From positions 1-64,000 of IMG/VR virus record IMGVR_UViG_3300010371_000002: a stretch of 64,000 nucleotides of DNA; one strand, written 5' to 3'. Of the stretch, positions 1 through 64,000 are shown piece after piece. Position 1 is the stretch's first letter, and every line of letters starts with the position of its first letter. The stretch comes from a virus. Under the pieces are notes generated by a model. The model did not search any database and was not told where the DNA came from. It saw only the letters and a program-made list of their open reading frames with translations. The position numbers were made by a program, and so were the translations under genes.

Positions 1-105
1 ATGCTCAATCCTAGCGCGGTTGCCGGATTTGGCCGTGATGGTTACGACGGTGTCCCCCGGTTTTAGCGATTGGAGCCACGCGGCCCGCTCCGTGTCAACG
101 GTCAT
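1..105 (-). CDS. Small phage protein, 5' part only (cut by window edge)
   Basis: The first 35 codons of a leftward gene, read from ATG at 105 to the window edge. It overlaps the stop of the gene upstream by 11 bases, as its neighbours do. The visible N-terminus (W-L-Q-S-L-K-P-G-D-T-V-V) matches the pattern W-L-K-E-L-K-A-G-D-R-V-A of the gene at 1414-1782, so the two are probably paralogs. Function unknown; a small beta-barrel-like fold is a guess from the alternating V/I residues. Confidence 0.5.
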   Translation of the reverse strand, partial: MTVDTERAAWLQSLKPGDTVVTITAKSGNRARIEH

Positions 106-286
106 TGGTGGCCTCCAGCTGTCGTGTCTTGTGCCGGAAGCCGAGCATTCGGTGAAGTTCGTCCTCTGCCTTCTTGGCAGCCCGCAATGCGGCAGGCTCT
201 TCAGATGTCGAGCACGTCCATAAATTATCGATAGCCTCAACGAACTTGCGAGCGACCAATCTTAACTCGCCTGAGTACGTGGTCAT
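95..286 (-). CDS. Hypothetical small protein, paralog of 651-839
   Basis: 63 residues, ATG start four bases inside the upstream gene (ATGA overlap). It aligns end to end with the product of 651-839: both have an aromatic helix followed by L-W-[ST]-C, S-E-E-P-x-A, and A-E-D-E-L-H-R-[MI]-L. The two copies flank the ABA-sandwich gene. Predicted helical and cytoplasmic. No family recognised. Confidence 0.6.
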   Translation of the reverse strand: MTTYSGELRLVARKFVEAIDNLWTCSTSEEPAALRAAKKAEDELHRMLGFRHKTRQLEATNDR

Positions 287-654
287 CCCTGCGCCCTCAC
301 CGCCTGAAGCGCCGCCAGCATCACGGCCTCGCCGGGGGTCTGGGCGGTCGCATGAATGCCGCCGTGCTCATCAATGAATGCGGCATCCCAGATATCATTG
401 TCATCCTGATTGTGGAGGCAGAATGCATAGCCGCTCAGTGCCATCTTCTCCGCGACCTCCCACCACGCCCGAGGGTCGCGCCAGGGTTCCCAGTCCTCCC
501 ATGGGCCATTGTCATTTTTATAGACCTGAATCGTTGGGGTTACGGTATCCGTTTTAAGGTCGTAATGCTCCCACGCGCGTACTTTCCATCCGAAAGCTTC
601 TGCGCACTGGACCGCAAGGTCCATGCCGGGGAGCGGTTCGTTAGTTGTGGTCAT
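283..654 (-). CDS. Phage ABA-sandwich domain protein (DUF2591-like)
   Basis: 123 residues. The C-terminal half has the layout of the phage ABA-sandwich domain: an A-W-W-E-V-A-E-K helix, a short strand region, then a T-P-G-E-A-V-M-L-A-A-L-Q-A-V helix at the C-terminus. Such genes are frequent in early accessory regions of tailed phages and their role is not established. ATGA overlaps with both neighbours show that it is part of a translationally coupled leftward operon. The assignment is from pattern memory, not a search. Confidence 0.65.
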   Translation of the reverse strand: MTTTNEPLPGMDLAVQCAEAFGWKVRAWEHYDLKTDTVTPTIQVYKNDNGPWEDWEPWRDPRAWWEVAEKMALSGYAFCLHNQDDNDIWDAAFIDEHGGIHATAQTPGEAVMLAALQAVRAQG

Positions 655-839
655 GACTTCACCTTCTTGTCCATCCTAGTCTTATACCGGTAATCGAGGA
701 TGCGGTGGAGTTCATCTTCAGCCTTCTCGGCATTAGCGAACGCCTTTGGCTCCTCCGATTCAGGGCATGACCAGAGATGATCCAGTGCCGCCGCGAAGAC
801 ATTGGCCGCACGCTGCAGTTCGTCAGGGTAGTTCCTCAT
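651..839 (-). CDS. Hypothetical small protein, paralog of 95-286
   Basis: 62 residues. Overlaps the Ea22-like gene upstream by four bases and the ABA-sandwich gene downstream by four bases. Shares the motifs L-W-S-C, S-E-E-P and A-E-D-E-L-H-R-I-L with the product of 95-286, which indicates a local gene duplication. Charged, helical, no signal peptide or membrane segment. Function unknown. Confidence 0.6.
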   Translation of the reverse strand: MRNYPDELQRAANVFAAALDHLWSCPESEEPKAFANAEKAEDELHRILDYRYKTRMDKKVKS

Positions 840-1189
840 TTCTGCCCCTCCCTGAACGCGCGGACTGCCGCGAGAAGCGACCGCAGCGTATCAATTTCCA
901 ATGCCGTCATTTCCGAAAAAGGCGTCGATTTACCCGCCGCCGCTTCGAATTCCAGCGCCGCCTTGACGACCGGCAGCATGGCGCGGATATGGGCGGGAGC
1001 GCGGGCGATGAAAATAGCGTCATCCTTGCGCACGAAATCCGCGATGTCGCAGTGAGGACTATCTGAAGGTGCCACGTCGTCAGACATCACGCAATGACCG
1101 CCGATAAGGTCATTCTCGCGGGCGAACCATGGCCCCGATGTTACTGTCGCCAACTCGCGCTCGATTTGTTCCAAAAGCTCACTGTCCAT
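836..1189 (-). CDS. Ead/Ea22-like phage early protein
   Basis: 117 residues from the ATG at 1189, chosen because GGGAGAAG lies just upstream; a longer frame reaching 1288 would run through the neighbouring gene. The segment A-I-F-I-A-R-A-P-A-H-I-R-A-M-L followed by a helix is the recognisable core of Ea22-like early proteins of lambdoid phages, whose function is obscure. It overlaps the gene upstream by 11 bases, consistent with coupling. Confidence 0.6.
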   Translation of the reverse strand: MDSELLEQIERELATVTSGPWFARENDLIGGHCVMSDDVAPSDSPHCDIADFVRKDDAIFIARAPAHIRAMLPVVKAALEFEAAAGKSTPFSEMTALEIDTLRSLLAAVRAFREGQK

Positions 1190-1421
1190 CGGACTTCTCC
1201 CCTCCCCTCGCGTCGGCAGCGCGTAAGTCACGTGCTGCTTGATCCTCGGCCATTTTGATCCTGTGCCAGTAGAACGGGTCACGGCCACGAGTCACACGTT
1301 CCAATTCGCCCTCCAGTTCCGCGATGCGGGCGTAAGCGACAAGCAATTCCTTTGCGAAGAATCCTTCGAGGCCCATGACCTTACTTGCATCCCGCAATTC
1401 GTATTCGGTGTATTTAGGCAT
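1179..1421 (-). CDS. Hypothetical helical protein
   Basis: 80 residues with a GGAGG ribosome-binding site nine bases before ATG. The composition is charged, with a likely central coiled-coil (ARIAELEGELERV). Overlaps both neighbours by a few bases. No family recognised; probably a small early accessory protein. Confidence 0.55.
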   Translation of the reverse strand: MPKYTEYELRDASKVMGLEGFFAKELLVAYARIAELEGELERVTRGRDPFYWHRIKMAEDQAARDLRAADARGGEKSDGQ

Positions 1422-1782
1422 CGGCCTTGACCTCCTCCGTAATTGCCACGGCTCGGCGCAGTTGGTCGTTCGTCAGCTTCTTCCAGTCCATACGGTTGAC
1501 CTTGCCCAAGTTCTGCTCACGCTCGATTTCGTCTCGGATTTCCTGCGTCACGGGATCAAGTGTCGCACGCCCGGACCAACGGTCAGTCTTGCGCATTTCC
1601 CGGCCATCATCGCGGCTGAACCTGCCATCGCCCCATCGGTCGATGATGATCTGAGTAGGAGTGGTGCGCGAGACCGTACAGATTACCGGGGTCCATTGCG
1701 AGCGGCATACCGCTACTCTGTCCCCAGCCTTCAGTTCTTTGAGCCACTGGTCGCGCTCTTTGATTTCGTTAATGGTCGGCAT
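1414..1782 (-). CDS. Hypothetical protein, paralog of the gene at 1-105
   Basis: 122 residues. The N-terminal half carries W-L-K-E-L-K-A-G-D-R-V-A-V followed by a basic, strand-rich region, a pattern repeated in the truncated gene at 1-105. The C-terminal half is helical and charged. Overlaps the HTH gene upstream by 14 bases. A nucleic-acid-binding small barrel is possible but is only an inference from the hydrophobic pattern. Confidence 0.55.
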   Translation of the reverse strand: MPTINEIKERDQWLKELKAGDRVAVCRSQWTPVICTVSRTTPTQIIIDRWGDGRFSRDDGREMRKTDRWSGRATLDPVTQEIRDEIEREQNLGKVNRMDWKKLTNDQLRRAVAITEEVKADA

Positions 1783-2053
1783 CGGCCTGTTCCCCTTCCC
1801 GCGCCGCCGTGGTTTTTTTGCGCGGCTTCTTATCTACTGCCCCGCGTGGACGCCCCTTCTTATGGATCGCGCCCGCCTCAATGTCCGCGACGTACTTCTC
1901 GAACTCAGGGCGCGGTATCCAGTTGCGCCCCGCGAACTTCACGGCAGGCAGTCGCTTCTGCTTGATAGCCATACGGATGGCGGCTTGGGATTCTCCGAGG
2001 CGCTTTGCGGCGTCCGGGACCGTCACGTAGTCGTCTGTTTCCACGAGGCTCAT
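1769..2053 (-). CDS. MerR-like/excisionase-type DNA-binding protein
   Basis: 94 residues. Residues 8-55 read V-P-D-A-A-K-R-L-G-E-S-Q-A-A-I-R-M-A-I-K followed by W-I-P-R-P-E-F-E-K-Y, the layout of helix-turn-helix domains that choose a template ('DNA-binding domain, excisionase family'). The tail is very basic and low-complexity. First gene of the leftward early operon; its -10 box ends only eight bases before ATG, so the message is nearly leaderless. It could bind the shared control region next to it and regulate both operons; that is inference. Confidence 0.7.
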   Translation of the reverse strand: MSLVETDDYVTVPDAAKRLGESQAAIRMAIKQKRLPAVKFAGRNWIPRPEFEKYVADIEAGAIHKKGRPRGAVDKKPRKKTTAAREGEQADADH

Positions 2054-2061
2054 GTTACCTC

Positions 2062-2090
2062 ATTATATTTCTCTTTCCGTAAAAAGTCAA
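2062..2090 (-). promoter_or_regulatory. Leftward early promoter
   Basis: On the minus strand TTGACT (2090-2085) and a perfect TATAAT (2067-2062) are separated by 17 bases. The start codon of the HTH gene lies eight bases beyond the -10 box, so transcription should begin within about three bases of ATG. The GAGG ribosome-binding site would be largely excluded from the transcript. Confidence 0.75.
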
Positions 2091-2093
2091 CTA

Positions 2094-2121
2094 TTGACAC
2101 AAACGTAAATAGTGGTATAAT
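2094..2121 (+). promoter_or_regulatory. Rightward early promoter
   Basis: TTGACA (2094-2099), a 16-base spacer and a perfect extended TGG-TATAAT (-10 at 2116-2121). It is followed by a leader with GAGGAG before the ATG at 2156. Its -35 box and that of the leftward promoter form an inverted repeat (GTCAA-CTA-TTGAC, 2086-2098), a natural place for one regulator to control both directions. Confidence 0.8.
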
Positions 2122-2155
2122 AGAGATAGGTAAACAATTTCGAGGAGACAGACAA

Positions 2156-2350
2156 ATGGCAAAGGCGGTTCAAATCGGACATATCCCCAGCGAACTTAAA
2201 GAGTCGATACTCGCGCTGGTGTCCATCGTTCAGGAGAGCGAAGGCTGTTCTTACAACCATGCGTGTCAGGTTCTCGCGGAAGCCCTTGGCCGAACCGTGG
2301 TTGTGAATGAAGTGGCTGACATGGCTCGCTACATCGAGTCGGGCGAGTAA
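2156..2350 (+). CDS. Hypothetical small protein, first gene of rightward early operon
   Basis: 64 residues from the ATG at 2156, preceded by GAGGAG. The frame is open further upstream, but that would run through the promoter. The protein is helical; the stretch P-S-E-L-K-E-S-I-L-A-L-V-S-I-V resembles the dimerisation helix of small ribbon-helix-helix or anti-repressor-like proteins, but no family is certain. As the first gene behind a strong promoter it may be regulatory. Confidence 0.65.
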   Translation: MAKAVQIGHIPSELKESILALVSIVQESEGCSYNHACQVLAEALGRTVVVNEVADMARYIESGE

Positions 2351-2362
2351 ACGGAGAGATCA

Positions 2363-2677
2363 ATGGCCGAACCGTGGGAAATGACGCTCGAAGAGTTCCG
2401 CAAGGCGCACAAGGCGACACGCTGCTTTCAGCGGTACGACCACAATGCCCGCGCCGACAGGTATGCATCTTGCCGTATGGGCCACCGGCAGCGTGAGGCC
2501 ATTGGCGAGTACTTCTACGTTCATGATTTCGCGCCGGGATTGGCGTTCCCGTCTCAGGGGCAGGCGGTGAGTCGCGCTCATCGGAATGTCGTGGCGCAGG
2601 CTATCAAGGACGGTTTGCCGGTTCCAGTGGCCGTGCTGGTGCAGTACCCGGACTTGAGCCGGTTGCAGACGATTTAG
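2363..2677 (+). CDS. Hypothetical phage protein with H-x(10)-G-x-P-V-P...Y-P-D-L motif
   Basis: 104 residues with GGAGAGA before ATG. It begins W-E-M-T-L-E-E-F-R-K-A-H and ends with a helix followed by G-L-P-V-P-V-A-V-L-V-Q-Y-P-D-L. Both patterns recur in many short mobile-element and phage proteins and in polyvalent proteins. Their role is unknown. Follows the preceding gene by 12 bases, same operon. Confidence 0.6.
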   Translation: MAEPWEMTLEEFRKAHKATRCFQRYDHNARADRYASCRMGHRQREAIGEYFYVHDFAPGLAFPSQGQAVSRAHRNVVAQAIKDGLPVPVAVLVQYPDLSRLQTI

Positions 2678-2736
2678 TTACATGTCGCTAGCGATTGCGG
2701 CGAATAGGGGCAGTAACGAAACGGAGGCGAACGCAG

Positions 2737-3111
2737 ATGGCGCTCAAAGCATATGTGGCGTTTACAGATTATGGCGAGCATCAGGAGATCGTGTTCGCGA
2801 AGCGTGGTCAGGATGTCAAGAGGATCGGCTTGGACGTTTGGAGCGACTGCGACTTTGTTGAACGGAGGGTGAAGCGCGCCCCGGGATTCGATGACGCCAG
2901 CGACCCTCCGACAGCAAGGGAGTTCCTTGATCGTGGCTGGTTTCTCTACTGCACGGAGTGCGGAGGGAACGTGTACGGAGACACCGAAGGCCACATCACT
3001 GTCGGACAGCGAGCGTTCTGTGGCCCTGATTGCCTCAAGAGGTTTGCGCGGGAATGCGCCGAATACAAGTGGAGCTTCCCAGAAATAGCAGAGGCGGTCG
3101 CAAAGCTCTAA
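2737..3111 (+). CDS. Putative zinc-ribbon phage protein
   Basis: 124 residues from the ATG at 2737 (GGAGG nine bases upstream); the frame also has an earlier possible start at 2695 without a good site. C-terminal half has C-x2-C (CTEC) and F-C-G-P-D-C-L spaced by about 24 residues, likely one zinc site. The N-terminal half is beta-rich. Function unknown. Confidence 0.6.
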   Translation: MALKAYVAFTDYGEHQEIVFAKRGQDVKRIGLDVWSDCDFVERRVKRAPGFDDASDPPTAREFLDRGWFLYCTECGGNVYGDTEGHITVGQRAFCGPDCLKRFARECAEYKWSFPEIAEAVAKL

Positions 3112-3124
3112 CAACAAAAAACGC

Positions 3125-3155
3125 CTCCCGCCCGCGCTGGTAACGCGGACGGGAG
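3125..3155. terminator. Strong hairpin, intrinsic terminator (best on minus strand)
   Basis: Arms 3125-3136 and 3144-3155 pair over 12 positions with one mismatch around a 7-base loop. On the minus strand the hairpin is followed by a run of six T; on the plus strand there is no T-tail. It may stop antisense transcription and partly attenuate the rightward operon. Confidence 0.6.
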
Positions 3156-3188
3156 ACTGCGACCGAATGCGTGGGAGCGCAAACGATC

Positions 3189-3311
3189 TTGAACACTATT
3201 ATACACGCTGCCGCGTCGTGGGACGGCTGGCAGTGGCTCATGGCGGTCAGTGCCGTGGCAGCGGTCGCGGCGATTGTGTGGACGGTCTGGAGCGAGAGGA
3301 AGGGGTGGTAG
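3189..3311 (+). CDS. Possible 40-residue membrane protein
   Basis: A TTG-initiated frame of 40 codons, GGGAG ten bases upstream, ending seven bases before the next start. It contains one clear membrane segment (M-A-V-S-A-V-A-A-V-A-A-I-V-W-T-V-W) and a positively charged tail, giving a likely N-out/C-in topology. The start codon is not ATG, so existence is moderate. It fills what would otherwise be a 200-base gap. Confidence 0.4.
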   Translation: MNTIIHAAASWDGWQWLMAVSAVAAVAAIVWTVWSERKGW

Positions 3312-3317
3312 GGAGAG

Positions 3318-3533
3318 ATGAACAAGAACGATGCTGCCGCTCTAGCGCCTGCTGGCTGGTCCTACTGCGGTTTCGATGACCCCTATTACCTCTTTCAGAT
3401 GGAAACGCGGGACGCGCTGAACCTGCCGAGGTACCGGGCAATGCTATTGCTGGAAGAGGACATGACGGAACGCAATATTGAGTTTATGGTGAGGCACAAC
3501 CTGACGCGGGTTGAAGGCTTTTCGGTGGACTGA
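3318..3533 (+). CDS. Hypothetical protein
   Basis: 71 residues, GGGAGAG just before ATG. Acidic, aromatic-rich N-terminus (G-W-S-Y-C-G-F-D-D-P-Y-Y-L-F) and a helical C-terminus. No recognised family. In line with the rightward early operon. Confidence 0.5.
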   Translation: MNKNDAAALAPAGWSYCGFDDPYYLFQMETRDALNLPRYRAMLLLEEDMTERNIEFMVRHNLTRVEGFSVD

Positions 3534-3565
3534 GCAAAAGCCGCGCGGCGGCGGGAGAAACGAAC

Positions 3566-4156
3566 GTGAGTAAAAGAACGCTAGAACCTTTGAACATGAT
3601 TGATGGTCGCCTGTTTTGTCCACGGTGTGGTGATAGGCAGACATCTATCATGGACGAAACAGGCAGTTTGGACGAATGGGATTGCGACTACTGCAACATC
3701 AAGTTCTATGTACCAAGTGGGACGGCACTGAAAGACTCTGCGGCCCTCACCGCCCAGCCAGACCCGCGCGTCAAGGGGCTGGTGGAGGCGCTGGAGCGCA
3801 TTGAGCGGTGGTTTGGGGAATTCCCTCCCACTGGTCGCACGTGGGACGACAAGCCGGGCGGTGAGCCGATGAGCTATGCCGCCGTGAATGGCAGCAACGG
3901 CGAGCGCGACTTTATGCGAGGGATCGCAAGGGCGGCTCTGGCGGCGGCGAAAGGCGAGCCTGCCGAGGGTGATGAAGACATGGACCCGTTCGGGGATCAC
4001 GTCGAAACCGTCTGCCGTGACTGTGGATGCAATCCTTGCGACTGCGAACGCATGGCCGAACTCGATGCCGCTTATCACGAAGAGTATGGACCTGGTGGCA
4101 TCGACCCAGAATTGCTTATCCCGCCCGGACTAGGGCTATCGGAGGACGCACGTTGA
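3566..4156 (+). CDS. Hypothetical phage protein with two cysteine clusters
   Basis: 196 residues from a GTG start with GGGAGAA upstream. An N-terminal zinc ribbon (C-P-R-C-G ... W-D-C-D-Y-C) is followed by a P-D-P-R-V-K-G-L-V-E-A-L-E-R-I helix typical of phage hypothetical proteins, and a second cysteine cluster near the end (C-R-D-C-G-C-N-P-C-D-C). No enzymatic motif. Possibly nucleic-acid or protein binding through zinc. Confidence 0.6.
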   Translation: MSKRTLEPLNMIDGRLFCPRCGDRQTSIMDETGSLDEWDCDYCNIKFYVPSGTALKDSAALTAQPDPRVKGLVEALERIERWFGEFPPTGRTWDDKPGGEPMSYAAVNGSNGERDFMRGIARAALAAAKGEPAEGDEDMDPFGDHVETVCRDCGCNPCDCERMAELDAAYHEEYGPGGIDPELLIPPGLGLSEDAR

Positions 4157-4191
4157 GGGAACCGAGTGGCGACCGGTGGGGGGGGTGAGTA

Positions 4192-4377
4192 ATGAAAGTC
4201 CGTGTCACGATTGACTTTAGCGAGCGCGAGCGCGCTGCCATCAACGCTTATGCCGGACGAGAGGGATTGGCGACCCGTAAGGAGTGCGAAGAGATCGTAA
4301 AGGACGGTGTCTATAGCCACATAAGCGACATTATAGACAACGCGATCCAAGCTGGAGATTTCGAAAATGACCACTGA
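4192..4377 (+). CDS. Hypothetical small protein, possible ribbon-helix-helix
   Basis: 61 residues. N-terminal strand (V-R-V-T-I-D-F-S) followed by two helices has the size and shape of small RHH-like or phage regulatory proteins, but no diagnostic motif is present. Overlaps the next gene by 11 bases (coupling). Confidence 0.5.
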   Translation: MKVRVTIDFSERERAAINAYAGREGLATRKECEEIVKDGVYSHISDIIDNAIQAGDFENDH

Positions 4378-4999
4378 AACACTAACCGACGCCGAGATCA
4401 ACCGGCGGCTCGCGGATGCGCTGGGGCTGGATTTGACGGCAAAGACGGATGAGGATTTCAGGCACGCCTTACAGGGGCTAAATTGGGATTTTCGAAAGTC
4501 GGAACACAATATCGAATGGAACCACGACGATCCTAAAAATCCGGAATTGATTATCCCGGCAGAATATCAGGGTTTTGGTTCGTATACCATTTCGAATCCA
4601 TTGCGCGTCGAAATACCCCATAAAGTCTATGACTATCAGCAGGCCGAGCAATGGATTTGGGACAACCGCGAAGGCCAGCCATGGCAATCCGATCTTGAAG
4701 CCCACGTAGCAGCCTACCGCCGCACGCCGCCGAATTGGGCCGGGGATCTGGCAACGGCTTTCACGCTCGGTGAGGAGATGCGAAAACGGAAATTGGTACT
4801 GAAATACCAAGAGGCTCTGTGGAAATGCGTTGCGCCCGATAAGCGCAATAGGGGAGGGAGCAAGTCGTGGTGCTGGGAATCCATTTCCTCTGACTCTGCA
4901 CAATCGTACTGGCCTGGGATCATGATGGCCCACGCCACCGCCCGACAGCGCGCCCTCGCCGCACTGCGGACGATTGAGGAGGCCACCAATGACCGATAA
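4367..4999 (+). CDS. Phage ABA-sandwich-like protein
   Basis: 210 residues. The C-terminal third resembles the ABA-sandwich domain: L-A-T-A-F-T-L-G-E-E-M-R, a variable strand region, then A-T-A-R-Q-R-A-L-A-A-L-R-T-I. It is therefore related in fold to the gene at 283-654 on the opposite operon. The N-terminal part is unassigned. Overlaps both neighbours. Confidence 0.6.
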   Translation: MTTETLTDAEINRRLADALGLDLTAKTDEDFRHALQGLNWDFRKSEHNIEWNHDDPKNPELIIPAEYQGFGSYTISNPLRVEIPHKVYDYQQAEQWIWDNREGQPWQSDLEAHVAAYRRTPPNWAGDLATAFTLGEEMRKRKLVLKYQEALWKCVAPDKRNRGGSKSWCWESISSDSAQSYWPGIMMAHATARQRALAALRTIEEATNDR

Positions 5000-5339
5000 A
5001 CCCTGGACCGCGCCCAGCCTTCTGGCGAAAGACCGCGCATTAATGGCCGAAATCGAGATCGCCAAGATTGCTGGCGTCGTGACGCTCCATTACGAGGGTA
5101 TTTGCATTATCATCGAAGCCCTGGACGCCCACGCCCGCGATGCCAAGCCGCAGTGGACGAAGGTGGAGGAAAGGCTGCCTGACAGTAACCGCTATGTTTG
5201 GGGATTTGATGGAAGCTTCGTAATTCGAGCGTGGTATTCCGATATTTTCGGATGGCGCAATGAACGGATGGACATCGTAAAAATCACCCACTGGCAGGAA
5301 GAGTATATCCCCGAACCGCCCCGCGAGGATGCGCCATGA
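4989..5339 (+). CDS. DUF551-like phage protein
   Basis: 116 residues from the ATG at 4989, which overlaps the previous stop region. Residues from W-T-K-V-E-E-R-L-P-D through I-T-H-W-Q-E-E and the terminal P-E-P-P-R match the layout of the short DUF551 domain, found widely in phage accessory operons and of unknown function. The N-terminal helix is extra. Confidence 0.7.
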   Translation: MTDKPWTAPSLLAKDRALMAEIEIAKIAGVVTLHYEGICIIIEALDAHARDAKPQWTKVEERLPDSNRYVWGFDGSFVIRAWYSDIFGWRNERMDIVKITHWQEEYIPEPPREDAP

Positions 5340-6058
5340 GTGATTCAACGAACGAGTACGATTACCCGCTGCCCGAAGACGCTGAAATCGAGGCAGCTCA
5401 TCCGCTGAAGACCGGGCGGCATGACCTGTACGCGGAAGCCAATCGCCTTGTCTCGGCGAAGCATTCCAAGGCCGCACTGGTGTCGCTGGTGAACTGGCTT
5501 CTGTTGAGAACTACTGTCGCCGAGGAGCGCGCCCAGCGAGCGGAGCGGGACGCCATGATCGCGAAGTCTATCAACGCCGAGATCGTAGGCGAGCGTAACA
5601 GTATGAGCGCCCTTGTAGATGATCTACAGGCACGCGTTGATGCCCTCACTGCCGACAAAGAGCGAGCGGAGCGGGAGCTTGAAGGGGAGCGGGAAAATTA
5701 CACGTCGATGTGTAGCCGGTACAAACTCGACATATCTGAAGCTCGCCGCGTAGCAGACGAAGCGAAAGCCATCGCGGTGAGAAAAGACGTAAATTGCCGC
5801 GAGTTGGAAACCACAATCGCCACTCTCACGCCACTGGCCGAAGAGGGGCGCAAGGCGGTGCAGCAGGAAATCAACGACCTGCAACTGATCGGTGACGGCA
5901 AGGTCCATAGCGTGTATTGGGGCTGGTACGAACGTGACGGACTAGCAGAGTACTGGACGACCGATGACGATATGGTCGAGCATATTGAGCTGACCGGCAA
6001 GGGCCGCGAGCACCTGGCGTATCTGCGCACCCTAGTGGGAGAGGAGAAGGCCGAGTGA
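5336..6058 (+). CDS. Coiled-coil phage protein
   Basis: 240 residues, ATGA overlap with the gene before and GTGA overlap with the gene after. About residues 60-190 form a long charged coiled-coil (E-E-R-A-Q-R-A-E-R, K-E-R-A-E-R-E-L-E-G-E-R). The C-terminal 50 residues are globular and aromatic. Function unknown; coiled-coil proteins of this kind are common phage early products. Confidence 0.6.
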   Translation: MSDSTNEYDYPLPEDAEIEAAHPLKTGRHDLYAEANRLVSAKHSKAALVSLVNWLLLRTTVAEERAQRAERDAMIAKSINAEIVGERNSMSALVDDLQARVDALTADKERAERELEGERENYTSMCSRYKLDISEARRVADEAKAIAVRKDVNCRELETTIATLTPLAEEGRKAVQQEINDLQLIGDGKVHSVYWGWYERDGLAEYWTTDDDMVEHIELTGKGREHLAYLRTLVGEEKAE

Positions 6059-6294
6059 GCGAGAGAACTCTAGACTTGTATTTCGGCGCCCTATGCGAAC
6101 CTCTGAGTGTTCAATTAGAGCGGCAAGGGCTAACCGCCGACGCCAAGGATATCAAACACTGGCAGATTGACGCAGATGCCCTGTCAAGGCTCTACATTCG
6201 CGGACTCGTGCGCAGTTCGGATCGAAGTCGAATACAGAGAGCGCTTTACGAGAAGATCAAGCGCGGCGTGAAAGTGGAGGAACCGCAATCATGA
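6055..6294 (+). CDS. Hypothetical protein
   Basis: 79 residues, GTG start overlapping the previous stop by four bases. Mostly helical and basic at its C-terminus. No family recognised; supported by tight coupling on both sides. Confidence 0.5.
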   Translation: MSERTLDLYFGALCEPLSVQLERQGLTADAKDIKHWQIDADALSRLYIRGLVRSSDRSRIQRALYEKIKRGVKVEEPQS

Positions 6295-6488
6295 AGCACC
6301 TCATGGACCCGCAGCCGCCCGAAGGCTACGGATATTGCAACCAGATCGGCAGCCATAGCGGAATATGGGTATTTCGAAGGTGGGCTGATGATCCGTCGAA
6401 TACAGGGGTTCGCGTGCCATCCGCCGACATGCCGCAGGCGCGCCCCATCCTCGAAAACGGGCTCTGGTACTGGCAATGCGAAGACTAA
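6291..6488 (+). CDS. Hypothetical protein, DPQPP family copy 1
   Basis: 65 residues, ATGA overlap with the previous gene. It starts M-K-H-L-M-D-P-Q-P-P and ends N-G-L-W-Y-W-Q-C-E-D. The next gene starts M-R-R-L-M-D-P-Q-P-P and ends with the related G-R-W-W-W-E-E-G-E-D, so the pair is a tandem duplication. Rich in W and P, probably a small beta protein. Confidence 0.6.
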   Translation: MKHLMDPQPPEGYGYCNQIGSHSGIWVFRRWADDPSNTGVRVPSADMPQARPILENGLWYWQCED

Positions 6489-6709
6489 TGGACCCGCAAC
6501 CGCCTGCGGACGCCAGGATCGAGCCGACACTCATCTTTGACCGGCATTGGTGGGCCGATTCGCCTGCGTGGAATCCGTGGTTCGAGAGTGCCGAGGGGCG
6601 CTACCAGTTGCCCGAGGTGATCGTGTCGCCGGAGGGGATGTCAGAGGCGAGCCCAGTCTTTGCGGAGGGGCGTTGGTGGTGGGAAGAGGGAGAGGACAAG
6701 GAATTATGA
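6476..6709 (+). CDS. Hypothetical protein, DPQPP family copy 2
   Basis: 77 residues. Start at 6476 rather than the internal ATG at 6488 because the resulting N-terminus aligns exactly with that of copy 1 (M-[KR]-x-L-M-D-P-Q-P-P). Overlaps copy 1 by 13 bases. No function known. Confidence 0.6.
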   Translation: MRRLMDPQPPADARIEPTLIFDRHWWADSPAWNPWFESAEGRYQLPEVIVSPEGMSEASPVFAEGRWWWEEGEDKEL

Positions 6710-6942
6710 CACTGGAGCAAATCGAGGCGGCTATACGCAGGGCAGACGCAACTCCGCTGACTGACAAAGAGATAGAGCTTGACGAAATCACCTTCGGCAT
6801 GATGATGATGCTTGAAGCGACGGGGAATTGGCACCTTGAGGACTTCTGTGCAGCTAACCCGAGCCGTGCCGATGAACTGCGGGAGTTCGTTCGGGACTAT
6901 GAGGATTTACAGGTCAGACTCTTGTTTGTGGAGGCCGCTTAA
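6706..6942 (+). CDS. Hypothetical helical protein
   Basis: 78 residues from the ATG at 6706, ATGA overlap with the gene before; the open frame extends further upstream only as antisense-like sequence within copy 2. Contains an unusual run of four methionines in a helix. Acidic overall, function unknown. Confidence 0.55.
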   Translation: MTLEQIEAAIRRADATPLTDKEIELDEITFGMMMMLEATGNWHLEDFCAANPSRADELREFVRDYEDLQVRLLFVEAA

Positions 6943-7193
6943 TGGACCAGGAAATAATTTACGAAATCAGGAGACTAGCAAGACCTCTTAACGCAGACAC
7001 ATTCGTATCCCAACTGGAATACATGAAAGAGCACGGATCATCCGTAACGCTCAATTGGGGCGAAGGCGATGACCTGTGGGAGTGTTCCTGGATTACGGCT
7101 GGCAATCGATTCAGTGGCTATTCTGGCGGCATGAGAATGTCTGTCGTGCGCTGCCTAGAGAACGTTCTAAAGGGAATTGAGGCAGAGGATTAG
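6942..7193 (+). CDS. Hypothetical protein
   Basis: 83 residues, TAATG overlap with the preceding stop. An N-terminal helix, then beta-rich W/G-containing segment and a C-terminal helix. No recognised family; member of the rightward operon. Confidence 0.55.
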   Translation: MDQEIIYEIRRLARPLNADTFVSQLEYMKEHGSSVTLNWGEGDDLWECSWITAGNRFSGYSGGMRMSVVRCLENVLKGIEAED

Positions 7194-7233
7194 CAGGTAG
7201 CGCCCAGCCGGGGCGGGGAGAGGAGAGACGGGA

Positions 7234-7656
7234 GTGGAAACAATAACAGTTAACCGGAAGGTTACGCTTGAGGTTTTCGAGTGCAACGGTTGCCATATCA
7301 TGTACGGCGTACCTGCCGGGTTCCTAGAGGACCGCCGCCGTACGGGAGACGTCTTCTACTGCCCGAACGGCTGTCAGCGCGTGTACCGTGAGACTGAGGC
7401 CGACCGGTTGAAAGCTGAGCTTGCCAAGCAGGCGCAGCGACTTGAGCAAGCCGAGACCATTGCGGGAGAATATCGGGAGCGTGCTCGTAGCGCGGAGAGG
7501 CGCTTGACGGCTAATCGCGGCGTTATTACGAGGCTGAAGAATCGGGCGGCGAATGGGGTGTGTCCGTGCTGCAACCGTTCGTTTGAGGACTTGAGGCGGC
7601 ATATGACGACGAAGCATCCTGATTTTAAGAACGCTGAATTGACCGAGGCTGAGTAA
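7234..7656 (+). CDS. Phage zinc-finger protein with coiled coil (C-terminal C2H2-like)
   Basis: 140 residues, GTG start behind a purine-rich site. Domains in order: CxxC...CxxxC zinc ribbon (about 14-48), a charged coiled-coil (about 50-100), and a C-terminal finger C-P-C-C-N-R-S-F-x(5)-R-H-M-x3-H. This composite is frequent in phage early regions and may bind nucleic acid; its role is not established. Confidence 0.65.
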   Translation: METITVNRKVTLEVFECNGCHIMYGVPAGFLEDRRRTGDVFYCPNGCQRVYRETEADRLKAELAKQAQRLEQAETIAGEYRERARSAERRLTANRGVITRLKNRAANGVCPCCNRSFEDLRRHMTTKHPDFKNAELTEAE

Positions 7657-7669
7657 TAGGAGAGACGTA

Positions 7670-7873
7670 GTGTTCGCAAATCTAGTCAAATGCGCAAATC
7701 CGCTCTGTGACCGTATGGTGCCAGAGGGAACACTCTATTGCTGTGGCTCGTGTATCTATGCGCACGAAAGGAATTATGAGATCCATGAAGATGGAGTCTT
7801 GGCGCATGCGGATGGCTGCAATGAACGGGATAAGGCACGGCGGGAAGCGTATCCATATTTGTACAAGAAGTAA
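7670..7873 (+). CDS. Cysteine-rich small zinc-binding protein
   Basis: 67 residues, GTG start with GGAGAG about eight bases before. The cysteine pattern C-x4-C, C-C-x2-C fits one treble-clef or ribbon-type zinc site, followed by an H/D/E-rich helix. Function unknown. Five genes in this operon carry such cysteine clusters. Confidence 0.5.
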   Translation: MFANLVKCANPLCDRMVPEGTLYCCGSCIYAHERNYEIHEDGVLAHADGCNERDKARREAYPYLYKK

Positions 7874-7885
7874 GGAGAGGCAGTA

Positions 7886-8080
7886 GTGCCATCAAACGAA
7901 CAGCTTTATTTCGACGTGCTTAAGCGCATCAGTAGGGGCTACCAGACGCCCGACCAACTGCGCAAGAACGCCGAGAAGGACTATGGGATCGAATACGATG
8001 AGGCGCTTGAGATGGCCTACGAGAACATCCAGGCGGAAGCTGCGGGAGCGATAAAGGGGAAGCGGAGGCCGAAGGAATGA
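7886..8080 (+). CDS. Hypothetical helical protein
   Basis: 64 residues, GTG start with AAGGAGAG upstream. Helical, with Y-Q-T-P-D-Q-L-R-K-N-A suggestive of a small winged-helix or phage regulatory fold, but without a diagnostic motif. ATGA overlap with the next gene. Confidence 0.5.
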   Translation: MPSNEQLYFDVLKRISRGYQTPDQLRKNAEKDYGIEYDEALEMAYENIQAEAAGAIKGKRRPKE

Positions 8081-8301
8081 TTATAGATGAGAACAATCCG
8101 CCGCCGTTCCGGGCCGCAGGTTCCGATCACTGGGAGCGCGGCCTTGATCCATGGCACGCGAGCGCCTTCGTTGGGACGCCAGCCGAAGGGCGGTTTGAGG
8201 ATACCGGGCCGAGAAGGGCAGGATGGGCCGCGATAGATTGGTGCGGTAATGAAATCGGGTGGATTGCAGACGGGACGGAATATGGAGAAGAGGGCAAATG
8301 A
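8077..8301 (+). CDS. Hypothetical W/G-rich protein
   Basis: 74 residues, coupled to both neighbours by four-base overlaps. Tryptophan- and glycine-rich, probably beta structure, acidic C-terminus. It recalls the DPQPP pair in composition but does not align with it clearly. Unknown function. Confidence 0.5.
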   Translation: MIIDENNPPPFRAAGSDHWERGLDPWHASAFVGTPAEGRFEDTGPRRAGWAAIDWCGNEIGWIADGTEYGEEGK

Positions 8302-8729
8302 CACGAGAAGAACTTGCGGCGAAATTGAATGGCCGTGAATATGGCGAAGAGATGACAAAAGAAGAGGGGGCAGAAGCCAAGCGGAACGGCGTGGTGGTCG
8401 TCTACGGTGCTTCAGATGACCTGATGGAGTTTCGCGGCGCGATTTACGACGAAGCCGGCGCGTACAATGGACGGGCTGTCTTGCTTGACTGCAATGGCAT
8501 CCTGCCGTCATGGGATGATGCTATTAATGGGGGTGAGTCAGGTGCGGCGGAATATCTCCGGCGTAAGCCCTTGTGCAAGGTCATCGAAGCCGTGTGGACG
8601 GATGGCGTAGACGATCCCTTGCCGCCGTGGAGCTATAAGACTGATATTGCACATTCGACATTCGATATTATGGAGGACGGCGAGGTTTATTGCCGTGGGA
8701 TCGTATTCGAATTAGTTGACTTGCTTTAG
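8298..8729 (+). CDS. Conserved phage hypothetical protein (V-V-V-V-Y-G-A-S-D-D-L-M-E-F-R-G type)
   Basis: 143 residues from the ATG at 8298 (ATGA overlap). An N-terminal helix L-A-A-K-L-N-G-R-E-Y is followed by V-V-V-V-Y-G-A-S-D-D-L-M-E-F-R-G-A-I, a sequence I recognise as widespread in phage and prophage genomes without an assigned function. It is followed at 8740 by a hairpin that ends this part of the operon. Confidence 0.65.
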   Translation: MTREELAAKLNGREYGEEMTKEEGAEAKRNGVVVVYGASDDLMEFRGAIYDEAGAYNGRAVLLDCNGILPSWDDAINGGESGAAEYLRRKPLCKVIEAVWTDGVDDPLPPWSYKTDIAHSTFDIMEDGEVYCRGIVFELVDLL

Positions 8730-8739
8730 AGTGGAAGGA

Positions 8740-8769
8740 GGCGCGGCAGAACTCGACATTCGCCGCGCC
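8740..8769 (+). terminator. GC-rich hairpin after the first part of the early operon
   Basis: Perfect 8-bp stem GGCGCGGC (8740-8747) with GCCGCGCC (8762-8769) around a 14-base loop, 11 bases after the stop at 8729. No T-run follows, so termination may be partial or factor-dependent. Confidence 0.5.
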
Positions 8770-8807
8770 CCTGTTAGGACTAAGGCGTAATCACACCCAC
8801 CATAGCC

Positions 8808-9165
8808 ATTATACCACGAGCGAGGAGGTGATGTGGAATGGATGACAACCGCGAGATTGCTGGGTTCATCGAAGATAATAACCGAATCCAGCGTAACCGT
8901 GAACGTCAACGTCAGTAAGAAGGCGCGATGGACTTTATATTCGCCGTGCCTTCCCTGTTGCGTTTGTGATCGCCCGTCTGCTGTGATGATTATACCGCAA
9001 TCAATCGCATCGGCCAGCCTCCCGATTCTCCAAATGGCATGACTGCATTCGGCCCCGTATAGCCGTTTTAGTTGTCACTGCAGCCGTCTTATTTTATTGA
9101 TCGTTCTTTTAAACGACGATGCGAGTCTGGATTGGTGCCCACGGGAGATTATACCACGGGCGAGG
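8808..9165. repeat. Repeated leader element ATTATACC(A/G)C, three copies
   Basis: The 18-base block at 8808-8825 recurs with one change at 9148-9165, and a shorter copy (ATTATACCGC) lies at 8989-8998. Both long copies stand about 30 bases before a start codon. Read on the minus strand each contains (G)TGGTATAAT or GCGGTATAAT, an extended -10 box identical to that of the rightward early promoter. The gap (8730-9180) therefore holds either conserved leaders or leftward, antisense promoters. Confidence 0.5.
8838..8918 (+). CDS. Possible 26-residue peptide
   Basis: A 26-codon frame with an excellent ribosome-binding site (GAGGAGGTGATG) directly upstream. The product is helical, begins M-D-D-N-R-E-I-A-G-F and ends in an Arg/Gln-rich tail. 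Another frame across the same bases gives a longer but less protein-like product. Existence rests on the start region only. Confidence 0.35.
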   Translation: MDDNREIAGFIEDNNRIQRNRERQRQ

Positions 9166-9180
9166 CGCAGGAGAGAAACT

Positions 9181-9429
9181 ATGTCCGATCAGCAGAATAT
9201 ATTAGGGGCAATTGCCGCCATGGATAACCGCGACTATATCACGCCGGAGGATGTCAACATCGCACTCAAAGACAATCCTGCGGACATCGTGCGGCTGCAC
9301 ACCTTGCATGTGCTCGGGAAACAGGCTGGCATTGGAGCGGAAGATCCTGGGTTATGCGCTTTTGTTGCTTGGGTCGGGGTTTATGAGCCGGAGGTTGATG
9401 AAGAAGAGACAGGGAGCAACGATGATTAG
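9181..9429 (+). CDS. Hypothetical protein
   Basis: 82 residues from the ATG at 9181, preceded by CAGGAGAGAAAC. Helical, acidic C-terminus. Follows the repeated leader element. No family recognised. Confidence 0.55.
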   Translation: MSDQQNILGAIAAMDNRDYITPEDVNIALKDNPADIVRLHTLHVLGKQAGIGAEDPGLCAFVAWVGVYEPEVDEEETGSNDD

Positions 9430-9604
9430 TCCAATGCAACTATTGATAGTGTTCGTGATTCTTGTCGGGATCGGGTTTCTATCAATGCCGATGCTTACCA
9501 ACCAACTCGACGGTGTAAGTTGGTTTATGGGGTTCTTGCTCGCCGGATGCTGTTGGGTCGCCGCCTACACGATCTACTGGTTCGATGTGAAAATGAACGG
9601 ATGA
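9422..9604 (+). CDS. Small membrane protein, two predicted segments
   Basis: 60 residues, ATG eight bases inside the previous gene. Two hydrophobic segments: L-L-I-V-F-V-I-L-V-G-I-G-F-L and W-F-M-G-F-L-L-A-G-C-C-W-V-A-A-Y. An early phage inner-membrane protein; such proteins often alter host membrane functions or superinfection, but nothing here shows which. Confidence 0.6.
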   Translation: MISPMQLLIVFVILVGIGFLSMPMLTNQLDGVSWFMGFLLAGCCWVAAYTIYWFDVKMNG

Positions 9605-9607
9605 ATC

Positions 9608-9799
9608 ATGAGAGTTTCAGAGCTTATTGAAATCTTGGCAAAATGCCCTGCTGACCAAAAAATCGTTGTTCTGGATCAGGGATTCTTAAAAGAGATCCGG
9701 GCTATCGTGCAATACAATGCCGATAACCCCATTGGCGAGAACGATGAAGTTATTGCCATTGAGTTTCAGAAGGCACACAAGAAGCCAACCGCAAATTGA
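9608..9799 (+). CDS. Conserved phage hypothetical protein (V-S-E-L-I-E-I-L type)
   Basis: 63 residues. M-R-V-S-E-L-I-E-I-L-A-K-C-P-A-D-Q-K-I-V-V is the start of a short family seen in many phage genomes (usually followed by a beta-strand region as here). Function unknown. Four bases after the preceding stop. Confidence 0.6.
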   Translation: MRVSELIEILAKCPADQKIVVLDQGFLKEIRAIVQYNADNPIGENDEVIAIEFQKAHKKPTAN

Positions 9800-9812
9800 A
9801 GGAGAAATTATT

Positions 9813-10262
9813 GTGATGACGGCTGAACCACAAACACCACAGCAGGAATTACAAAACCGAATCGAAGGTCTGCGGGATGATTTTATCAGGGATTGTGAGA
9901 GGAAGCTCTCATCGTTGAAGAGTGTCACCGTAGACCACGAGATCATCGAAGAAATCGGCAGTATAAGCCGCGAGATTGAGGAAACAATCTATAAGATCGA
10001 GCGCCAAATGGAGATCCGAGATGGGGTTTCGGAGTATTCCCATATGATCGGATCGCAACTCTCATATGCGGTGAAATGCGGGGATTCAGACCGAATTCGA
10101 AAGCTCATCGCTCAGCCAGCCGCCATTGGGAACTGGGCGTGGGCAGAGATTGTTGCGGAGGTCGATCGCACTGGGGATCGGAGCGGTTTGGAGTTGTTAT
10201 CTCCCAATGCGCGGTCAATCGCGAACAATATTCTCGTGGCGCTTGGGCATTGTCCACAATGA
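9813..10262 (+). CDS. Hypothetical coiled-coil protein, last gene of rightward operon
   Basis: 149 residues, GTG start eight bases after AGGAG (an ATG follows immediately). N-terminal half is a coiled coil; the C-terminal half resembles a small helical repeat (G-D-S-D-R-I-R-K-L-I, ankyrin-like spacing). Followed by a strong hairpin at 10274. Function unknown. Confidence 0.55.
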   Translation: MMTAEPQTPQQELQNRIEGLRDDFIRDCERKLSSLKSVTVDHEIIEEIGSISREIEETIYKIERQMEIRDGVSEYSHMIGSQLSYAVKCGDSDRIRKLIAQPAAIGNWAWAEIVAEVDRTGDRSGLELLSPNARSIANNILVALGHCPQ

Positions 10263-10273
10263 TTGGGCAATAG

Positions 10274-10302
10274 GGCGCGACGGGTATTGAACCTGTCGCG
10301 CC
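10274..10302. terminator. Bidirectional hairpin between convergent operons
   Basis: Arms 10274-10285 and 10291-10302 form a 12-bp stem with one G-T pair and a 5-base loop, located between the ends of the rightward operon (10262) and the leftward endolysin gene (10347). No long T-tail on either side, but position and stability make a terminator likely. Confidence 0.65.
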
Positions 10303-10346
10303 TCTGGTTATAGGGATAGTTGGCGTCCATCGGGATTGTACCGTTG

Positions 10347-10952
10347 TCAAGACGAAATCTGCCACGTGATTCCGGTGTCCTGAACGGTGTCCCAATCCAC
10401 GTCAATCCCATGCCATTTCCCGACGCTGCCCTGCACCACGTCCGCATCCGGCTTCCAGTCAGCCCACCCCGGGAAACCTTTCGACTGACTGAGCCATCCG
10501 GCGTCATGGATCAGGCCGAGTTCGCTCAATCGCCGGAGGACCGCGCCCGAACCGTAGGCGCTCGCCAAGTACCCGCCAGCCTTCACGTCGCTATGCACGA
10601 TGGTTGCGTACCGGACAGCGACATCCACAGAGATATCGCCGTCATAGGCAAAGACGATCAGGGAGCCTTTTGGCTGCCCAATACTTGATGCTTTCGCGAC
10701 CGCGCCTCCTGCATCGAAATGCGCGGCCTCGTTGGTGAAATAGCTGTCCTGGTTCGGATAGCCGTTTTCCCAGATCGTCGCCACGCGAATTCCGGCCTTC
10801 GAGAGCGCAAGCGCCTCGGCATGGGTCAGCGGAACCTTGAAGCCGCTGCTGTGGAAGATGTATCGCAGAACGGCGCCGAATCCCTCGGATTTGAGTTGGG
10901 CGATATGCGGTGTAGAATCGATGTAACAGTCGAGTGCCTTGATGCTGGTCAT
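10347..10952 (-). CDS. Putative endolysin, DUF1906 glycoside-hydrolase-like
   Basis: 201 residues from the ATG at 10952 with AGGAG upstream; the longer frame runs back through the hairpin region. It begins A-L-D-C-Y-I-D-S-T and continues G-F-G-A-V-L-R-Y-I-F, then L-I-V-F-A-Y-D-G-D and ends G-I-D-V-D-W-D-T-V. This is the order of the TIM-barrel-like DUF1906/Rv2525c domain, which phages and actinobacteria use in cell-wall hydrolases. Catalytic residues are probably the acidic ones at strand ends. It would cleave peptidoglycan once the holin opens the membrane. It is the most downstream gene of the lysis and accessory block. Confidence 0.7.
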   Translation of the reverse strand: MTSIKALDCYIDSTPHIAQLKSEGFGAVLRYIFHSSGFKVPLTHAEALALSKAGIRVATIWENGYPNQDSYFTNEAAHFDAGGAVAKASSIGQPKGSLIVFAYDGDISVDVAVRYATIVHSDVKAGGYLASAYGSGAVLRRLSELGLIHDAGWLSQSKGFPGWADWKPDADVVQGSVGKWHGIDVDWDTVQDTGITWQISS

Positions 10953-11020
10953 GGGGAGTCTCCTGACATGGAAAAGGGCCGCGCACTGGCGACCCGTAGA
11001 AAGCAGAATGATTTGAAAAT

Positions 11021-11057
11021 GCCAGTGAATGTATAGGTGTCCGATACATTCACTGGC
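11021..11057. repeat. Perfect 14-bp inverted repeat in divergent intergenic region
   Basis: Arms 11021-11034 and 11044-11057 are exact complements around a 9-base loop, between the divergent endolysin gene and the gene at 11099. On the minus strand ATTTTC follows, so it could act as a terminator or attenuator for the endolysin. On the same strand TTGCCA and TATACA with an 18-base gap overlap it, so a promoter/operator role is also possible. Confidence 0.55.
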
Positions 11058-11098
11058 AAACATTCTTGAACTTGATGTGGTGATGGAGAACTATTTCA

Positions 11099-11701
11099 AT
11101 GAGAAAGCTATGTGCGGCGTGCCATGAGGCGCGAGTAGAACTCGGCTGCACGGAGCAGCACGATTTTGGAACTTACGTCATGCACTGCGATGGTTGCGGG
11201 AAATGCGTTCCGGTTAGCTACTGCTCTTTCGAATTGCTGAGCGAGAAGATATCCCGGGAACTCCGGGAAGCTGCAGGGATGAAGATCGTCAACGAAGCGA
11301 TCCTGAAATGTGGCGAGGTTCAGGCGATGCTGGACCGGTTGGGTGAGAACATAAGAGTATCGAGCGCGAAGATGAGCCTGGGACAAACGCTTCATTCCCT
11401 GCGTGTTCTCCGGGATGGCGTTGACCCGAATATGCGGTTCAAGCCGCCGGTCACGGAAATTCGCGGGGACGATCTTGGGCGCGTCATCGCAAATGCACGA
11501 GGCCGCAGGAGTGTATGGACGAAATCCAAGGGCATGGTCCGCACAGACCACCAATGCATGGGGTGCGGCAAGGCCATTCGCAAAGGGATCCCCGTTTATC
11601 GATCCGTGACGCATGGAATCCCTGTGGAGTGGGTTCTGTGCGAGGAGTGTTGCGAATCTCCGAAGGGAGTTTCATTAGACCGGCCGCCGCTCGGACTTTA
11701 A
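11099..11701 (+). CDS. Double zinc-ribbon hypothetical protein
   Basis: 200 residues. Two cysteine-rich ends: C-A-A-C ... C-D-G-C (about residues 5-34) and C-M-G-C ... C-E-E-C-C (about residues 152-184), joined by a helical middle. An isolated + strand gene between two leftward blocks. It may be a DNA- or protein-binding regulator; no family recognised. Confidence 0.55.
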   Translation: MRKLCAACHEARVELGCTEQHDFGTYVMHCDGCGKCVPVSYCSFELLSEKISRELREAAGMKIVNEAILKCGEVQAMLDRLGENIRVSSAKMSLGQTLHSLRVLRDGVDPNMRFKPPVTEIRGDDLGRVIANARGRRSVWTKSKGMVRTDHQCMGCGKAIRKGIPVYRSVTHGIPVEWVLCEECCESPKGVSLDRPPLGL

Positions 11702-11729
11702 GCACTGAATGTAAAGTCCGACTTTACAT
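11692..11729. terminator. Overlapping alternative hairpins between convergent genes
   Basis: Two mutually exclusive stems: 11692-11700 with 11712-11720 (9 bp), and 11709-11718 with 11720-11729 (10 bp around a single base). They cover the 3' ends of the convergent genes at 11701 and 11724, so they probably serve as a bidirectional terminator. Confidence 0.6.
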
Positions 11730-13238
11730 CGAAGCGGGAATATGATCTGGCGGCATGTTGAAGACGGCGGTACCGACAAGTCCGGTCTCGCCGCTCCACA
11801 CATAGGCTTCAGCGGACCGGACAGCCCCGACGTACCCCGACCGCGCGTGCCAAGCGTCAGGAGGACACAGAGAAGGCAGAACCCGTACTCTGAACCCTGC
11901 CACATCCTCGGCACTTAACCTATGAAAATGTCCGATGTGACATTCCCTCCAGTGTGCAGCAGCCCACATTTGGGGACGTTCGGCGGCGGCGATATTGGCA
12001 AGCTTGCTGTGCGGCTTCTCTTCCTTGCCATGAGTAAAGACCAGCAGCGTCTTCCCAAAAGCGTAATATTTGCGGGGAAAGGGTTCATTGTCGATCGCCA
12101 CATCATCGGCGTGCCGGAAGTGGGCTTTCAAGACCTCGCCAAGCGTCCAGGCGCTCAGATAGTCGTGATTACCCCGTACCACAACAACATCCACGGACGC
12201 CCGTAACCGAAGCTGCTCCACACCCCACACCAGCATCTCAAACGCCTCCACGAACGCCTTCTCATACCGCGTATCAACGTCTTGAGGCGTACCATGTGCC
12301 GTGTGTCCGGCAGAATCGTCTGCGTTTAGCAAATCGTTTCCCACAACGAAGAGAATTCGCGCCAACGGATAAACTGCCGTCTTTGCGAGCAGATCCAATA
12401 ATGCACGCTTGAAGGTGTCCACGGCGATGCGGCAGTCATAGTTCGCGCCGGTCTCGGGTGCCCATGAGAGTTTCCGCAAATGGACGTCCGGGATGGAGAT
12501 TTCCAGCAGGCAACCTTCGCCCTCATAGGATGGTTTGAGCGCCAATCTGGGATATCTTGGGGCATGTTCCCCTGCGCGCTCGATAATCCCCTCAATAGCA
12601 CGCCGAATACACTGTGCCTCCCTGTTCGCCACAAGCTCTGCAGACACACTGTAGAGCTGTCTGAGAATGGGAGTGGTGTCTTTTAGCTTCCACCCTTCCT
12701 CTGTGCTTCCTTCGGGGCGTGGGGCAATCGCCATCTGCCAGGCTTTACACTTCCATCGTTTGACGGTCCAATCGACCGGATCAGCCCCGCACACCTCAAG
12801 CAGTTCCTCCAGGGTTTTGACTTCCCGGTCCACAGTCCGGGTCGCCCGCCATGTCTCCCCCGAATACTCATCCTCCGACACAGGAATCTCTTTGCCCAAG
12901 GATGCTTTATGTGGGGATTCCTTTGGGGGTACGGTGTCTGGAATTCTCACCGGGGTTTCTCTTGGTTCAGCGCCTTTGATGGCGGCCTCTCTGCCCCACC
13001 GACTGCGCCACTCACGGGCGGCTGGCGGGAGCTCGTCAGCCCGGTATGGATAATCCTCCACGATGCCGCCCGCATCCAGGATATGTTCGGCCTTCATCTT
13101 CCAGTGCGAGAGGGTCTGGGAATGGACACCCGCGACTTCGACCCATTCACTGCGGCTACTGTTATCCCAGAGTCCGCGGGCGAGGTAATCCAGGAACGCC
13201 CGAAAGAGAGGGCGTTTTTCCAAAGGTGGTGTCGGCAT
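11724..13238 (-). CDS. HTH plus calcineurin-like metallophosphoesterase
   Basis: 504 residues. The N-terminus (S-E-W-V-E-V-A-G-V-H-S-Q-T-L-S-H-W) is a terminase-small-subunit-like or resolvase-like helix-turn-helix. From about residue 245 the metallophosphoesterase motifs follow in order: I-P-D-V-H-L, V-V-G-N-D-L-L-N, V-R-G-N-H-D-Y, F-T-H-G-K and H-I-G-H-F-H, giving the metal ligands Asp, His, Asp, Asn and His. The substrate is unknown: a nucleic-acid or nucleotide phosphodiester. Phages carry close relatives as free genes near accessory modules. Start at 13238 is by convention; GTG/ATG alternatives exist. Confidence 0.75.
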   Translation of the reverse strand: MPTPPLEKRPLFRAFLDYLARGLWDNSSRSEWVEVAGVHSQTLSHWKMKAEHILDAGGIVEDYPYRADELPPAAREWRSRWGREAAIKGAEPRETPVRIPDTVPPKESPHKASLGKEIPVSEDEYSGETWRATRTVDREVKTLEELLEVCGADPVDWTVKRWKCKAWQMAIAPRPEGSTEEGWKLKDTTPILRQLYSVSAELVANREAQCIRRAIEGIIERAGEHAPRYPRLALKPSYEGEGCLLEISIPDVHLRKLSWAPETGANYDCRIAVDTFKRALLDLLAKTAVYPLARILFVVGNDLLNADDSAGHTAHGTPQDVDTRYEKAFVEAFEMLVWGVEQLRLRASVDVVVVRGNHDYLSAWTLGEVLKAHFRHADDVAIDNEPFPRKYYAFGKTLLVFTHGKEEKPHSKLANIAAAERPQMWAAAHWRECHIGHFHRLSAEDVAGFRVRVLPSLCPPDAWHARSGYVGAVRSAEAYVWSGETGLVGTAVFNMPPDHIPASM

Positions 13239-13277
13239 GTCGTACTCCGATCTAGTGTCGGCCGTTGGGATTCGGCT

Positions 13278-13940
13278 CTATTCCGATTTCGGGTCGTATT
13301 GCGTGCACATGTGGGCGCATTCAAAGTAACCCGCTCCATCAGTAAAGCTGTCCCGCAGTGAAGGAGTTTTCACAGCCCGAGTTGCTTTCAGCCCGGTCAT
13401 CATGAGACACGCGACACTCGGGTCAATATCGGGAATGGGTGCGGTCAGGATGCCCGGGTGATGGTTCTCAAGCCAGTGAGTGAGCAGGGCGGCCCAGATG
13501 CGACCGTTGCAGGCATAGTCTTCGGCAGGATGCCCGTAGGCAGTTCCCCGATTCCCATGAACCAACCCCTGTGCCTCCTGCAAGATTGATTCACAGGGTT
13601 CAGGAGTGTCCTTGATCGGTTCCAGTCTTTCGGCATCTACCAACGGCATATCGAGAGCGCGGGCGACATAGACTTCGATTTGAGCGCCTTTGCTGTTTCG
13701 CCAACCGGGAAGCAGGGCCACCACGTCGGCTTGTACGAGCATCCTGAGTGCCTTACGCATGTAGTAACCCCAGGATTGAGCAGTACTCCCGCCATCCGTC
13801 TCCGCAGGGTTCAAGACATGGAATCCCTCGTGCCGGAGTTTGGCCGCCGTAGAATTGAAGGCGTCGAAATTATAATTCGGCAATCCGGTCATGGGGCCTG
13901 CAATGTAGATGGTCTGGTCATCGGCAGGGTTCAGGGGCAT
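13278..13940 (-). CDS. DUF4406 (deoxyribosyltransferase-like) fused to DUF6378-like domain
   Basis: 220 residues from the ATG at 13940 (GAGGTG upstream). N-terminal half: I-Y-I-A-G-P-M-T-G-L-P-N-Y-N-F, then V-L-N-P-A-E, and a late G-A-Q-I-E-V-Y-V-A helix, the pattern of DUF4406, related to nucleoside 2-deoxyribosyltransferases. C-terminal half: H-G-N-R-G-T-A-Y-G-H-P ... M-M-T-G-L-K-A-T-R ... D-G-A-G-Y, as in DUF6378. A role in nucleotide or modified-base metabolism is likely but unproven. Confidence 0.75.
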   Translation of the reverse strand: MPLNPADDQTIYIAGPMTGLPNYNFDAFNSTAAKLRHEGFHVLNPAETDGGSTAQSWGYYMRKALRMLVQADVVALLPGWRNSKGAQIEVYVARALDMPLVDAERLEPIKDTPEPCESILQEAQGLVHGNRGTAYGHPAEDYACNGRIWAALLTHWLENHHPGILTAPIPDIDPSVACLMMTGLKATRAVKTPSLRDSFTDGAGYFECAHMCTQYDPKSE

Positions 13941-13982
13941 ACGGCACCTCAAAAGGCAGGATGGAGCATCAAAAAAGGCGGG

Positions 13983-14123
13983 TCAATAGCCGGAAAGGTC
14001 GGTATGGGCGGCATCACCGACAATCGCGGGAAACAGGATTGCGGCGGCGAGCATCGTCGCCGCGAGAATGAGCAAGAGTTGGTATAGAAGGAGGCCACGT
14101 TGCCGCCGGTGCTGATAACACAT
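13983..14123 (-). CDS. 46-residue single-pass membrane protein
   Basis: Starts at ATG 14123 with GGAG six bases upstream. Basic N-terminus (H-R-R-Q-R) followed by one membrane helix (L-L-L-I-L-A-A-T-M-L-A-A-A-I-L-F) and a short polar tail, giving N-in topology. It overlaps no neighbour. Possibly a lysis accessory or host-membrane effector; function unknown. Confidence 0.5.
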   Translation of the reverse strand: MCYQHRRQRGLLLYQLLLILAATMLAAAILFPAIVGDAAHTDLSGY

Positions 14124-14142
14124 GGCGGTCTCCGGTATAGGG

Positions 14143-14595
14143 TCAATCTTGTTTTGGATCGCGCTCCAGGGATTCGGCTCGGTAGACGCCCGCATAATCA
14201 GTGAGGCGCTTCGGGTCCGGCGTCAGCGGATCAAGAACGGTACCGTCTTTCAGTATGATAACGCGATGGCCGAATATGGACGTCGGGTTCACCATGATAG
14301 AGCAAAGATGCAGGTCTGCCCAGGGTGGCGGAGGCCATCCCGTGAACGGACACTCACCATCGCCATACCAGCGGAACTTCTCGCCTCCAGCCCAACGGAT
14401 CGCGGTCTGGAAACGGTAGCCGTTGGCGTTCAGGTATTCCTGCTCATCGTAGGCACTCACGGCGTTTCCGTCGAACTTGATCTCAGTGCGAACGACCGAA
14501 TATGGCTTGCCGGTCAACATGGCGAGACAAGCCACTATGCAGCCGAGAGGGTCTTCCTGCCCAACCCATCGGATCGATTCTGTTGTTACGGACAT
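14143..14595 (-). CDS. Papain/C39-like cysteine peptidase fold protein 1
   Basis: 150 residues with TAAGGAG upstream. Begins with the signature Q-E-D-P-L-G-C-I-V-A-C-L-A-M-L-T-G-K-P-Y, where the first Cys after G would be the nucleophile, and later has F-G-H-R-V-I-I-L-K-D-G-T-V-L-D-P, giving His and Asp of the triad. This is the layout of phage papain-like/C39-like proteins. Target unknown: a virion, host or toxin peptide. A second gene of the same type lies 90 bases upstream. Confidence 0.65.
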   Translation of the reverse strand: MSVTTESIRWVGQEDPLGCIVACLAMLTGKPYSVVRTEIKFDGNAVSAYDEQEYLNANGYRFQTAIRWAGGEKFRWYGDGECPFTGWPPPPWADLHLCSIMVNPTSIFGHRVIILKDGTVLDPLTPDPKRLTDYAGVYRAESLERDPKQD

Positions 14596-14604
14596 TGCGA
14601 CTCC

Positions 14605-14685
14605 TTACGGCCGACGAAATGACCAGATAAGCGCGACGAACAACACACCAAACCCGAACCACGTAGCCGCAATGATTCCGTTCAT
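14605..14685 (-). CDS. 26-residue membrane mini-protein between two peptidase-like genes
   Basis: ATG overlaps the previous gene's stop by four bases (ATGA), and its own TAA runs straight into the GGAG of the next gene. The product is one membrane helix (I-I-A-A-T-W-F-G-F-G-V-L-F-V-A-L-I-W-S-F) with an Arg-Arg-Pro tail. The tight coupling on both sides makes it credible despite its size. Perhaps an anchor or a partner for the flanking peptidases. Confidence 0.55.
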   Translation of the reverse strand: MNGIIAATWFGFGVLFVALIWSFRRP

Positions 14686-15080
14686 GGTATTACCGTGCAT
14701 TTCGCGGGATCGAGCGGGCAGAAGAAGGTGTAGTCCACGGCATCCCCGACTCCCATCTCACGCAGCGGGTGCGGGTCCCAGACGATCTTCCCTTGATGGC
14801 AAACGACCGCATGGGTGCCGCTGAATCGCGGTGATCGGGCGGCCATGATGTAGTAACCTGGGAAAGTGCGCACGGTTGTCTCTTCGTGGCCGACGGCAAT
14901 TTCCATCATGCAGAGATTGCGCTCAGCCAGCCATCGGTCATACTCATCGCCCCAGTATTTCTCACCGTGCGCATTCCAGTCCGGCACCTCGGAGAGTGGC
15001 ACTTCGAAGATGCTTGCGAGACATGCTTGCCAGCAGTTGCCGAAGCCGATTTCCGTGCGGGTTTGCTCGACAGGGATCAT
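14682..15080 (-). CDS. Papain/C39-like cysteine peptidase fold protein 2
   Basis: 132 residues. G-F-G-N-C-W-Q-A-C-L-A-S-I-F-E-V-P places the likely catalytic Cys before W; S-G-T-H-A-V-V-C-H and I-V-W-D-P-H-P supply His and Asp. Related to the product of 14143-14595 in architecture but divergent. Overlaps the gene upstream by four bases and the mini membrane gene downstream by four bases. Confidence 0.65.
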   Translation of the reverse strand: MIPVEQTRTEIGFGNCWQACLASIFEVPLSEVPDWNAHGEKYWGDEYDRWLAERNLCMMEIAVGHEETTVRTFPGYYIMAARSPRFSGTHAVVCHQGKIVWDPHPLREMGVGDAVDYTFFCPLDPAKCTVIP

Positions 15081-15259
15081 GACGCCACCTCTCGGGTTCC
15101 GTCCGGGTTCTCCGTAACAACGGGAAATTGCAACTTCCCATCAGTGCCAAAATACTCTTCGGTCACACTCCCATCGGGATGCGTGATAGTCTTCAGTGTC
15201 CGTCCGTCCGACAGCACAACAGATGTTTCGGTGTCAGCAACAGGCATATTTTCAGCCAT
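15077..15259 (-). CDS. Hypothetical beta-rich small protein
   Basis: 60 residues, GAGGAG upstream. Alternating T/V and G/D-rich turns (D-G-R-T-L-K-T-I-T-H-P-D-G-S-V-T-E) suggest a small beta meander. First gene behind the promoter at 15283-15312. Unknown function. Confidence 0.5.
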   Translation of the reverse strand: MAENMPVADTETSVVLSDGRTLKTITHPDGSVTEEYFGTDGKLQFPVVTENPDGTREVAS

Positions 15260-15282
15260 GTCAATTCTCCTCGTGGTGGAAA

Positions 15283-15312
15283 ATATAATTGCGATTCATT
15301 GGAGCCTGTCAA
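15283..15312 (-). promoter_or_regulatory. Leftward promoter for the accessory block
   Basis: On the minus strand TTGACA (15312-15307) is followed after 18 bases by TTATAT (15288-15283), or after 19 by TATATT. It lies directly after the hairpin at 15300-15335 and before the gene at 15259, so it would start a transcript covering 15259 down to the endolysin or the metallophosphoesterase. Confidence 0.55.
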
Positions 15313-15335
15313 GCTGTTACACTCAACAGGCTCCA
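15300..15335. terminator. 10-bp inverted repeat between holin gene and accessory block
   Basis: TGGAGCCTGT (15300-15309) pairs perfectly with 15326-15335. It follows the holin candidate's stop at 15355 on the minus strand. No immediate T-run. Its 3' arm overlaps the -35 box of the next promoter. Confidence 0.5.
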
Positions 15336-15354
15336 GGGATTCAACGGGTAAGCG

Positions 15355-15552
15355 CTACGATGCGGGTTTATCCTTGGGGGACCGCATGTAGCCGAGAATG
15401 AGCGCAATGGCGATACTGCGAAGATCGGTCATGCTGATATGGCCGGTCTTCTGGTAGAGGGTGATGGCGTTCTGTGCAAAGACCACCACGACGCCCCAGA
15501 TCGTAAGCAGGGCCGCATGGTGACTCTTGAAGAAGCCCTTGATGAAGTTCAT
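15355..15552 (-). CDS. Putative holin
   Basis: 65 residues from the ATG at 15552 (GAGG six bases before). Two hydrophobic stretches (L-L-T-I-W-G-V-V-V-V-F-A-Q-N-A and L-R-S-I-A-I-A-L-I-L-G-Y) and a charged C-terminus (R-S-P-K-D-K-P). Size, topology and position next to an XhlA-like gene and upstream of the endolysin fit a small holin that would permeabilise the inner membrane. No sequence family is certain. Confidence 0.55.
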   Translation of the reverse strand: MNFIKGFFKSHHAALLTIWGVVVVFAQNAITLYQKTGHISMTDLRSIAIALILGYMRSPKDKPAS

Positions 15553-15559
15553 GGTAGCC

Positions 15560-16024
15560 TCAGTCCACTGTGGGATTATCGGTCGCCCCGGCGTTAAGCC
15601 CCATCGCGGAACTGCCGTCACCGGATGGATCGGAGGAGCCAGACTCTCCAGCGGCATTGGCGCCGACGGCTCCGGGTTCGGGAAACTGGCTGGTGATATC
15701 CACCTGACCTCCCGTGAGGGTCTTCAGGTAAGCCGCCAGATCAGCATCCAGAACGGCGTCGTCCTTCGCGGGAAGACCGGCTGCCGTGAGTTCCTGGTTG
15801 ATGAACGAAATCACGCCTGCCGCAATCTTGCGGATCTCGGTGAGGGCGGCGGCGTCGAGCGTGGTTTCGACGGTGGTGGTGACATTGGCCGGAATGAGCC
15901 CGACCACGGTGTTGACGGTCTGGACGACCTGCCCGACGACAGGGATGGAGTTCAGTTTCTTCGCTAGGTCGGGACCTTTTTTGACGCCGACAAGCTGGTC
16001 TTCGAGCCAGATAGGATCTGCCAT
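15560..16024 (-). CDS. Hypothetical protein in lysis/tail junction
   Basis: 154 residues from the ATG at 16024 (AAGGAG eight to ten bases before); a longer frame overlaps the upstream gene and is not protein-like. N-terminal helix, amphipathic V/T-rich middle (V-V-Q-T-V-N-T-V-V-G-L-I-P), helices to about residue 110, and a Gly/Ser/Asp-rich disordered tail. May be a structural or lysis-associated protein; unknown. Confidence 0.5.
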   Translation of the reverse strand: MADPIWLEDQLVGVKKGPDLAKKLNSIPVVGQVVQTVNTVVGLIPANVTTTVETTLDAAALTEIRKIAAGVISFINQELTAAGLPAKDDAVLDADLAAYLKTLTGGQVDITSQFPEPGAVGANAAGESGSSDPSGDGSSAMGLNAGATDNPTVD

Positions 16025-16082
16025 GATGATGTTTCTCCTTGGGAGTGTGTGTTTGAGATTGAGAATTGCGGAAAGATAGCTA

Positions 16083-16397
16083 TTATCGACCGGGCGGATT
16101 CGGGTGAGGATGGAATCCGTGGTTGGCGAGCCATGCGGCCAGCCAGCCGCCGAACGGTCCCAGGATAGCGATAAAGAAAGCGAACCGGCGTCGTTCGCCG
16201 CTCTCGATGACATCCACACGCCCCTTGACGGCCGCCATATCGACGCGCAGGTCCGTCACCGTGGCCGTGAGATCGTCAATTGATCCCTTGAGTTCGGCGT
16301 GCCCGGTGGTCTGTGCCTTTGTGGCGGCGGTATTTTCCTGGAACGCGGCAGTGTTCGCATGAAGGGCGGCGATCAGGTCGCGGTCACTCGGGTTCAT
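16083..16397 (-). CDS. XhlA-like coiled-coil membrane protein
   Basis: 104 residues from the ATG at 16397. A heptad-patterned coiled coil (L-K-G-S-I-D-D-L-T-A-T-V-T-D-L-R-V) is followed by E-R-R-R-F and one C-terminal membrane helix (F-F-I-A-I-L-G-P-F-G-G-W-L-A-A-W-L-A). This is the architecture of the hemolysin XhlA family, which works with a holin in phage and PBSX-type lysis cassettes. First gene of the lysis group. Confidence 0.6.
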   Translation of the reverse strand: MNPSDRDLIAALHANTAAFQENTAATKAQTTGHAELKGSIDDLTATVTDLRVDMAAVKGRVDVIESGERRRFAFFIAILGPFGGWLAAWLANHGFHPHPNPPGR

Positions 16398-16761
16398 CGG
16401 GGTAAGTCCTTTCAAGCCGATGTGAATATGTGCGGCCGGAAGGAAAGACCACCTATACTCAACATTGGCAATGATGCGCGGGTAACGGGCGCGGGAAGGG
16501 TAGTGGCGGCGGGGCGTGAGCAATGCCCTGACGCGATTGTAAGGGTAGGCGCAAAATATCCTGGAGAGATCACGGATATTTACGGTAAATTCGTGTCAGC
16601 GCGTCTGCTCGCTCAAAGCAGCCGCGTCAGCCTCCGTCAGGGTGTTCAAGCACACTGGCGGGGGCGCTCAGAAGTAAAATCCCAAGATGGTGCCAGGTGG
16701 CCGAGGGTGGCGACCGGCAAGTAGTACGAGGGGAAAAGGCTAATCTATACTGATCCCATTT
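16398..16761. other. Non-coding stretch, no convincing gene
   Basis: About 360 bases between two leftward genes. Open frames here lack ribosome-binding sites and protein-like composition. A short inverted repeat (ATTTAC/GTAAAT near 16580) and TACAAT-like boxes on the minus strand near 16540 are weak. It probably contains the leader and promoter of the lysis genes. Confidence 0.4.
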
Positions 16762-16986
16762 TTAGGCGGGATTGCCTGATAGGTCGAACCGGCCAGTAGA
16801 ACACTCTATGAACGTCGTTTTGGTGCACGTGCAGTGAACCGGCACATCCAGGATTTTGGCTGCCCCGGAGTATGCTGCAGGGGCATACACTCTGACTGGA
16901 TTATGGTAGTGGGCAATCAGGTTGACCAGTGCGGTACGGATTTGCTCTTCACTTGGTTCAGGGATCTTGGGTACATATTCGGGCAT
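16762..16986 (-). CDS. Hypothetical protein
   Basis: 74 residues, AAAGGGG before ATG. Proline-rich N-terminus (P-E-Y-V-P-K-I-P-E-P), helical middle, and C-x-C near the C-terminus. It follows the tail-gene terminator at 17004. Unknown function. Confidence 0.45.
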   Translation of the reverse strand: MPEYVPKIPEPSEEQIRTALVNLIAHYHNPVRVYAPAAYSGAAKILDVPVHCTCTKTTFIECSTGRFDLSGNPA

Positions 16987-17003
16987 AGTCGCCCCTTTCT
17001 ACA

Positions 17004-17041
17004 CAAAAGGTCTATCAATGTGCGAATCGATAGACCTTTTG
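17004..17041. terminator. Bidirectional intrinsic terminator after the tail genes
   Basis: A perfect 13-bp stem (17004-17016 with 17029-17041) whose outer ends are CAAAA and TTTTG, so each strand has a short T-run after the GC part. It lies 30 bases past the stop of the last tail gene (17073) on the minus strand. Confidence 0.75.
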
Positions 17042-17072
17042 CCGTGGATGGATTGCGGCGGGAATCCCGGCT

Positions 17073-17714
17073 CTATGGAGTTGTGTAGGGCTGCAGGATT
17101 TGGATCAAGGCCGTTCCCTTGAAGGTATTGAAGGAACCATCGCTGAACTCCATGCGGACCTCATGAAGCGCGCGAGAAGCACGGGTCAGCGTGGCCCCCA
17201 CCCCGGGGACACTGACGAGCCCCAAGTTTGATTCCACGGTTTGATCCGCGATCGTCACGGCTGTTGTCAGCGCCAATGTTCCATCGGCATACTGGATATG
17301 CAAATAGCCGCCGGTCGCGGTACTGAGGTCCACGGGACTGCCTGTGCCGTCGGTCAAGACGGCCTGATAGGCTACCCCAGTATCTCCGCAGACGAACTGG
17401 CCGTTGCCCACAAGTGCGGCAGTAAGTGGCGGCGTGAGTGACAACGGAGACACAATGGTGTCGCTTGTGGTCGCCGATCGTGCGATCCCATTTCTCAGCC
17501 AGTTCCATTGATCCGAGATGGCTCCGATACTCATCCCGACTGGGAGTTGATCCGGCAGTTCGTAAGAGATTCTGTGGACGGTGGCGGCTCCAGTGGGTGA
17601 GATCGAGGCCGTGACTGGGCCATAGACATAACTGCCCTGCGTGCCCGTCAGAGTGGCGGCTGTCAGGGTGACCGATACCGTGTCGTTGACGATGATGGAG
17701 AGCGTCTGGCCCAT
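17073..17714 (-). CDS. BppU-like baseplate/tail protein
   Basis: 213 residues, threonine- and valine-rich, all-beta. The second half (Y-Q-A-V-L-T-D-G-T-G-S-P-V-D-L-S-T ... V-R-M-E-F-S-D-G-S-F) follows the pattern of BppU-type N-terminal domains in siphovirus baseplates. Probably a distal tail or fibre-attachment component. Two bases separate it from the gene upstream. Confidence 0.5.
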   Translation of the reverse strand: MGQTLSIIVNDTVSVTLTAATLTGTQGSYVYGPVTASISPTGAATVHRISYELPDQLPVGMSIGAISDQWNWLRNGIARSATTSDTIVSPLSLTPPLTAALVGNGQFVCGDTGVAYQAVLTDGTGSPVDLSTATGGYLHIQYADGTLALTTAVTIADQTVESNLGLVSVPGVGATLTRASRALHEVRMEFSDGSFNTFKGTALIQILQPYTTP

Positions 17715-17716
17715 GG

Positions 17717-18364
17717 CTAATCCCCCTGGACAACGATTGTCGGCTGCACATCGGATGTGGAGGCCGGAAACGCCGGCAGATTGTCCGTCTTCGCCTTGAT
17801 TGCTGCGGATGTCGAAGCCGCACTCGTTGACTGAGTGGCCGCAGTGGCGGCGCTTGATGCCGCTGAGGTGGCTGCGCTGGCGGCCGTGGCTGCACTGGCG
17901 GCGGCGGATGCGGCCGCAGTCCCCACTCCCGAGACGCTCGTGTCGAGGTTGTCGAGCTTGCCCGCGCGTGTCGAGGTCAATCCCTGTGCCGTGAGCCCGG
18001 CCGGGACATCCGTCCCCGAGATGGCTGTATGCTCAGCCGCCGAAAGTGCGACCTGTCCGGCCGAGCTGATGCCGGAAACGATGCGCGAGCTGTCCAGGAC
18101 GCAGGTTCCATCGATATAGCGGTCTGAGGGATTCGCGAGGGCCGATGTCGCATCGATCTGCCACGAAACTTCGCCGTTTGCCTCCGCGTCGTAGCTAAAC
18201 TTGTATTGCCCCAGTCCTATCTCCGTGATGGAGGGCTGGGAAACGTTCGTGCCGTCGCTGAGCTTCTTGAACTGCGTGAAACTCAGCGAAAGTCCTGTTT
18301 TCCGGTTGTCCCCGGTCGTGATCGTGCTATCGCGCACGGCGACGGTATAAATGATCGTTGTCAC
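17717..18364 (-). CDS. Tail-associated protein with Ala/Ser/Thr coiled repeats
   Basis: 215 residues. N-terminal beta domain (about 1-100) and a long low-complexity Ala/Ser/Thr stretch (about 145-195) of short heptad-like repeats, typical of trimeric fibre connectors. Located between the spike and BppU-like genes. A fibre shaft or tail-tip adaptor is the likely role. Confidence 0.55.
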   Translation of the reverse strand: MTTIIYTVAVRDSTITTGDNRKTGLSLSFTQFKKLSDGTNVSQPSITEIGLGQYKFSYDAEANGEVSWQIDATSALANPSDRYIDGTCVLDSSRIVSGISSAGQVALSAAEHTAISGTDVPAGLTAQGLTSTRAGKLDNLDTSVSGVGTAAASAAASAATAASAATSAASSAATAATQSTSAASTSAAIKAKTDNLPAFPASTSDVQPTIVVQGD

Positions 18365-18421
18365 CGATTCCTCCTGAAGCCCACATGGACCGTCCGTAAA
18401 TCAGCCGCTTGCCGGAGCGTG

Positions 18422-20992
18422 TTACCTGCTTCTCTTGAGCTGCCGTGAGACGCCCCGGCTGCTGGAACCGGTCGGCGGCGTGATCGCCACCTGTATGGCC
18501 GACGTGTAGAGCGATGCCAGCAGCACATTCTCGTTGCTGCGAGGGTGCAGTCCGTCCGCGCTCTGGGTTGTCGCCGAGCCGTTCCCCGCCAGGCCCGGCT
18601 GAACCCCGATATTGATGAGGAATGCCTTACTGTCCGGGGTCGCCGTCTGGTAATTGTTAAACCCCGTCGTGACGGCGCTCGCCTTGCTGCCGTTCGGGCA
18701 GATGCACACGAGGATCTTCGCTGTCGAGCAGGCGGCGCGCTGCGCGGTCAGCCAGCCGGAGACGGCTGCGGTGACGGTCGCATCCGATGAACTCTTATCG
18801 TTCGTGCCGTGGAATGCGAGGATGTAATCCGGCGCGGGACTGTAAAGACCACCCGATGAGGGCACCCCACTGCTGTAGAGCCTGTATTGTCCTGCCCAGA
18901 ACTTGTTCCAGGATGTCTGGCTGTCATTGGAAGGAGTATAAACGGGGGGGACGTTATCCAAGCCCGTGACGCTATAGCCCAGCCCCGCGTAGACGACCGC
19001 GCCGTACTCCGTGCCGAGGTTGTTCATGATCCCCAGGACAGCGCTCTGCGAATGATCGGAGACGGTCGCCGTCCCCGTGGGACCACCCAGGCTCTTGCCC
19101 TCCCCATATGAATCCCAGAACAAAATACCGCGCTTGGTATTGAGCGTGGGGGCCGACGACGCGCCGTTGACATAGAACCCTGTGACGGACACGAAGTCCG
19201 TGGGCGTTGTCCATCGGTCGGCCCCGTTGCCGTTGTCCGAATTGTACAGAAGGTAGACGGTATGCGTCCCCTGCGTTAACCCCGTCGCGAGGGAGGTGGC
19301 GACCCCGCTCGTCGCGCTGGGAAGGTCCTGGTACGGCAGGTCGTCGATCGCATACCGGATTGCTCCGGCGGCCAGGTTGACGGCGGGCACGAGCTGAATG
19401 TCCGTGCCGGTCCAGCCGAGCTTGATGTAGCTTCCCACGCCGGTCGTTTTGATATACGTCGAACTTGCGCGCACGTTGTTCGACTGGAGGGACCCCGATC
19501 CGTCCGAAAACCAGCTGTAGGGACTGGCATACAGGTTCGTGTCGGTCACCCCGATCAGGAACATCGACCGGACCGTCGTGGTCGAGCCCGTGCTCGGGTC
19601 CGTGATCGTGAGCGTGCCGCCGGTCGTACCCGGGTTGATTGTCAGCGTGGCGCTGGTGGTCGAGTTCACGACCTGGGAGACGATGGAGTAGCCGGACGCG
19701 CCGCCGCTCCCCGCAATGGTGAACGTCGGCGTGCCTGGTGTCCCCGCCGTCCAGTTCGTCGCGGTGCCCGTCAGCGTCACGGTCTGGTTCCCGCTCCCTG
19801 CAATGAGCTGCACGGGAGACGCCGTGATCGCGGAGCCGAGAAGCTGCAGGACCGTGAAGGCCCCGGAGTTCGTGTCCTTGATAAGCGCCGCGTTGGGCAC
19901 GGTCCCCGGATTGACGGAGAGACTCGCCGCCGTTCCGCTGCTGACCGACTGGGAGACGAGGCTCGCGGTCGCGCTCCCCTCGTTGGTCAGTGTGAATGGG
20001 CTTCCCGAGAAAGCCGTCCCCGCGCCCGTAACGGCAATGCTGGCCGTGCCGCCCGAAAGCGAGAGGTTCGTCGGGGAGATCGTGAGGCCAGCGGTCCCGC
20101 TGTAGAACGTCTTGAACTCATCGAGAGAGTAAGGCGTGGACCCGTTATTGTTGTACGCCGTCATGCCGAACTGACCGCTGCCCTGCAGGGAGTTCGACAC
20201 GGCGTAGGAGTACGACGCCTTGGCGACGACGGTGGATGACGTCACATCCGTGACGATGATCTGCAGCGTCGTCGGGTTGATCCCGACTGCGGATGCCTCT
20301 ACGATGAACTGGTGCCCGGCGATCGGGGTGAACGAGTTCGTACCAACCAGGGGGGCGAGGGTGTTCAGGACGCCGCCGACGAAGGCGTAGAGGACGAACT
20401 GGATGCTTCCCGCGCCGGTCTCGAAGGCGTTGACGCCCGCGTAGAACGTGTCGTTGTTGTCCTGCCACCGCAGGCACGTGTAAATGGTCGGCGCATTGGA
20501 CCCGGACGGCGTATAGTAGATCTGGACTCGCCCGTCCTGGACCGCCTCGGCGCTCGGACGCAGGAGGTAGTTCGTCTTGTAGCTGTTCGATCCCGAAGGC
20601 GTGACGAGAAGCTGGTTCGATGAGATGCTGTAGACGCTTCCGTGCACGTCCGTCCAGGCGTTCTGCACCGCCGACGTGGAGTTCGCGCTGCCCGCCGTCG
20701 TGTTGGGCCTGTGGAAGTTGTCGTCAAGGATCTGGCGCCACGCTACCAGGATGATCGTCGCAGAGTTCGTCCCGTCCGAGATCGTCGCCGTCCCGAGGTT
20801 CCCACCCCCTGATACCGTGATCGACGCGACCGTGCTGCTGCTGACGGACTGCGCCGTAATCGATGCGCCGGAGACGCCCGAGATCGTGAACGTCGTCGTG
20901 CCGTTGACCCACGATGTGCCCGAACCGGTCAGCGCAATGACGGTGCTGACGTTGGTATCCACGACGACGGGCGATGTTGTGAAGGATGCCAT
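18422..20992 (-). CDS. Tail spike/fibre with C-terminal SGNH hydrolase domain
   Basis: 856 residues from the ATG at 20992, with GGAGG five bases before; a longer frame would include the terminator upstream. N-terminal region: an Ig-like repeat, a LamG/beta-sandwich-like segment (about 130-300) and two more Ig-like repeats. From about residue 640 an SGNH/GDSL esterase domain shows block I F-W-D-S-Y-G-E-G, block III H-G-T-N-D and block V D-G-L-H-P, i.e. Ser, Asn, Asp and His. Such domains on phage spikes remove O-acetyl groups from surface polysaccharide during adsorption. G-D-S is replaced by W-D-S, which leaves the Ser. Confidence 0.7.
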   Translation of the reverse strand: MASFTTSPVVVDTNVSTVIALTGSGTSWVNGTTTFTISGVSGASITAQSVSSSTVASITVSGGGNLGTATISDGTNSATIILVAWRQILDDNFHRPNTTAGSANSTSAVQNAWTDVHGSVYSISSNQLLVTPSGSNSYKTNYLLRPSAEAVQDGRVQIYYTPSGSNAPTIYTCLRWQDNNDTFYAGVNAFETGAGSIQFVLYAFVGGVLNTLAPLVGTNSFTPIAGHQFIVEASAVGINPTTLQIIVTDVTSSTVVAKASYSYAVSNSLQGSGQFGMTAYNNNGSTPYSLDEFKTFYSGTAGLTISPTNLSLSGGTASIAVTGAGTAFSGSPFTLTNEGSATASLVSQSVSSGTAASLSVNPGTVPNAALIKDTNSGAFTVLQLLGSAITASPVQLIAGSGNQTVTLTGTATNWTAGTPGTPTFTIAGSGGASGYSIVSQVVNSTTSATLTINPGTTGGTLTITDPSTGSTTTVRSMFLIGVTDTNLYASPYSWFSDGSGSLQSNNVRASSTYIKTTGVGSYIKLGWTGTDIQLVPAVNLAAGAIRYAIDDLPYQDLPSATSGVATSLATGLTQGTHTVYLLYNSDNGNGADRWTTPTDFVSVTGFYVNGASSAPTLNTKRGILFWDSYGEGKSLGGPTGTATVSDHSQSAVLGIMNNLGTEYGAVVYAGLGYSVTGLDNVPPVYTPSNDSQTSWNKFWAGQYRLYSSGVPSSGGLYSPAPDYILAFHGTNDKSSSDATVTAAVSGWLTAQRAACSTAKILVCICPNGSKASAVTTGFNNYQTATPDSKAFLINIGVQPGLAGNGSATTQSADGLHPRSNENVLLASLYTSAIQVAITPPTGSSSRGVSRQLKRSR

Positions 20993-21009
20993 GGAGCCTC
21001 CAGGCATAG

Positions 21010-21040
21010 AAAAAGCCGCTGCCTCGGGTGGAGGAGCGGC
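21010..21040 (-). terminator. Intrinsic terminator upstream of the spike gene
   Basis: On the minus strand a GCCGCT...AGCGGC stem (21040-21035 with 21020-21015), extended by CCTC/GAGG, is followed by five T (21014-21010). Only about 17 bases then lead to the spike gene's ATG, so it attenuates readthrough into that gene. Confidence 0.7.
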
Positions 21041-21060
21041 CAAGCGGCGTTGAAAACAAT

Positions 21061-21089
21061 GAAAGGCCCAGCCGAAGCCAGAGCCTTTC
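21061..21089 (-). terminator. Second hairpin upstream of the spike gene
   Basis: GAAAGGC (21061-21067) pairs with GCCTTTC (21083-21089), with further pairing inside. On the minus strand it is followed by ATTGTTTTC. It forms a tandem with the terminator at 21010 and the palindrome at 21109. Confidence 0.5.
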
Positions 21090-21108
21090 AAGTCAGATAT
21101 TATCTCAA

Positions 21109-21148
21109 CACAACGGCCACAGTCCTGCGCAGGACTGTGGCCGTTGTG
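21109..21148. repeat. 40-bp perfect palindrome
   Basis: The arms 21109-21128 and 21129-21148 are exact reverse complements with no spacer, centred on CTGC/GCAG. It lies 27 bases past the stop of the retropepsin gene. A perfect 20-bp cruciform arm is far longer than needed for a terminator; possible roles are a terminator, a recombination or protein-binding site. Confidence 0.85.
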
Positions 21149-21174
21149 AACATCTTGGGATTAGTCGGCAAGCG

Positions 21175-21660
21175 TCACATGGCGATGGTAAACTCACCCG
21201 TGAGGCCGTTATAATGGAGCGTGCAGCGCATCAGCAGGTCACGTCCAATCAGCATCGCCAACCCCTGTGATTGAAGATTGGCCCCAATGGCACGATGGAG
21301 TTCCATCTGTATCGGAAGCCCGATGATATTGAAGCTGATTGGATAGACGTTGCATTCGGTCCCCGCATGGGACGCCGAGGCCATTTTAGCCCTGTCGATT
21401 GCGGGAAGCCCGAGCTTCTGTGCAATCGCGTCATCGATGCACGTCATTGACGCTCCGGTGTCGATCAACGCCCAACCGGAGACGGGCGCAGGAACCGGGG
21501 TTCCGGCAGCCGTCAGGGATTGAGCGTAGACCTGAGCAATCCCGACCGACACCTGCGCAACGGGGCCGCGCTGCTGCATGAGAATCGGCGGGGGCAGGTT
21601 GACTGTTTGGCCGTTAGGCTGGACACCCTGGCCTTGGATCTGCGTATGGAATATCGGCAC
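21175..21660 (-). CDS. Retropepsin-like aspartic protease
   Basis: 161 residues. The core has A-L-I-D-T-G-A-S-M-T-C-I (catalytic D-T-G at about residues 67-69) followed by A-Q-K-L-G-L-P, a flap region, and L-A-M-L-I-G-R-D-L-L-M-R-C, the I-G-R-D-L-L signature of gag-like single-lobe aspartyl proteases, which work as dimers. Bacteria carry such genes next to a small partner like the overlapping gene upstream. In a phage tail region it could process a virion protein, but it may also be captured host DNA. Confidence 0.8.
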   Translation of the reverse strand: MPIFHTQIQGQGVQPNGQTVNLPPPILMQQRGPVAQVSVGIAQVYAQSLTAAGTPVPAPVSGWALIDTGASMTCIDDAIAQKLGLPAIDRAKMASASHAGTECNVYPISFNIIGLPIQMELHRAIGANLQSQGLAMLIGRDLLMRCTLHYNGLTGEFTIAM

Positions 21661-21907
21661 GTAGAATCCCCAGTGTCAGGGCCGGGATGCTGACCTCTTG
21701 CCGAACGGGTTCCACGCGACGGACGAGAAACGGTGTCAGCCCGAACTTCTGAGCTCCGACCGTCAGCGCCTCTTCGTCCGTATTGTAAACCCCGATCAGT
21801 TCACGCCCCTTGACCAACACGACGCGCCCAGCATACTTGGTCAGCCAGTCCGGGAGAGACTCCTCGTAATAACTGCGTTCCTCGCTTAGCACGGTGTTTT
21901 CCTCCAT
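21614..21907 (-). CDS. DUF5678-like partner of the retropepsin
   Basis: 97 residues, GAGGAGGTGAG before ATG. Contains W-L-T-K-Y-A-G-R-V-V-L-V-K-G-R-E-L-I-G-V-Y followed by E-E-A-L-T-V-G-A and F-L-V-R-R-V, which I recognise as the short bacterial family commonly encoded just before single-lobe retropepsins. Its last 47 bases overlap the protease gene, so the two are translationally linked. Molecular role unknown; possibly a substrate or scaffold. Confidence 0.65.
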   Translation of the reverse strand: MEENTVLSEERSYYEESLPDWLTKYAGRVVLVKGRELIGVYNTDEEALTVGAQKFGLTPFLVRRVEPVRQEVSIPALTLGILRADIPYADPRPGCPA

Positions 21908-22166
21908 GTTAGACTCACCTCCTCAGATTTGCCTATACCCTAGGATACGGCATTTCGCGTTGATTCGGCGCGAAAATCTTTCGGACGGTGGCGCGACATG
22001 GTTCTCGGTCGGCCGCTACGATTCCTTCGCCATTATCTAAATATCTCTCAAAAAGAATGTATCTCGTCCGTGAGGAGGTCTCATGTCAACAGGAGATCCC
22101 AAGATTCGGCGGCCGCAATCATTGCGTTAAGGCTGCCGTCCCCAGATAGGACTTTGCGGACGGGGT
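21908..22166. other. Intergenic region, possible leader peptide on + strand
   Basis: About 260 bases between leftward genes. It holds the ribosome-binding site of the DUF5678-like gene and, on the plus strand, GAGGAGGTCTC followed by a 15-codon frame (22083-22130, M-S-T-G-D-P-K-I-R-R). That frame ends before a 14-bp hairpin at 22159. Either a leader peptide or a remnant; otherwise nothing clear. Confidence 0.35.
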
Positions 22167-22191
22167 TTACAAGGGATTTGTAAACCCCGTC
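22159..22191. terminator. 14-bp hairpin at the 3' end of the gene ending at 22167
   Basis: Arms 22159-22172 and 22178-22191 are exact complements around GGGAT. It spans the last codons and stop of the leftward gene. No T-run outside the stem, though the stem itself contains TTT. Confidence 0.6.
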
Positions 22192-22388
22192 ATCTGCCGT
22201 CGCGACTTTTCGATATCCCGACGCACTGCCGCAGCATCGGCCATCAGCGCCAGCCGGTCGGCTTGCGGTCCATCGATCGCTTCGTTATATTCCGAGAGAG
22301 TGTCCCCGAAGTCGAAGATACGGGCAACACCTTCCAGGAACGATGGCCTCGCGAATAATAGGCTGGATATGGGAGGCCGGATTGTCAT
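22167..22388 (-). CDS. Hypothetical helical protein
   Basis: 73 residues from the ATG at 22388, ATGA overlap with the gene before. Predicted helical, with a hydrophobic N-terminus and a charged C-terminal helix ending inside a terminator hairpin. No family recognised. Confidence 0.5.
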   Translation of the reverse strand: MTIRPPISSLLFARPSFLEGVARIFDFGDTLSEYNEAIDGPQADRLALMADAAAVRRDIEKSRRQMTGFTNPL

Positions 22389-22702
22389 GGAACGACTGCC
22401 TTTCGCCACTCTGAGGCGTGCATCTCACCCGTTGCGGACCAATCCGATATCACGTCCTGGAGCCGTCTCAAATCCTGCGCCTCGGCCGCTTCCTCGAAAT
22501 CCCGGAACATTTCAGGCAGTTCAGATGCCGGGATCGCCTCGAAGGTCTGCAGGATGCCAATCACCGGATCAGGCACGACCATATCCAAAGGAGAGGTCTC
22601 AGGGGTCGGGCGGTTCTTGCGCGATGGGCGCACCAGAAACATCGCGACGGTCACTACACCGGATGCACCTGTCAGCAAGTACGATACCGTTAATGAGTCC
22701 AT
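22385..22702 (-). CDS. Hypothetical protein with N-terminal membrane segment
   Basis: 105 residues. Residues 5-25 (V-S-Y-L-L-T-G-A-S-G-V-V-T-V-A-M-F-L-V) form one membrane helix, followed by basic residues and a soluble helical domain (E-M-F-R-D-F-E-E-A-A). Likely anchored with its domain in the cytoplasm. Unknown function. Confidence 0.5.
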   Translation of the reverse strand: MDSLTVSYLLTGASGVVTVAMFLVRPSRKNRPTPETSPLDMVVPDPVIGILQTFEAIPASELPEMFRDFEEAAEAQDLRRLQDVISDWSATGEMHASEWRKAVVP

Positions 22703-22706
22703 GGAC

Positions 22707-23198
22707 CTATGGTTCCAACAGACGTTTCAGCGTCTCATCAACCCGCTCCGCAGTCAGGGGAGTTCCATCCAGCGCAACGGTATGGCCGCCCTGTTCCCTG
22801 GTTTCGGGCGACACCGGCATCGCGGACGCCTCGGCGAACCCTTGCGTGATTTTTTGGACAGCCTCATCAATGGTAAGCCCATCCATCCATATCATCGGCC
22901 TGTCGGGGACCAATGGAGGCCATCCGAATTGCTGCACGGCAGACATTGAGCCTTCCGGGACGAAACCATGGGGAGCCATGATCCAGAGCGTAAGGGATTC
23001 CGTCAGCGGTCCATTCTTGGGAGAGCGCATCTCGTAACTGCTGATGATGGCTCCATAGGGGAGTATCCCGAAGGCGCGACTACCACATGTGTTTATGGCT
23101 TCCATCCACTGTGATCGCGAGACGAGAGTGTCTACGATCTTGATGCAGCCGTTAGAGTCGGGAGTGATGGTGATCCGCATTCGGGACGTTGGTTCCAT
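22707..23198 (-). CDS. Hypothetical protein
   Basis: 163 residues, GGAAGG eight bases before ATG. Mixed alpha/beta with an N-terminal strand pair (M-R-I-T-I-T-P-D-S-N-G-C-I-K-I-V) and a C-terminal helix region. No recognised motif. Part of the four-gene leftward set behind the acyltransferase. Confidence 0.5.
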   Translation of the reverse strand: MEPTSRMRITITPDSNGCIKIVDTLVSRSQWMEAINTCGSRAFGILPYGAIISSYEMRSPKNGPLTESLTLWIMAPHGFVPEGSMSAVQQFGWPPLVPDRPMIWMDGLTIDEAVQKITQGFAEASAMPVSPETREQGGHTVALDGTPLTAERVDETLKRLLEP

Positions 23199-23201
23199 GG
23201 G

Positions 23202-23390
23202 TCAACCTTCCGTTTCGGGCTGTCTCGCCGGACAAACGGACATACCGTAGAGATTGCCGCAAAGGGAGAAGTCAGGCAGCAGCACCAGGGTTCCGTCCTT
23301 CAAGCCTTCCATGATACGGGTGGCTTCCTCTGTGGTGAGGGGTTGTGGTTTGGGCCGGTTGGGAGACAGCAAAGTATTTTCGGTATCCAT
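23202..23390 (-). CDS. Hypothetical small protein
   Basis: 62 residues. Proline-rich N-terminus and a central helix T-T-E-E-A-T-R-I-M-E-G-L-K-D-G. Ends three bases before the next leftward start. No recognised family. Divergent from the acyltransferase gene. Confidence 0.45.
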   Translation of the reverse strand: MDTENTLLSPNRPKPQPLTTEEATRIMEGLKDGTLVLLPDFSLCGNLYGMSVCPARQPETEG

Positions 23391-23412
23391 GGTTCATTTT
23401 ACCGTGGATTGA

Positions 23413-23441
23413 TTGTCCCCAGCGTGTCTGTGTGTTAGAAT
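23413..23441 (+). promoter_or_regulatory. Promoter of the acyltransferase moron
   Basis: TTGTCC (23413-23418), a 17-base spacer and TAGAAT (23436-23441) on the plus strand, in the divergent gap upstream of the acyltransferase. It gives this single + strand gene its own expression within a leftward late region. Confidence 0.55.
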
Positions 23442-23523
23442 GGCAACGTGAACAGCCGTAGCGTTGATATGCGCGCAACCAATATTGATATTCAGTGTCC
23501 AATCTGCCAGAATGGATGGAATT

Positions 23524-24633
23524 ATGGGAACCAACGCGGTTGTAGATAATCCAGTACACTTGGCAGCCTCAGCGGACACGAAATCAAGCGATGAGTGGGC
23601 CGTATTGGGCGGCATGCGGTTTGTGCTGGCGTGCATCGTCATGTGCTACCATATGGGCGTCTACGTGGGCCACTCCGATCCCGTCGCGATGTTTGGGAAG
23701 CTGGACGGATTCATCGCCGTCATTGCATTCTTCGCGATTAGCGGATACAGCATGGCTCATTCGCTGGAACGCGATCCGAACCCAGGGCGCTTCTACGAGC
23801 GGCGCTTCTGGCGCATCTACCCGCTTTACCTGTTCGCCCTCCTGCTGGCCTACGTGCCAGCCGGGATCTTTCTATTCCTTCACCCTGTGCCGGATGGAGG
23901 GTTCGGAGAGTTCCCGCAGCCCCGGGAGTTTGCGCTTTCGCTCGTGTTCCTTCAGGGGATCGCCATGGGGATGCTCCCCGGGAACGGCGTTTTGTGGTCC
24001 CTGAACGTCGAAGCGTGGCTCTATGTCGTCTCTCCGGCTCTCGCACGCCTCAAGGCATCGCACCTCGCCGTAATGGGGTCTCTGTCCGCAGCCGCCTTCG
24101 TTCTCTATAACCGATTCGGCCACACGCCGTACTCTCACGCCAGCCACGGAGTAGCGCTCATCGGGCTTTCGTGGGCATTTGTCGCCGGATTCGCGCTTTA
24201 CCGGTTCCGGGATAAGATGCGCAACACGGCGGCGGTAATCATCGTCGCCATTGCGCTCGCCTGCGACCTTCCCTCTCGGGAGCAATTTGGCTCGGTCTTG
24301 ATTGCCGCTGCCGCATACGTGCTCTGGAATGCCCGCAGTTTTCGCATGAGCTTGCGCGCCCGAAAGGTTCTTACGTGGCTCGGCGATGTCTCATTTCCGC
24401 TTTACGTCGTCCACATTCCTATCCTGGAAATGTGCGGAGGCTTCAACGTTCATTCCGGTGCCGTCATGGCCGCTTGCTGCCTTACCTTTGCGGTCATCAC
24501 ATATTACGTCATCGATAGCCCTGTCCGCGCCTACGTGAAACGAAGCCGAGGGCGGCGGAGAACCCCGGACCTTCAGGATATCAAGCTGACTTCTGGGACT
24601 GGGAAGGCATATTCCATACGACCATCTTCCTGA
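23524..24633 (+). CDS. Acyltransferase-3 family membrane protein (surface O-acetyltransferase)
   Basis: 369 residues from the ATG at 23524 (GGATGGA upstream; earlier TTG/ATG starts exist at 23464 and 23512). About ten membrane helices. The N-terminal helix has the family's Arg-x(n)-His pattern (M-R-F-V-L-A-C-I-V-M-C-Y-H), followed by F-F-A-I-S-G-Y and the F-Y-E-R-R-F-W-R-I-Y-P-L-Y motif typical of OatA/OafA-like enzymes that transfer acetyl groups onto surface glycans. Phages use them for lysogenic conversion and exclusion of competitors. Its last 60 bases overlap the 3' end of the opposite gene. Confidence 0.85.
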   Translation: MGTNAVVDNPVHLAASADTKSSDEWAVLGGMRFVLACIVMCYHMGVYVGHSDPVAMFGKLDGFIAVIAFFAISGYSMAHSLERDPNPGRFYERRFWRIYPLYLFALLLAYVPAGIFLFLHPVPDGGFGEFPQPREFALSLVFLQGIAMGMLPGNGVLWSLNVEAWLYVVSPALARLKASHLAVMGSLSAAAFVLYNRFGHTPYSHASHGVALIGLSWAFVAGFALYRFRDKMRNTAAVIIVAIALACDLPSREQFGSVLIAAAAYVLWNARSFRMSLRARKVLTWLGDVSFPLYVVHIPILEMCGGFNVHSGAVMAACCLTFAVITYYVIDSPVRAYVKRSRGRRRTPDLQDIKLTSGTGKAYSIRPSS

Positions 24634-25151
24634 AGAGTGCACTGACCGCCTGCCTGCCGAATAGCCTCCAGGTTGCCGACTCCGATCCTCCCGGTAGCAG
24701 CCCGGTCATGCTCCGCCTGCGTCATGAGCCGCTTGTGCCAGTATGCGGTCTCGGCGGCCTGCAGTTCGGCGTGCGAATACTGGCGGGGAAACGCCTGCCA
24801 GAGCCGGAACAGCGTCCAGAACTCTCGGAACGCACCAAGGAGACCGAGTTCCGCTTCTTCGAGATCGACCTGCTTGCGGGCGAGTGCGATCTGGTTTCGC
24901 GGACTATCCAGTTCGGTCATATCCTGTATATCAAGCAAGACTTCCTCATAGGCCAGCTTGGCGCGGCGGATGTTGAAGTACTTGATCTGGAGTTCAAGCA
25001 CGCACTGCATATACTGGCGCGGCCCCGTGTGGTGCTGCCCCAGAACGAAATGCTCAATCTGGTAATCACTGCGCGGCTGCTGGATTTGGGCGAATGCGCC
25101 TTTCATTCCCTCAACCGCACACTCTATCTTCTCAATCTCGTGAAAGTCCAT
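24573..25151 (-). CDS. Hypothetical coiled-coil protein next to fibre gene
   Basis: 192 residues from the ATG at 25151, two bases after the fibre stop. Mostly helical; S-D-Y-Q-I-E-H-F-V-L-G-Q-H-H-T-G-P-R-Q-Y-M is conserved-looking. Long helices (about 80-150) carry charged heptads. Could be a tail-fibre chaperone by position, but no family is known. Its 3' 60 bases overlap the acyltransferase on the other strand. Confidence 0.5.
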   Translation of the reverse strand: MDFHEIEKIECAVEGMKGAFAQIQQPRSDYQIEHFVLGQHHTGPRQYMQCVLELQIKYFNIRRAKLAYEEVLLDIQDMTELDSPRNQIALARKQVDLEEAELGLLGAFREFWTLFRLWQAFPRQYSHAELQAAETAYWHKRLMTQAEHDRAATGRIGVGNLEAIRQAGGQCTLQEDGRMEYAFPVPEVSLIS

Positions 25152-25152
25152 A

Positions 25153-27873
25153 TCAGATCCCTGAATCGGAAAATGCCGCAGGGGAAAACACTGCGGTCGC
25201 CAGGTTAGCGGATGAAACAGCCGCGACGGTATCGGTCGAATGGGCGATCTTGTCGGCCGTCGCGTCAGCGCTCGTGCCGCCGCCGCCAGATGCGCCGCCA
25301 ATCATGTAGCTTTTCGTGGAACTATCAGTGAGTCCACCGCCGGTCGCCCGGGCCGTGCTCAGCACCCCAGAAAGCGCGCTGGTGGTATCTGTGCTGTAGA
25401 CGGTCTTGTCGATCGCGGTCACAGAGGTGGAACTGGTGAAATTCCCCATCAGGTATCCCTTCGTGCTCCCATCCCCGGAATTCCCTGTGCCCCAGTTTGC
25501 GGATGCCGTCGCGTTTGATGAGGATGTTGCGGAGGTGGTCGAGGTGGAGAACACCACCTTGTCGCCAATCGCGTAATAGGTTGGCGTCGAAATCTTCGAC
25601 GCGCCGCCGATTATGTATCCCCAGGTGCTCGCGTTCAGGTAGCCGCCATCAAGCCGCGCTGTCGAGAGGTTGAGGGAGGAAGCGGCTGCTGATGGCGTCC
25701 CGGAGCTGAGCGCAATCGTGAACCCTGTCGCAACGGCATTCGCGGATGATCCCGACGTGATGCCGCCCAGTAGGTAACCGGTCGTACTGCGGTCGGAGAG
25801 ACCTCCTCCTGTGAAATATCCCTGTGCGGTCGGCAGTGAGTTGACGGATGTTGAGGTCGTATCGGTCGCGCCGAACGTCTGGTACATCGTGCTCACGGGA
25901 GCGGTGCCTGAATAAGAGGTCGTGCCGCCCGCAAGATATCCGTTCGTGCCACCATCGCCAACCGCGCCCAAGGACCTGGTTGCGGACCCAAGGTTCGCGG
26001 AGGTCACGGCACTGGTGGTGTCCGTGCTGAAAACGGTCTTGTTTCCCAGCGCCTCCGCGATGCCGCCGGTCGCGATACCGCCAAGAACATACCCCTTGAT
26101 GCCGATCGGTGAACTCGATTGGTAGTAATAGTATCCCTGGGTGGTGGCGGTTCCAGCGCCCGTGGTAACCGTAATCGGGCCGCTGGTTCCTGGCGTCTCC
26201 GTCGGGACAGTCGCCGTGATCTGCGTGTCGCTGACGACCGTGAAAGACGAAGCAGCGGTTCCGTTGATGACCACCGATGTCGCACCCGTGAAACCATAAC
26301 CGTTCAGCGTCACCGTTGTGCCCGACAATCCATAGATCGGGGTAAATGAGGCCGTGACGATTTGTGGAATGCTCGTTGACGCACTTGCGATCTGGAGCGC
26401 ATCGATCTTCGAGCGCGCCAGCTTCACCACGCCGCGCGCTGCGGTCGTATTCGCCGCCTGGATGACCAACTGGCTTGTTGAGGCAACATTCACGGAAAAT
26501 GTCAGTTCGAGTTCACCCTCCCCGGTTCCGACCATCTGGACATATTGAAGGGAGGTCAGGAACGCAACGGATGCCGTCTGGTTATAGACCTGGGCCTCAA
26601 TCTGGTCTCCTGCAGTCGCACCGGACACCGCGAGTGTTACGATGATGAGATATTTTCCGGTAGCGAGGTTCAACCCCAATGGACTGCAGCCTGCAGGCTG
26701 GATCGTCGTCAAGCTGCCGGTCAGGGCATAGTCGGGAGCATTCGAATTCCCCGTCACCTCCGCGTTCGCCGTAACGCCTCCGCCCCCACCGGGCGCACTG
26801 AGGACACCCCCACTGATCGTGATTGTCGAGCCATCCGGCTTAACCGCGCCGAAAGCCGACGTCGTGGCGACCGGCAGATCCCCAGAGACGATGCCAGCCA
26901 CCTGCACCGATGCGCCGGTCGATGCCTGCTTCAGGAATTGCCCCGGGCCACCCGTCGCACTGAGGTCTGCCGCAGTCCCGCCTTGCGCAAGGGAGATCTG
27001 CCCCGTCGTGATCTTCGAGGCGGCAAGCGAAGGGATGTCGGCGGTAGTCAGAGCGCGAAAAGTAGGAGCCGCCGCCGAACCACTCGCCGGACCGCACAGA
27101 AACGTATTCGCACTCTGTGCAGAGATGGTCAGATTGTATGTTTCATTGCCACCGGAACTGCCGATCGACCAGGCGAAGAATCCATTGTCCGGCAATTTTA
27201 CTGCCAGTGTTCCGGGGGTCGTATCCGATCCATCCACGAGCAGCGTGTAGGGGAACGGTGCCGCGATCTGCATCCATTTGGTCGGATCGGTTCCCGGAGT
27301 AACGCCCGTAGAGGATGCGACCGCGAGATACGATCCTCCCCCGTACGACACGAGATCATTGACCACATAACTCGTACCGCTTGCCCAGGCTCCGAGCCCA
27401 GTCACACTCGCTCCAGCCGCCCCCGCGATGGTGGTCAGAAGCACCCAGGTTCCTGACTGGTATTGCCAGAATTGACCGTTTGTCGCGCCGCCCCCGACGT
27501 CAATGTAATAGGTTCCATTCGCCGGGGTGCTGGTCGGCGCTCCGCTGCCATTGAGAAGCGTGACACCACCCGATCCATTGAATTGAATCCATGTCGAGAG
27601 CGTCGGGTCGTAGTATTTGAGGACCGACGGGGAGGTGGTCGTATCGCCCCAGTAGTAGGCCGTGTTGGTCGGTGCGGAGGTGCCGAAGATCGTAGGCCCC
27701 GGAAAGACCTGGGCATTCGTGGGGCGGCTGTCGGCGGTCCAAAGCAGAACCGGGGTATCTCCCGCCAGCGCGGGCACGGTTGCGCCACCTCCTCCACCCC
27801 CGCCGCCAATCGCCGGGACCATGATCCCGGAATTGAGGTCAGGACCGCCGATTACTCCACTGCTGTTCGCCAT
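25153..27873 (-). CDS. Tail fibre with IPT/TIG domain and kelch-like beta-propeller
   Basis: 906 residues. N-terminal region has fibre-type repeats (P-A-N-G-T-Y-Y-I-D-V). Around residue 550 an IPT/TIG domain is visible (P-I-Y-G-L-S-G-T-T-V-T-L-N-G-Y-G-F). The C-terminal 300 residues hold six repeats starting [KW]-G-Y-[VLI]-[LAIM]-G-G or K-S-Y-M-I-G-G, about 50 residues each, as in a six-bladed kelch-like propeller. Probably a host-binding fibre. Gly/Ser/Thr-rich, low Cys, consistent with an extracellular virion protein. Confidence 0.7.
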   Translation of the reverse strand: MANSSGVIGGPDLNSGIMVPAIGGGGGGGGATVPALAGDTPVLLWTADSRPTNAQVFPGPTIFGTSAPTNTAYYWGDTTTSPSVLKYYDPTLSTWIQFNGSGGVTLLNGSGAPTSTPANGTYYIDVGGGATNGQFWQYQSGTWVLLTTIAGAAGASVTGLGAWASGTSYVVNDLVSYGGGSYLAVASSTGVTPGTDPTKWMQIAAPFPYTLLVDGSDTTPGTLAVKLPDNGFFAWSIGSSGGNETYNLTISAQSANTFLCGPASGSAAAPTFRALTTADIPSLAASKITTGQISLAQGGTAADLSATGGPGQFLKQASTGASVQVAGIVSGDLPVATTSAFGAVKPDGSTITISGGVLSAPGGGGGVTANAEVTGNSNAPDYALTGSLTTIQPAGCSPLGLNLATGKYLIIVTLAVSGATAGDQIEAQVYNQTASVAFLTSLQYVQMVGTGEGELELTFSVNVASTSQLVIQAANTTAARGVVKLARSKIDALQIASASTSIPQIVTASFTPIYGLSGTTVTLNGYGFTGATSVVINGTAASSFTVVSDTQITATVPTETPGTSGPITVTTGAGTATTQGYYYYQSSSPIGIKGYVLGGIATGGIAEALGNKTVFSTDTTSAVTSANLGSATRSLGAVGDGGTNGYLAGGTTSYSGTAPVSTMYQTFGATDTTSTSVNSLPTAQGYFTGGGLSDRSTTGYLLGGITSGSSANAVATGFTIALSSGTPSAAASSLNLSTARLDGGYLNASTWGYIIGGASKISTPTYYAIGDKVVFSTSTTSATSSSNATASANWGTGNSGDGSTKGYLMGNFTSSTSVTAIDKTVYSTDTTSALSGVLSTARATGGGLTDSSTKSYMIGGASGGGGTSADATADKIAHSTDTVAAVSSANLATAVFSPAAFSDSGI

Positions 27874-27890
27874 CGAGTCCTCTTAATCAG

Positions 27891-29897
27891 CTAATCAGGA
27901 AACCATGTCATCCCGGCGTCGGCAGAATGAACGGTCTTGCGAAACCATTGACCTTCGTTATCACTCACATAGCATTGAATGACACTCTGGTCGTACTGGT
28001 CTTGCGCCATGATGACGATTTTGCCTTTCCACTGCCACACGAGAAGCGCGTTCAGGTCAGGAACCATGACGGGCAGCAGGTTCGCGCCGTCCTTTGAGGA
28101 ACTCCACCACACAGGCACCTGCTTCGTTCCATTCAAACTGTAGTAACGCCCGACTGCATTCCGGTTCACCAGGAACACGAGCTGCCGGATACCGGCATAA
28201 CTCCTCGTCGTGATCCGGTACAGGACGTCGTTGTCCGCAGACATCACCGATTTGAAGCTGCCCCCAAAGGTCGAATCGATGAGAACGTGAATCCCTGAGA
28301 TCGTCTGGTAATCGTCAGTCGAATACCAGATGCCGTCGGTCGAGCCGCCGCGCCACGCTATCGGCTGCGTCACGGGGGCCATCAGGGAATAGATGGGGCT
28401 CGTCGGCATATCCGTCGGCATCGTCCAGGTATCGCCGTCATCCAGGGTTTCAGCCACTCCGGGATGACCTCCCGTGGTTGGCGCGCATGCCTTGAGAACC
28501 CGGTAAGCTCCCCCTGCCTGCCCCCCCGCGCCCTTCGTGCCCTCATACCCACCCCTGCTCACCCAGAACCCATTCTGATTCAGGGTTCCATCGGCCACGC
28601 CGGGGAGGGAAGCAGCATAGTAGCTTGTGGTCGTACCGTTGCTCGGCCCGGTCACCGTGTGGCTGTTGCTCATGCTCGCGGTCGTCCAGGTTCGACCGCC
28701 ATTCGTTGAGCGCATGCCGGCCTGCCAGTAGGTTCTGCCGAGCGAAACGGAATAAGACGACCCGTTGACCCAGAGTGTCCCGGACGGCATCACGGAGAGA
28801 ACGAGCGGAGTCAGGATCTCCAGTGCCGAATTGTCCGTGATCGCAGTCCCAGACGAATCCTTTGCCCCGATATCGACACCGGGCAGGAAGGTTTCGCCGA
28901 AATCGGGCGACGACACGCACCGAACCGCCGTGGACACCACGTTCAGCGGGCTGGAGCCTATCTGGCTGTATGCCCGCGCCACGATAGCGTACAGGCGCGG
29001 ATTCCCGCCCCCGGTGGTCAATCCAATGGTCCCGGCGAGCGCGAAGCTGAATGCGTAATACGGGCCGCCGGGGCCACCCGGGTTGAACGGAGGCGGCGTG
29101 GGCGTCAGGATCGTGATTGCGGCCGTCCGGTATTCGTCAACAACGAAAATCGAACCGGCGAAAACCGAGTTATCGGACGGCACCACATAGACCGTCGTCG
29201 TCGCCCCGATGGCGCCCGGTCCGAATGCTGACGATGAGAACGTGATTGATCCTGTTGTCAGCCCGGCCCCGACGACGATGAATGAGGAACTCGTCACCGG
29301 GGTCATCGTGCTGGTAGTGCCATCGGACGTGATGACCGATGGAGCCGTGAGGGTCACGCAGAAACGCACGTGGGACGGAGCCGCCTTCGCGAGCGTCACG
29401 GTCAGGGTTACGCTATCCCCGGCATTGATTGTCGAAGCCGTCGCCGCAACGCTGAAATCCGTGACGACCGCCAGGGGGAACGACGCCTGGATTGCGCTGT
29501 CGGCATCCCGTGGGTCGGGACTGCTCGTGACCTGCAGCGCCGGGAAATAGTAGTCGCTGAAGAATAGTTGGGAGAGCCCCGTGTAGCCGAGGAAGTCTCC
29601 GCCCCAGTAATCGATATCGGCTGTCGAGTCCGCAGCGATCTCCAGCATAACCGGCGACGTCCCAAAAAACGGCGGCGGTCCCGAGAGCGGCGATCCATCT
29701 CCTGTCTGTGTCAGCGTGAACGGCCCGGGAGAACTCTGCGTGTAGTGGGCCGCTGAATAGAACCCATAGAGATCCCATGTCGTGAAATCACTCGGCGGCG
29801 TGTTCGTTGCAGAAAACCCGACGAGCCGATACGCCACGTTCGGCGGATCAATCTCGAACGTATGGCTGCCCCCCGGTTGGATTTTAACGAGCGTCAC
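27891..29897 (-). CDS. Tail protein with sialidase-like (BNR) propeller
   Basis: 668 residues from a GTG at 29897, chosen because GGAG lies eight bases before it; the frame also permits GTG at 29936 overlapping the upstream gene. N-terminal beta domains include an Ig/Calx-like segment (about 150-260). The C-terminal half has S-x-D-x-G-x-T-W-like turns (N-G-G-R-T-W-T, D-D-G-D-T-W-T, S-A-D-A-G-M-T-W), the Asp-box signature of BNR/sialidase propellers, without an obvious catalytic triad. Likely a receptor-binding or fibre component. Confidence 0.6.
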   Translation of the reverse strand: MTLVKIQPGGSHTFEIDPPNVAYRLVGFSATNTPPSDFTTWDLYGFYSAAHYTQSSPGPFTLTQTGDGSPLSGPPPFFGTSPVMLEIAADSTADIDYWGGDFLGYTGLSQLFFSDYYFPALQVTSSPDPRDADSAIQASFPLAVVTDFSVAATASTINAGDSVTLTVTLAKAAPSHVRFCVTLTAPSVITSDGTTSTMTPVTSSSFIVVGAGLTTGSITFSSSAFGPGAIGATTTVYVVPSDNSVFAGSIFVVDEYRTAAITILTPTPPPFNPGGPGGPYYAFSFALAGTIGLTTGGGNPRLYAIVARAYSQIGSSPLNVVSTAVRCVSSPDFGETFLPGVDIGAKDSSGTAITDNSALEILTPLVLSVMPSGTLWVNGSSYSVSLGRTYWQAGMRSTNGGRTWTTASMSNSHTVTGPSNGTTTSYYAASLPGVADGTLNQNGFWVSRGGYEGTKGAGGQAGGAYRVLKACAPTTGGHPGVAETLDDGDTWTMPTDMPTSPIYSLMAPVTQPIAWRGGSTDGIWYSTDDYQTISGIHVLIDSTFGGSFKSVMSADNDVLYRITTRSYAGIRQLVFLVNRNAVGRYYSLNGTKQVPVWWSSSKDGANLLPVMVPDLNALLVWQWKGKIVIMAQDQYDQSVIQCYVSDNEGQWFRKTVHSADAGMTWFPD

Positions 29898-29925
29898 AGT
29901 GCTGACTCCATGCTCGGTACTACAA

Positions 29926-31068
29926 TCACAGGGCACGCTCTGCGGTGGTCACAATATCGAATGCCCCTGCTGTCGCGGTCCCGGCAATCGAAACCGCCGT
30001 CACCGCTGAGTTCATCCGGTCGCCTCCCGTTGAAGGAGATAGGTTGATGATTGATCCTGCCGTGGCGCTGCTGATGGTGGCTGTCCAGGTATGGGAAACG
30101 CCGTTTTGATTCAGCGCCGTCACGGTGACCACGCAGGTTCCATTGATGGTCGTGGTGATGCTGCAGGCAGGGTTCAGGATCGGCGCGAATGCCTGGGGCA
30201 TCGGCATGCCGCCAAGGTACCGATTGTTCCCGAACGTGTTCACCACCCAGTAAGATGGGTTTGTTCCCGGCGTGACATTTGTCGAAGTCGCCACGGCGAC
30301 GTAGTAGACACCATTGTAAAGAACGACAGGCGTAAGAACCCCGGATGAAACCGTGTATGTGGTCAGGCTGCTCCAGGTTCCGGCATCGGTGGTTCCTTGT
30401 CCACCCGTATTGGTCGGAGCAGGAGCAGAATAGCCATTGGCGCTCGGCCAGTTCGTCGCGGCGTTGTTACTGATCGTCCCGGCGTTGGTGCCCGTGATGG
30501 CGAAGTGACCTAAGATTATCCCGGCTGGGGCGAAAACAACACTTGGGTCGAGGTATTGGCCCTGATTGTAGGCGTTCCAGTAGAGTGCCGCGAAGTTTGG
30601 GTTGTAGAGCACCTGAAAGGCCGAGCCGCCCGGGTTCGACGGGTTGTTGTAATACTGGGCGTAGGTCGTCAGGTTCGTGATCGATGGGATGCCGTTCAGG
30701 GTCGCATAGGTCAGGATGGCCTTGCGTTCTCCCTCGAAGAAACTGAAGAGGCCGCTGAAGATTCCCACGCGGCTGTAGAGTCCGTTTCCGGCTCCGAAGC
30801 TGCCGCCGCCGACACCCGCGCCGCCGAAGGTCACATTGGCGGGTGCTCCGGCGGCCGTGATGGACCCGACGGACTTGGTAAGACCCTGCGCATACGGCAG
30901 ATGAGCGCCGAACTGGCTCGGGTCCGTCAAGGCGAGCGCTGCTGAGAGATCCGAGAGCACCATCTGGGAATGCAGGTTCGCGAGGTCCGTCGCAGTGAGG
31001 AGGTCTGTAAAGAGGCGCGACAGGTCGCCGTATGTCGTGATTATGCTCGCCGGGGTGATGAGTGTCAT
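29926..31068 (-). CDS. Tail fibre-like structural protein
   Basis: 380 residues, Gly/Asn/Ser/Thr-rich. N-terminal helix region (about 1-60), a Gly-rich segment, and a C-terminal Ig-like region (I-T-T-T-I-N-G-T-C-V-V-T-V-T-A-L-N). Overlaps the next structural gene at its end. Position between distal tail and fibre genes implies a tail-tip or fibre protein; exact role unknown. Confidence 0.55.
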   Translation of the reverse strand: MTLITPASIITTYGDLSRLFTDLLTATDLANLHSQMVLSDLSAALALTDPSQFGAHLPYAQGLTKSVGSITAAGAPANVTFGGAGVGGGSFGAGNGLYSRVGIFSGLFSFFEGERKAILTYATLNGIPSITNLTTYAQYYNNPSNPGGSAFQVLYNPNFAALYWNAYNQGQYLDPSVVFAPAGIILGHFAITGTNAGTISNNAATNWPSANGYSAPAPTNTGGQGTTDAGTWSSLTTYTVSSGVLTPVVLYNGVYYVAVATSTNVTPGTNPSYWVVNTFGNNRYLGGMPMPQAFAPILNPACSITTTINGTCVVTVTALNQNGVSHTWTATISSATAGSIINLSPSTGGDRMNSAVTAVSIAGTATAGAFDIVTTAERAL

Positions 31069-31109
31069 GGTGTTCGCCCGCTGGTTGCCCAGCCCCTATC
31101 TGGCCGCGC

Positions 31110-33425
31110 CTACAGGTTGTAGAGCCAGCGTCCCCGCGTGGTCGATCCGAAGACCGACGGGTCCTTGAACGACCACCGGTTCGTGATGTCTTCGGCGCTG
31201 AGGAAGACGGTCCCGTTGAGGTCGCTGCCGGTATCGTTGATGGCGTAGCGGTCGAGTGCGAACAGTCCAGGGAGGTATGCGCCCTGGCACCACTCCCAGA
31301 CGGCCGGGAGCGTCACCTTCTGAAGCGCGTACCAGGCATAGTAGGCCGTGAATACCGGATCGATGAACCAGCTCGACACCTTCACGAGCGGATTGGCGAA
31401 CCCCTCGACGTTCCCGGTGAACCCGGGCCAGATGTCGTCGGCGTTAAGCCACGTCCCCTGGATGCGTCCCGCGTTCGGGTCGGGGCCGAAGAATCCCACG
31501 CCCGTTCGGCGGTCTGCCGTCGAGATCATGATGCGGCGCTGCCGCCACATGGAGGTCACGAAGTCGATGTTATTGATGTCGCCGGATTCCGAGTAGTTGA
31601 AGTAGCCCCGGAAGGGCGTCACGTAAACCCCGGGGTTGTACGGCATGATCTGCGCGACTCCCCAGGGGTCATTGAACAGGATCGAGTGATCCATGTCGTT
31701 GAGTTCGATCAACGCATCCAGGAACTTGCTTTCGGGGTGAGGCGCGACCTTGGGCGCGGTCGCCACGCCAAGCGGCAGCTTGAATCCGTTGCAGTCCGGC
31801 GGGTTTGGACCGAAATCGAAGAGCTTGAAGTCATCCGAGATGAACGCATCGCTGCGGCCCCGCATGTTGAAGAGGAACCGCCGCCAAGCATTGATCCACC
31901 AACCGTCGCCATAGGTGAGTTGCCCGCAGGCTTTCGTTTCCTCCGGGAAGAAGTTGTCCGAGACGACGATATCGAATTCCCGGCGCGGATCGGCCTTCCA
32001 GATGCTCGCCTCGTTCCCCGCCCATCCGGTCATAAACTGCACCGGAGCGCTGTAGGGCTGCATGAGGCCGCCGCCGCCCGTATAGGTCAGCCACCGGGAG
32101 AACGAGCAGGCTCGATGGCTCCCGTCAAAGGCCGAGAAATTCCCGTTCGTGTTGTCGAACTTGACCCCGAGCTGGGAGCGCACGAGGCCCGTTCGGTAGT
32201 CGTACCACTGATGCTCCTCGATCTCTCCGATGAAGCTGGAAAGATCGACCGGGGCGCTGATGGTCGCATTGACGTAGTAGGTAGGAGGGATGCGCATCTG
32301 GATCGCCGGGATGACGGGCGAAATGGATACATATCCATCCACGGGGTCGGGACCGGCGACCTCGATATAGTACTTGACCCGTATCCCGGTATTATCCATC
32401 GGGTAGATGCTGCCGACGAATCCCGCCCCGTCAGGGATCTGAGCCCCCGGCAGGTACACGCCGCCATTTCCCTGCCAGACGAACGGAAGATCGATCTCCT
32501 CGCTATAGAGTTGCCCGGTGGCCGAGAACTGCATGGGCAGATATTGAAACTGCGCCCATCCGTTCTGTCCAGTCATCCGAAGCGGCCCGGAGACGACGTT
32601 CAGGTTCTGCGTGTAGGCATACGTGAGACCGGTCCCGACCGCAACCCCGGAATTGTCGGGACGAAAGATCAGGACCTCCTGGCCGTTGTTGATCGTCACC
32701 ACCAGGGTGTTGGAGCTTGGAACCGGCAGCCATTCGATCTCCACCACGCGCCCGTTGTTCTCGAACATCTTCGAGCAATCGCGAATGCTCGTTCCCGCGA
32801 TGCCGTTGAACCCGAACGGCCCCCAGTACCACGTATCGGTTCCGTCCGGGTTCGGAATGCCCTGCTGGAGAAATGGCGGCATCCCGTCGAGTAAGAAGAG
32901 GCTGAAGGGGCGCGCATCGCCAGCCTGCGACGGCGGTGTCTGATCCCCAACACTTAACGTCGTGAAGTAGTTCGTGCCGTTGACGCTGGAGCCGCTCGTG
33001 GGGGTCGTGGCGGGGCCGCGTCCGATCCGCGCGTAAAAACAGCTACTTGCGTCCAGAGAGCCGTTGGTTGCGACGTCGAACGTGTTGTTCCATGTCGCGT
33101 TCGACATCACGAGGGCCGTGACGCCGGACGTGTTGTCGAACTGCTCGTGCCAGTCCGAAGAACTCCCGGACGGAAAGTTCACGATGGCAAGCGTCGTCGG
33201 AACCTTTTGCTGAGAAGACTCCAGGATCAGCACGCCCGCCTCGGGGACGATGCGCAGACCCGCCATCTGGACACCAGGCCGCGTGGCGACGATGTTGTCC
33301 GATCCCACGAAAGCCCCGAAGAGGCCCGCAAGGTCGTGTCGCAGGTACGGCGCGGTCTTCTGCAGTCCGAACACCGAGACGGGCGTGTCCACCAGGAACT
33401 GAAAGTCGAGTCCGATGTCAGCCAT
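31110..33425 (-). CDS. Large distal tail/baseplate protein
   Basis: 771 residues immediately downstream of the tape measure gene. All-beta, Trp/Tyr/Asn-rich, no signal peptide. N-terminus (I-G-L-D-F-Q-F-L-V-D-T-P-V-S-V-F-G) begins after a terminator. By synteny with siphoviruses this is the distal tail or tail-associated hub, but no motif confirms it. A long frame on the opposite strand is its antisense shadow. Confidence 0.5.
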   Translation of the reverse strand: MADIGLDFQFLVDTPVSVFGLQKTAPYLRHDLAGLFGAFVGSDNIVATRPGVQMAGLRIVPEAGVLILESSQQKVPTTLAIVNFPSGSSSDWHEQFDNTSGVTALVMSNATWNNTFDVATNGSLDASSCFYARIGRGPATTPTSGSSVNGTNYFTTLSVGDQTPPSQAGDARPFSLFLLDGMPPFLQQGIPNPDGTDTWYWGPFGFNGIAGTSIRDCSKMFENNGRVVEIEWLPVPSSNTLVVTINNGQEVLIFRPDNSGVAVGTGLTYAYTQNLNVVSGPLRMTGQNGWAQFQYLPMQFSATGQLYSEEIDLPFVWQGNGGVYLPGAQIPDGAGFVGSIYPMDNTGIRVKYYIEVAGPDPVDGYVSISPVIPAIQMRIPPTYYVNATISAPVDLSSFIGEIEEHQWYDYRTGLVRSQLGVKFDNTNGNFSAFDGSHRACSFSRWLTYTGGGGLMQPYSAPVQFMTGWAGNEASIWKADPRREFDIVVSDNFFPEETKACGQLTYGDGWWINAWRRFLFNMRGRSDAFISDDFKLFDFGPNPPDCNGFKLPLGVATAPKVAPHPESKFLDALIELNDMDHSILFNDPWGVAQIMPYNPGVYVTPFRGYFNYSESGDINNIDFVTSMWRQRRIMISTADRRTGVGFFGPDPNAGRIQGTWLNADDIWPGFTGNVEGFANPLVKVSSWFIDPVFTAYYAWYALQKVTLPAVWEWCQGAYLPGLFALDRYAINDTGSDLNGTVFLSAEDITNRWSFKDPSVFGSTTRGRWLYNL

Positions 33426-33432
33426 GGTGTGA

Positions 33433-33464
33433 CAAAGCCCAGGAAGATCGCTTCCTGGGCTTTG
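33433..33464 (-). terminator. Hairpin terminator after the tape measure gene
   Basis: A perfect 14-bp stem (33433-33446 with 33451-33464) with an ATCG loop; on the minus strand it ends GGGCTTTG. It lies between the tape measure stop (33490) and the next start (33425). Confidence 0.7.
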
Positions 33465-33489
33465 CTTCCTTTCTCATTAGGGGGCCGTA

Positions 33490-36400
33490 CTACGGCGGCG
33501 CTCCGGGCATGAACCGCCCCATTCCGGCTGTCTGGTTCGTGACCGGGACCGTAACCGTCTTTTCCACGAAGCCGGACTTGAGCGCGCTCGCGTCGAGCTT
33601 GATCGTAATCGTCGCCGTCGATCCTGAGTCCTGGCTGGAAGATGCGCCTCCAGGGGCCATCATGGGCGGCGGGGTGTGGCTGTGCGATGGCGCGGCGGGA
33701 TGAACGGGCGCGTAGACGGGAACGCGCATTGGCGCCTGACCTGCAGCACTAGGTCCCAGCGGAGTTGCGTCGATCATAAACGCCGAATCGGGTACGTCCA
33801 TCGAAGCGTGGTTGTGACCGCCAGTCGCGAGGAACGCCGAATCCGGGATATTGGCAGAGGCATGATTGCCGCCGCCATGGGCGAGGAAGTCGTCATCCGG
33901 CACATCCAGAGAGGCGTGATTGTGTCCCCCATGCGCAAGGAACGCGGAGTCCGGCACATGCGCGGAGGCATGGTTTCCGCCGCCATGGGCCACATAGGCC
34001 GTATCACGCCCCGGGACGATCGGATATGCCGACGGATGCAACCCGGCAACCGAAGAACTTGGACCAGGCATAATGCCCACAGGCGTGCCCGAACCGCCCC
34101 CCGGAACGGTGGCGAGCGCCTGTGCCGTCTTGTTGCCAGGCTGTGACCGTGCCGGGTCACTGCCAGCAGTCCCGAGGCCGCCGAAGATGCTCTCGTAAGC
34201 GTCGAAGGTGCTGGACTTCGTGAATCCCAGGTTGCGCCCCCCTGCGATCTGAAGCATCTGCTGCACATTGGGGGCTGAATGCGCCGCCACGCCCTCCACT
34301 TCACCCGCAAGATCCGCGATGCTCGGCATGTAGGCTTCCTCGAAGCTTGTGCCGCCGACAGTAATGGCCGGAAGTTGGAACGCGAACCGGTTCGCCAAGT
34401 CATTCGCCGCATCGACCTGCTTGTTCATCAAGGCGTTGCGCTGGCTGTCGTATTGGTTCGTGAGGAACTCCGGGAGGGTACCTCCCATTGCCTTGCGTTG
34501 GGCATCTTCCTGAGAGTTCAGCCCGGAAAGCTCGCTGCCGATATCCTGGAAGTACGACCCGGCAACCGAATTCATATCCCCGGGCGTCATGAACGAGCGC
34601 CCCATCCGGTAGAGGGAGCCCTGGTCGTTGATAAGTCGGTTCGCGAGTTCGGGATCGGGGGTGTACTGAGCCTGGTTCTCCCAGCGCTGTATGTTCTGCA
34701 GGTCGATTCCCTCGGACTGCCTGCGGAAATCGGCGCGCTGCTGCTCGTTGTAATGCGCGGTATCCCCCGCCATCTCATCAAGGCGGCGCTTCTCCGCGAC
34801 GGCATCCGCGACGGCCTGCTGCGTATCGAGGAGGGACGCGCCGGAACCGCCGGTGATTCGGGAGATCGTGCCGGTGATATCCGACTGGGCCGCGCCCGTC
34901 GCCGAGAGCGCCACCACGCCTTCGTCAAGGTTCGTCTGGCTCTCATGCCGAAGCCCCAGGATCTGCCCCCGGACGGCATTGCGCTGGGCTTCGAGTTGTT
35001 GCTGCTGATCGACGTCCTTCGTGTCCCGGATGGCGCGCGTCAGATCATCGAACTCGCTCGTGAGCTTCCGCACCGCATCCTGAGCCGCGTCGAAGATCTC
35101 CGTCGGGCTCCCGGTGTATCCCGCCTTCTGGTAGTCGAGCGTTGCCCCTTGTACACCGATCTGTTCCCCGCGGATGTTCTGCTCGACACCCGCGAACCGC
35201 CATGCGTTCTGTTCCTGCGCGATCTGCGCCAGTTCCGCATTCGCCCCCGCCTCCATCTGCTTCCGCTCAGGAGGCGTCAGGAGGGAATCGGGGGAACGGG
35301 CTGTGTTGATTTCGAACTGCGCGGACTCTCGCCGGGTGCCAAGAATCTCATTCTCCGCGCCTTGCAGGTCGCTGATGCGGCCACCGGACATGAGCCTGCG
35401 GGTCAGCTCTAATTGTCCCGCCGAACTCGATACTCCGTATTCACCGATGGTCGTTGCGGTCTCGGTGGCGAAGAGCGACTTCTCACTCCCCGCCACATTG
35501 AGATCGATCTGGCCGATCTGCTGCTGGACTTCGCCAAGCTTTTGGAGCGCGTAGTTCCGGTCCGTGTCGTTGCGCGCACTATCGACTTGCTTTTGCAAGA
35601 TAGCGGCCCGGTCGTTCAGGTATCCACGCTCCTCACCGGCATCGCTCGCGTATTGTCCGGTGGCGGATTCGATGGCCCCAAGGCTGCTCCCATTCAATCC
35701 TGTGAGCGTCAGCGCATTGCGGGAAACATCGGCCTGCGTGCCGGATTGAAGGATCTCTCCACGCAACTTCGCCATGGTGTTGGCGATATCGTTGGACTGC
35801 GCAGCCATCGGATCGGCGGGAAGATCTCCCTCCATGCCACGCGACTCAATCGCGCCCGGGATGAAGTTCGCCAGAAAGTTCGCGCCCGGGGCAAACGCGC
35901 CCAGCCAATTACTGGACGGGTTTTCGCCAGCGCGCATCCGCTGATGTGCGGACTGATAGTCGGGGTTATCTTTGAGCTGGGACTGCTGGGCGGCGTGCTG
36001 GAGCGTGTGGAGTGTGCCGAAGTCGGCATCGTCGGCCGCCGCCATTTCCAGCGAACCGATGTCCTGCGAATTGATATCACCACTGGCGAGTCGCTGCCCG
36101 TACTGATACAGCATCGGATTGCGCTGGATGACATCCGCGATCGCGCCATAGTTCTGCTGCGAGAATTCTCCAAAGGAATTCGTCAGAGCCGTAAGGCCGG
36201 GGACGGTGTTCGGGCCGAAGCTGCCGACACTGCCTGCAGTTCCGAGCGCTTCGGAGAACTCCTTGGTGGCGACTCCGCTTGCCTGGATCTGCTCGGAGAA
36301 TTCCTTGGCTTTTGAGGCGGCTTCCCCGAGAGACGCCGCGAGTTCCTGCCCGGATTCGCGGGAGTATTGGGACCGCTCGAGAGCCGCGCCCCCCACCCCC

Positions 36401-37281
36401 TCGACAACCGATCCGACACCGGTGCCAGCCAAACCGCCCGCGACCGTGCCGATCCCAGGAACAACCGATCCGAGAACCGCGCCTGCAATCCCAAAGGCAC
36501 CAGGAAGAGCCCCTAAAGCACTTCGATCAGCCTCTTCCGGCGTCCGGTACTCGCCTCCGTTATTGTAGGCGATGGCCGAGCCCACCTCCTGCCCAAACTG
36601 CATTGCGGCAAAGCCTGCCGTGGTGCGAAACGCCTTGTTCCCCCACGCGCTCTTCAGCCGGTCTTGCCATGACTGCTCGACATCGACATTGAAGGTCGTA
36701 TCGATAACATCGTCATCGTTGACAAGTTGCGCTTCCTGGATGTCGGGGACCGGCTGCCGCTCTTTCCAGTCGCGGTATTGCCGCTGCCAGTGCTCGCCGC
36801 GCATCCCGGGACGCCAACCAGATCGCTCTGGGTAGTTGCCGTCGTCCGGCCCCCAGTCACTTCCGCCCGATCCTCCCCCGAACCCTCCGTTGCCGGAGCC
36901 GCCGCCTCCGAAAGCCCCTCCTCCCCCGAATCCCGCACCGGGCATTTCGTCCAGGTTGACGGGAACGAGGTCTGTGACGCTTTCGGCCTGCCATGCCTGC
37001 TGGGAACGCGCCCAGGCCGCTTGCTCGGACGCGATGCGCTCTTGCAGCGCCCCCGTGAAGGCATCCGCGCCTTTGGCCGTGCGGAGTTCTCCCATGCGAC
37101 CGGCCTTGACCCACTCTTGAAGCAGGCTTTGCTCGACGGCCGCACTGTCGAAGGCGGGGAATTCCCCTGTCGCCGTGGCAGCGGATGTCGCCTCGGCCAT
37201 CCGGGCTTCCAGAGCCGACCGGGCCGCCGTGGCATCGATCGTGACACTCGTGCCGAGCAGAGATTCGTCATTAATCGCCAT
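33490..37281 (-). CDS. Tape measure protein with C-terminal His-rich repeats
   Basis: 1263 residues, the largest tail gene, two genes downstream of the GT chaperone frames, where lambda-like phages place the tape measure. N-terminal helical region, a Gly-rich stretch (about 117-140), a hydrophobic G-x-x-x-G segment (about 255-300) that could insert in the host membrane, and long charged helices (about 300-1030). The C-terminus has four 18-residue His-rich repeats (about 1093-1164), then Pro/His-rich and beta sequence. The family sets tail length and exits during DNA ejection. Confidence 0.7.
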   Translation of the reverse strand: MAINDESLLGTSVTIDATAARSALEARMAEATSAATATGEFPAFDSAAVEQSLLQEWVKAGRMGELRTAKGADAFTGALQERIASEQAAWARSQQAWQAESVTDLVPVNLDEMPGAGFGGGGAFGGGGSGNGGFGGGSGGSDWGPDDGNYPERSGWRPGMRGEHWQRQYRDWKERQPVPDIQEAQLVNDDDVIDTTFNVDVEQSWQDRLKSAWGNKAFRTTAGFAAMQFGQEVGSAIAYNNGGEYRTPEEADRSALGALPGAFGIAGAVLGSVVPGIGTVAGGLAGTGVGSVVEGVGGAALERSQYSRESGQELAASLGEAASKAKEFSEQIQASGVATKEFSEALGTAGSVGSFGPNTVPGLTALTNSFGEFSQQNYGAIADVIQRNPMLYQYGQRLASGDINSQDIGSLEMAAADDADFGTLHTLQHAAQQSQLKDNPDYQSAHQRMRAGENPSSNWLGAFAPGANFLANFIPGAIESRGMEGDLPADPMAAQSNDIANTMAKLRGEILQSGTQADVSRNALTLTGLNGSSLGAIESATGQYASDAGEERGYLNDRAAILQKQVDSARNDTDRNYALQKLGEVQQQIGQIDLNVAGSEKSLFATETATTIGEYGVSSSAGQLELTRRLMSGGRISDLQGAENEILGTRRESAQFEINTARSPDSLLTPPERKQMEAGANAELAQIAQEQNAWRFAGVEQNIRGEQIGVQGATLDYQKAGYTGSPTEIFDAAQDAVRKLTSEFDDLTRAIRDTKDVDQQQQLEAQRNAVRGQILGLRHESQTNLDEGVVALSATGAAQSDITGTISRITGGSGASLLDTQQAVADAVAEKRRLDEMAGDTAHYNEQQRADFRRQSEGIDLQNIQRWENQAQYTPDPELANRLINDQGSLYRMGRSFMTPGDMNSVAGSYFQDIGSELSGLNSQEDAQRKAMGGTLPEFLTNQYDSQRNALMNKQVDAANDLANRFAFQLPAITVGGTSFEEAYMPSIADLAGEVEGVAAHSAPNVQQMLQIAGGRNLGFTKSSTFDAYESIFGGLGTAGSDPARSQPGNKTAQALATVPGGGSGTPVGIMPGPSSSVAGLHPSAYPIVPGRDTAYVAHGGGNHASAHVPDSAFLAHGGHNHASLDVPDDDFLAHGGGNHASANIPDSAFLATGGHNHASMDVPDSAFMIDATPLGPSAAGQAPMRVPVYAPVHPAAPSHSHTPPPMMAPGGASSSQDSGSTATITIKLDASALKSGFVEKTVTVPVTNQTAGMGRFMPGAPP
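33790..34005 (-). repeat. Four 54-bp tandem repeats coding for G-G-[GH]-N-H-A-S units
   Basis: Four in-frame repeats of 18 codons with the pattern D-[ST]-A-F-L-A-H-G-G-x-N-H-A-S-x-[DH]-V-P. Units alternate G-G-G-N-H and G-G-H-N-H. Each carries three or so histidines, which together could bind several metal ions. Third positions vary between copies, so the repeats are kept at the protein level. Confidence 0.85.
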
Positions 37282-37326
37282 GGGGTTCTCTCTGCGGAAA
37301 CGCTAACCGGGAAGTGCGCAAGTTTT

Positions 37327-37334
37327 GGTACAAT
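37327..37334 (+). promoter_or_regulatory. Extended -10 promoter abutting start codon
   Basis: TGG-TACAAT (-10 at 37329-37334) is followed after six bases by the ATG at 37341, so transcription should begin at or next to the A of ATG: a leaderless message. No -35 box is evident, consistent with an extended -10. Confidence 0.6.
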
Positions 37335-37340
37335 AGCGGT

Positions 37341-37883
37341 ATGGAAGGCCACTCGGCGGGGATACATCCGTGCATGGGCTGCGGCGGCAATACGCCGGAT
37401 CACGCCCGCTACTGCCAGCACTGCGGAAAACAGCAGTCATCAGGAGCCCCGTCGAACTGCCGTGCGTGCGGGAGTATTTTGATTGACGGGGGGCCATGCC
37501 TTCGATGCCAGGCCGCACAGGGAAAGGCACAAGTTGGCGATTGTCCACGATGCGGGGCTAACATCACCCCTGGGATGCCGTTTTGCAGCCGGTGTGGCGC
37601 TCGCACGGCCAGCCAGCCAAATCCCCCGAAAGGCCATCGCGTCAAGCAGGTGAAGTACTTCACCTGCTCCCGGTGCGGAGTGAGGCCCGCTGAAGGGGCG
37701 CGTTATTGCCCTGGTTGCGGCGGTCGTTTCCGCGTCCCAATTGGCCCTGCCATCACGGAATATGTGCCGAAGGGTTCAAAGAGCGACGAGCCGTTCCCGA
37801 TCATGCTGGTAGTGTCCCTGCTGATCGTCATCCCCACATGCCTGGTGCTCGCCGTCACGTTCGTCATGGCAATGAGCCACTGA
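37341..37883 (+). CDS. Multi zinc-ribbon membrane protein (moron)
   Basis: 180 residues. Four zinc-ribbon-like units with C-x2-C pairs (C-M-G-C/C-Q-H-C, C-R-A-C/C-L-R-C, C-P-R-C/C-S-R-C, C-S-R-C/C-P-G-C) of the DZANK type, followed by one C-terminal membrane helix (M-L-V-V-S-L-L-I-V-I-P-T-C-L-V-L-A-V-T-F). A + strand gene inserted between the tape measure and the gene after GT, with a leaderless promoter. Its last 108 bases overlap the opposite gene. Likely a host-directed membrane-tethered protein. Confidence 0.7.
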   Translation: MEGHSAGIHPCMGCGGNTPDHARYCQHCGKQQSSGAPSNCRACGSILIDGGPCLRCQAAQGKAQVGDCPRCGANITPGMPFCSRCGARTASQPNPPKGHRVKQVKYFTCSRCGVRPAEGARYCPGCGGRFRVPIGPAITEYVPKGSKSDEPFPIMLVVSLLIVIPTCLVLAVTFVMAMSH

Positions 37884-38252
37884 AATCACAGCACTGCTTT
37901 CCGAGACATCTTGCCCTGTCAGGCGATACGCTTCCTCAATGCTGCGGAACCCGTCGAGTCCGAGCGGATCGTAACGGCCCCCGACCGCCTCATCGTAGAC
38001 AGCGCGCCGGATCTCCACCTTGCCGGTGCGGCGCACGACGTTATGGTCCCCGAACTCATTGGTCACAAAGGCGACCGGGACAAAGGCGCATTTCCCAGGG
38101 ATCGGTTTCTCATGCGGGAGTGCTTTCAAATCGTGGCAATACGCGACTCCGAGTTCATCGTCCGCCAGAAAGCAATTCTCCAATGGTTCGCCGTCCAGAA
38201 AGATGGACACGAGAAATTGTCTATGGTTCGACCATTGCCAATGCCAGATCAT
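37776..38252 (-). CDS. Hypothetical protein between GT and tape measure
   Basis: 158 residues, GAGG before ATG. N-terminal 115 residues look like a compact alpha/beta domain. The last 40 are His/Asp/Gln-rich and lie antisense to the membrane helix of the + strand gene, so the true C-terminus may be functional or incidental. By position it could be a minor tail protein; unproven. Confidence 0.5.
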   Translation of the reverse strand: MIWHWQWSNHRQFLVSIFLDGEPLENCFLADDELGVAYCHDLKALPHEKPIPGKCAFVPVAFVTNEFGDHNVVRRTGKVEIRRAVYDEAVGGRYDPLGLDGFRSIEEAYRLTGQDVSESSAVISVAHCHDERDGEHQACGDDDQQGHYQHDRERLVAL

Positions 38253-38261
38253 GACAGAGCC

Positions 38262-38995
38262 TCATATGCTGGGGGTTGCCGGACGCGATAGAATTGAAAT
38301 CAACGTGGACATCTGCCGAATCAAGGCTTCGAGGTATTTGGTGCGGCTGGAACCTAGCGACTGGCAGAGGGCGAGGAACTTGCCGCCCTCCACGGGGTCC
38401 ATGTCCTGGAGATCGCCTGCCCAGACGCCCATCTGATCCGCGACCCAGTACAGCATTTCGCCGCGGGAGCTTGCGGCGGGAAGCGGCGCGAGGTAGGAAT
38501 GGATGCCCTCCAGGTCCGCTTCCGTCTTGATAAACGCATCGACCCAGGAGCCCGCCGCTAGGGCGTCGGGTCGTCCGCCGCAGGCTTCACTTTTAAACTC
38601 TGGATGTCCCCCGCCGAAACGCGCGTGGTCGGGTCCGTCCGCGTCACGAACGCAGTCAGAATCTCCATCGGTATTTCATAGACTTTCTCTTTGGTGATCT
38701 CGCCAGTGATGGACAATTCCGGCCCAGCGACCGAGATAAGATGCACCTTTGCGTAGGACGCCTCGTAGGCTATCGCGGCGGTAGCCGGATTGACATAGTT
38801 GCCCTGCGGGTTGCGCCTCGCGCCGAATTCCTCGACGCCGCTCTGTGCGTCAATGATCGTGCCTGTATTCGGGCGCTTGTACTCGATTACCCAGGCCGTG
38901 ATGACTGCGGGGTCGTAGTCCTTGAGATCGGCGGAAGGCGTGAAGGTCACCCACCGGGAGGGGCTGACCTGAGCCGCCTGTATCGTGATTTGCAT
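38262..38995 (-). CDS. GT fusion: tail assembly chaperone made by -1 frameshift
   Basis: Translation of the G-like frame (38995) slips at T TTA AAA (38597-38591) into the -1 frame. From there the reading continues S-E-A-C-G-G-R-P-D-A-L-A-A without a stop and joins the frame containing M-L-Y-W-V-A-D-Q-M to end at 38262. The product has 244 residues. This is the lambda G/GT arrangement in which a small fraction of frameshifted protein helps the tape measure and tail tube assemble. The downstream part has no start of its own with a ribosome-binding site. Confidence 0.8.
38558..38995 (-). CDS. Tail assembly chaperone, G-like
   Basis: 145 residues, between the major tail protein and the tape measure. 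N-terminal strand-rich region (I-Q-A-A-Q-V-S-P-S-R-W-V) and a helical C-terminal part. The gene ends 33 bases after the slippery heptamer, as in gpG of lambdoid phages. Function by synteny: binds the tape measure during tail assembly. Confidence 0.7.
   Translation of the reverse strand: MQITIQAAQVSPSRWVTFTPSADLKDYDPAVITAWVIEYKRPNTGTIIDAQSGVEEFGARRNPQGNYVNPATAAIAYEASYAKVHLISVAGPELSITGEITKEKVYEIPMEILTAFVTRTDPTTRVSAGDIQSLKVKPAADDPTP
38591..38597 (-). promoter_or_regulatory. -1 ribosomal frameshift site (T TTA AAA)
   Basis: In the zero frame the codons read A-G-T, T-T-A, A-A-A, G-T-G. This is a canonical X XXY YYZ heptamer. After slippage the -1 frame stays open for 110 codons. A GC-rich sequence just downstream may form the stimulating structure. 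Confidence 0.8.
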
Positions 38996-39046
38996 GGAAC
39001 CTCCGGGGAGAAGTGACCATCTCCCCTAGATAGATTTTCGGGAAGC

Positions 39047-39991
39047 TTAGGAATAGCTGGTGTTGATCGGCCAGCTTGACGCCGAGTTCACGCTGTTCGT
39101 GCCAAAGACCGTGTATGCCCCGACGTTCGGCGCATAGTCGTTCGGGGACACCGACGTCGAGTCCGCATCGTACGAGACCGTCAGGTCCACCAGGAGCGTG
39201 TGGGAACCATCCCCGGTCGGGATCTGGATCTCAATGGGGTAGACGCCGGCAGCCAGCGGGATCGCCTGCGTCGCGCCGAGCAACTGTGTCATCACATAAG
39301 AGCCGATCAAAGGCCCTGGAACATAGCCGTTCGAAATCCTCGCGGTGCGGCTTTTCGCGGATGGCTGCGCCGAGAGCCGGTTGTTCAGCGTGAGCCGGAA
39401 GGCCCGGATGCTGTCGTAGGTCGTCGGACTCGATGACGCCCCGTTTCCGAACCCGCACTGGATGAAATGTGGGACACCTGCCCCGATCGTGCCTGCCGCT
39501 GCCGGGATGCTGAGATCGGACGCCGCAAGGCTGTTCAGCGGGTCCGCGATGGCTCCGCTCAGCGTGTAGCCGATCTTGCCGGGAACGCCGCCCTGCGAGT
39601 ATTGCCCATAGAGATCCAACGTATTCCACCAGAGTCCGGTGAACGTTCGCGCGGTGCCGCCTGAGTACGGGATCAGGGAGCCGACCCACGGGGTCAGGCC
39701 ACCGTTCACGCGCGCTCCGAAGGCCGTGTTGATGAGGGCTCCGATGGAGCGGTCCGGCTGCAGGTTCCCCATCACCTGAATCGCGCCCGTGCGCACGCCG
39801 GGAATGGTGATGTGGGTCAGGCCGGAATTGTCCACCGCATCGGCATAGCCACGGTTGTCGGACAGGCTGAGCCGCACGATATCGTTTGCGAAGCAGTAGG
39901 AGACCGGGGAGCCGGACGCCGGATCGGTCGCGCACACGAACGCGCCATCGAATCCCTTGCGCGCGCCGCCTGGGACGAAGATTTGAGACAT
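39047..39991 (-). CDS. Major tail (tube) protein
   Basis: 314 residues from the ATG at 39991 (GGGAGAAA before it). Beta-rich: V-P-G-G-A-R-K-G-F-D-G-A at the start and a C-terminal Ig-like region (V-S-Y-D-A-D-S-T-S-V-S-P-N). Placed just upstream of the G/GT chaperones, the conserved position of the tube protein. The length is typical for a tube subunit with an added domain. Confidence 0.7.
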   Translation of the reverse strand: MSQIFVPGGARKGFDGAFVCATDPASGSPVSYCFANDIVRLSLSDNRGYADAVDNSGLTHITIPGVRTGAIQVMGNLQPDRSIGALINTAFGARVNGGLTPWVGSLIPYSGGTARTFTGLWWNTLDLYGQYSQGGVPGKIGYTLSGAIADPLNSLAASDLSIPAAAGTIGAGVPHFIQCGFGNGASSSPTTYDSIRAFRLTLNNRLSAQPSAKSRTARISNGYVPGPLIGSYVMTQLLGATQAIPLAAGVYPIEIQIPTGDGSHTLLVDLTVSYDADSTSVSPNDYAPNVGAYTVFGTNSVNSASSWPINTSYS

Positions 39992-40042
39992 GGTTTTCTC
40001 CCGCCGATCACGGCATTCAGGAAAAGGAGGCCCGAGCAATGG

Positions 40043-40636
40043 CTACGAGGGGCCGATGTATGTGGTTCGGTTCTGGGCGTAGTGGATGATCGCGCGGTGG
40101 ACGATCAGATATCCGTGGTAATAGGTCTTGCCTTCGGCGGAGATCTCCGGCCAGTTCATCGGGCCGCCGGAGATGCGCTCGCACTCCGTGAAGCCCCAGG
40201 GCTCTCCGTTGCCTTTCGGCGGCAGCGCATAGCCACCCGTCGCCGGGTTCTTCGGATACAGGGTGCGCGTGTGGCTGTTGTTGAACAGGTCGCGGAGCGT
40301 GTCGCTCACGACGCCTTCGAAGTAGGAGAATGCCTCCGGGCTGTTCCCCACCGCGATCGGCGTCTTGACCCGTATCTCCGTCATCTGCGTGAGTTCGTAC
40401 AGCCCGGTTCCTTCCGGCAAGTCTTGATCCCGCCCATGGACGATGCAGACCAGAGGTTGTCCGACCGCCTTCAGATCTCCAATCGGCACCTGTGCCGCTG
40501 AGATCTGAAGAGAAGCAGGAACCCCGGCGGCCGCGAACGTCGCGTTGATGGACGGAATCCCGTAGGTCAGGATCAGGTCCTGGAGGGCGTAGTCGAGCGC
40601 CTGCCGGAGCGGCATCATCGTTTGCGGTGCAGGCAT
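40043..40636 (-). CDS. Tail terminator-like protein
   Basis: 197 residues between the gpS-like connector and the tail tube. Begins L-R-Q-A-L-D-Y-A-L-Q-D-L-I-L-T-Y-G-I-P and has a mixed alpha/beta layout like tail completion/terminator proteins (lambda U type). Assignment relies on position more than sequence. Confidence 0.5.
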   Translation of the reverse strand: MPAPQTMMPLRQALDYALQDLILTYGIPSINATFAAAGVPASLQISAAQVPIGDLKAVGQPLVCIVHGRDQDLPEGTGLYELTQMTEIRVKTPIAVGNSPEAFSYFEGVVSDTLRDLFNNSHTRTLYPKNPATGGYALPPKGNGEPWGFTECERISGGPMNWPEISAEGKTYYHGYLIVHRAIIHYAQNRTTYIGPS

Positions 40637-40645
40637 GGGAGTGAC

Positions 40646-41170
40646 CTACGAAGGCGTGATTTCGCTGGCGCGAACCTCGATCCCCGAAGGGGCGATGCCG
40701 GTTCGCATCACGATATAATCAATGAGCCGCTTCTGAAGCTGGTCGATTTCCGCCGGGACGAGCGCCACGAGGATGCGCTGTGGAACCCAGGAATCGGATG
40801 AGGGATTGTCATGGACCGCTGCATAGGGCGCGAAATCCAGATTGATTCCCGTCGTTACGGAATTCGCGGTGAGCAGGATCGTCTCGCCCACCTCGGAGGC
40901 CAGTCGCCCGGTCCGCACGAGGGTTTCGTCCCCGAACCCGAGACGGTCTTTCTCCCGCTGCGTTTTGGGTGTCACGGCTGCCCAGGGCACGCCGAAGGTC
41001 TGCCCTTTGTCCTCGAAGTTGCGCTGCTGCCACTGGGCCATGTCAAGCCCCATGAGATCCAGGATCGGCGAGAAGTCCTCCCCCAGGAATTCACAGAGCG
41101 GCCCGAGATCGCCCTCCGGGATCAGGTCCGGCGTCGCATAGATCGAGAACACAACCGATTGAGCAGGCAT
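40646..41170 (-). CDS. Phage virion morphogenesis protein (gpS/tail completion-like)
   Basis: 174 residues. The segment F-G-V-P-W-A-A-V-T-P-K-T-Q-R-E-K ... L-V-R-T-G-R-L-A-S-E-V ... Y-A-A-V-H-D-N-P ... V-P-Q-R follows the pattern of the phage virion morphogenesis (tail completion) family: W-x-x-L-x-P-x-T, a T-G-x-L helix, then A-x-x-H. It joins head and tail. Confidence 0.7.
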   Translation of the reverse strand: MPAQSVVFSIYATPDLIPEGDLGPLCEFLGEDFSPILDLMGLDMAQWQQRNFEDKGQTFGVPWAAVTPKTQREKDRLGFGDETLVRTGRLASEVGETILLTANSVTTGINLDFAPYAAVHDNPSSDSWVPQRILVALVPAEIDQLQKRLIDYIVMRTGIAPSGIEVRASEITPS

Positions 41171-41173
41171 ACA

Positions 41174-41557
41174 CTACTCCGGTAAGGGATTTGCCTCGAT
41201 GGTGACCGGATTGTCTTCGGGGGTGTCCGGTGGCTTGGGTTGTGGCGCTTCCGGCAGTGGAATCTCGGATGCTTGCTGCACAGATGGTTTGGTCACAACA
41301 ATTCCACTCTCTGCCTCAATTTGCTCAAGTGTTTTAAGCTCTGAGTGGTCGAGACGGTTGCCATTTGGATCGGTGAGGGGTTGGCGTGGGTAGCCGATCG
41401 GGAAGCGGCACCGGGGGCATTCGCCCGTGGACTTCACCTCGGGGGCATATTCGGGCGTGACCTCCCGTCCGTCGGGGCCGACCACGTTTGTTCGCGAGGG
41501 CATTGCGGAGCCGTTGTGGTTGTATCCGCAGTTCGCGCACTGTTTTGTAAGGTCCAT
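41174..41557 (-). CDS. Hypothetical zinc-ribbon protein in connector region
   Basis: 127 residues, AGGAG upstream. C-x2-C near the N-terminus and C-x2-C about 27 residues later form one ribbon; the C-terminal half is Pro/Glu-rich and probably disordered. Lies between two connector genes. Unknown function. Confidence 0.5.
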   Translation of the reverse strand: MDLTKQCANCGYNHNGSAMPSRTNVVGPDGREVTPEYAPEVKSTGECPRCRFPIGYPRQPLTDPNGNRLDHSELKTLEQIEAESGIVVTKPSVQQASEIPLPEAPQPKPPDTPEDNPVTIEANPLPE

Positions 41558-41567
41558 GCTCTCGCTC

Positions 41568-41990
41568 CTATGTCTGGGGAATATCGGGTGGCCGGAAACT
41601 GGGGCGCGTTCCGTCCGGGTTGGCCGTCGCGGTTGCGGACTGAGGCTCGCGATAGCAGCACATCCGCTGCATGGCCCCCTGGTTCTGGATCATCTCCCGG
41701 TAAGTACGGGCGATTATATAGACTGTGCCCTGCCTCGTCAGCGTCTGGTTCTCCACCGGAACCGCCTTGAGAAAACTGGGCGGCACATCCACGATAATCG
41801 GGTCTGCGTTCGCCGCATTGACAAGCCCTTCGGGAACCCATGGCGGCACGCTCGTGATCCCGACAGCCGTGACGTTCGCATACGCGACGGTCCCGTCCGG
41901 GAGGGTGACTTGTTCCCCATACTGCTTCACGGTGTTCGCAATAATGTCCGCGAATCCGATCCCGCGCGTACTCGCCCCTCGCTGCCTCAT
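41568..41990 (-). CDS. Head-tail connector/head closure protein
   Basis: 140 residues. The I-I-A-N-T-V-K-Q-Y-G-E-Q-V-T-L-P-D-G start and the following beta segments match the layout of head closure or stopper proteins (gp16/FII type) found at this position. Ends Pro-rich. Medium confidence from synteny. Confidence 0.55.
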   Translation of the reverse strand: MRQRGASTRGIGFADIIANTVKQYGEQVTLPDGTVAYANVTAVGITSVPPWVPEGLVNAANADPIIVDVPPSFLKAVPVENQTLTRQGTVYIIARTYREMIQNQGAMQRMCCYREPQSATATANPDGTRPSFRPPDIPQT

Positions 41991-42008
41991 GGATAGCCTC
42001 GCAAATCA

Positions 42009-42407
42009 CTACCACACGGTCATGTTGCCGGGGTTGTTGCCGTTGCCGGTCGCAGGGGTGAACATCTGATCCGGCGGGTTTATGACCGGCTGATAGGGGC
42101 ACTTCGACCGCAAATCGGACGCCTGGGCGCGGTACTGGGCCGCGAGTTCGGAGGTCGTGACGCCAAGGCTCTGGGTCTTCACGATGAGCGCCAGCCGCAC
42201 GGCATCGGAAGCCAGTGCCTCCAGACCCATCGCCGCCGCCAGCATCGGCGTGTTGCCCGCGATCCCGAGGAAATACTGAATCTCGGCATCGGTGAACGTC
42301 GCGGTGTTTTGCCCGTCATCCGTCAGGTCGTCCACGTCGGTATCGGCGAGATGGAGACGGGTCTGTCCAGTGGTCGTGGTCAAATCGTAGGTGTAGATGG
42401 CAGTCAT
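42009..42407 (-). CDS. Head-tail adaptor (gp6-like)
   Basis: 132 residues from the ATG at 42407. It reads Y-D-L-T-T-T-T-G-Q-T-R-L-H-L-A-D-T-D followed by F-T-D-A-E-I-Q-Y-F-L and A-A-A-M-G-L-E-A-L-A-S-D-A, the helical pattern of gp6/head-tail connector proteins that form a ring under the portal. Confidence 0.65.
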   Translation of the reverse strand: MTAIYTYDLTTTTGQTRLHLADTDVDDLTDDGQNTATFTDAEIQYFLGIAGNTPMLAAAMGLEALASDAVRLALIVKTQSLGVTTSELAAQYRAQASDLRSKCPYQPVINPPDQMFTPATGNGNNPGNMTVW

Positions 42408-42417
42408 CGCGCGCCTC

Positions 42418-42906
42418 CTATCCGGTCCGGGATTCGGCAACGCCAGGAATGACCGTTACCTTCGTGGTGTCCTGGATCGTCGGCGTCTGCCGGCCGGTCG
42501 CAAGGTTCTCGATGTTGCCGCCCCGGGTGCGGAACTGTCCGGCATCGAAGAATGCGTGCCAACTGGAGATGTGGTACCGCCAGAGCGTGTGCTTGGGATC
42601 GTGCTTCATCTCGGAATGGATGCCGGGGAAAAAGCCGACGGGTACGTTATAGGGATCGTAAGGCTGGTAGATCTCCGCGCGGCTGATCCGGTCCGGCATA
42701 ATCGGCATGTAGAACGCCTTGTCGTCCCCCTGCGCGATCATCCAGCGGTCATCGCCGCAGAGCACAGAACAGATGTCCTGCGCGATCACCAGATGGTCGC
42801 AGACCACGAGTTTTCCGTCCACCATCAGCGGGATCGGGGTGTCATCGCCCGTTTTGTACCAGACGATGATGCAGTAACCCTTGACGGTCTCTTTTGTCTC
42901 GAACAT
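42418..42906 (-). CDS. Hypothetical protein between capsid and adaptor
   Basis: 162 residues from the ATG at 42906. Aromatic- and His-rich (W-R-Y-H-I-S-S-W-H-A-F-F), alpha/beta. No family recognised. Its position after the capsid gene suggests a head-associated protein. Confidence 0.5.
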   Translation of the reverse strand: MFETKETVKGYCIIVWYKTGDDTPIPLMVDGKLVVCDHLVIAQDICSVLCGDDRWMIAQGDDKAFYMPIMPDRISRAEIYQPYDPYNVPVGFFPGIHSEMKHDPKHTLWRYHISSWHAFFDAGQFRTRGGNIENLATGRQTPTIQDTTKVTVIPGVAESRTG

Positions 42907-42947
42907 ACATGGCCTCGCGAGCAGAGATTTCAACTGGTCAAAGTATC

Positions 42948-42984
42948 AGGGAGGCTGACGCAGCAATCGCCACACAGCCTCCCT
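42948..42984 (-). terminator. Hairpin after the capsid gene
   Basis: A perfect 10-bp stem AGGGAGGCTG (42948-42957) with 42975-42984 and a 17-base loop, located 33 bases past the capsid gene stop. It may tune down expression of genes after the capsid. Confidence 0.6.
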
Positions 42985-43016
42985 AGTGAAGCACGGAGTT
43001 CCTAGTCCAATGGAAC

Positions 43017-44045
43017 TTAGATGGAGGTTCCGCTGATCAGGTAAGCACCGACGATCTTGCCGGTGGACGGGGCATCGACCGCGACGGCCTTGGCAGTCCT
43101 CATGCAAGATGCCTCGATGAACTGGCCCTTGCGGTCCTCGTTGCGGTACCGGCGCACCTGGAAGCCGCGCACGCCCGTGGTGTCGTCCGGAGCCTCGAAG
43201 GTGCGGAAGCCGTGGACGGTGCGCGGGCCGACGCCGACGCTGCGGTAGAACACGACCGCGAGCGCCTGCCCCTGGTCGTCCACCCACATGTTGTTCGTCG
43301 TCACGGCCGCGCCTTCCGCCGCCGTGTTGTACTGCTGGTTCCCTTCCAGGACCGTACAGCCGCGAAGGTTGCGCACCAGACCGCTTTCGCTCAGTCCCTC
43401 CGGGTTGGTGAACTTATACAGGTCCTTGTAGTCCGGGTGGTCGGCGAGCGTGAGGGCGCTGTCCAGGGTGAGCAGAATGTAGTTCGCTTCCCGGTAGACA
43501 CCCTTGCGGACCGCGATGCGCCCGTCCCGGATGTTCGAGAACGGATGGGAGTTCGCGGAGGCGTACGAGAGCCAGGAGGTTCCCGTGCTGCCGGTGGTGA
43601 GCTGGGCCGTGTAGCCGCTCGCATACCCGGAGCGCGTCCCGACGATGGTCGCCGTGAACTTCTCGTAGTCGAGTTTGATGCGCTCGGTCACGAGATAGGT
43701 GGCGTCGATGTCGGGCTGCAGCGGGCTGTCCGCGATGGCGATTTCCGCGTCCGTCACGAGATCGCGCAGGGCGAACTCCTCCGTGTAGTAGGAGTCCGTG
43801 GAGAGCGTGAAGTCGATCTCGGCCGCTTCGGTTTTTGGCCGCCGGATGGACCGGGGCCGGTTATTGGCGTCCAGTCCGCTGGTCGAGAGGAACGTCGCCC
43901 GGTCGTACACGAAGTACTTGTTGGAGCGCACGTCCACCGGCAGCGGCGGGGCCACGACATCCGCAATCAGGGAGTCGTTCATGTAGGCGATCGAGACCTC
44001 GGTGAGAGCGCGATCGATGTGGAGACTTGTCAGCGCAGGCATCAT
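43017..44045 (-). CDS. Major capsid protein
   Basis: 342 residues, AGGAGGG before ATG. S-I-A-Y-M-N-D-S-L-I-A-D-V-V-A-P-P-L-P-V and the following S-N-K-Y-F-V-Y, plus a long helical/beta body ending G-A-Y-L-I-S-G-T, match the HK97-fold capsid proteins of the lambda E-like type. It follows the cement gene, as expected. Confidence 0.8.
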   Translation of the reverse strand: MMPALTSLHIDRALTEVSIAYMNDSLIADVVAPPLPVDVRSNKYFVYDRATFLSTSGLDANNRPRSIRRPKTEAAEIDFTLSTDSYYTEEFALRDLVTDAEIAIADSPLQPDIDATYLVTERIKLDYEKFTATIVGTRSGYASGYTAQLTTGSTGTSWLSYASANSHPFSNIRDGRIAVRKGVYREANYILLTLDSALTLADHPDYKDLYKFTNPEGLSESGLVRNLRGCTVLEGNQQYNTAAEGAAVTTNNMWVDDQGQALAVVFYRSVGVGPRTVHGFRTFEAPDDTTGVRGFQVRRYRNEDRKGQFIEASCMRTAKAVAVDAPSTGKIVGAYLISGTSI

Positions 44046-44054
44046 GCCCTCCTT

Positions 44055-44453
44055 TTACAGCCGGGTCAGTTCCGGGTTGATCAGTACGTCCACCAGATTG
44101 CCCGACGTGGCGTTCGTCACCGCCGTCCCGACCACCTGGGCCACGATCGCCCCCGTGGTATTGGGCACGATCGGGACAGCCTGCCCGATGGCGTTCGAGG
44201 CGACTTGCTGGCCTGCCGTGATGGTTGCGCCCGCGATGATCTGGCAGATATCATCGATCTGGACCGCGACGTTGCCGTCCGAGTCCGAGGGTTCGCCGGT
44301 GACACCGGCGAACGGCTGGGCGTTCGCGGTCGAGAGCGCCACGGCTCCCTGGTTCACCGTCGAAACGATGACGATCAGGTTCGCGCCGACGGGCGTGGTG
44401 GGCGCTCCGTCAACCGTGAATGTCCGGCGTCGGCCGGTATGCTGATAGGCCAT
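44055..44453 (-). CDS. Capsid decoration/cement protein
   Basis: 132 residues, directly upstream of the capsid gene. All-beta, rich in V/T/A with repeated G-x-x-V-x-x turns, as in DUF2190/head decoration proteins. Starts as the head fusion gene ends (shared base at 44453). Confidence 0.65.
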   Translation of the reverse strand: MAYQHTGRRRTFTVDGAPTTPVGANLIVIVSTVNQGAVALSTANAQPFAGVTGEPSDSDGNVAVQIDDICQIIAGATITAGQQVASNAIGQAVPIVPNTTGAIVAQVVGTAVTNATSGNLVDVLINPELTRL

Positions 44454-45076
44454 TATTTTCCTCCTGCCACCGGCGCGCTGGCGCGGTACGCCGCCGCCTT
44501 ATCGGGATGCTCGCGCGAAACGATTTCGAGCGCCTTACCGAACGTGATGTTGTCCTTCTTGGCGCGGTCCCGCGCGAAGGTGATGATCTCCGCGTCATCG
44601 GCACCGTTTTGGGTGCCGCGCGGAACTCGTGTGGACTGGAAGCCCACGAGCGCCGCGATGGGCTCCCGGTCCTGGTACAGAGGCCGGATGTGGGCGTCGA
44701 AGAACGCCGGTTCCACTTCCCCAAGCTTCTTCGTCAGCGATTCCGCCTCGTGCGAGGTGATGCGGAACTCATCCGCCATGGACTTGATCCAGGCGCTGTT
44801 CTGCGCGAAATGCGCCGCTTTCGCCTGCTCGGCCTGCTTCGTCTGCTCGGCGGAAAAGTCGGTTTTGAGCGCGACATTCTCTTCCCGAAGTTTTGCGAGT
44901 TCGACTTTCAGTGAACTGAACTCGGCCTTGTCGGCCTCACTGAGACCACCACCGGTCGTGGTCGCCCCTGCATCGGCTTCCTTGGTCGCTTCCGCGAAGA
45001 CGGCTACGACCTGCTCTTCCGTCGCGTCGTCCGGCAGCTTCTTGAACTTTGCGGCGATTGTCTGCCACACATTCAT
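44453..45076 (-). CDS. Scaffold from internal start (Z-like)
   Basis: A nested start at ATG 45076 with the strong site GGAGAAAAAA gives a 207-residue product in the same frame as the head fusion. It is mostly coiled-coil (A-E-F-S-S-L-K-V-E-L-A-K-L-R-E-E-N) and helical. Mu makes its scaffold Z from an internal start of I in the same way. Confidence 0.6.
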   Translation of the reverse strand: MNVWQTIAAKFKKLPDDATEEQVVAVFAEATKEADAGATTTGGGLSEADKAEFSSLKVELAKLREENVALKTDFSAEQTKQAEQAKAAHFAQNSAWIKSMADEFRITSHEAESLTKKLGEVEPAFFDAHIRPLYQDREPIAALVGFQSTRVPRGTQNGADDAEIITFARDRAKKDNITFGKALEIVSREHPDKAAAYRASAPVAGGK

Positions 45077-46315
45077 TTTTTTCTCCTTGCCGGACCTGTC
45101 GGCCGACATCATCGCGGGCAGGCTCGTCATCGAAGCTTGATGAGCGAGCGGGTGCCCAATGGCGAGTTTGCTCATGTACGCATCGCAGTCCGCGCCCATT
45201 TTGGCCGCGTTATCGTGATGCTTCTGGATCTCCCGCAAGAGTTCGGGAGTGATGAAGTCGGCCCGCCCCTCGACTTCCCGGGGCGTACCGAACATCGATT
45301 TTCCGGGGCAGTGCGCCCCCTGGCTGCACGCGAAGTCGTGTACGACCTGGTGCGGATTGCTGTAGTAGCCGCTGGTGTCGCCCATAAGGACCTTCCCTTG
45401 AGTCGTGGGTGGACCGCCGGACTGCCCGGATTTGAACCCGGCCGCCTCGGCGGCGTTGAAGGCCGCCATGAGCGCGGCCCCGGTGATGCGCGGATGCTCA
45501 ACGAGGGCGAGCCCCGTGAGCTTCTTCGAGGTCCGGTCCCATTCGCACGAGACGGGCTTGTCCTCGGGGAGCTGGCTGTCCAGCCACTTCGGGATCTTGA
45601 CGGTGCCGAAGAGCTTCTTGCCATCGGTCCGGGCGTCGATGACGTCGCCCAGCTTCCCGTCGAGCATCGTGGGGACATGCTCCAGGTCGATCGGCACCGG
45701 CGCGAAGTCCTGAACGGCCTGGTTCATCTCGGCCGTGTTCAGCGAGAACTTCTTATCGGGATAATCACCGACTTCGAACAGGAAGGAGTTCGGATAGTAG
45801 ACGTAATCGCCGTCCTCGAACCGGCTTCCTTGATTTGCAGTGAGGCTGAATGCCGCCATCTTGGCCTTCCTCTTTCCGGTGTAGCCTTTCGGCATCACCG
45901 CCGAATCGTCGTCTCCGTCATCGTCCGGCAGCCACGGCGCGACGATCTCGGGATCATGGAACTGATCCGCCATGCGCTTGTAGATCTTCTCAAGGTCCTC
46001 TTCGGCGGATTTCCGGGACGCCGCCGGGAGATCGGTCTGCTTCAGGCGGGCGGCGGCGTTGAAGGCCCCGTGCGGGATGATCGTGAGCTTCCCGCCCACG
46101 ATATCGGCAATCGGCAGCTTGTAGCTGGTGAAGAGCTTGGGGTCGCCCGCGCAGGCAAGGAACGCCTTGCCGAAGTTGCCTGTCGGCTCCTTGTCGGAGC
46201 CCGTGTGGTCCCGGACGCGCTTTGCCGCCGCCCCGGCGTCCCAGGGATGATCGCGCGGCGCGATGGGAAGCGAAATATCGCCCACCTTGAAGTGAACATG
46301 GGCTGGCTGTGGCAT
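44453..46315 (-). CDS. Protease-scaffold from internal start (I-like)
   Basis: ATG 46315 has AGGAG five bases before it, inside the fusion frame at residue 560. The product (620 residues) would carry a head-associated domain (D-H-P-W-D-A-G-A-A-A ... Y-K-L-P-I-A-D), the I-type protease (about fusion residues 711-860) and the scaffold. This suggests that separate protease is made as well as the fusion. Further possible internal starts lie at fusion residues 712 and 870. Confidence 0.5.
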   Translation of the reverse strand: MPQPAHVHFKVGDISLPIAPRDHPWDAGAAAKRVRDHTGSDKEPTGNFGKAFLACAGDPKLFTSYKLPIADIVGGKLTIIPHGAFNAAARLKQTDLPAASRKSAEEDLEKIYKRMADQFHDPEIVAPWLPDDDGDDDSAVMPKGYTGKRKAKMAAFSLTANQGSRFEDGDYVYYPNSFLFEVGDYPDKKFSLNTAEMNQAVQDFAPVPIDLEHVPTMLDGKLGDVIDARTDGKKLFGTVKIPKWLDSQLPEDKPVSCEWDRTSKKLTGLALVEHPRITGAALMAAFNAAEAAGFKSGQSGGPPTTQGKVLMGDTSGYYSNPHQVVHDFACSQGAHCPGKSMFGTPREVEGRADFITPELLREIQKHHDNAAKMGADCDAYMSKLAIGHPLAHQASMTSLPAMMSADRSGKEKKMNVWQTIAAKFKKLPDDATEEQVVAVFAEATKEADAGATTTGGGLSEADKAEFSSLKVELAKLREENVALKTDFSAEQTKQAEQAKAAHFAQNSAWIKSMADEFRITSHEAESLTKKLGEVEPAFFDAHIRPLYQDREPIAALVGFQSTRVPRGTQNGADDAEIITFARDRAKKDNITFGKALEIVSREHPDKAAAYRASAPVAGGK

Positions 46316-47992
46316 GGCGTCTCCTTTCAAGGGGATCACGAAGCGCCGCCCGCGCGCGTCCGAGAAGGTGATCTCGTCCACGGAATGCTCCGTGCCGATC
46401 AGGGAATCGTTTCCGGCGAACTTCGCGCCCTGGCCAGCCTTCACGTAGGCCACCGTCACATGCGGGCGGTAATCCGGGAACGTGACCGTGGTGTCGCAGC
46501 CGCTTCGGATCTTCTGGTGGAGCGCGTGCAGGTCCGGGCTGTGGACATCAAACTTCACGACATCATCGCGCCCGTCCTTGCCCTCGAACACGCTCGTGGG
46601 ACCGAACCGCAGCGTGACTGGCCCATGATCCTTCACAGCCGCCGCCACGGCATGCGGATCGAACGTATGGAGTCCGTAGCAGACCGTGCAGTGCGGCGTG
46701 TCCTCGCGGCCATCCTCGCCCATGTCAGCATCGGGGATGGATGCCGCAAACCCCGTCACGAGATCCGCGAGAGCGGGCGGAAGGTCGATCTGCGTGGACG
46801 CGAAGGTGTGCCGGAAGTCGCTCGCCCCGAGCCGTGCGGCCATCGCTCCACATTTCGGGCAGACATTGTAACGCCCTCGAACGTTGTCTTCTGTTTCAAA
46901 TTCGTGTCGGCAGTTCGTGCAGGCGAACGAGTACCGATGGGGTTTCTCCTCGCCCGTCGGCTTGTCGATGTGAAGCGACCCCAGATCCGTGAAAGATGCT
47001 TTTTCAGAATCATCGGGGGCAACTTCCAGGAAGCACTGGCAGCGAAAGCCGTGGCACGCGAGATCGAAGCTCTGCGGGTAGAGTCCGGTGGCCGCGAAGT
47101 CCTCGGCCGGCATCGGGCCAAGAGACGCCATCTCCAGGCAGTCGCGGCAGGATTCCTTCGTCGCCCCGATCCGCCAGATGATGGACTGCCCACTCTCCAC
47201 CGCGCCCGCGACCAATCCCGCCCAGTACTGCGACAGAATCGCGTTGCAATACAGCGTCACACGCCGCCGAACCGTATCATCCGAAAGTGGAGAGGGTTGC
47301 GACTGAGAAGTTTGATCTGATCCCTGCTCCGCAGCCGAATTAGCGTCCGCATTCTCGCGCGAGATATGAGCGGCATTGGCGAATAAGCGTAGTGCGTCAG
47401 CCTGAGTGTCTACAAATGGCTTTGTTGCGTCTTCTGGCGATGAAGCAGATCCCACGGGTGCTGCGGCGGTAAATCCTTCCTGGTAGGCTTCCTGGGCGTT
47501 CTTTTCGATACCGTCGATGGCTTCGGTGATCTCCGAACTCTCGGCGGATGTCACGGCCCCGTAGAGCAACAGCCAGAGCAGAATCAACCCATGGTGCAGG
47601 TTCGCGCTCATCCAGTGCGGCCGCCATGTCCACCCGTCAGGCGCGGAGGAATCGGCGCTGAACTGCCCCGGATGATCCGCTTCGAGCATCTGGCTCCAGA
47701 GTCTGGCGAACCAGGCGCGGCCAGCTTGCCCACCCCAGAGCAGGGCCGACACGTAGCCGGGGCTGTCATGGGGCAGATCGAGGAACCGGCGATTGCGGAG
47801 CCAGAACCGATGCGCCTTGCGTGCCTTGTCAGGGCTGACCGTTCCTCCTGTGGCGATTCGGTGCGCCCATGCGATGGTTCCGGCTTCCAGGCCGTCGCCG
47901 CCATGCCCCGCATCCACCATCCCGGCCCCCGTTCGGCATGCGTCCTGCACGGCTTTCGGTGGCTTGAAGTCGATGTGGACGTAATTGGACAT
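44453..47992 (-). CDS. Giant head fusion: F-like + zinc ribbon + 2H phosphoesterase + protease + scaffold
   Basis: 1179 residues. In order: a minor-head N-terminal domain (about 1-130, with A-L-L-W-G-G), Mu F-like head morphogenesis (about 235-325, W-R-I-G-A-T-K-E-S-C-R-D-C), a zinc ribbon (C358, C361, C378, C381), a 2H phosphoesterase domain (about 397-556) with the two His-x-Thr motifs H434-C-T-V and H511-V-T-V, a linker domain, an I-like protease (about 711-860), a small Cys domain (about 870-960) and a coiled-coil scaffold (973-1179). These are separate genes in most phages. No ribosome-binding site precedes ATG 47992. Confidence 0.75.
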   Translation of the reverse strand: MSNYVHIDFKPPKAVQDACRTGAGMVDAGHGGDGLEAGTIAWAHRIATGGTVSPDKARKAHRFWLRNRRFLDLPHDSPGYVSALLWGGQAGRAWFARLWSQMLEADHPGQFSADSSAPDGWTWRPHWMSANLHHGLILLWLLLYGAVTSAESSEITEAIDGIEKNAQEAYQEGFTAAAPVGSASSPEDATKPFVDTQADALRLFANAAHISRENADANSAAEQGSDQTSQSQPSPLSDDTVRRRVTLYCNAILSQYWAGLVAGAVESGQSIIWRIGATKESCRDCLEMASLGPMPAEDFAATGLYPQSFDLACHGFRCQCFLEVAPDDSEKASFTDLGSLHIDKPTGEEKPHRYSFACTNCRHEFETEDNVRGRYNVCPKCGAMAARLGASDFRHTFASTQIDLPPALADLVTGFAASIPDADMGEDGREDTPHCTVCYGLHTFDPHAVAAAVKDHGPVTLRFGPTSVFEGKDGRDDVVKFDVHSPDLHALHQKIRSGCDTTVTFPDYRPHVTVAYVKAGQGAKFAGNDSLIGTEHSVDEITFSDARGRRFVIPLKGDAMPQPAHVHFKVGDISLPIAPRDHPWDAGAAAKRVRDHTGSDKEPTGNFGKAFLACAGDPKLFTSYKLPIADIVGGKLTIIPHGAFNAAARLKQTDLPAASRKSAEEDLEKIYKRMADQFHDPEIVAPWLPDDDGDDDSAVMPKGYTGKRKAKMAAFSLTANQGSRFEDGDYVYYPNSFLFEVGDYPDKKFSLNTAEMNQAVQDFAPVPIDLEHVPTMLDGKLGDVIDARTDGKKLFGTVKIPKWLDSQLPEDKPVSCEWDRTSKKLTGLALVEHPRITGAALMAAFNAAEAAGFKSGQSGGPPTTQGKVLMGDTSGYYSNPHQVVHDFACSQGAHCPGKSMFGTPREVEGRADFITPELLREIQKHHDNAAKMGADCDAYMSKLAIGHPLAHQASMTSLPAMMSADRSGKEKKMNVWQTIAAKFKKLPDDATEEQVVAVFAEATKEADAGATTTGGGLSEADKAEFSSLKVELAKLREENVALKTDFSAEQTKQAEQAKAAHFAQNSAWIKSMADEFRITSHEAESLTKKLGEVEPAFFDAHIRPLYQDREPIAALVGFQSTRVPRGTQNGADDAEIITFARDRAKKDNITFGKALEIVSREHPDKAAAYRASAPVAGGK

Positions 47993-47997
47993 GGCAA

Positions 47998-48021
47998 CAA
48001 AAAAGCGCCCTCGGAGGCGCT
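47998..48021 (-). terminator. Intrinsic terminator touching the head fusion start
   Basis: On the minus strand AGCGCC...GGCGCT (48021-48016 with 48009-48004) is followed by six T, ending six bases before the fusion gene's ATG. It separates upstream leftward genes from the head fusion gene and leaves no room for a Shine-Dalgarno site. Confidence 0.7.
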
Positions 48022-48030
48022 ATCGGGTAG

Positions 48031-48036
48031 TACAAT
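48031..48036 (+). promoter_or_regulatory. -10 box for small + strand gene
   Basis: TACAAT, the same form as at 37329 and 48354. The nearest in-frame starts are at 48054 and 48069, giving a leader of at most about 25 bases. No -35 box is clear. Confidence 0.45.
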
Positions 48037-48068
48037 AGATGCAGTATTGCGAAATGGGGCGAAATTAT

Positions 48069-48353
48069 ATGAATGATCGCAACGAAATCACCGGCTTGAA
48101 CACATTGTCACAGCCGTGGAATCAAGTCGGCAGCCGCGCACTCTCCACTGAAGACCTCACTGCCGTACGGGCCAAGATGATCCGTGAGTGGGGAACACCG
48201 AAGCCCGAACCTCATCTCTACGTCCCGGCAAACTGGCAAGAAAGCGAGTACTGGCGGGCCGCTGTTGGGTTCTGGACAAACGACCGTAGCCTTATCAGTG
48301 ATCGATACCTGGAAGCCATTAATCACGTGGTCCACGAGATGCTCATGGGGTGA
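48069..48353 (+). CDS. Hypothetical protein on + strand (moron 1 at 48 kb)
   Basis: 94 residues from the ATG at 48069; in-frame starts at 48039 and 48054 are also possible. Residues W-Q-E-S-E-Y-W-R-A-A-V-G-F-W form an aromatic helix. Charged and soluble. The gene is divergent from the head fusion and precedes a second small + gene by 11 bases. Unknown function. Confidence 0.5.
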   Translation: MNDRNEITGLNTLSQPWNQVGSRALSTEDLTAVRAKMIREWGTPKPEPHLYVPANWQESEYWRAAVGFWTNDRSLISDRYLEAINHVVHEMLMG

Positions 48354-48359
48354 TACAAT
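48354..48359 (+). promoter_or_regulatory. -10 box abutting start codon
   Basis: TACAAT is followed after five bases by the ATG at 48365, the leaderless arrangement also seen at 37341 and 63334. It overlaps the end of the preceding gene, which stops at 48353. Confidence 0.5.
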
Positions 48360-48364
48360 CAAGC

Positions 48365-48667
48365 ATGGAAAAGCAAATCACATGGTCCGATTTCGCGGGG
48401 GCAAAATGCGATCCCGTCGGTGACATGCTCTCAATGGCGGAATCGCGCGAGGACGTCGAATATCTACAGCGCATGCTTCTGCGTGAAGACGCGCCCGAGG
48501 AAACCGTCAATCGGTTTGAACAGGCAAAGTCTCAGCTTCCGCAGTTTGGTCCAAGTCCAATCCGTCCGATGATTCATCCGGCGCTGAATGCTCTTGAACT
48601 TGAAGAGGCTGTGCGGGAGTGGATTCGGTCGGGATTGCCGGATCGTCCACGCTCTCAGGCAGACTGA
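48365..48667 (+). CDS. Hypothetical protein on + strand (moron 2 at 48 kb)
   Basis: 100 residues, helical and acidic. Contains A-E-S-R-E-D-V-E-Y-L-Q-R-M-L and later N-A-L-E-L-E-E-A-V-R-E-W. Its last 161 bases are antisense to the coding 3' end of the zinc-ribbon gene at 48507. No family recognised. Confidence 0.5.
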   Translation: MEKQITWSDFAGAKCDPVGDMLSMAESREDVEYLQRMLLREDAPEETVNRFEQAKSQLPQFGPSPIRPMIHPALNALELEEAVREWIRSGLPDRPRSQAD

Positions 48668-48923
48668 CGGGTTCCTCATCGAGATCGACGGGTGGCAATT
48701 CGGGGTGTCCTTCGTCGCCCAGGTTCGGGCAGTGGATGCCGTCCGGGACATAGACCCCGCAGTAGGTACACACTCCGTAAATACTGAAGCAATGCGAGCA
48801 GTAGTAGGTGTTGACGATGGGGCTGTCGAACTCGCCGCCTTCGAGTCGTGACTGGTCGTGCTGATACCGGCAACCGCCGCAGTAGACACGATGTCCGTTC
48901 AATTCAAGGAATGGATAGCTCAC
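48507..48923 (-). CDS. Zinc-ribbon protein with disordered tail
   Basis: 138 residues. N-terminal 70 residues contain C-G-G-C, Y-C-S-H-C and C-T-Y-C-G (probably two zinc sites), then a Pro/Glu/Ser/Asp-rich tail that lies antisense to the + strand gene at 48365. The N-terminal half is the better-supported part. Confidence 0.5.
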   Translation of the reverse strand: MSYPFLELNGHRVYCGGCRYQHDQSRLEGGEFDSPIVNTYYCSHCFSIYGVCTYCGVYVPDGIHCPNLGDEGHPELPPVDLDEEPVSLPESVDDPAIPTESTPAQPLQVQEHSAPDESSDGLDLDQTAEAETLPVQTD

Positions 48924-49327
48924 TGCGTCTCTCCTTCCTCAAAGACCTTGAGACCACGGATCGCGTGTATCAAGCCGGAGGGAGTGCGGCCGTCGGGTGA
49001 GCAGAACCGCGAAACCTCTTGGTACTCCGCGTGCGTGGCCAGCGCCCTGGCATTCTCCGTGCTCAGATGCATCTCCGAAGCTTCACGGCCATAGCGGGCC
49101 ATGTAGCCGCGCTTAGCCGCCTTCAGGCTGTCGAACGGTTGAGACTCCTCCCAGTGCCATGTATCGGTATCCGGTATGGCGAAGAAACCTTCCGCACCGG
49201 ACACATACGACCCGATCACACTGGGCTTGAAATACTGGTACTGGTGCGTACTTGTCTCACTCTCGGGTGATGTCGCTTTTTGCTCAATTACGCCGACACA
49301 GCACCGCAATGGACCTGACTTTGGCAT
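48920..49327 (-). CDS. Hypothetical protein
   Basis: 135 residues from the ATG at 49327 (GAGGAA upstream). Helical C-terminal half (L-K-A-A-K-R-G-Y-M-A-R-Y-G-R-E-A-S). ATGA overlap with the zinc-ribbon gene downstream. No recognised family. Confidence 0.45.
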   Translation of the reverse strand: MPKSGPLRCCVGVIEQKATSPESETSTHQYQYFKPSVIGSYVSGAEGFFAIPDTDTWHWEESQPFDSLKAAKRGYMARYGREASEMHLSTENARALATHAEYQEVSRFCSPDGRTPSGLIHAIRGLKVFEEGETQ

Positions 49328-49336
49328 GATCATTCC

Positions 49337-50224
49337 TCAATAGGGATACTGGGCGGCGACGTCTTGCATTCGGAGACGGCGGAGCGCGGGCGGCAGGTAG
49401 CCATGGAATCCGCAGACGATGGGCTTTCGGTCATGCGGATCGCAATGCCCGCAGTAGTTCCAGGGATACCGGAGCGTCACAAGCCCCGCTTGATAATCAG
49501 GCTCATCCAGTAATAGCCGCATCATGGCGTCCTGGTCATCGGGAGACCCTTCGTGTTCCATGGCCCGCACGTGCTCGAAATAGCGCAGGCTGTCCGGTGT
49601 GACGCGCACATAGAAGCAGCCAGTCTGCCAGTGGAAGACATCGCCTGCCCAAGGGCAGAACCCGATAATCCGCATCCCGAGCCACGCATGCGTCGGAAGT
49701 GCCGTTCTCAGATCCACCGAGAGATCCGCCACGAATGAGTCGGCGTCGATCCAGAAGATATGCGTGTACCGACCGCTTCGCATGGCCTCCAGAATCAAGT
49801 CGATTCGGAACCATTTCGGGGAATGGTTCTCGCCGGGATCAGCCGCGAGGTATTCGTACCCCTGCCGGTCACAGTACTCGCGGTGCCGCGCTTCATGGTC
49901 CCGCACCATCCCCGCGAACTCACCGGACAGACCGCATGTCAAAAAGAGCGGTTTGGCATCCTGCGCGAAGCTTTCTCTCAGGGTGCCGCGCTCTGCCTGC
50001 TCATCCGGCAAACGATTTTGAGGCTTGGAATCGCCAATTCTTGCAACGGTAAAAGACGTGATTCTCGTGTGCGGGTTATATACTTCGTCCAGAATGCGAG
50101 TTGGGCATCCGGCTCGCTCGTCAAGAATACGTGCGATCAAAGATGGTTCCTTAACGCCCAGCACCAAGATCTCTGCATCGCTCACTTCAATAAGTGTGAT
50201 GGTGGAGTCATATTTATCGGTCAT
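49337..50224 (-). CDS. Glycosyltransferase (GMA12/MNN10-like fold)
   Basis: 295 residues from the ATG at 50224, four-base overlap with the gene upstream. After a short N-terminal extension it shows L-F-L-T-C-G-L-S, K-W-F-R-I-D-L-I-L-E-A-M and H-I-F-W-I-D-A-D-S-F, the D-x-D metal/nucleotide-sugar motif of GT34-type transferases, then D-D-Q-D-A and W-N-Y-C-G-H. It would transfer a sugar to a glycan or protein. First to finish in a three-enzyme cassette. Confidence 0.65.
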   Translation of the reverse strand: MTDKYDSTITLIEVSDAEILVLGVKEPSLIARILDERAGCPTRILDEVYNPHTRITSFTVARIGDSKPQNRLPDEQAERGTLRESFAQDAKPLFLTCGLSGEFAGMVRDHEARHREYCDRQGYEYLAADPGENHSPKWFRIDLILEAMRSGRYTHIFWIDADSFVADLSVDLRTALPTHAWLGMRIIGFCPWAGDVFHWQTGCFYVRVTPDSLRYFEHVRAMEHEGSPDDQDAMMRLLLDEPDYQAGLVTLRYPWNYCGHCDPHDRKPIVCGFHGYLPPALRRLRMQDVAAQYPY

Positions 50225-51141
50225 GCCACGATCCTTGTCACGGACTGAATGAAGGCGCTCAAATCCTGCTCGTACATGACGAGTTCGATATTGGGAACCT
50301 CCAACCAGCGCCGGAAGTAGCTCACCGGCGAGGAAAGCGGCTTGTTGCCGAGCACGCACGCCGGGAGGCTCTGGACCGCGCAGTAATGCGACAGGCCGCT
50401 CGCCGTCGTGATGACGCCAGAACTTTGTTCCGAGAGAGCCATCACCGCCGTCATGCTAGGGGCGCTGTTCACCAGATCAATAATTCTCGGATGTCTGCCT
50501 TTTGGTTCCCAGCCCTGCCCGACAAGCACATACGTCCACGGCGTGTAATTTACGAGGAACGACAGCGCTTGCTCCCAGTGCGGCCAGTGATCCTCGATGG
50601 GCGAGCTGTTGAGCGAAAGCGGATTGACCACAAAGAAGCGATTATCAATTTGCGATGAAACCGATGTGGCCCAGTTCCACGCCGATTGAGGAAGGCGCGC
50701 TCCATTCCACCGGTGGACCGCACGCTGACGCATCCAGGGCTGCGAGGCTCCCATGGTGGTATTCAGGACATGCCCCGTGACCCCTGCTCTTGCCCGCAGT
50801 TCCCTCGTGGGTTCCATGTCCTGATCGAGCGGCGTGTCGGCGATATACCGGCACACGCGCCAGTAATCCGCCCCGTCGCGAGGCTGCACATGAACGACTT
50901 CCCGAACCCCCGATTGAAGTCTCAGGAAACAAGGGATCATGGGATCTCGCGCCCAGCAGAGGATGCCGCCTTCGCCGATCATGGACCGGAACGCGCCGAA
51001 ATCGATCAGGCAATCGCCCCAAGCCCCTACGCACGTACCCCAGCGCAAAGGAGGGGCCGCCGGTCGCCATCGGTGCGGCTTGTCACAGGGCAGCGCGATA
51101 TTCCCGCCACGCCACGGGTCCGAAAAAGTGGTGTCCTCCAT
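50221..51141 (-). CDS. GT9-like glycosyltransferase
   Basis: 306 residues from the ATG at 51141, whose A is shared with the stop of the methyltransferase gene (TGATG). The C-terminal domain has G-V-I-T-T-A-S-G-L-S-H-Y-C-A-V-Q-S-L-P-A, resembling the donor-binding loop of heptosyltransferase-like (GT9) enzymes: a small/Thr-rich turn, then S-G-x-x-H. A GT-B fold is likely. Substrate unknown. Confidence 0.6.
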   Translation of the reverse strand: MEDTTFSDPWRGGNIALPCDKPHRWRPAAPPLRWGTCVGAWGDCLIDFGAFRSMIGEGGILCWARDPMIPCFLRLQSGVREVVHVQPRDGADYWRVCRYIADTPLDQDMEPTRELRARAGVTGHVLNTTMGASQPWMRQRAVHRWNGARLPQSAWNWATSVSSQIDNRFFVVNPLSLNSSPIEDHWPHWEQALSFLVNYTPWTYVLVGQGWEPKGRHPRIIDLVNSAPSMTAVMALSEQSSGVITTASGLSHYCAVQSLPACVLGNKPLSSPVSYFRRWLEVPNIELVMYEQDLSAFIQSVTRIVA

Positions 51142-52268
51142 CAAAGACACCTCTCAATCGGGACCGCGTACAGAACCGTCTCCCACCCCATATCCTCATA
51201 GCACCGGGCATAGAATCGGTAGTTCTCGCAGACACTTGCCAGAAAGGCTGGAATGGTCCACAGGTCGGATGGGCGGTGATAGAGGCAGCAGGCGATGACG
51301 GGGCGGTCACGGCGGATTGTTTCGACTCCACCCCGAAGCGCTTCGAGCTCGGCACCTTCGATGTCAAGCTTCCAGAGCGATGTGAGGTGGTATCGGCAAA
51401 GCTCATCAATCATCGCCGCCGGAACCTCAATACCCTGGTCGTCAATTCGTGCCGATACTCCCGATCCATTGATCCGCACGGACTTGACTGCCGGGTCACC
51501 GACGAGAGCGCACAAACGCCGTCGGCATTCCGGCAACAATTTCGACTGGATGGCGTTCAGCTTCTCGAAGTTTCCGGGGTTGGCCTCGATGGTGAAGACG
51601 CTAGCCTGGTACATGTCGTACCGCTTGCGGAACTCCAGCATGGTATCGCCGTCATAGGCTCCGCAGTCCAGAAAGCTCTCATCCTCGCGCGGTCGGTACA
51701 GCGTGAAGTCGAAGTAGATATCCTCTGGCAGCGAATACGATGGGCGCGGCTTGTACGTCGCCGTCCGGTCGCTGTAGGTTTTGAAGAAACCGTAGGCGTC
51801 CCGCACGACCTGCCGCGAAGCTTCATCGCTCCACGCATCAAGCCAGGTCTCGGGATGCGGCGGGACGTCGGCCCATGCGGGCAGCTTCAGCGCGTTGAAG
51901 TGCTGCCAGAGCGTCCACCAATGCACGATGCGGTCAGGAGAGACGCCAAGGTCGATAAGTTGCCGCCGCACATCTTCCGCGCCGAGGTGAACGAGGATGA
52001 CGTAGGTGGTACAAGCGGGAACCCAGCCATCATGATGAGGCGCATGGATGACGTGCCCATTGTAACCAACGGCTAAGTCGTGTTTCGCACCATCGTTATC
52101 CATGAAGGCGACGATAGGATATCCTGGGATACCGTCCGGGAAATGTTCCAATAGCTGGCGACAGAGATTGCCGCAGCCTACGATTGCAAGGAAGCCGGAC
52201 GGCGGGATAAGGCACTCCCATTCGGTTTGAGGTGTGGTGGCTTCACAAGGCGCTGTTACTGCTTGCAT
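51141..52268 (-). CDS. FkbM-family methyltransferase with N-terminal Rossmann-like domain
   Basis: 375 residues. N-terminal domain L-A-I-V-G-C-G-N-L-C-R-Q-L-L ... F-M-D-N-D looks like a sugar-nucleotide or redox-type binding fold. The C-terminal domain is FkbM: F-L-D-C-G-A-Y-D-G-D-T (SAM motif I), F-T-I-E-A-N-P, and L-D-I-E-G-A-E. Such enzymes O-methylate sugars. Together with the two downstream transferases it can build or cap a surface glycan. Confidence 0.7.
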   Translation of the reverse strand: MQAVTAPCEATTPQTEWECLIPPSGFLAIVGCGNLCRQLLEHFPDGIPGYPIVAFMDNDGAKHDLAVGYNGHVIHAPHHDGWVPACTTYVILVHLGAEDVRRQLIDLGVSPDRIVHWWTLWQHFNALKLPAWADVPPHPETWLDAWSDEASRQVVRDAYGFFKTYSDRTATYKPRPSYSLPEDIYFDFTLYRPREDESFLDCGAYDGDTMLEFRKRYDMYQASVFTIEANPGNFEKLNAIQSKLLPECRRRLCALVGDPAVKSVRINGSGVSARIDDQGIEVPAAMIDELCRYHLTSLWKLDIEGAELEALRGGVETIRRDRPVIACCLYHRPSDLWTIPAFLASVCENYRFYARCYEDMGWETVLYAVPIERCL

Positions 52269-52912
52269 GTTGCGGCCTCGCTTTTCTGATGGCGTTTCAG
52301 TTCCGCGAAGTCCGCAATAAGCCGTTCAGCGCAAAGGATCGCGGCGTCCCACACCGGCATATCACCGGTATCCGATTGATCCCTGAAACGATACGAGAAA
52401 ACTTGCCTGCTACCATCCGGGTTGCAGAAGGAGGGCGACTGAAACTCCACCTGGACAAAGCCGCGCCCACACGTCTTCGTGCCGGAAAACTGTGCGATGA
52501 CCGGATAAATACATTCGGCCAGATTCTTCTGGGTCCACTCCATCCCCTCCATATCGGCCTTCATGAACCGGTATGGCTTGGTTTCCCATCCGACTTCATT
52601 GGGACCGACGATAAGGACGGAAACGTAAATCGAATCGGGCGATTGATCCACGGGGCAACCGGCTGGGTCCACCTCACGTACGGTCGCTCGAAGCTCCTCC
52701 ATATTGGCATAGACTGACAGGAGCGGGAATGTGGAATGCGACACCGTGACACAGAACGCCTGGCGCTGGAAATTGAACTCCATGCCGACGAATTCGGCAC
52801 CGTCGGGAAGGAACTCTACCGTAACCGCCGCCTTGCCCTGAAGCGCGGTCAGTATCGTCCCCTGTGTCACGTAAAAGCACTTAATACGTCTTTCTTCGAT
52901 TGCTGATGGCAT
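52256..52912 (-). CDS. Hypothetical protein upstream of the glycan cassette
   Basis: 218 residues, overlapping the FkbM gene by 13 bases. Alpha/beta with many aromatic residues (M-E-F-N-F-Q-R-Q-A-F-C-V-T-V). No signal peptide. By linkage it may belong to the glycan cassette or be a structural protein. Unknown. Confidence 0.45.
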   Translation of the reverse strand: MPSAIEERRIKCFYVTQGTILTALQGKAAVTVEFLPDGAEFVGMEFNFQRQAFCVTVSHSTFPLLSVYANMEELRATVREVDPAGCPVDQSPDSIYVSVLIVGPNEVGWETKPYRFMKADMEGMEWTQKNLAECIYPVIAQFSGTKTCGRGFVQVEFQSPSFCNPDGSRQVFSYRFRDQSDTGDMPVWDAAILCAERLIADFAELKRHQKSEAATCKQ

Positions 52913-53056
52913 CGTTCGCGCCCTCCCCAGAGCGCTCCCACTGGTGTTGCCCCTTTACGTCCAGACAACACAAAGACCCTGAGCATGAGACGGTGGGTAT
53001 CGTCTCACGGCCGTCGCCGCTGCCCAGGGCCAACTGATTCAAAACCGCCCGAGGAA

Positions 53057-53404
53057 TTACCCTACGGAGATCCAGGCATCCACGGTGCCGTTCGTGCCAC
53101 CTGAAAGCGATGTGCAATTTGCACGCACCTGCGAGACTGGCTTATCGACCACAAAGACGATGTCGCCGCTGGCTTGAGGGGTCAGCGTCCATGTCCCGAG
53201 CGTAAACCATTTCGTACCGCCGTCACAGGAGCCTTCCAGTGTCACAACAGCTGTGGTGGGCGGCGTTCCAACCGGCCCAAGCTCCACCTGAAGCCCGAAG
53301 GACACGCAGGTTGTGGAAACGCTCGCCGCCAGTCCCGCCCCGGTCGCAGCCCCGGCAATGATGGAATGGAAGCTCTGGCGAAACGGGAATGTGACGCTAC
53401 TCAT
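53057..53404 (-). CDS. Hypothetical beta-rich structural protein
   Basis: 115 residues, GAGG before ATG. Gly/Thr/Val/Ala-rich all-beta sequence (L-E-G-S-C-D-G-G-T-K-W-F-T-L-G-T-W) like decoration or fibre-related phage proteins. Located between the glycan cassette and the tRNA-like element; possibly a surface decoration of the virion. Confidence 0.5.
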   Translation of the reverse strand: MSSVTFPFRQSFHSIIAGAATGAGLAASVSTTCVSFGLQVELGPVGTPPTTAVVTLEGSCDGGTKWFTLGTWTLTPQASGDIVFVVDKPVSQVRANCTSLSGGTNGTVDAWISVG

Positions 53405-53437
53405 GGGATAGCCTCAGATCGCAAAGAGGAGGAGGTT

Positions 53438-53578
53438 GGTCAGGATGGGATTCGAACCCATGGCGGTCTGCGTATCGAGTCTTCGGCCTCACACAGCCCG
53501 TCTAGCCGATCAAGCGCGGCTATTCACCGCATATCAACGATAGACCTGAGCAGCGCATAGCGCCTCCGTCACCTGACC
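53438..53578 (-). ncRNA. tRNA-like element, 141 nt
   Basis: On the minus strand the ends pair perfectly over seven bases (GGTCAGG with CCTGACC). The 3' part is a textbook T-arm: 5-bp stem ATGGG/CCCAT around TTCGAAT, directly followed by the acceptor. The middle is about 50 nt too long for a tRNA and shows no standard anticodon arm. It contains a long-range stem (GGTC+TATCG with CGATA+GACC) and a TAGCCG/CGGCTA hairpin. Either an expanded or decayed tRNA, a tRNA-like RNA or an attachment-site relic. Confidence 0.5.
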
Positions 53579-53601
53579 ACTCTCATTGTACCTGCGGACT
53601 G

Positions 53602-54096
53602 TTATGCCGCCATGGGGGCGAGAGCACCCCAGGAGGGCTGCCAGCCTTCGGGGCAGACAAAGGTCTGGTTCGTGTTCGGATCGAGCCAGTGGTTGCGCCG
53701 CTTGTGCGGATCGCGGACAAGGCGGCTAGGGCTGACGCCCGCCGGAAGCGAGAACCCGGGGTTCTCCTTTGTGCCCTGGTACGCTTGAGCCTGCGTGCCG
53801 CCCTCGCGGATCACGTTCACGAGGCGCAGGTTCGCGACCGGAACGCCCTCCGAGAGCGCATATTCGACGGCGAAGCGATCCACCCCGTCATTCACGGCAG
53901 TGGAGGATGAAGCAACGGCACCCCCGCCAGCCAGCGCCTTCTCAACGAGCGCTTCGAGGCGCGTGAGTTTGGCGGCCATCGCGTCGTTCTGCTCGGTGAG
54001 CCTCTCGTTTTCGGCCAAGAGGGCGTCATAGTCACGGTCTTCGGCTTGCGTGGTATCGAGTTCCGACTGTGCGGAAGTTGCAGATTTCGGTGGCAT
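53602..54096 (-). CDS. Hypothetical protein with coiled coil, next to portal
   Basis: 164 residues. N-terminal coiled coil (A-L-L-A-E-N-E-R-L-T-E-Q-N-D-A-M) and a C-terminal region ending D-P-N-T-N-Q-T-F-V-C-P-E-G-W. Located just after the portal gene. Possibly a head-associated or assembly protein. Unknown family. Confidence 0.5.
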   Translation of the reverse strand: MPPKSATSAQSELDTTQAEDRDYDALLAENERLTEQNDAMAAKLTRLEALVEKALAGGGAVASSSTAVNDGVDRFAVEYALSEGVPVANLRLVNVIREGGTQAQAYQGTKENPGFSLPAGVSPSRLVRDPHKRRNHWLDPNTNQTFVCPEGWQPSWGALAPMAA

Positions 54097-54182
54097 GGAG
54101 AATTCCCCTTCAGGATGGTTTGAGGCTGGAAAAATGCGCCAGCCACGCGAATGATCGTGAATAGCATCGCGTCAAATTAATG

Positions 54183-55685
54183 CTATTTGGAATCGTTGTT
54201 ACCGGGTGCGCCGTCGGTCGTTTGGGTTGGGTTGTCGCCGGTGGCGTCGCCGTCACCGGATGCAGGCTTGCTCGTGACGTTCTGCGGCTTCTGACCGGCG
54301 ATCTGCTGGGTCTTCTTCACGAGGTCCGCATACTGCTGCGCCTGGTCGAGCATCTCCTGCTCTTCCGGGCTGATGGGCGGCAGGTCCATCTCATCGCGGA
54401 TCAGCTTCGCCGTCGGGGCGACGTTCCCGATCTGGACCAGTTCCCCGAACGCTTGGGCGAGCGCGAGCAGGTTCTTGCGGGCCTTCCCGAGCGACACCAT
54501 GGGGCAGAGATCAAGGGCGTCGTCACCATAGTTGTAGCGGATGAGTCGCCGCACGAGCTGATTGCTCAGCACACCCTCGACCATCTTGCGTGTGAAGTCG
54601 AAGCCGAACTGCTGCGTATTCTCGTGGACCTTCCCGAGGGCGTTGGTGTTCGTCCCGCCGGTCGTGCCCGTTGTGAGAGTGTTGCCAAGCACGGCGGTTG
54701 CGATCTGCTGCACGTGCCAGTCAGCCGCCATCTTGAACCCCTCCAGCGCCTTTGCATCGAGTGAGACGACCTCGTATTCACAGTTTTCCGGGAGAAGTAA
54801 TGAAGATCCGCTGCGCACCGAGTCGATGGCGGCTGACGCGGCAGCTAGCGCGACGGTATCGCCGAGAGGGTATTTGACCACCAGGAATGGGCTTCCAAAG
54901 CGTTCACAGCCGATGGTCCAGAACTTCAGGATGCCGTCGAGTATCCACCAGTGCTTGTAGCACGAGCGGCCGTCCCCATCCCCGTAGGGCAATCCGCGCT
55001 TCGGGTTGTGGGTGTAGATCAGCACCTTCTCGACGGGCAGCGGCTTCTGGTAGCCTTCGAGGGGCGAATAGGCATCCACGTTGATCGGGGCCATGGTCCG
55101 CAGATCCAGATCCCAGCCGATCTCCTGCGCGGGCTTGGAGGCGATGTACTCCAGCCCCGTCTTGCCGCTGTACTTGCCGCCCTTGAAGCGCTTCCAGGTC
55201 ATCTCAGAGACGTGGCAGCCGTCCCAGCATCCCCGCAGCAGCTCGAACAGCACCGCGAGGAAGTCCTGCGGGAAGTCCGTCTGGTCGTTGCGGATATTCT
55301 TCAGCACATATTTCGTGAACTGCGCGAGTTCGTCCGCTTTACCGAAATCGGGGTCTTCAGGTTCCCGGATGGCGCTCACGATGTCCCAGCCGTCGGAGAG
55401 GATCGCGTAGCGCTTGATGTCGAACGGGGCGCGGCACGCCGCCATCGTCAACATCTCATCGAACTTATCGAAACCAACCTGGTTGATGAGCTGGTCCAGG
55501 TTGAACTGCGCGAACCGGAACGAGGCGGCGTAGATGCTGTCATAGCCCGCCATCAGCGATTTGAAGCGGTCCCGCGTCTCCAGGACGACGGGCATCTGGT
55601 CCCGCACGTAAGCGGATGCCGTCAAGGCGTCGATCGGCTTACTGACTGGCTGGAGTGACCTAGCGACGGGTTTTGACTTGATCAT
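54183..55685 (-). CDS. Portal protein (DUF935, Mu gp29-like)
   Basis: 500 residues, starting four bases after the terminase large subunit stop. The body (F-D-E-M-L-T-M-A-A-C-R-A-P-F-D-I-K-R-Y-A, W-W-I-L-D-G-I-L-K-F-W, L-L-L-P-E-N-C-E-Y-E) has the features of the DUF935 portal family, and the C-terminal Gln/Asp/Thr-rich tail is typical. Forms the dodecameric ring at the head vertex and interacts with TerL. Confidence 0.75.
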   Translation of the reverse strand: MIKSKPVARSLQPVSKPIDALTASAYVRDQMPVVLETRDRFKSLMAGYDSIYAASFRFAQFNLDQLINQVGFDKFDEMLTMAACRAPFDIKRYAILSDGWDIVSAIREPEDPDFGKADELAQFTKYVLKNIRNDQTDFPQDFLAVLFELLRGCWDGCHVSEMTWKRFKGGKYSGKTGLEYIASKPAQEIGWDLDLRTMAPINVDAYSPLEGYQKPLPVEKVLIYTHNPKRGLPYGDGDGRSCYKHWWILDGILKFWTIGCERFGSPFLVVKYPLGDTVALAAASAAIDSVRSGSSLLLPENCEYEVVSLDAKALEGFKMAADWHVQQIATAVLGNTLTTGTTGGTNTNALGKVHENTQQFGFDFTRKMVEGVLSNQLVRRLIRYNYGDDALDLCPMVSLGKARKNLLALAQAFGELVQIGNVAPTAKLIRDEMDLPPISPEEQEMLDQAQQYADLVKKTQQIAGQKPQNVTSKPASGDGDATGDNPTQTTDGAPGNNDSK

Positions 55686-55688
55686 ACG

Positions 55689-57425
55689 TCACCAGACCTT
55701 CGAGGTTCCGTAAGGAGAGCGGGGAAGCTGCGCGGTAACACGCTGAGCCTCTTGCAATGCTTCGCGGGTGTTGCCGCCCTCCTTGACAAGCAGCCGGCGC
55801 AGAGCCTGTGTGGCCGTGTCCACCTGATCGTCATACGCGCCAGCCGGGAATGCGGACGATTCACCGATGAAGCCATGCACCCATGGGAAGATGTCAGGGT
55901 GCGGCAGGTACGTATTGCCTGACTCAATGACGGGCGTCACGGCATGAGCCCTGGCAATCTTGTCCCCGTCGGGTTCAACGGGCGTCAGCCCTGGGATGCG
56001 GCTTTTCAGCGACGCGATAATGGCCGGACCATTCGCCTTGTCCTCAACGAGCTTGGATGTTGCCTGCGGCCATTTTGCGGACAGTGCAAGGAGTGCGGCT
56101 TCAGTTGCCGTAAAATCCAGCTTGTCATGGACCTGATCAAGCAGAAAGGCGTCAGCCGCGAGCCGCGCCCAGACCTGCCCACACACATAGTCGCTTGTGA
56201 CAGCGCCCTTGAACGCCATATCCCATGACTGAATGGTCTCATCAAACCAGGGCGGCAGTTCGATGACCGGGCAATAGACGATATCGCCGTTGTCGAGGCG
56301 CAGGGGGTACGGTTCCGTGCGGAAACCCTTGGGCACCCAGAAACGCCACCAGCGCGCCTTGAGGATCGTTCCTTCGGCCGGCGCCGGACGCTGCTGCATC
56401 TGCCCCGCATACCCCGCCGTCCCAAGCCGCAGCCGCTCCGATTCCAACACCGACTTCGGAAACCGATCCGGCATAAGCAATTCGCCCGGAGTGGTACGTG
56501 GATCTCGGAACCCTAACGGGGATCTTCCTTCTTGGCAACTGGGGCATTTACAGCTCGTGGAGATCTCGTACTCCATGGGAAGAACCATGTGGTAGAGGTC
56601 GGGGAGCTTGGGCAGAACGTGGCCGGTCCAGTCGCGCTCATGCAAGCGCTGCATGATGCCGATGCGCAGGGACGACATCATATCGTTGACGCGGTTGCCA
56701 GCCTTCAGATCCCACCAGTCGTTCACGGACTGCCGCAGGGCGTCCGAGAGCACTTCCTTAGCGTCGTTGGGGTCATCGACAAAGAAGGCATCAGCCCGAT
56801 CTCCGGTGAGTTTTCCCCCACACGTCGCCGCGAGCCGGAAACCCCCTGCGGTGTTCTTGTAGAAACCCTTCGCATTCTGGTCGGCAGCCATCGACCACTT
56901 GGGTTCGAACCAGGATTGATACCAACTCGACTCGATCAACTCCCGACAATACATCGAGTCCCGAAGAACGAGGTTTTCCGAACCGGACGTGAAGATGGCT
57001 CGCCAGGAAGGCCAATGCAACCACATCCACGCCGTTGTGTAGACGCTGACGATGCGTGACTTCGCCGTACCGGGCGGGATATTGACCACGAAACTCTTGA
57101 ACCGCTGCTCGGGTTCGGGCAAGCCCTTCATGCGGGCACGCTGCACGGCCATCCAGTCTTCGAGCATCGCCTGCACGTGGTCGCAGATCGCGTCCATGTG
57201 CCAGTTCCACACCAGCGGCGTGGTCGGCTCCAGGACATGCCACCCTTCACGGAAGAACGTAGCGAGGGAGGCACGGGCAGCAATGGCAAGCTTTCGCTCT
57301 TCTGCCGTCAGGGAAGCGCGTTGCAGTTTTGCGGCGAGCTTCTTTTTGTCTTCCTCGCTGACTTTGGCGAAACGAAATGAGGGGGTATCAATCCGTGGAA
57401 GCCGGATCGGCGTCGATAGAATCAT
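55689..57425 (-). CDS. terL: Terminase large subunit
   Basis: 578 residues from the ATG at 57425, overlapping the terS end; ATG 57446 is also possible. ATPase part: Walker A-like N-I-P-P-G-T-A-K-S (about 115-123), Walker B A-D-A-F-F-V-D-D-P. Nuclease part: W-D-M-A-F-K (first Asp of the RNase H-like site), V-E-D-K-A-N-G, and Y-D-D-Q-V-D. C-x2-C near K-C-P-S-C suggests an inserted zinc site. Packages DNA through the portal. Confidence 0.85.
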   Translation of the reverse strand: MILSTPIRLPRIDTPSFRFAKVSEEDKKKLAAKLQRASLTAEERKLAIAARASLATFFREGWHVLEPTTPLVWNWHMDAICDHVQAMLEDWMAVQRARMKGLPEPEQRFKSFVVNIPPGTAKSRIVSVYTTAWMWLHWPSWRAIFTSGSENLVLRDSMYCRELIESSWYQSWFEPKWSMAADQNAKGFYKNTAGGFRLAATCGGKLTGDRADAFFVDDPNDAKEVLSDALRQSVNDWWDLKAGNRVNDMMSSLRIGIMQRLHERDWTGHVLPKLPDLYHMVLPMEYEISTSCKCPSCQEGRSPLGFRDPRTTPGELLMPDRFPKSVLESERLRLGTAGYAGQMQQRPAPAEGTILKARWWRFWVPKGFRTEPYPLRLDNGDIVYCPVIELPPWFDETIQSWDMAFKGAVTSDYVCGQVWARLAADAFLLDQVHDKLDFTATEAALLALSAKWPQATSKLVEDKANGPAIIASLKSRIPGLTPVEPDGDKIARAHAVTPVIESGNTYLPHPDIFPWVHGFIGESSAFPAGAYDDQVDTATQALRRLLVKEGGNTREALQEAQRVTAQLPRSPYGTSKVW

Positions 57426-57810
57426 GGCTCTTGCCTGCCGCCGCATCCGCCGAGGAAAGCGCCTCGATCAGCCGGATGCTCTTATCCGACATCACGCCGT
57501 AGAGCACCGCAAGCTGCTGGGGCGGGAACCCCTTGAGGTACTCGGGATCGCTCGCGACTTCGGCCTGAACCGCGAGCGCGTCAAGGCTGGCATGGAGGTA
57601 CCGGACGATTTTGCCCTCCGTGATCCCCCCATCCTTTTTATCGCGAACTTCCGCGAACTTACCTTCGCGCTTGGCCCGGTCCCGGATGCTGCGCACCGTG
57701 GACTCGCTCAGGTTGTACGCCTTGGCGGTTTCCGAGACGCCCTGCCCGGCGAGGAGTGCCCCCAGGACTGCCCCCTCGTCTTCTCCATTCGTCGCTTTCC
57801 CCCGCGCCAT
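57388..57810 (-). CDS. terS: Terminase small subunit-like HTH protein
   Basis: 140 residues. N-terminal HTH: A-L-L-A-G-Q-G-V-S-E-T-A-K-A-Y-N-L-S-E-S, then basic residues and a helical C-terminal half. Precedes and overlaps terL by 38 bases. Recognises the packaging site by analogy with other TerS. Confidence 0.7.
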   Translation of the reverse strand: MARGKATNGEDEGAVLGALLAGQGVSETAKAYNLSESTVRSIRDRAKREGKFAEVRDKKDGGITEGKIVRYLHASLDALAVQAEVASDPEYLKGFPPQQLAVLYGVMSDKSIRLIEALSSADAAAGKSHDSIDADPASTD

Positions 57811-57833
57811 ACCGTTACACTCTCATGACCGTT

Positions 57834-58487
57834 TTATGCTCTCAAACAGGTGCCGCACGCCCGGGCGATATTGGCCTGTGCGATCGTCGGCTCCGTGTTC
57901 GCGAACTTCGCGAGCTCCGCGCTCTTGCCAGCGGATTTCCCCGCGCCATACCGCTCCCACTCGAACACGAACACTTCGACGTCATGCCCGCGCATGGCGA
58001 ACTGGGGAAGCCCCGTGGTCTTGCTGAACTTCGGCACATTGTCCTCATCGACCGCCTGTCCGGCGTGCGCCATTTCATGCTCGGCCGCACAGCAGAACGT
58101 GCCGTCGTCAGCCCTGGCGAAATATGGCGCGTAGAGCGTGATAAGGAAGTCCAGGTTCTTGGGACCGAAGAACTGCGTGAGCTGATAGTCCACCCGGGCC
58201 TTGAGCCATTTGTTGCCGTTGCAGCGCGGTTGCTCGCACATGCCGACAATCGTGATCCCGCTCTTTGTGTGCGGGACAGAACTCCATAGCCATCCGACCT
58301 GGGCAAACCGAAGGTGCTTGTGAATTGGGTTATGGATCGCGCCGTCCTGAGCGATGATATGCTCAAGCGCCCACTCACCGATTTCCATGGCAGGAACGAA
58401 CAGATCGCCACCATTCGGGCGGGATAGTGCCTTGGGCGGGAAGGGACGACTTCGCACAGCCTCGCGCTTTTGCTTCTCAGTTGGCAT
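57834..58487 (-). CDS. Putative phage metallopeptidase
   Basis: 217 residues. A zincin motif H-E-M-A-H preceded by C-C-A-A-E, and a downstream G-H-D-V-E-V-F that could give the third ligand, match the 'putative phage metallopeptidase' family. N-terminal half is alpha/beta with F-A-Q-V-G-W-L-W. Located just upstream of terS; substrate unknown. A Lys/Ala-rich tail follows. Confidence 0.65.
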   Translation of the reverse strand: MPTEKQKREAVRSRPFPPKALSRPNGGDLFVPAMEIGEWALEHIIAQDGAIHNPIHKHLRFAQVGWLWSSVPHTKSGITIVGMCEQPRCNGNKWLKARVDYQLTQFFGPKNLDFLITLYAPYFARADDGTFCCAAEHEMAHAGQAVDEDNVPKFSKTTGLPQFAMRGHDVEVFVFEWERYGAGKSAGKSAELAKFANTEPTIAQANIARACGTCLRA

Positions 58488-58574
58488 CGCGGTGTCTACT
58501 ACTTATCCAGCATACGCGGGGTGTTTTGCCGTGTTTTCGAGCATTTTCCGTTCAAGAATAGTAGACAACCACCT

Positions 58575-58775
58575 CTACCAGACTTCGAACAGTGGCTCTC
58601 CGGGAAGCACGTATCCCCGTTCAATCCGCGCTTTGGTAAGTCTCTGCTGCCTGTTCGCAAAACCCTGGATACGCTTGATGACGGATTGCTCCATCAAACA
58701 TCGCCGGGTAACCTGGGAATCACGGGAATCAGGGGTTTCGTCCGGCTCATCCGCGATTATCACTTCATCGTCCAT
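58575..58775 (-). CDS. Hypothetical small protein
   Basis: 66 residues. Acidic N-terminus and a basic helix (I-K-R-I-Q-G-F-A-N-R-Q-Q-R-L-T-K-A-R). Seven bases after the gene upstream. Unknown function; may bind nucleic acid. Confidence 0.45.
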   Translation of the reverse strand: MDDEVIIADEPDETPDSRDSQVTRRCLMEQSVIKRIQGFANRQQRLTKARIERGYVLPGEPLFEVW

Positions 58776-58781
58776 CGGAGA

Positions 58782-58991
58782 CTATCTCTCGCGTTGTTGG
58801 GATGCTGTAGCGAACGCTCTGGCGTGCTTGCAATAGCGGCAAGGACAATCCTGAAGCAGTGTGCAGGCTCGGGGTTCTTCCCGTCGCTCCTGCATCTCCG
58901 CCTCAAGGTCTTCGCGATTGTCGTACTGGCGCGATATCTGGCGCTGACGGTCGCGGAGGTTCTTGATGTGTCTCGGATACCCGTTGCCCAT
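58782..58991 (-). CDS. Small basic Cys-containing protein
   Basis: 69 residues from the ATG at 58991 (GAGG six bases before). Charged helix (L-R-D-R-Q-R-Q-I-S-R-Q-Y) then C-x(6)-C-x-C-x2-C, probably a zinc site. An alternative frame across the same stretch is arginine-rich and less likely. Unknown function. Confidence 0.5.
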   Translation of the reverse strand: MGNGYPRHIKNLRDRQRQISRQYDNREDLEAEMQERREEPRACTLLQDCPCRYCKHARAFATASQQRER

Positions 58992-59022
58992 GGTCTGCCT
59001 CTGCAATTCCGGCTTACCCGCC

Positions 59023-59373
59023 TCATCCAATCAGCGGGACTAGGGACTTGACGACGGCGCGGAACAGGTAGTCCTTGGTTCGCTGGAACTCGGGGAGCGC
59101 ATCGTAAGACACAAGGCAGGGATGCCTCTTTGCGTCCGCATCCTTCACGGTTCCGTACCGCCAGCCGTTCGCAATCTTGTCGGCTGTCCAGGCATCATGC
59201 TGGTCGGCGGGCGTGAGGTCCGGGTTGTCGATGGCGAACTGAACACCCTTGATGGCGGAATCGCGTTGCCACTGGTCGGCTTCCTCCCAGGATTTCTGGG
59301 TATCGTCGCCCGTGGCGCTGCAATAGGCCCGGTTCACTTCATGCGCGGTCTTCGCGATGTCTTCGATGGTCAT
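59023..59373 (-). CDS. RyR-domain phage protein
   Basis: 116 residues. The second half reads W-T-A-D-K-I-A-N-G-W-R-Y-G, D-A-K-R-H-P-C-L-V-S-Y-D-A-L-P-E-F-Q-R-T-K-D-Y-L, the consensus of the ryanodine receptor (RyR) repeat domain, which occurs in many phage and bacterial proteins. In bacteria it may sense or bind small molecules or nucleotides; its role here is unknown. Confidence 0.75.
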   Translation of the reverse strand: MTIEDIAKTAHEVNRAYCSATGDDTQKSWEEADQWQRDSAIKGVQFAIDNPDLTPADQHDAWTADKIANGWRYGTVKDADAKRHPCLVSYDALPEFQRTKDYLFRAVVKSLVPLIG

Positions 59374-59403
59374 TGACGGTCGGTATCCTTTGAGGATGGA
59401 TTT

Positions 59404-59568
59404 TCATTGCTGACCGTGGCGTTTGATGTACTCTTTGGTTTGCCTGTTAGCGTCGGTGACGATCAGCAGCCACAACAGAAACGCGCATATGAGGGTGATG
59501 GCGACGATAATGCCCCAGACCACGAGCGCACCCTGCATAAAGCCAGTCGTGGGGTGTACAGCATGCAT
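59404..59568 (-). CDS. 54-residue single-pass membrane protein
   Basis: ATG 59568 with GAGG seven bases before. One membrane helix (A-L-V-V-W-G-I-I-V-A-I-T-L-I-C-A-F-L-L-W) and a basic cytoplasmic tail ending K-R-H-G-Q-Q. Small size has probably kept it out of automated annotation. Part of a run of small membrane proteins with a 19-residue cationic peptide. Confidence 0.6.
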   Translation of the reverse strand: MHAVHPTTGFMQGALVVWGIIVAITLICAFLLWLLIVTDANRQTKEYIKRHGQQ

Positions 59569-59588
59569 CTCGGTACCTCAAGGAACTC

Positions 59589-59648
59589 TCATCTCCAACC
59601 GAGGCGCGGGAATAATTGCCGCCAACGCCGCCGTATCCGCTCAATCAT
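59589..59648 (-). CDS. 19-residue Arg/Trp-rich cationic peptide
   Basis: ATG 59648 with AGGAG upstream, overlapping the previous membrane gene by eight bases; the next gene follows after 20 bases. The product, M-I-E-R-I-R-R-R-W-R-Q-L-F-P-R-L-G-W-R, has seven Arg and two Trp and resembles membrane-active peptides. Could also be just a coupling leader. Its start region is convincing, the rest is inference. Confidence 0.4.
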   Translation of the reverse strand: MIERIRRRWRQLFPRLGWR

Positions 59649-59793
59649 CGGATTTACTCCTATGACGCTCCAAGAAAATTCCGTCGATCTTGTACTGCGC
59701 CCACAAGCCGAGCATAATCCCGGCGCAGAAAACATCGAACAGGAGAAATGTGACGTTTGGATCGTGCAGCGCGATTATCCAGTGGGGTGTCAT
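59641..59793 (-). CDS. 50-residue membrane protein
   Basis: CAGGAGAG before the ATG at 59793, which overlaps the previous stop by four bases (ATGA). The membrane helix V-T-F-L-L-F-D-V-F-C-A-G-I-M-L-G-L-W-A starts about residue 14; the tail is basic and acidic. Embedded in a chain of coupled small genes. Confidence 0.6.
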   Translation of the reverse strand: MTPHWIIALHDPNVTFLLFDVFCAGIMLGLWAQYKIDGIFLERHRSKSDD

Positions 59794-60083
59794 ATCGCTC
59801 TCCTGGCGTGTCGTTTTTCACGTCGTCGCTGCCGATACCGTCCCGCCCACTGTCCGCGATCCCTGGCACTCGCCGTCATGACACAAACTCTCGTGCGGAA
59901 CAATCCAGCAGACCGCTTCCAATCCTGCGATCGGTCACAAATACGCGGCTTTCGAGGCTTGGAGGCATCTTCTTTAGTCGTCTCTCGCACGTCCACAGGA
60001 AACGCAATAGTACAGTTGCCCAGCCGGTAGACAATGGACGGCGTGACGATCTCGCAGCGGTGAGCATAGAAGATTGGGGCCAT
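59790..60083 (-). CDS. Hypothetical protein with basic C-terminus
   Basis: 97 residues from the ATG at 60083, which shares bases with the upstream stop (TGATG). N-terminal beta part (C-E-I-V-T-P-S-I-V-Y-R-L-G-N-C-T-I-A-F-P) and a strongly basic C-terminus. Unknown function, possibly nucleic-acid binding. Confidence 0.5.
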   Translation of the reverse strand: MAPIFYAHRCEIVTPSIVYRLGNCTIAFPVDVRETTKEDASKPRKPRICDRSQDWKRSAGLFRTRVCVMTASARDRGQWAGRYRQRRREKRHARRAI

Positions 60084-60274
60084 CAAGCAGCAGCCTCCTC
60101 GCAAGCTTCGAGGTATTCATCAATGGTTTCGTCGTCACAATCCTTCGGCTTCACTGGAAACACATAATCCAGCAGAAACCGCACTTCCCGAACAGGCTTG
60201 TGACACTCGGCCACCGGGGAGTTCTCCGCGATCCATGAATCCGGCAGGTTGCTGCAGACGACTTCAGAGCTCAT
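60083..60274 (-). CDS. Hypothetical small protein
   Basis: 63 residues from the ATG at 60274 (GGAGGAATG before it). Contains S-S-E-V-V-C-S-N-L-P-D-S-W-I-A-E and a C-terminal acidic helix. Overlaps the membrane gene upstream by 11 bases. Unknown. Confidence 0.5.
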   Translation of the reverse strand: MSSEVVCSNLPDSWIAENSPVAECHKPVREVRFLLDYVFPVKPKDCDDETIDEYLEACEEAAA

Positions 60275-60443
60275 CACATTCCTCCACACCCTGGCAACAG
60301 AGAGCCATCGCACCACCAGCCGCACACGACACCACAGTAAATAGAACAACCCCAAGCATCACAGGACTCAGGGCATCATCACCCAACACAGAAACCATCC
60401 AGACTGCACCACCAATAAAGATCGCATAAAGGAGTGCGTACAT
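60264..60443 (-). CDS. 59-residue two-pass membrane protein
   Basis: ATG 60443, GGTCATCTCC upstream (weak site). Two hydrophobic segments: Y-A-L-L-Y-A-I-F-I-G-G-A-V-W-M-V and M-L-G-V-V-L-F-T-V-V-S-C-A-A-G-G-A. Acidic C-terminus (V-E-E-C-D-E-L). Topology hairpin-like. First of the small-membrane-protein chain. Confidence 0.55.
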   Translation of the reverse strand: MYALLYAIFIGGAVWMVSVLGDDALSPVMLGVVLFTVVSCAAGGAMALCCQGVEECDEL

Positions 60444-60636
60444 GGAGATGACCAGAACTTATCTTTTGATCGTCTCCGGCGCGGGGGTGGTGTGCTGAGT
60501 GGCGGTCTCGCGGAACATCACGCGGGAACTCAGCAGGGCCTGTACCGGGCCAAGGGTCACACGCCGGAGACGAAGTGTTAAAGGTGAGGGCGAGCGCCAT
60601 TCCGAACGGCGGCTGAAAAGGCGGCGCGAGAAGCTT

Positions 60637-60903
60637 TCATGCGGTCCAGTACGCTTCGGACAGCCCTTCGGTTTCGGCGGCCAGATCGAAGAGCGAGCCT
60701 TGCCGCGTCATCCTCCCAGTGCGCTCCTGGGGCGGCGCATAGCGTCTTGAGGTGCCGGTGTCCACAACCGAGACGCGGCCACAAAACCCCATGATGACAA
60801 CGCGGGAACGGTCCTGCCAACCATGCACCACGGTTGCCGCGGCGAACTGATCCATCGCTGTTACAGGAGCGCCAGGGCTAAAAGTGTAGGTGATGGTCTT
60901 CAT
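60637..60903 (-). CDS. Hypothetical protein
   Basis: 88 residues from the ATG at 60903 (ATGA overlap with the HTH gene upstream). Beta-rich N-terminus (T-I-T-Y-T-F-S-P-G-A-P-V-T) and a helical C-terminus. The 190 bases after it (60444-60636) hold only a 20-codon frame and no clear gene. Confidence 0.5.
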   Translation of the reverse strand: MKTITYTFSPGAPVTAMDQFAAATVVHGWQDRSRVVIMGFCGRVSVVDTGTSRRYAPPQERTGRMTRQGSLFDLAAETEGLSEAYWTA

Positions 60904-61364
60904 GGGGTGCCCGCCGCAGCCTCGCGAGCATCGATACGGCTCCATGCCTCGCGGTACCGTTCAGTAGCATCAAACTCACTCTGGGCACGTGAAAGGGAAT
61001 CCTTGGGGTGACGCTCATTCCCATAATTGGGGGTGATTTCAGCAAAAGGAATCCCTTGGGCGGCTTTGTTGCGCATGGTGTCGGTGAGCGGTCCCACGGG
61101 AGAGCGGGTGACGCCCAGGTTAAGGTCCGAGATTTCCAGGAGAGGAACAGGGTAGGAAGATCGTTCCGATTTGGGCCGGGTTTCGGCATGGGCGATGCGG
61201 TGAAGGTCACGTGCGTTCCGAGCCGCATTCATCGCGGCGTACTCGCGAACTCTCTCGCCCGCCATCTTGAGCGCACGGCTGGCGGTCTTGGCGTCGCAGT
61301 TCATCTCAAAGGCGGCTTCCCGCTTGCTCAATCCTTGCCGGTAGCATTCATCCCACGTCAGCAT
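60900..61364 (-). CDS. HTH protein sharing N-terminal domain with the HNH gene
   Basis: 154 residues from the ATG at 61364, GGAG six bases before. N-terminal T-W-D-E-C-Y-R-Q-G-L-S-K-R-E-A-A-F-E-M-N is an HTH start matching the HNH gene at 61514. The rest is helical and polar, ending with N-E-R-H-P-K-D-S-L-S-R-A. A regulator or recognition protein. Confidence 0.6.
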   Translation of the reverse strand: MLTWDECYRQGLSKREAAFEMNCDAKTASRALKMAGERVREYAAMNAARNARDLHRIAHAETRPKSERSSYPVPLLEISDLNLGVTRSPVGPLTDTMRNKAAQGIPFAEITPNYGNERHPKDSLSRAQSEFDATERYREAWSRIDAREAAAGTP

Positions 61365-61513
61365 AAACATCTCCAAGGCAGCACGCTTACACATAAGAAA
61401 AACCACGGACACGCAGGGCATTGGAGCGCCTTTTGGTGTTCGTGGTTTTTACGGGAGTTGGCGCATTGAGCGCGAGGCTTGGTCCCCCGGAGCCTCCAAT
61501 CTAGATTCGAATT

Positions 61514-62023
61514 TTACTTACGATAGTCTGTGTCATCTACACCTTTGGACGAATTGCACGACCGGCATAACGGCTGAATGTTTTCAATGTTGTTCAAGCC
61601 GCCCTTGGACACCGGAATGATATGATCAACTGTCAAGGGTTCATCAGATCCGCACCGCGCACAGCGGTTATCGTGCCTATCACAGAGCGCCTGCCATTCT
61701 TCTGGCGTATATGGACGGGGCGTGAAACCCAAATGCGTGCGTCTCTCATGATGCCGGATGCGCGCTTCCTCACGAGAAACTACATCAACTCGGGTTTCGT
61801 CAATCTTGCGGGTTCTCGTGAGATTCCTGGCTTGCAGAGACAGAAACCTTGCTGACTTGGCTTCGGCCGCCGCCATTCTCTCTTTGGATGCTGCTATTCG
61901 CGCCTCATCAATTTCTTTGAGTTCTTTTAGGCGCTTCGCAGCGGTACCCTTTGAACAATTCATCTCAATGGCGGCTTCAGCGAAACCCAATCCTTCATCA
62001 TAACAACCTTGCCATGTCATCAT
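61514..62023 (-). CDS. HTH-HNH endonuclease
   Basis: 169 residues. N-terminal HTH (T-W-Q-G-C-Y-D-E-G-L-G-F-A-E-A-A-I-E-M-N) is shared with the neighbour at 60900. C-terminal HNH: C-A-R-C-G, L-T-V-D-H-I-I-P-V-S-K-G-G, and P-L-C-R-S-C-N-S-S-K-G, with the D-H and N of the active site and four zinc Cys. A homing-type or phage-packaging-associated nuclease. Confidence 0.75.
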   Translation of the reverse strand: MMTWQGCYDEGLGFAEAAIEMNCSKGTAAKRLKELKEIDEARIAASKERMAAAEAKSARFLSLQARNLTRTRKIDETRVDVVSREEARIRHHERRTHLGFTPRPYTPEEWQALCDRHDNRCARCGSDEPLTVDHIIPVSKGGLNNIENIQPLCRSCNSSKGVDDTDYRK

Positions 62024-62039
62024 TTCAAGCCACCACACA

Positions 62040-62066
62040 ACACACGTATCGGGTCGATACGTGTGT
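62040..62066. repeat. 11-bp inverted repeat before the HNH gene
   Basis: Perfect arms 62040-62050 and 62056-62066 around GGGTC, about 17 bases before the HNH start. Followed on the minus strand by TTGT. A weak terminator or an operator for the HTH of its own product. Confidence 0.5.
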
Positions 62067-62192
62067 ACAAACTGAAGATCTAGAGGGCCGGGCTGATCCT
62101 ATTTACAGGACTATTCGAAATCGCCCCGGTTCGGAAATTGCCGACCCCTTCGTGTTAGACCACCTGCACACCATCAAATCTTGTCATACAAG

Positions 62193-62223
62193 CCCGCGCT
62201 CCAATTTCCAGGTGAAGCGCGGG
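62193..62223 (-). terminator. Hairpin downstream of the HTH gene at 62324
   Basis: CCCGCGCT (62193-62200) pairs perfectly with AGCGCGGG (62216-62223). It lies 100 bases past the stop at 62324 in an otherwise empty stretch (62067-62323) in which I see no gene. Confidence 0.5.
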
Positions 62224-62323
62224 TATTGCCTGGTTGAATAAATTTTACTGCATCCCTGGTTGGATGTAAATCATTATGGTCATCACGCTATACGCAATTT
62301 ACGGATAAGGCCGGTTGCTCGGT

Positions 62324-62560
62324 TTATCGCTGCCGTTTTCGGTGCCTGCGCCTTACACCGCCCAGGTTCTCTCTGTCGGTGGAGCGGAACACCTGGACAA
62401 TATCGTCTGACAGGCCCGTTAAGCGCGCAACCTCGGCATCGCTGATATGCGGCCATCGTGCGTCGGTTGATCGCAGATAATCCAGCCATTCCCGGATCAC
62501 GGTCGGAGGATCGCGATACTGACCCGGCATACCCTCCCCATGCTGCTGATTTGCTTCCAT
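62324..62560 (-). CDS. Small HTH protein
   Basis: 78 residues, GGGAGAG nine bases before ATG. I-S-D-A-E-V-A-R-L-T-G-L-S-D-D-I-V-Q-V-F-R-S is a helix-turn-helix-like element, then a basic tail. Located two bases after the metallophosphoesterase stop. Possibly regulates the leftward block. Confidence 0.6.
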   Translation of the reverse strand: MEANQQHGEGMPGQYRDPPTVIREWLDYLRSTDARWPHISDAEVARLTGLSDDIVQVFRSTDRENLGGVRRRHRKRQR

Positions 62561-62562
62561 CC

Positions 62563-63204
62563 CTACTCTCCCTTAAGCCTATCGGTGTCGATCACGGCCC
62601 ATCCGCAGGCAACGTTATAGACCCACGTGCCCCCAACAAGCGCCTTCCCCGCCGCCTCATGCACATGCCCGCATATCACCAATTTCGGCTTGATCTCATG
62701 GATCTTATCAAGTAACGCCTGACTGCCAATATGTGATCCATCGGCCGCCATATCCAGCACCCCAAAGGGAGGACAATGAGAAACAATCACATCCGTACCC
62801 AATGGTATTCTTTCGAAGGCAGCTTGTTCGACTTCGGGGCGCGTGGTCATGTCCCGCCACATCGATGCGATCTGAGGCATGTTATAACAAGGCGACATAT
62901 TGACCCCATAGAATGACGGCCAGCCCTCGCGCGGACGGGATGCCATCTGGTCAATACTCTTTGCTCCCGTCCAAGGGAATGAAAGCGGGTGCAGGCCGAA
63001 ATCATGGTTGCCAGGTATCCAGAGAACAGGGGTGGATAGCCCCAACTGCTGCATCCACCACGTAGCCCGTTCTATTTCCCATGGACGCCTGCACCCCAAT
63101 TCGGTGATGTCTCCTGCGATTACGATCACATCAGCGGCGGGAAGTTTTGCTGGGTCGAACTTTTCGAACCGGCTATGAATATCACTCATGGCGAGTATTC
63201 TCAT
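62563..63204 (-). CDS. Calcineurin-like metallophosphoesterase
   Basis: 213 residues. Motifs in order: M-S-D-I-H, A-G-D-I-T-E, W-I-P-G-N-H-D-F, S-H-C-P-P and C-G-H-V-H-E, the complete dinuclear metal site. Compact single-domain phosphoesterase, unlike the HTH-containing enzyme at 11724. May act on nucleotides or nucleic acid. Overlaps the small gene upstream by four bases. Confidence 0.8.
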   Translation of the reverse strand: MRILAMSDIHSRFEKFDPAKLPAADVIVIAGDITELGCRRPWEIERATWWMQQLGLSTPVLWIPGNHDFGLHPLSFPWTGAKSIDQMASRPREGWPSFYGVNMSPCYNMPQIASMWRDMTTRPEVEQAAFERIPLGTDVIVSHCPPFGVLDMAADGSHIGSQALLDKIHEIKPKLVICGHVHEAAGKALVGGTWVYNVACGWAVIDTDRLKGE

Positions 63205-63335
63205 AATTTCACAGTAAACTCTTCGGCATGGAAGCCCGTTCGCTTCAGCGCCCGGAGGAATGCCGTCCTTTCCTTCTTGTATTGAGTATTTCTTGTTTTA
63301 ATTCTACTCTGAATAGGGTATAATTCAGTGTACAT
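63201..63335 (-). CDS. Small basic protein, 5' end possibly lost to tnpB insertion
   Basis: 44 residues if ATG 63335 is used; that start lies inside the tnpB start region and has no ribosome-binding site. The 3' end is coupled to the metallophosphoesterase (ATGA overlap), which argues for a real gene. The product is basic (K-T-R-N-T-Q-Y-K-K-E-R). The true 5' part may have been displaced by the tnpB element. Confidence 0.4.
   Translation of the reverse strand: MYTELYPIQSRIKTRNTQYKKERTAFLRALKRTGFHAEEFTVKL
63319..63324 (+). promoter_or_regulatory. -10 box of tnpB
   Basis: A perfect TATAAT nine bases before the tnpB ATG. A -35 (TTGTTT) 20 bases upstream is weak. The expected start is two or three bases before the ATG, giving a nearly leaderless message. 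Confidence 0.55.
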
Positions 63336-64000
63336 GAAGCAAGTAATCGTCCTGAAATTGGAACCATCGCCCGAGCAGTATAAATCGCTCCTGGAAACGA
63401 TGGAGGCTTTCAATATTGGCTGCCAGTATGTTGCCGATGTTGCCTATGAGAAGCGTCTTGCGAACAAGATCGCGCTCCAAAAGATCGTGTACGGCGAGCT
63501 TCGCGGCACCTATGGCCTTTCGTCTCAAATGGCGATCCGAGCGATTGCGAAAGCCTGTGAAGCCTACAAGCGTGACCGGCGCATTCACGTTCAGTTCGAC
63601 CTCTACGGCGCGATGGTCTACGATCAGCGCATTATGAGCTTTAAGGGGCTGACACACGTTTCGCTGCTGTGCTTGGCCGGACGAGAGATTGTCCCGATAC
63701 GGTATGGCGCTTATCAGTCCGCAAGGATCGATAGAGCCAAAGGACAGGCCGACCTCATTTATCGCGACGGCGTTTTCTGGCTTTGTGTGACTATCGATCT
63801 GCCCACGTCGCCGCCAATAGACCCGACTGGCGTTATTGGTGTTGACCTTGGAGTTATCAATCTCGCGGTCGATAGTGACGGGGAAATGCACTCGGGCGAT
63901 TCCGTCAAACAATGTCGCCGACGGTTTCAGAAACTTCGTGCTGGGCTTCAGTCGTGCGGTACGAAGTCGGCCAAGCGACACCTGAAGCGTATCCGGCAAA
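63334..64000 (+). CDS. tnpB: TnpB (IS200/IS605-type RNA-guided nuclease), 3' part beyond window
   Basis: First 222 residues. The N-terminus V-L-K-L-E-P-S-P-E-Q-Y-K-S-L-L, the conserved S-S-Q-M-A-I-R-A-I-A-K-A-C-E-A-Y-K helix, S-F-K-G-L-T-H-V-S-L, and the first RuvC motif G-V-I-G-V-D171-L-G-V-I-N-L-A match TnpB. The RuvC-II Glu, zinc ribbon and RuvC-III Asp would lie outside. No tnpA is visible upstream. The guide RNA of these elements lies at the 3' end, also outside. Confidence 0.85.
   Translation, partial: MKQVIVLKLEPSPEQYKSLLETMEAFNIGCQYVADVAYEKRLANKIALQKIVYGELRGTYGLSSQMAIRAIAKACEAYKRDRRIHVQFDLYGAMVYDQRIMSFKGLTHVSLLCLAGREIVPIRYGAYQSARIDRAKGQADLIYRDGVFWLCVTIDLPTSPPIDPTGVIGVDLGVINLAVDSDGEMHSGDSVKQCRRRFQKLRAGLQSCGTKSAKRHLKRIRQ

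Follow-up and report, generated by a model that had tools for sequence, protein, structure and literature searches.

In a 64,000-nucleotide stretch of DNA from a bacterial virus, sampled as environmental DNA (positions 1 to 64,000 of the IMG/VR record IMGVR_UViG_3300010371_000002; hereafter the window), a single open reading frame on the minus strand (44453..47992) encodes a giant head-morphogenesis fusion protein of 1179 aa, which harbours a 2H phosphoesterase domain with both His-x-Thr (HxT) motifs intact; the clade of this domain is repeatedly fused to portal proteins. Judged from its sequence, the protein most likely provides an active, virion-carried enzyme. The frame begins with ATG and stays open for 1179 codons without a break, as an earlier note on this DNA had read it, and its assignment draws on Pfam and PHROGs matches as well as on the ORF reading. 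Furthermore, two other IMG/VR records contain the same gene, one differing at 3 bases in 13,129 and the other identical over 707 aa, so that an assembly error or artefact can be dismissed as the source of the fusion. The parent record comprises 93,960 bases, of which 123 are common to both ends, and this terminal repeat suggests that the record is probably a complete genome.

The frame lies in a minus-strand head cluster, which runs from the terminase large subunit (55689..57446; phrog_38, E 1e-85) and a Mu-type portal protein (54183..55685; PF06074, 172 bits) through non-head genes to the giant ORF, followed directly downstream by a head decoration/scaffold-type protein (44055..44453; phrog_673, E 1.5e-13) and the major head protein (43017..44045; phrog_1005, E 1.7e-38). 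The proposed order of modules within the protein is an F-like portal-side minor head protein, a zinc ribbon, the 2H domain, a domain X, a putative protease and a scaffold tail resembling that of Mu I/Z. Scans of viral contigs with the whole protein, or with the F, 2H and protease parts as single sequences, matched the same virus only, and a plasmid search gave zero matches. Genome contigs searched with the 2H alignment yielded seven loci, and whole-protein comparison of the closest three confined the similarity to the 2H domain.

The 2H domain (aa 394-560; 46313..46813, minus strand) passes two Pfam models, namely PF13563 (2'-5' RNA ligase 2; 43.8 bits, E 3.5e-11, cut-off 27) and, with a lower score, the Acb1 family model PF23474 (35.3 bits, E 1.2e-8, cut-off 27). 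It is also matched by phrog_755 of PHROGs (E 2e-11), and its score against the NCBIfam LigT equivalog TIGR02258 (RNA 2',3'-cyclic phosphodiesterase) is 18.9 bits vs a cut-off of 65.7. The two motifs, H434-C-T436 (46685..46693, minus strand; context PHCTV at 433) and H511-V-T513 (46454..46462, minus strand; context PHVTV at 510), stand exactly where the earlier note had placed them. The histidine and threonine of the first are invariant in all 66 relatives having the column; the second is kept in 67 of 67, which is partly by construction as the search pattern was centred on it, while the first motif is independent of that pattern.

The structure prediction that the earlier note had recommended, with comparison to Acb1 and LigT, bears out its reading of the fold. 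An AlphaFold model built with 66 aligned relatives reached a mean pLDDT of 96.5 (pTM 0.90), and Foldseek returned 42 PDB matches at E<=0.001, all of which, among the matches listed, were 2H enzymes. As modelled, the 2H fold of aa 394-560 is settled. The top structural matches are the Deinococcus CPDase (drCPDase; E 2e-6) and Usb1, along with Acb1 of phage FBB1 (E 1e-5) and, close behind, E. coli LigT (E 2.5e-5). The suggested likeness to Acb1 thus stands at the level of sequence, at which Acb1 proteins are the best solved relatives and PF23474 is passed, but it does not single out Acb1 structurally, where LigT/CPDase and Usb1 match the predicted model equally well; because of this equality, the matches point to no single substrate. 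In Acb1, the base-stacking aromatics are Y12, W74, F107 and W147, E141 contacts adenine, and residues 145-152 form a C-terminal lid (PMC9117128). On alignment, the HxT tetrad is kept but the Acb1 substrate contacts are kept in part only: the W74 and F107 positions are occupied by phenylalanine, the Y12 position is ambiguous, and no counterpart of W147 or of the C-terminal lid is visible.

Relatives of the domain were gathered by scanning viral contigs with the 2H alignment. The scan recovered 80 loci, of which 65 were distinct once the window's own virus was set aside; 52 of these lie in larger proteins, 12 stand alone and one is cut. Among 22 scanned 2H proteins of 400-1400 aa, a portal domain exceeds the Pfam cut-off in 12 (Phage_portal, Portal_Mu or Phage_portal_3) and falls just below it in two more (Phage_portal_2, Portal_Mu), and some of the 22 also carry MuF, zeta toxin or topoisomerase IB. 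Giant 2H proteins carry the polyvalent-protein domains LPD1, LPD5 and LPD38, helicase, FtsK-gamma or M15. Most portal-fused relatives miss the Acb1 cut-off (PF23474). In a tree of the relatives, explaining the portal label takes five or more gains or losses on branches with good support, the window's own placement not being fixed. This 2H clade is, in short, repeatedly fused to portals, in agreement with the head association assumed in the earlier note. The survey of close 2H relatives, with their larger-protein and portal fusions and invariant HxT motifs, is the new element of the present analysis.

The N-terminal part of the protein is a helical, WGG-type N domain (aa 4-112; 47657..47983, minus strand; tblastn, phrog_2859), of a family with which some S78 head proteases begin and which also occurs in phage minor head/portal proteins. 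It matches a Nodularia phage minor head protein (35%, E 2e-11; tblastn) and several viral loci (L102, L121, L162 and others), and in the viral locus L242 phrog_2859 stands between the portal and the F-like part. The F-like, Cys-rich minor-head domain (aa ~210-329; 47006..47365, minus strand) belongs to a Cys-rich family hinted at by the segment C282-x-x-C ... PQSFDLACHGFRCQC. A DNA pattern for the second half of this part found 79 viral loci, with the motif in frame in 78, and W..G.T.EHC.DC occurs upstream of the motif in these loci although the pattern had not asked for it. Against an HMM of 70 phage relatives the window reaches 83.5 bits, and against one made solely from the part upstream of the search motif 43.2 bits (E 6.6e-11), which upholds the F-like module of the earlier note. 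The part is unnamed by Pfam, PHROGs and NCBIfam; Phage_Mu_F (PF04233) has zero match at E<=1 in the giant protein, hhalign against small MuF profiles gave nothing, and about 300 genomes from the phylum of the Acidobacteriota MAG gave chance-level matches only. Several family members form the C-terminal part of portal proteins, MuF's place in other phages, and on its sequence relationships and this position the part is accepted as a head-morphogenesis part, yet it is not Phage_Mu_F by profile. Between it and the 2H domain lies a zinc-ribbon motif (aa 354-387; 46832..46933, minus strand), for which the CxxC-16-CxxC arrangement is present (C358, C361, C378, C381), with a PF09723 score (23.7 bits) below the cut-off of 34.4.

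Beyond the 2H domain lies domain X (aa 571-690, with SYKLPIAD; 45923..46282, minus strand), which is head-protease-associated. It has 40% identity in gp11 of Streptomyces phage Maih and 34-37% in a Saccharomonospora phage protein, accompanies Peptidase_S78 or MuF in viral contigs, and in several cases shares a viral-contig protein with the N domain. The following region (aa 712-905; 45278..45859, minus strand) is a putative head maturation protease, inferred from its position, its neighbours, the missing alternative (no S78 protease occurs in the genome) and the residues H772 and S815. The protease module named by the earlier note was not confirmed by profile: the region has no protease match in Pfam, PHROGs, NCBIfam or small hhalign profiles (S78, U35-type and Mu I), and its single-sequence structure model has a pLDDT of 36. 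The scaffold-like tail (aa 973-1179; 44456..45076, minus strand) begins MNVWQTIAAKFKKLPDDATEEQ, and in an alignment with Mu gpI its start coincides with the internal Z start of Mu gene I. The scaffold module is borne out by matches of this tail to the scaffold half of head proteases, although these are weak (phrog_976, E 5.7e-4; phrog_2976, E 5.6e-3); within its own genome, the phrog_976 match (44480-45046, E 2.8e-5) occurs nowhere else.

The annotated start has a weak Shine-Dalgarno (SD) and stands behind a terminator-like hairpin followed by T6 (48004..48021, minus strand), 11 bases upstream of the start codon, sites of this kind being no more frequent in the region than in shuffles. Two candidate internal starts occur further on: AAAGGAG-ATG at residue 560, exactly at the boundary of 2H and X (46313..46340, minus strand; SD energy -8.7, the best of 23 ATGs and equalled by 28% of codon shuffles), and AAGGAG-ATG at residue 973, before the scaffold tail (45074..45100, minus strand; SD energy -8.5 vs -7.4 for the Mu Z start, equalled by 42% of codon shuffles). 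They resemble the nesting of Mu I/Z, and low-copy F-2H together with high-copy scaffold from one frame, as in Mu, would fit; as both strengths are equalled in 12% of codon-shuffle trials, the starts are a lead rather than a result.

The pairing of 2H with head proteins and the idea of its delivery are already known, enzymes of this type being borne by shell and portal proteins in many phages unrelated to one another. Iyer et al. (2017) described polyvalent proteins in which 2H is joined to MuF or portal and proposed either a Usb1-like RNase or degradation of immune nucleotides, with injection against nucleotide-signalled immunity (PMC5512222), and packaging and injection were proposed again in a 2022 survey (PMC9503650). 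Such delivery along with the DNA, to act against cyclic-nucleotide immunity, which we infer for the present protein as well, had thus been proposed in 2017 (PMC5512222). The polyvalent 2H proteins share with it a 2H domain on a portal-side head protein and the same proposed delivery and anti-signal role; here, however, the domain lies inside an F-like/X/putative protease/scaffold frame instead of simply on MuF or portal. Nor is the earlier note supported in calling a 2H domain in a head protein unexpected, since fusions of 2H, MuF and head protease exist in sequenced actinophages. Maih gp11 and its relatives (Woodruffvirus), annotated as 'capsid maturation protease and MuF-like fusion protein', have the order MuF - 2H (HVT/HVT) - X - protease in a gene between the portal and major capsid genes, but differ in a true Phage_Mu_F, a LigT-like 2H of another clade (below the Pfam cut-off), an extra winged-helix part, a different protease and the lack of a Cys-rich F-like part or zinc ribbon. 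Gordonia phage EMoore gp13 and Tiamoceli gp18 ('head maturation protease'/'RNA ligase') likewise combine 2H and head protease in one protein, albeit in reversed order, with the protease first, 2H mid-protein and no F-like part. In Microbacterium phages, MuF is fused to capsid protease or VIP2 toxin (PMC7302621). Phage Mu has a Mu-type portal, a scaffold tail from the Z position and a similar gene order, but separate F and I/Z genes and no 2H. Acb1 (T4 57B, FBB1, Burkholderia phage BCSR5) has the same fold, HxT/HxT and aromatics at the W74 and F107 positions, but is a stand-alone protein of 150 aa with a C-terminal lid, whereas the present domain runs into a linker and X.

Taken as a whole, the best explanation, for and against which we see an evenly balanced case, is a head fusion protein that is assembled near the portal and whose active 2H domain is injected and cleaves a phosphodiester. 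During assembly, the scaffold tail and the F-like part would position the protein in the interior of the prohead, close to the portal, and the putative protease would probably separate the modules, the scaffold being removed and the F-2H part probably being retained by the mature head. Once infection begins, the 2H enzyme would probably enter the cell with the DNA and, as predicted from its motifs, probably use the metal-free HxT/HxT mechanism to cleave a phosphodiester of a nucleotide or of RNA; the most attractive substrate would be a cyclic or 2'-5'-linked immune signal. Support for these steps falls in order, from portal-side assembly in the prohead, through catalytic competence of the 2H domain, retention in the virion and entry with the DNA, to destruction of an immune nucleotide or processing of RNA. 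Against this explanation counts that the protease is recognised by no profile and that the 2H module might be cleaved away and so be missing by the time packaging ends.

Two observations favour an anti-signal role over RNA repair: neither RNA ligase (PF09414, PF09511) nor KptA (PF01885) turned up in the probably complete record (the absence of PF09511 is a weak negative, as none of the control genomes exceeded its cut-off), and Acb1 is the closest relative in sequence among proteins of solved structure. The lack of a visible lid counterpart and the equally good match of LigT/Usb1 structures count against such a role. A rather unlikely alternative is that the domain serves as an RNA enzyme and not against signals, either opening the 2',3'-cyclic phosphates of tRNAs that host defence RNases have cleaved or performing Usb1-like trimming. 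The rank of drCPDase and Usb1 as top structural matches, with LigT close behind, and the score of PF13563, which exceeds that of Acb1, would suit such an enzyme, and a Usb1-like RNase is a main option in Iyer et al.; nevertheless, apart from the missing ligases and the Acb1 sequence match, the same authors report that these 2H versions never associate with RNA ligases (PMC5512222).

The route of delivery can likewise be questioned. Made late with the head proteins, the enzyme may work in the dying cell or the prohead, damping signals or RNAs raised by capsid production, in which case fusion would give timing and location instead of delivery. We consider this unlikely, given how often members of the clade are joined to portals, which remain part of the virion, and to giant polyvalent proteins of a type assumed to be injected (PMC5512222), even though the gene lies in the head cluster, adjoining the decoration and capsid genes, and its scaffold and protease parts are normally removed on maturation, so that the fusion need not survive into virions. 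Very improbable is a structural or regulatory leftover, that is, a nucleotide-binding fold that serves assembly without an enzymatic role. Head proteins do carry many accessory domains in the same slots (ferritin, zeta, topoisomerase), but the two HxT motifs show no variation among relatives that share only 34-49% identity, and unused catalytic residues usually decay.

The injected phosphodiesterase preferred here can be extended to a bolder proposal, which we regard as distinctly doubtful: a capsid-packaged Acb1-like nuclease, freed by the phage maturation protease and injected, would disarm cyclic-nucleotide immunity before phage expression, its domain having been acquired by portals in several independent events as a general virion-borne immune suppressor. 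The known anti-CBASS enzymes, T4 Acb1 among them, have been described as products of the infected cell. An enzyme brought in by the virion, if true, would be at work from the first minute, and this would account for the recurrent appearance of the 2H clade on portals and head proteins. A testable list emerges from the survey, comprising many portal-2H fusions with invariant catalytic residues along with cultured phages (Streptomyces Maih, Gordonia EMoore).

Two head protease fusions encoded on other viral contigs (L162, 181-2373; L102, 4033-5964) share both the N domain (residues 4-112) and domain X (residues 571-690) of the giant head-morphogenesis protein (44453-47992, minus strand); the L162 protein additionally carries Peptidase_S78 and a ferritin-like domain (Pfam), and L102 displays the same sequence pattern. 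The Cys-rich F-like family (L204-L282; motif W..G.T.EHC.DC ... PQS..L.CGG..CDC.L) is widespread and often portal-fused, with no Pfam match to the F-like part in any of 10 scanned members. Portal-2H fusions (L070, L058, L076 and L007) bear further modules: MuF together with an intein-like region, a zeta toxin, or topoisomerase IB. Tunturi_5 gp321 combines ART-PolyVal (three stretches), GNAT domains and 2H in one protein.

Among neighbouring minus-strand genes, a sugar-modification cassette (49337-52268) lies between portal and head genes, comprising an FkbM-type methyltransferase (PF05050, 50 bits) and two further ORFs resembling glycosyltransferases. The gene adjoining the terminase (57834-58487) belongs to a family named 'transposase' by PHROGs (phrog_513) but putative phage metallopeptidase by Pfam (PF18894), and a small head-cluster protein on the same strand (41174-41557) contains a CxxC motif resembling that of rubredoxin, its PF21349 match falling short of the cut-off.

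Comparison of two samples, the window and the record L002, revealed only three base differences in 13.1 kb, all inside the giant ORF and one a replacement (T48A). A terminator-like GC hairpin with T6 (48004-48021, minus strand) ends 11 bases ahead of its start codon. Within the ORF, in-frame ATGs at 46315 and 45076 (minus strand) follow strong Shine-Dalgarno sequences, whose strength was not significant against codon shuffles; they fall exactly on module boundaries, an arrangement like that of the nested Mu genes I/Z.
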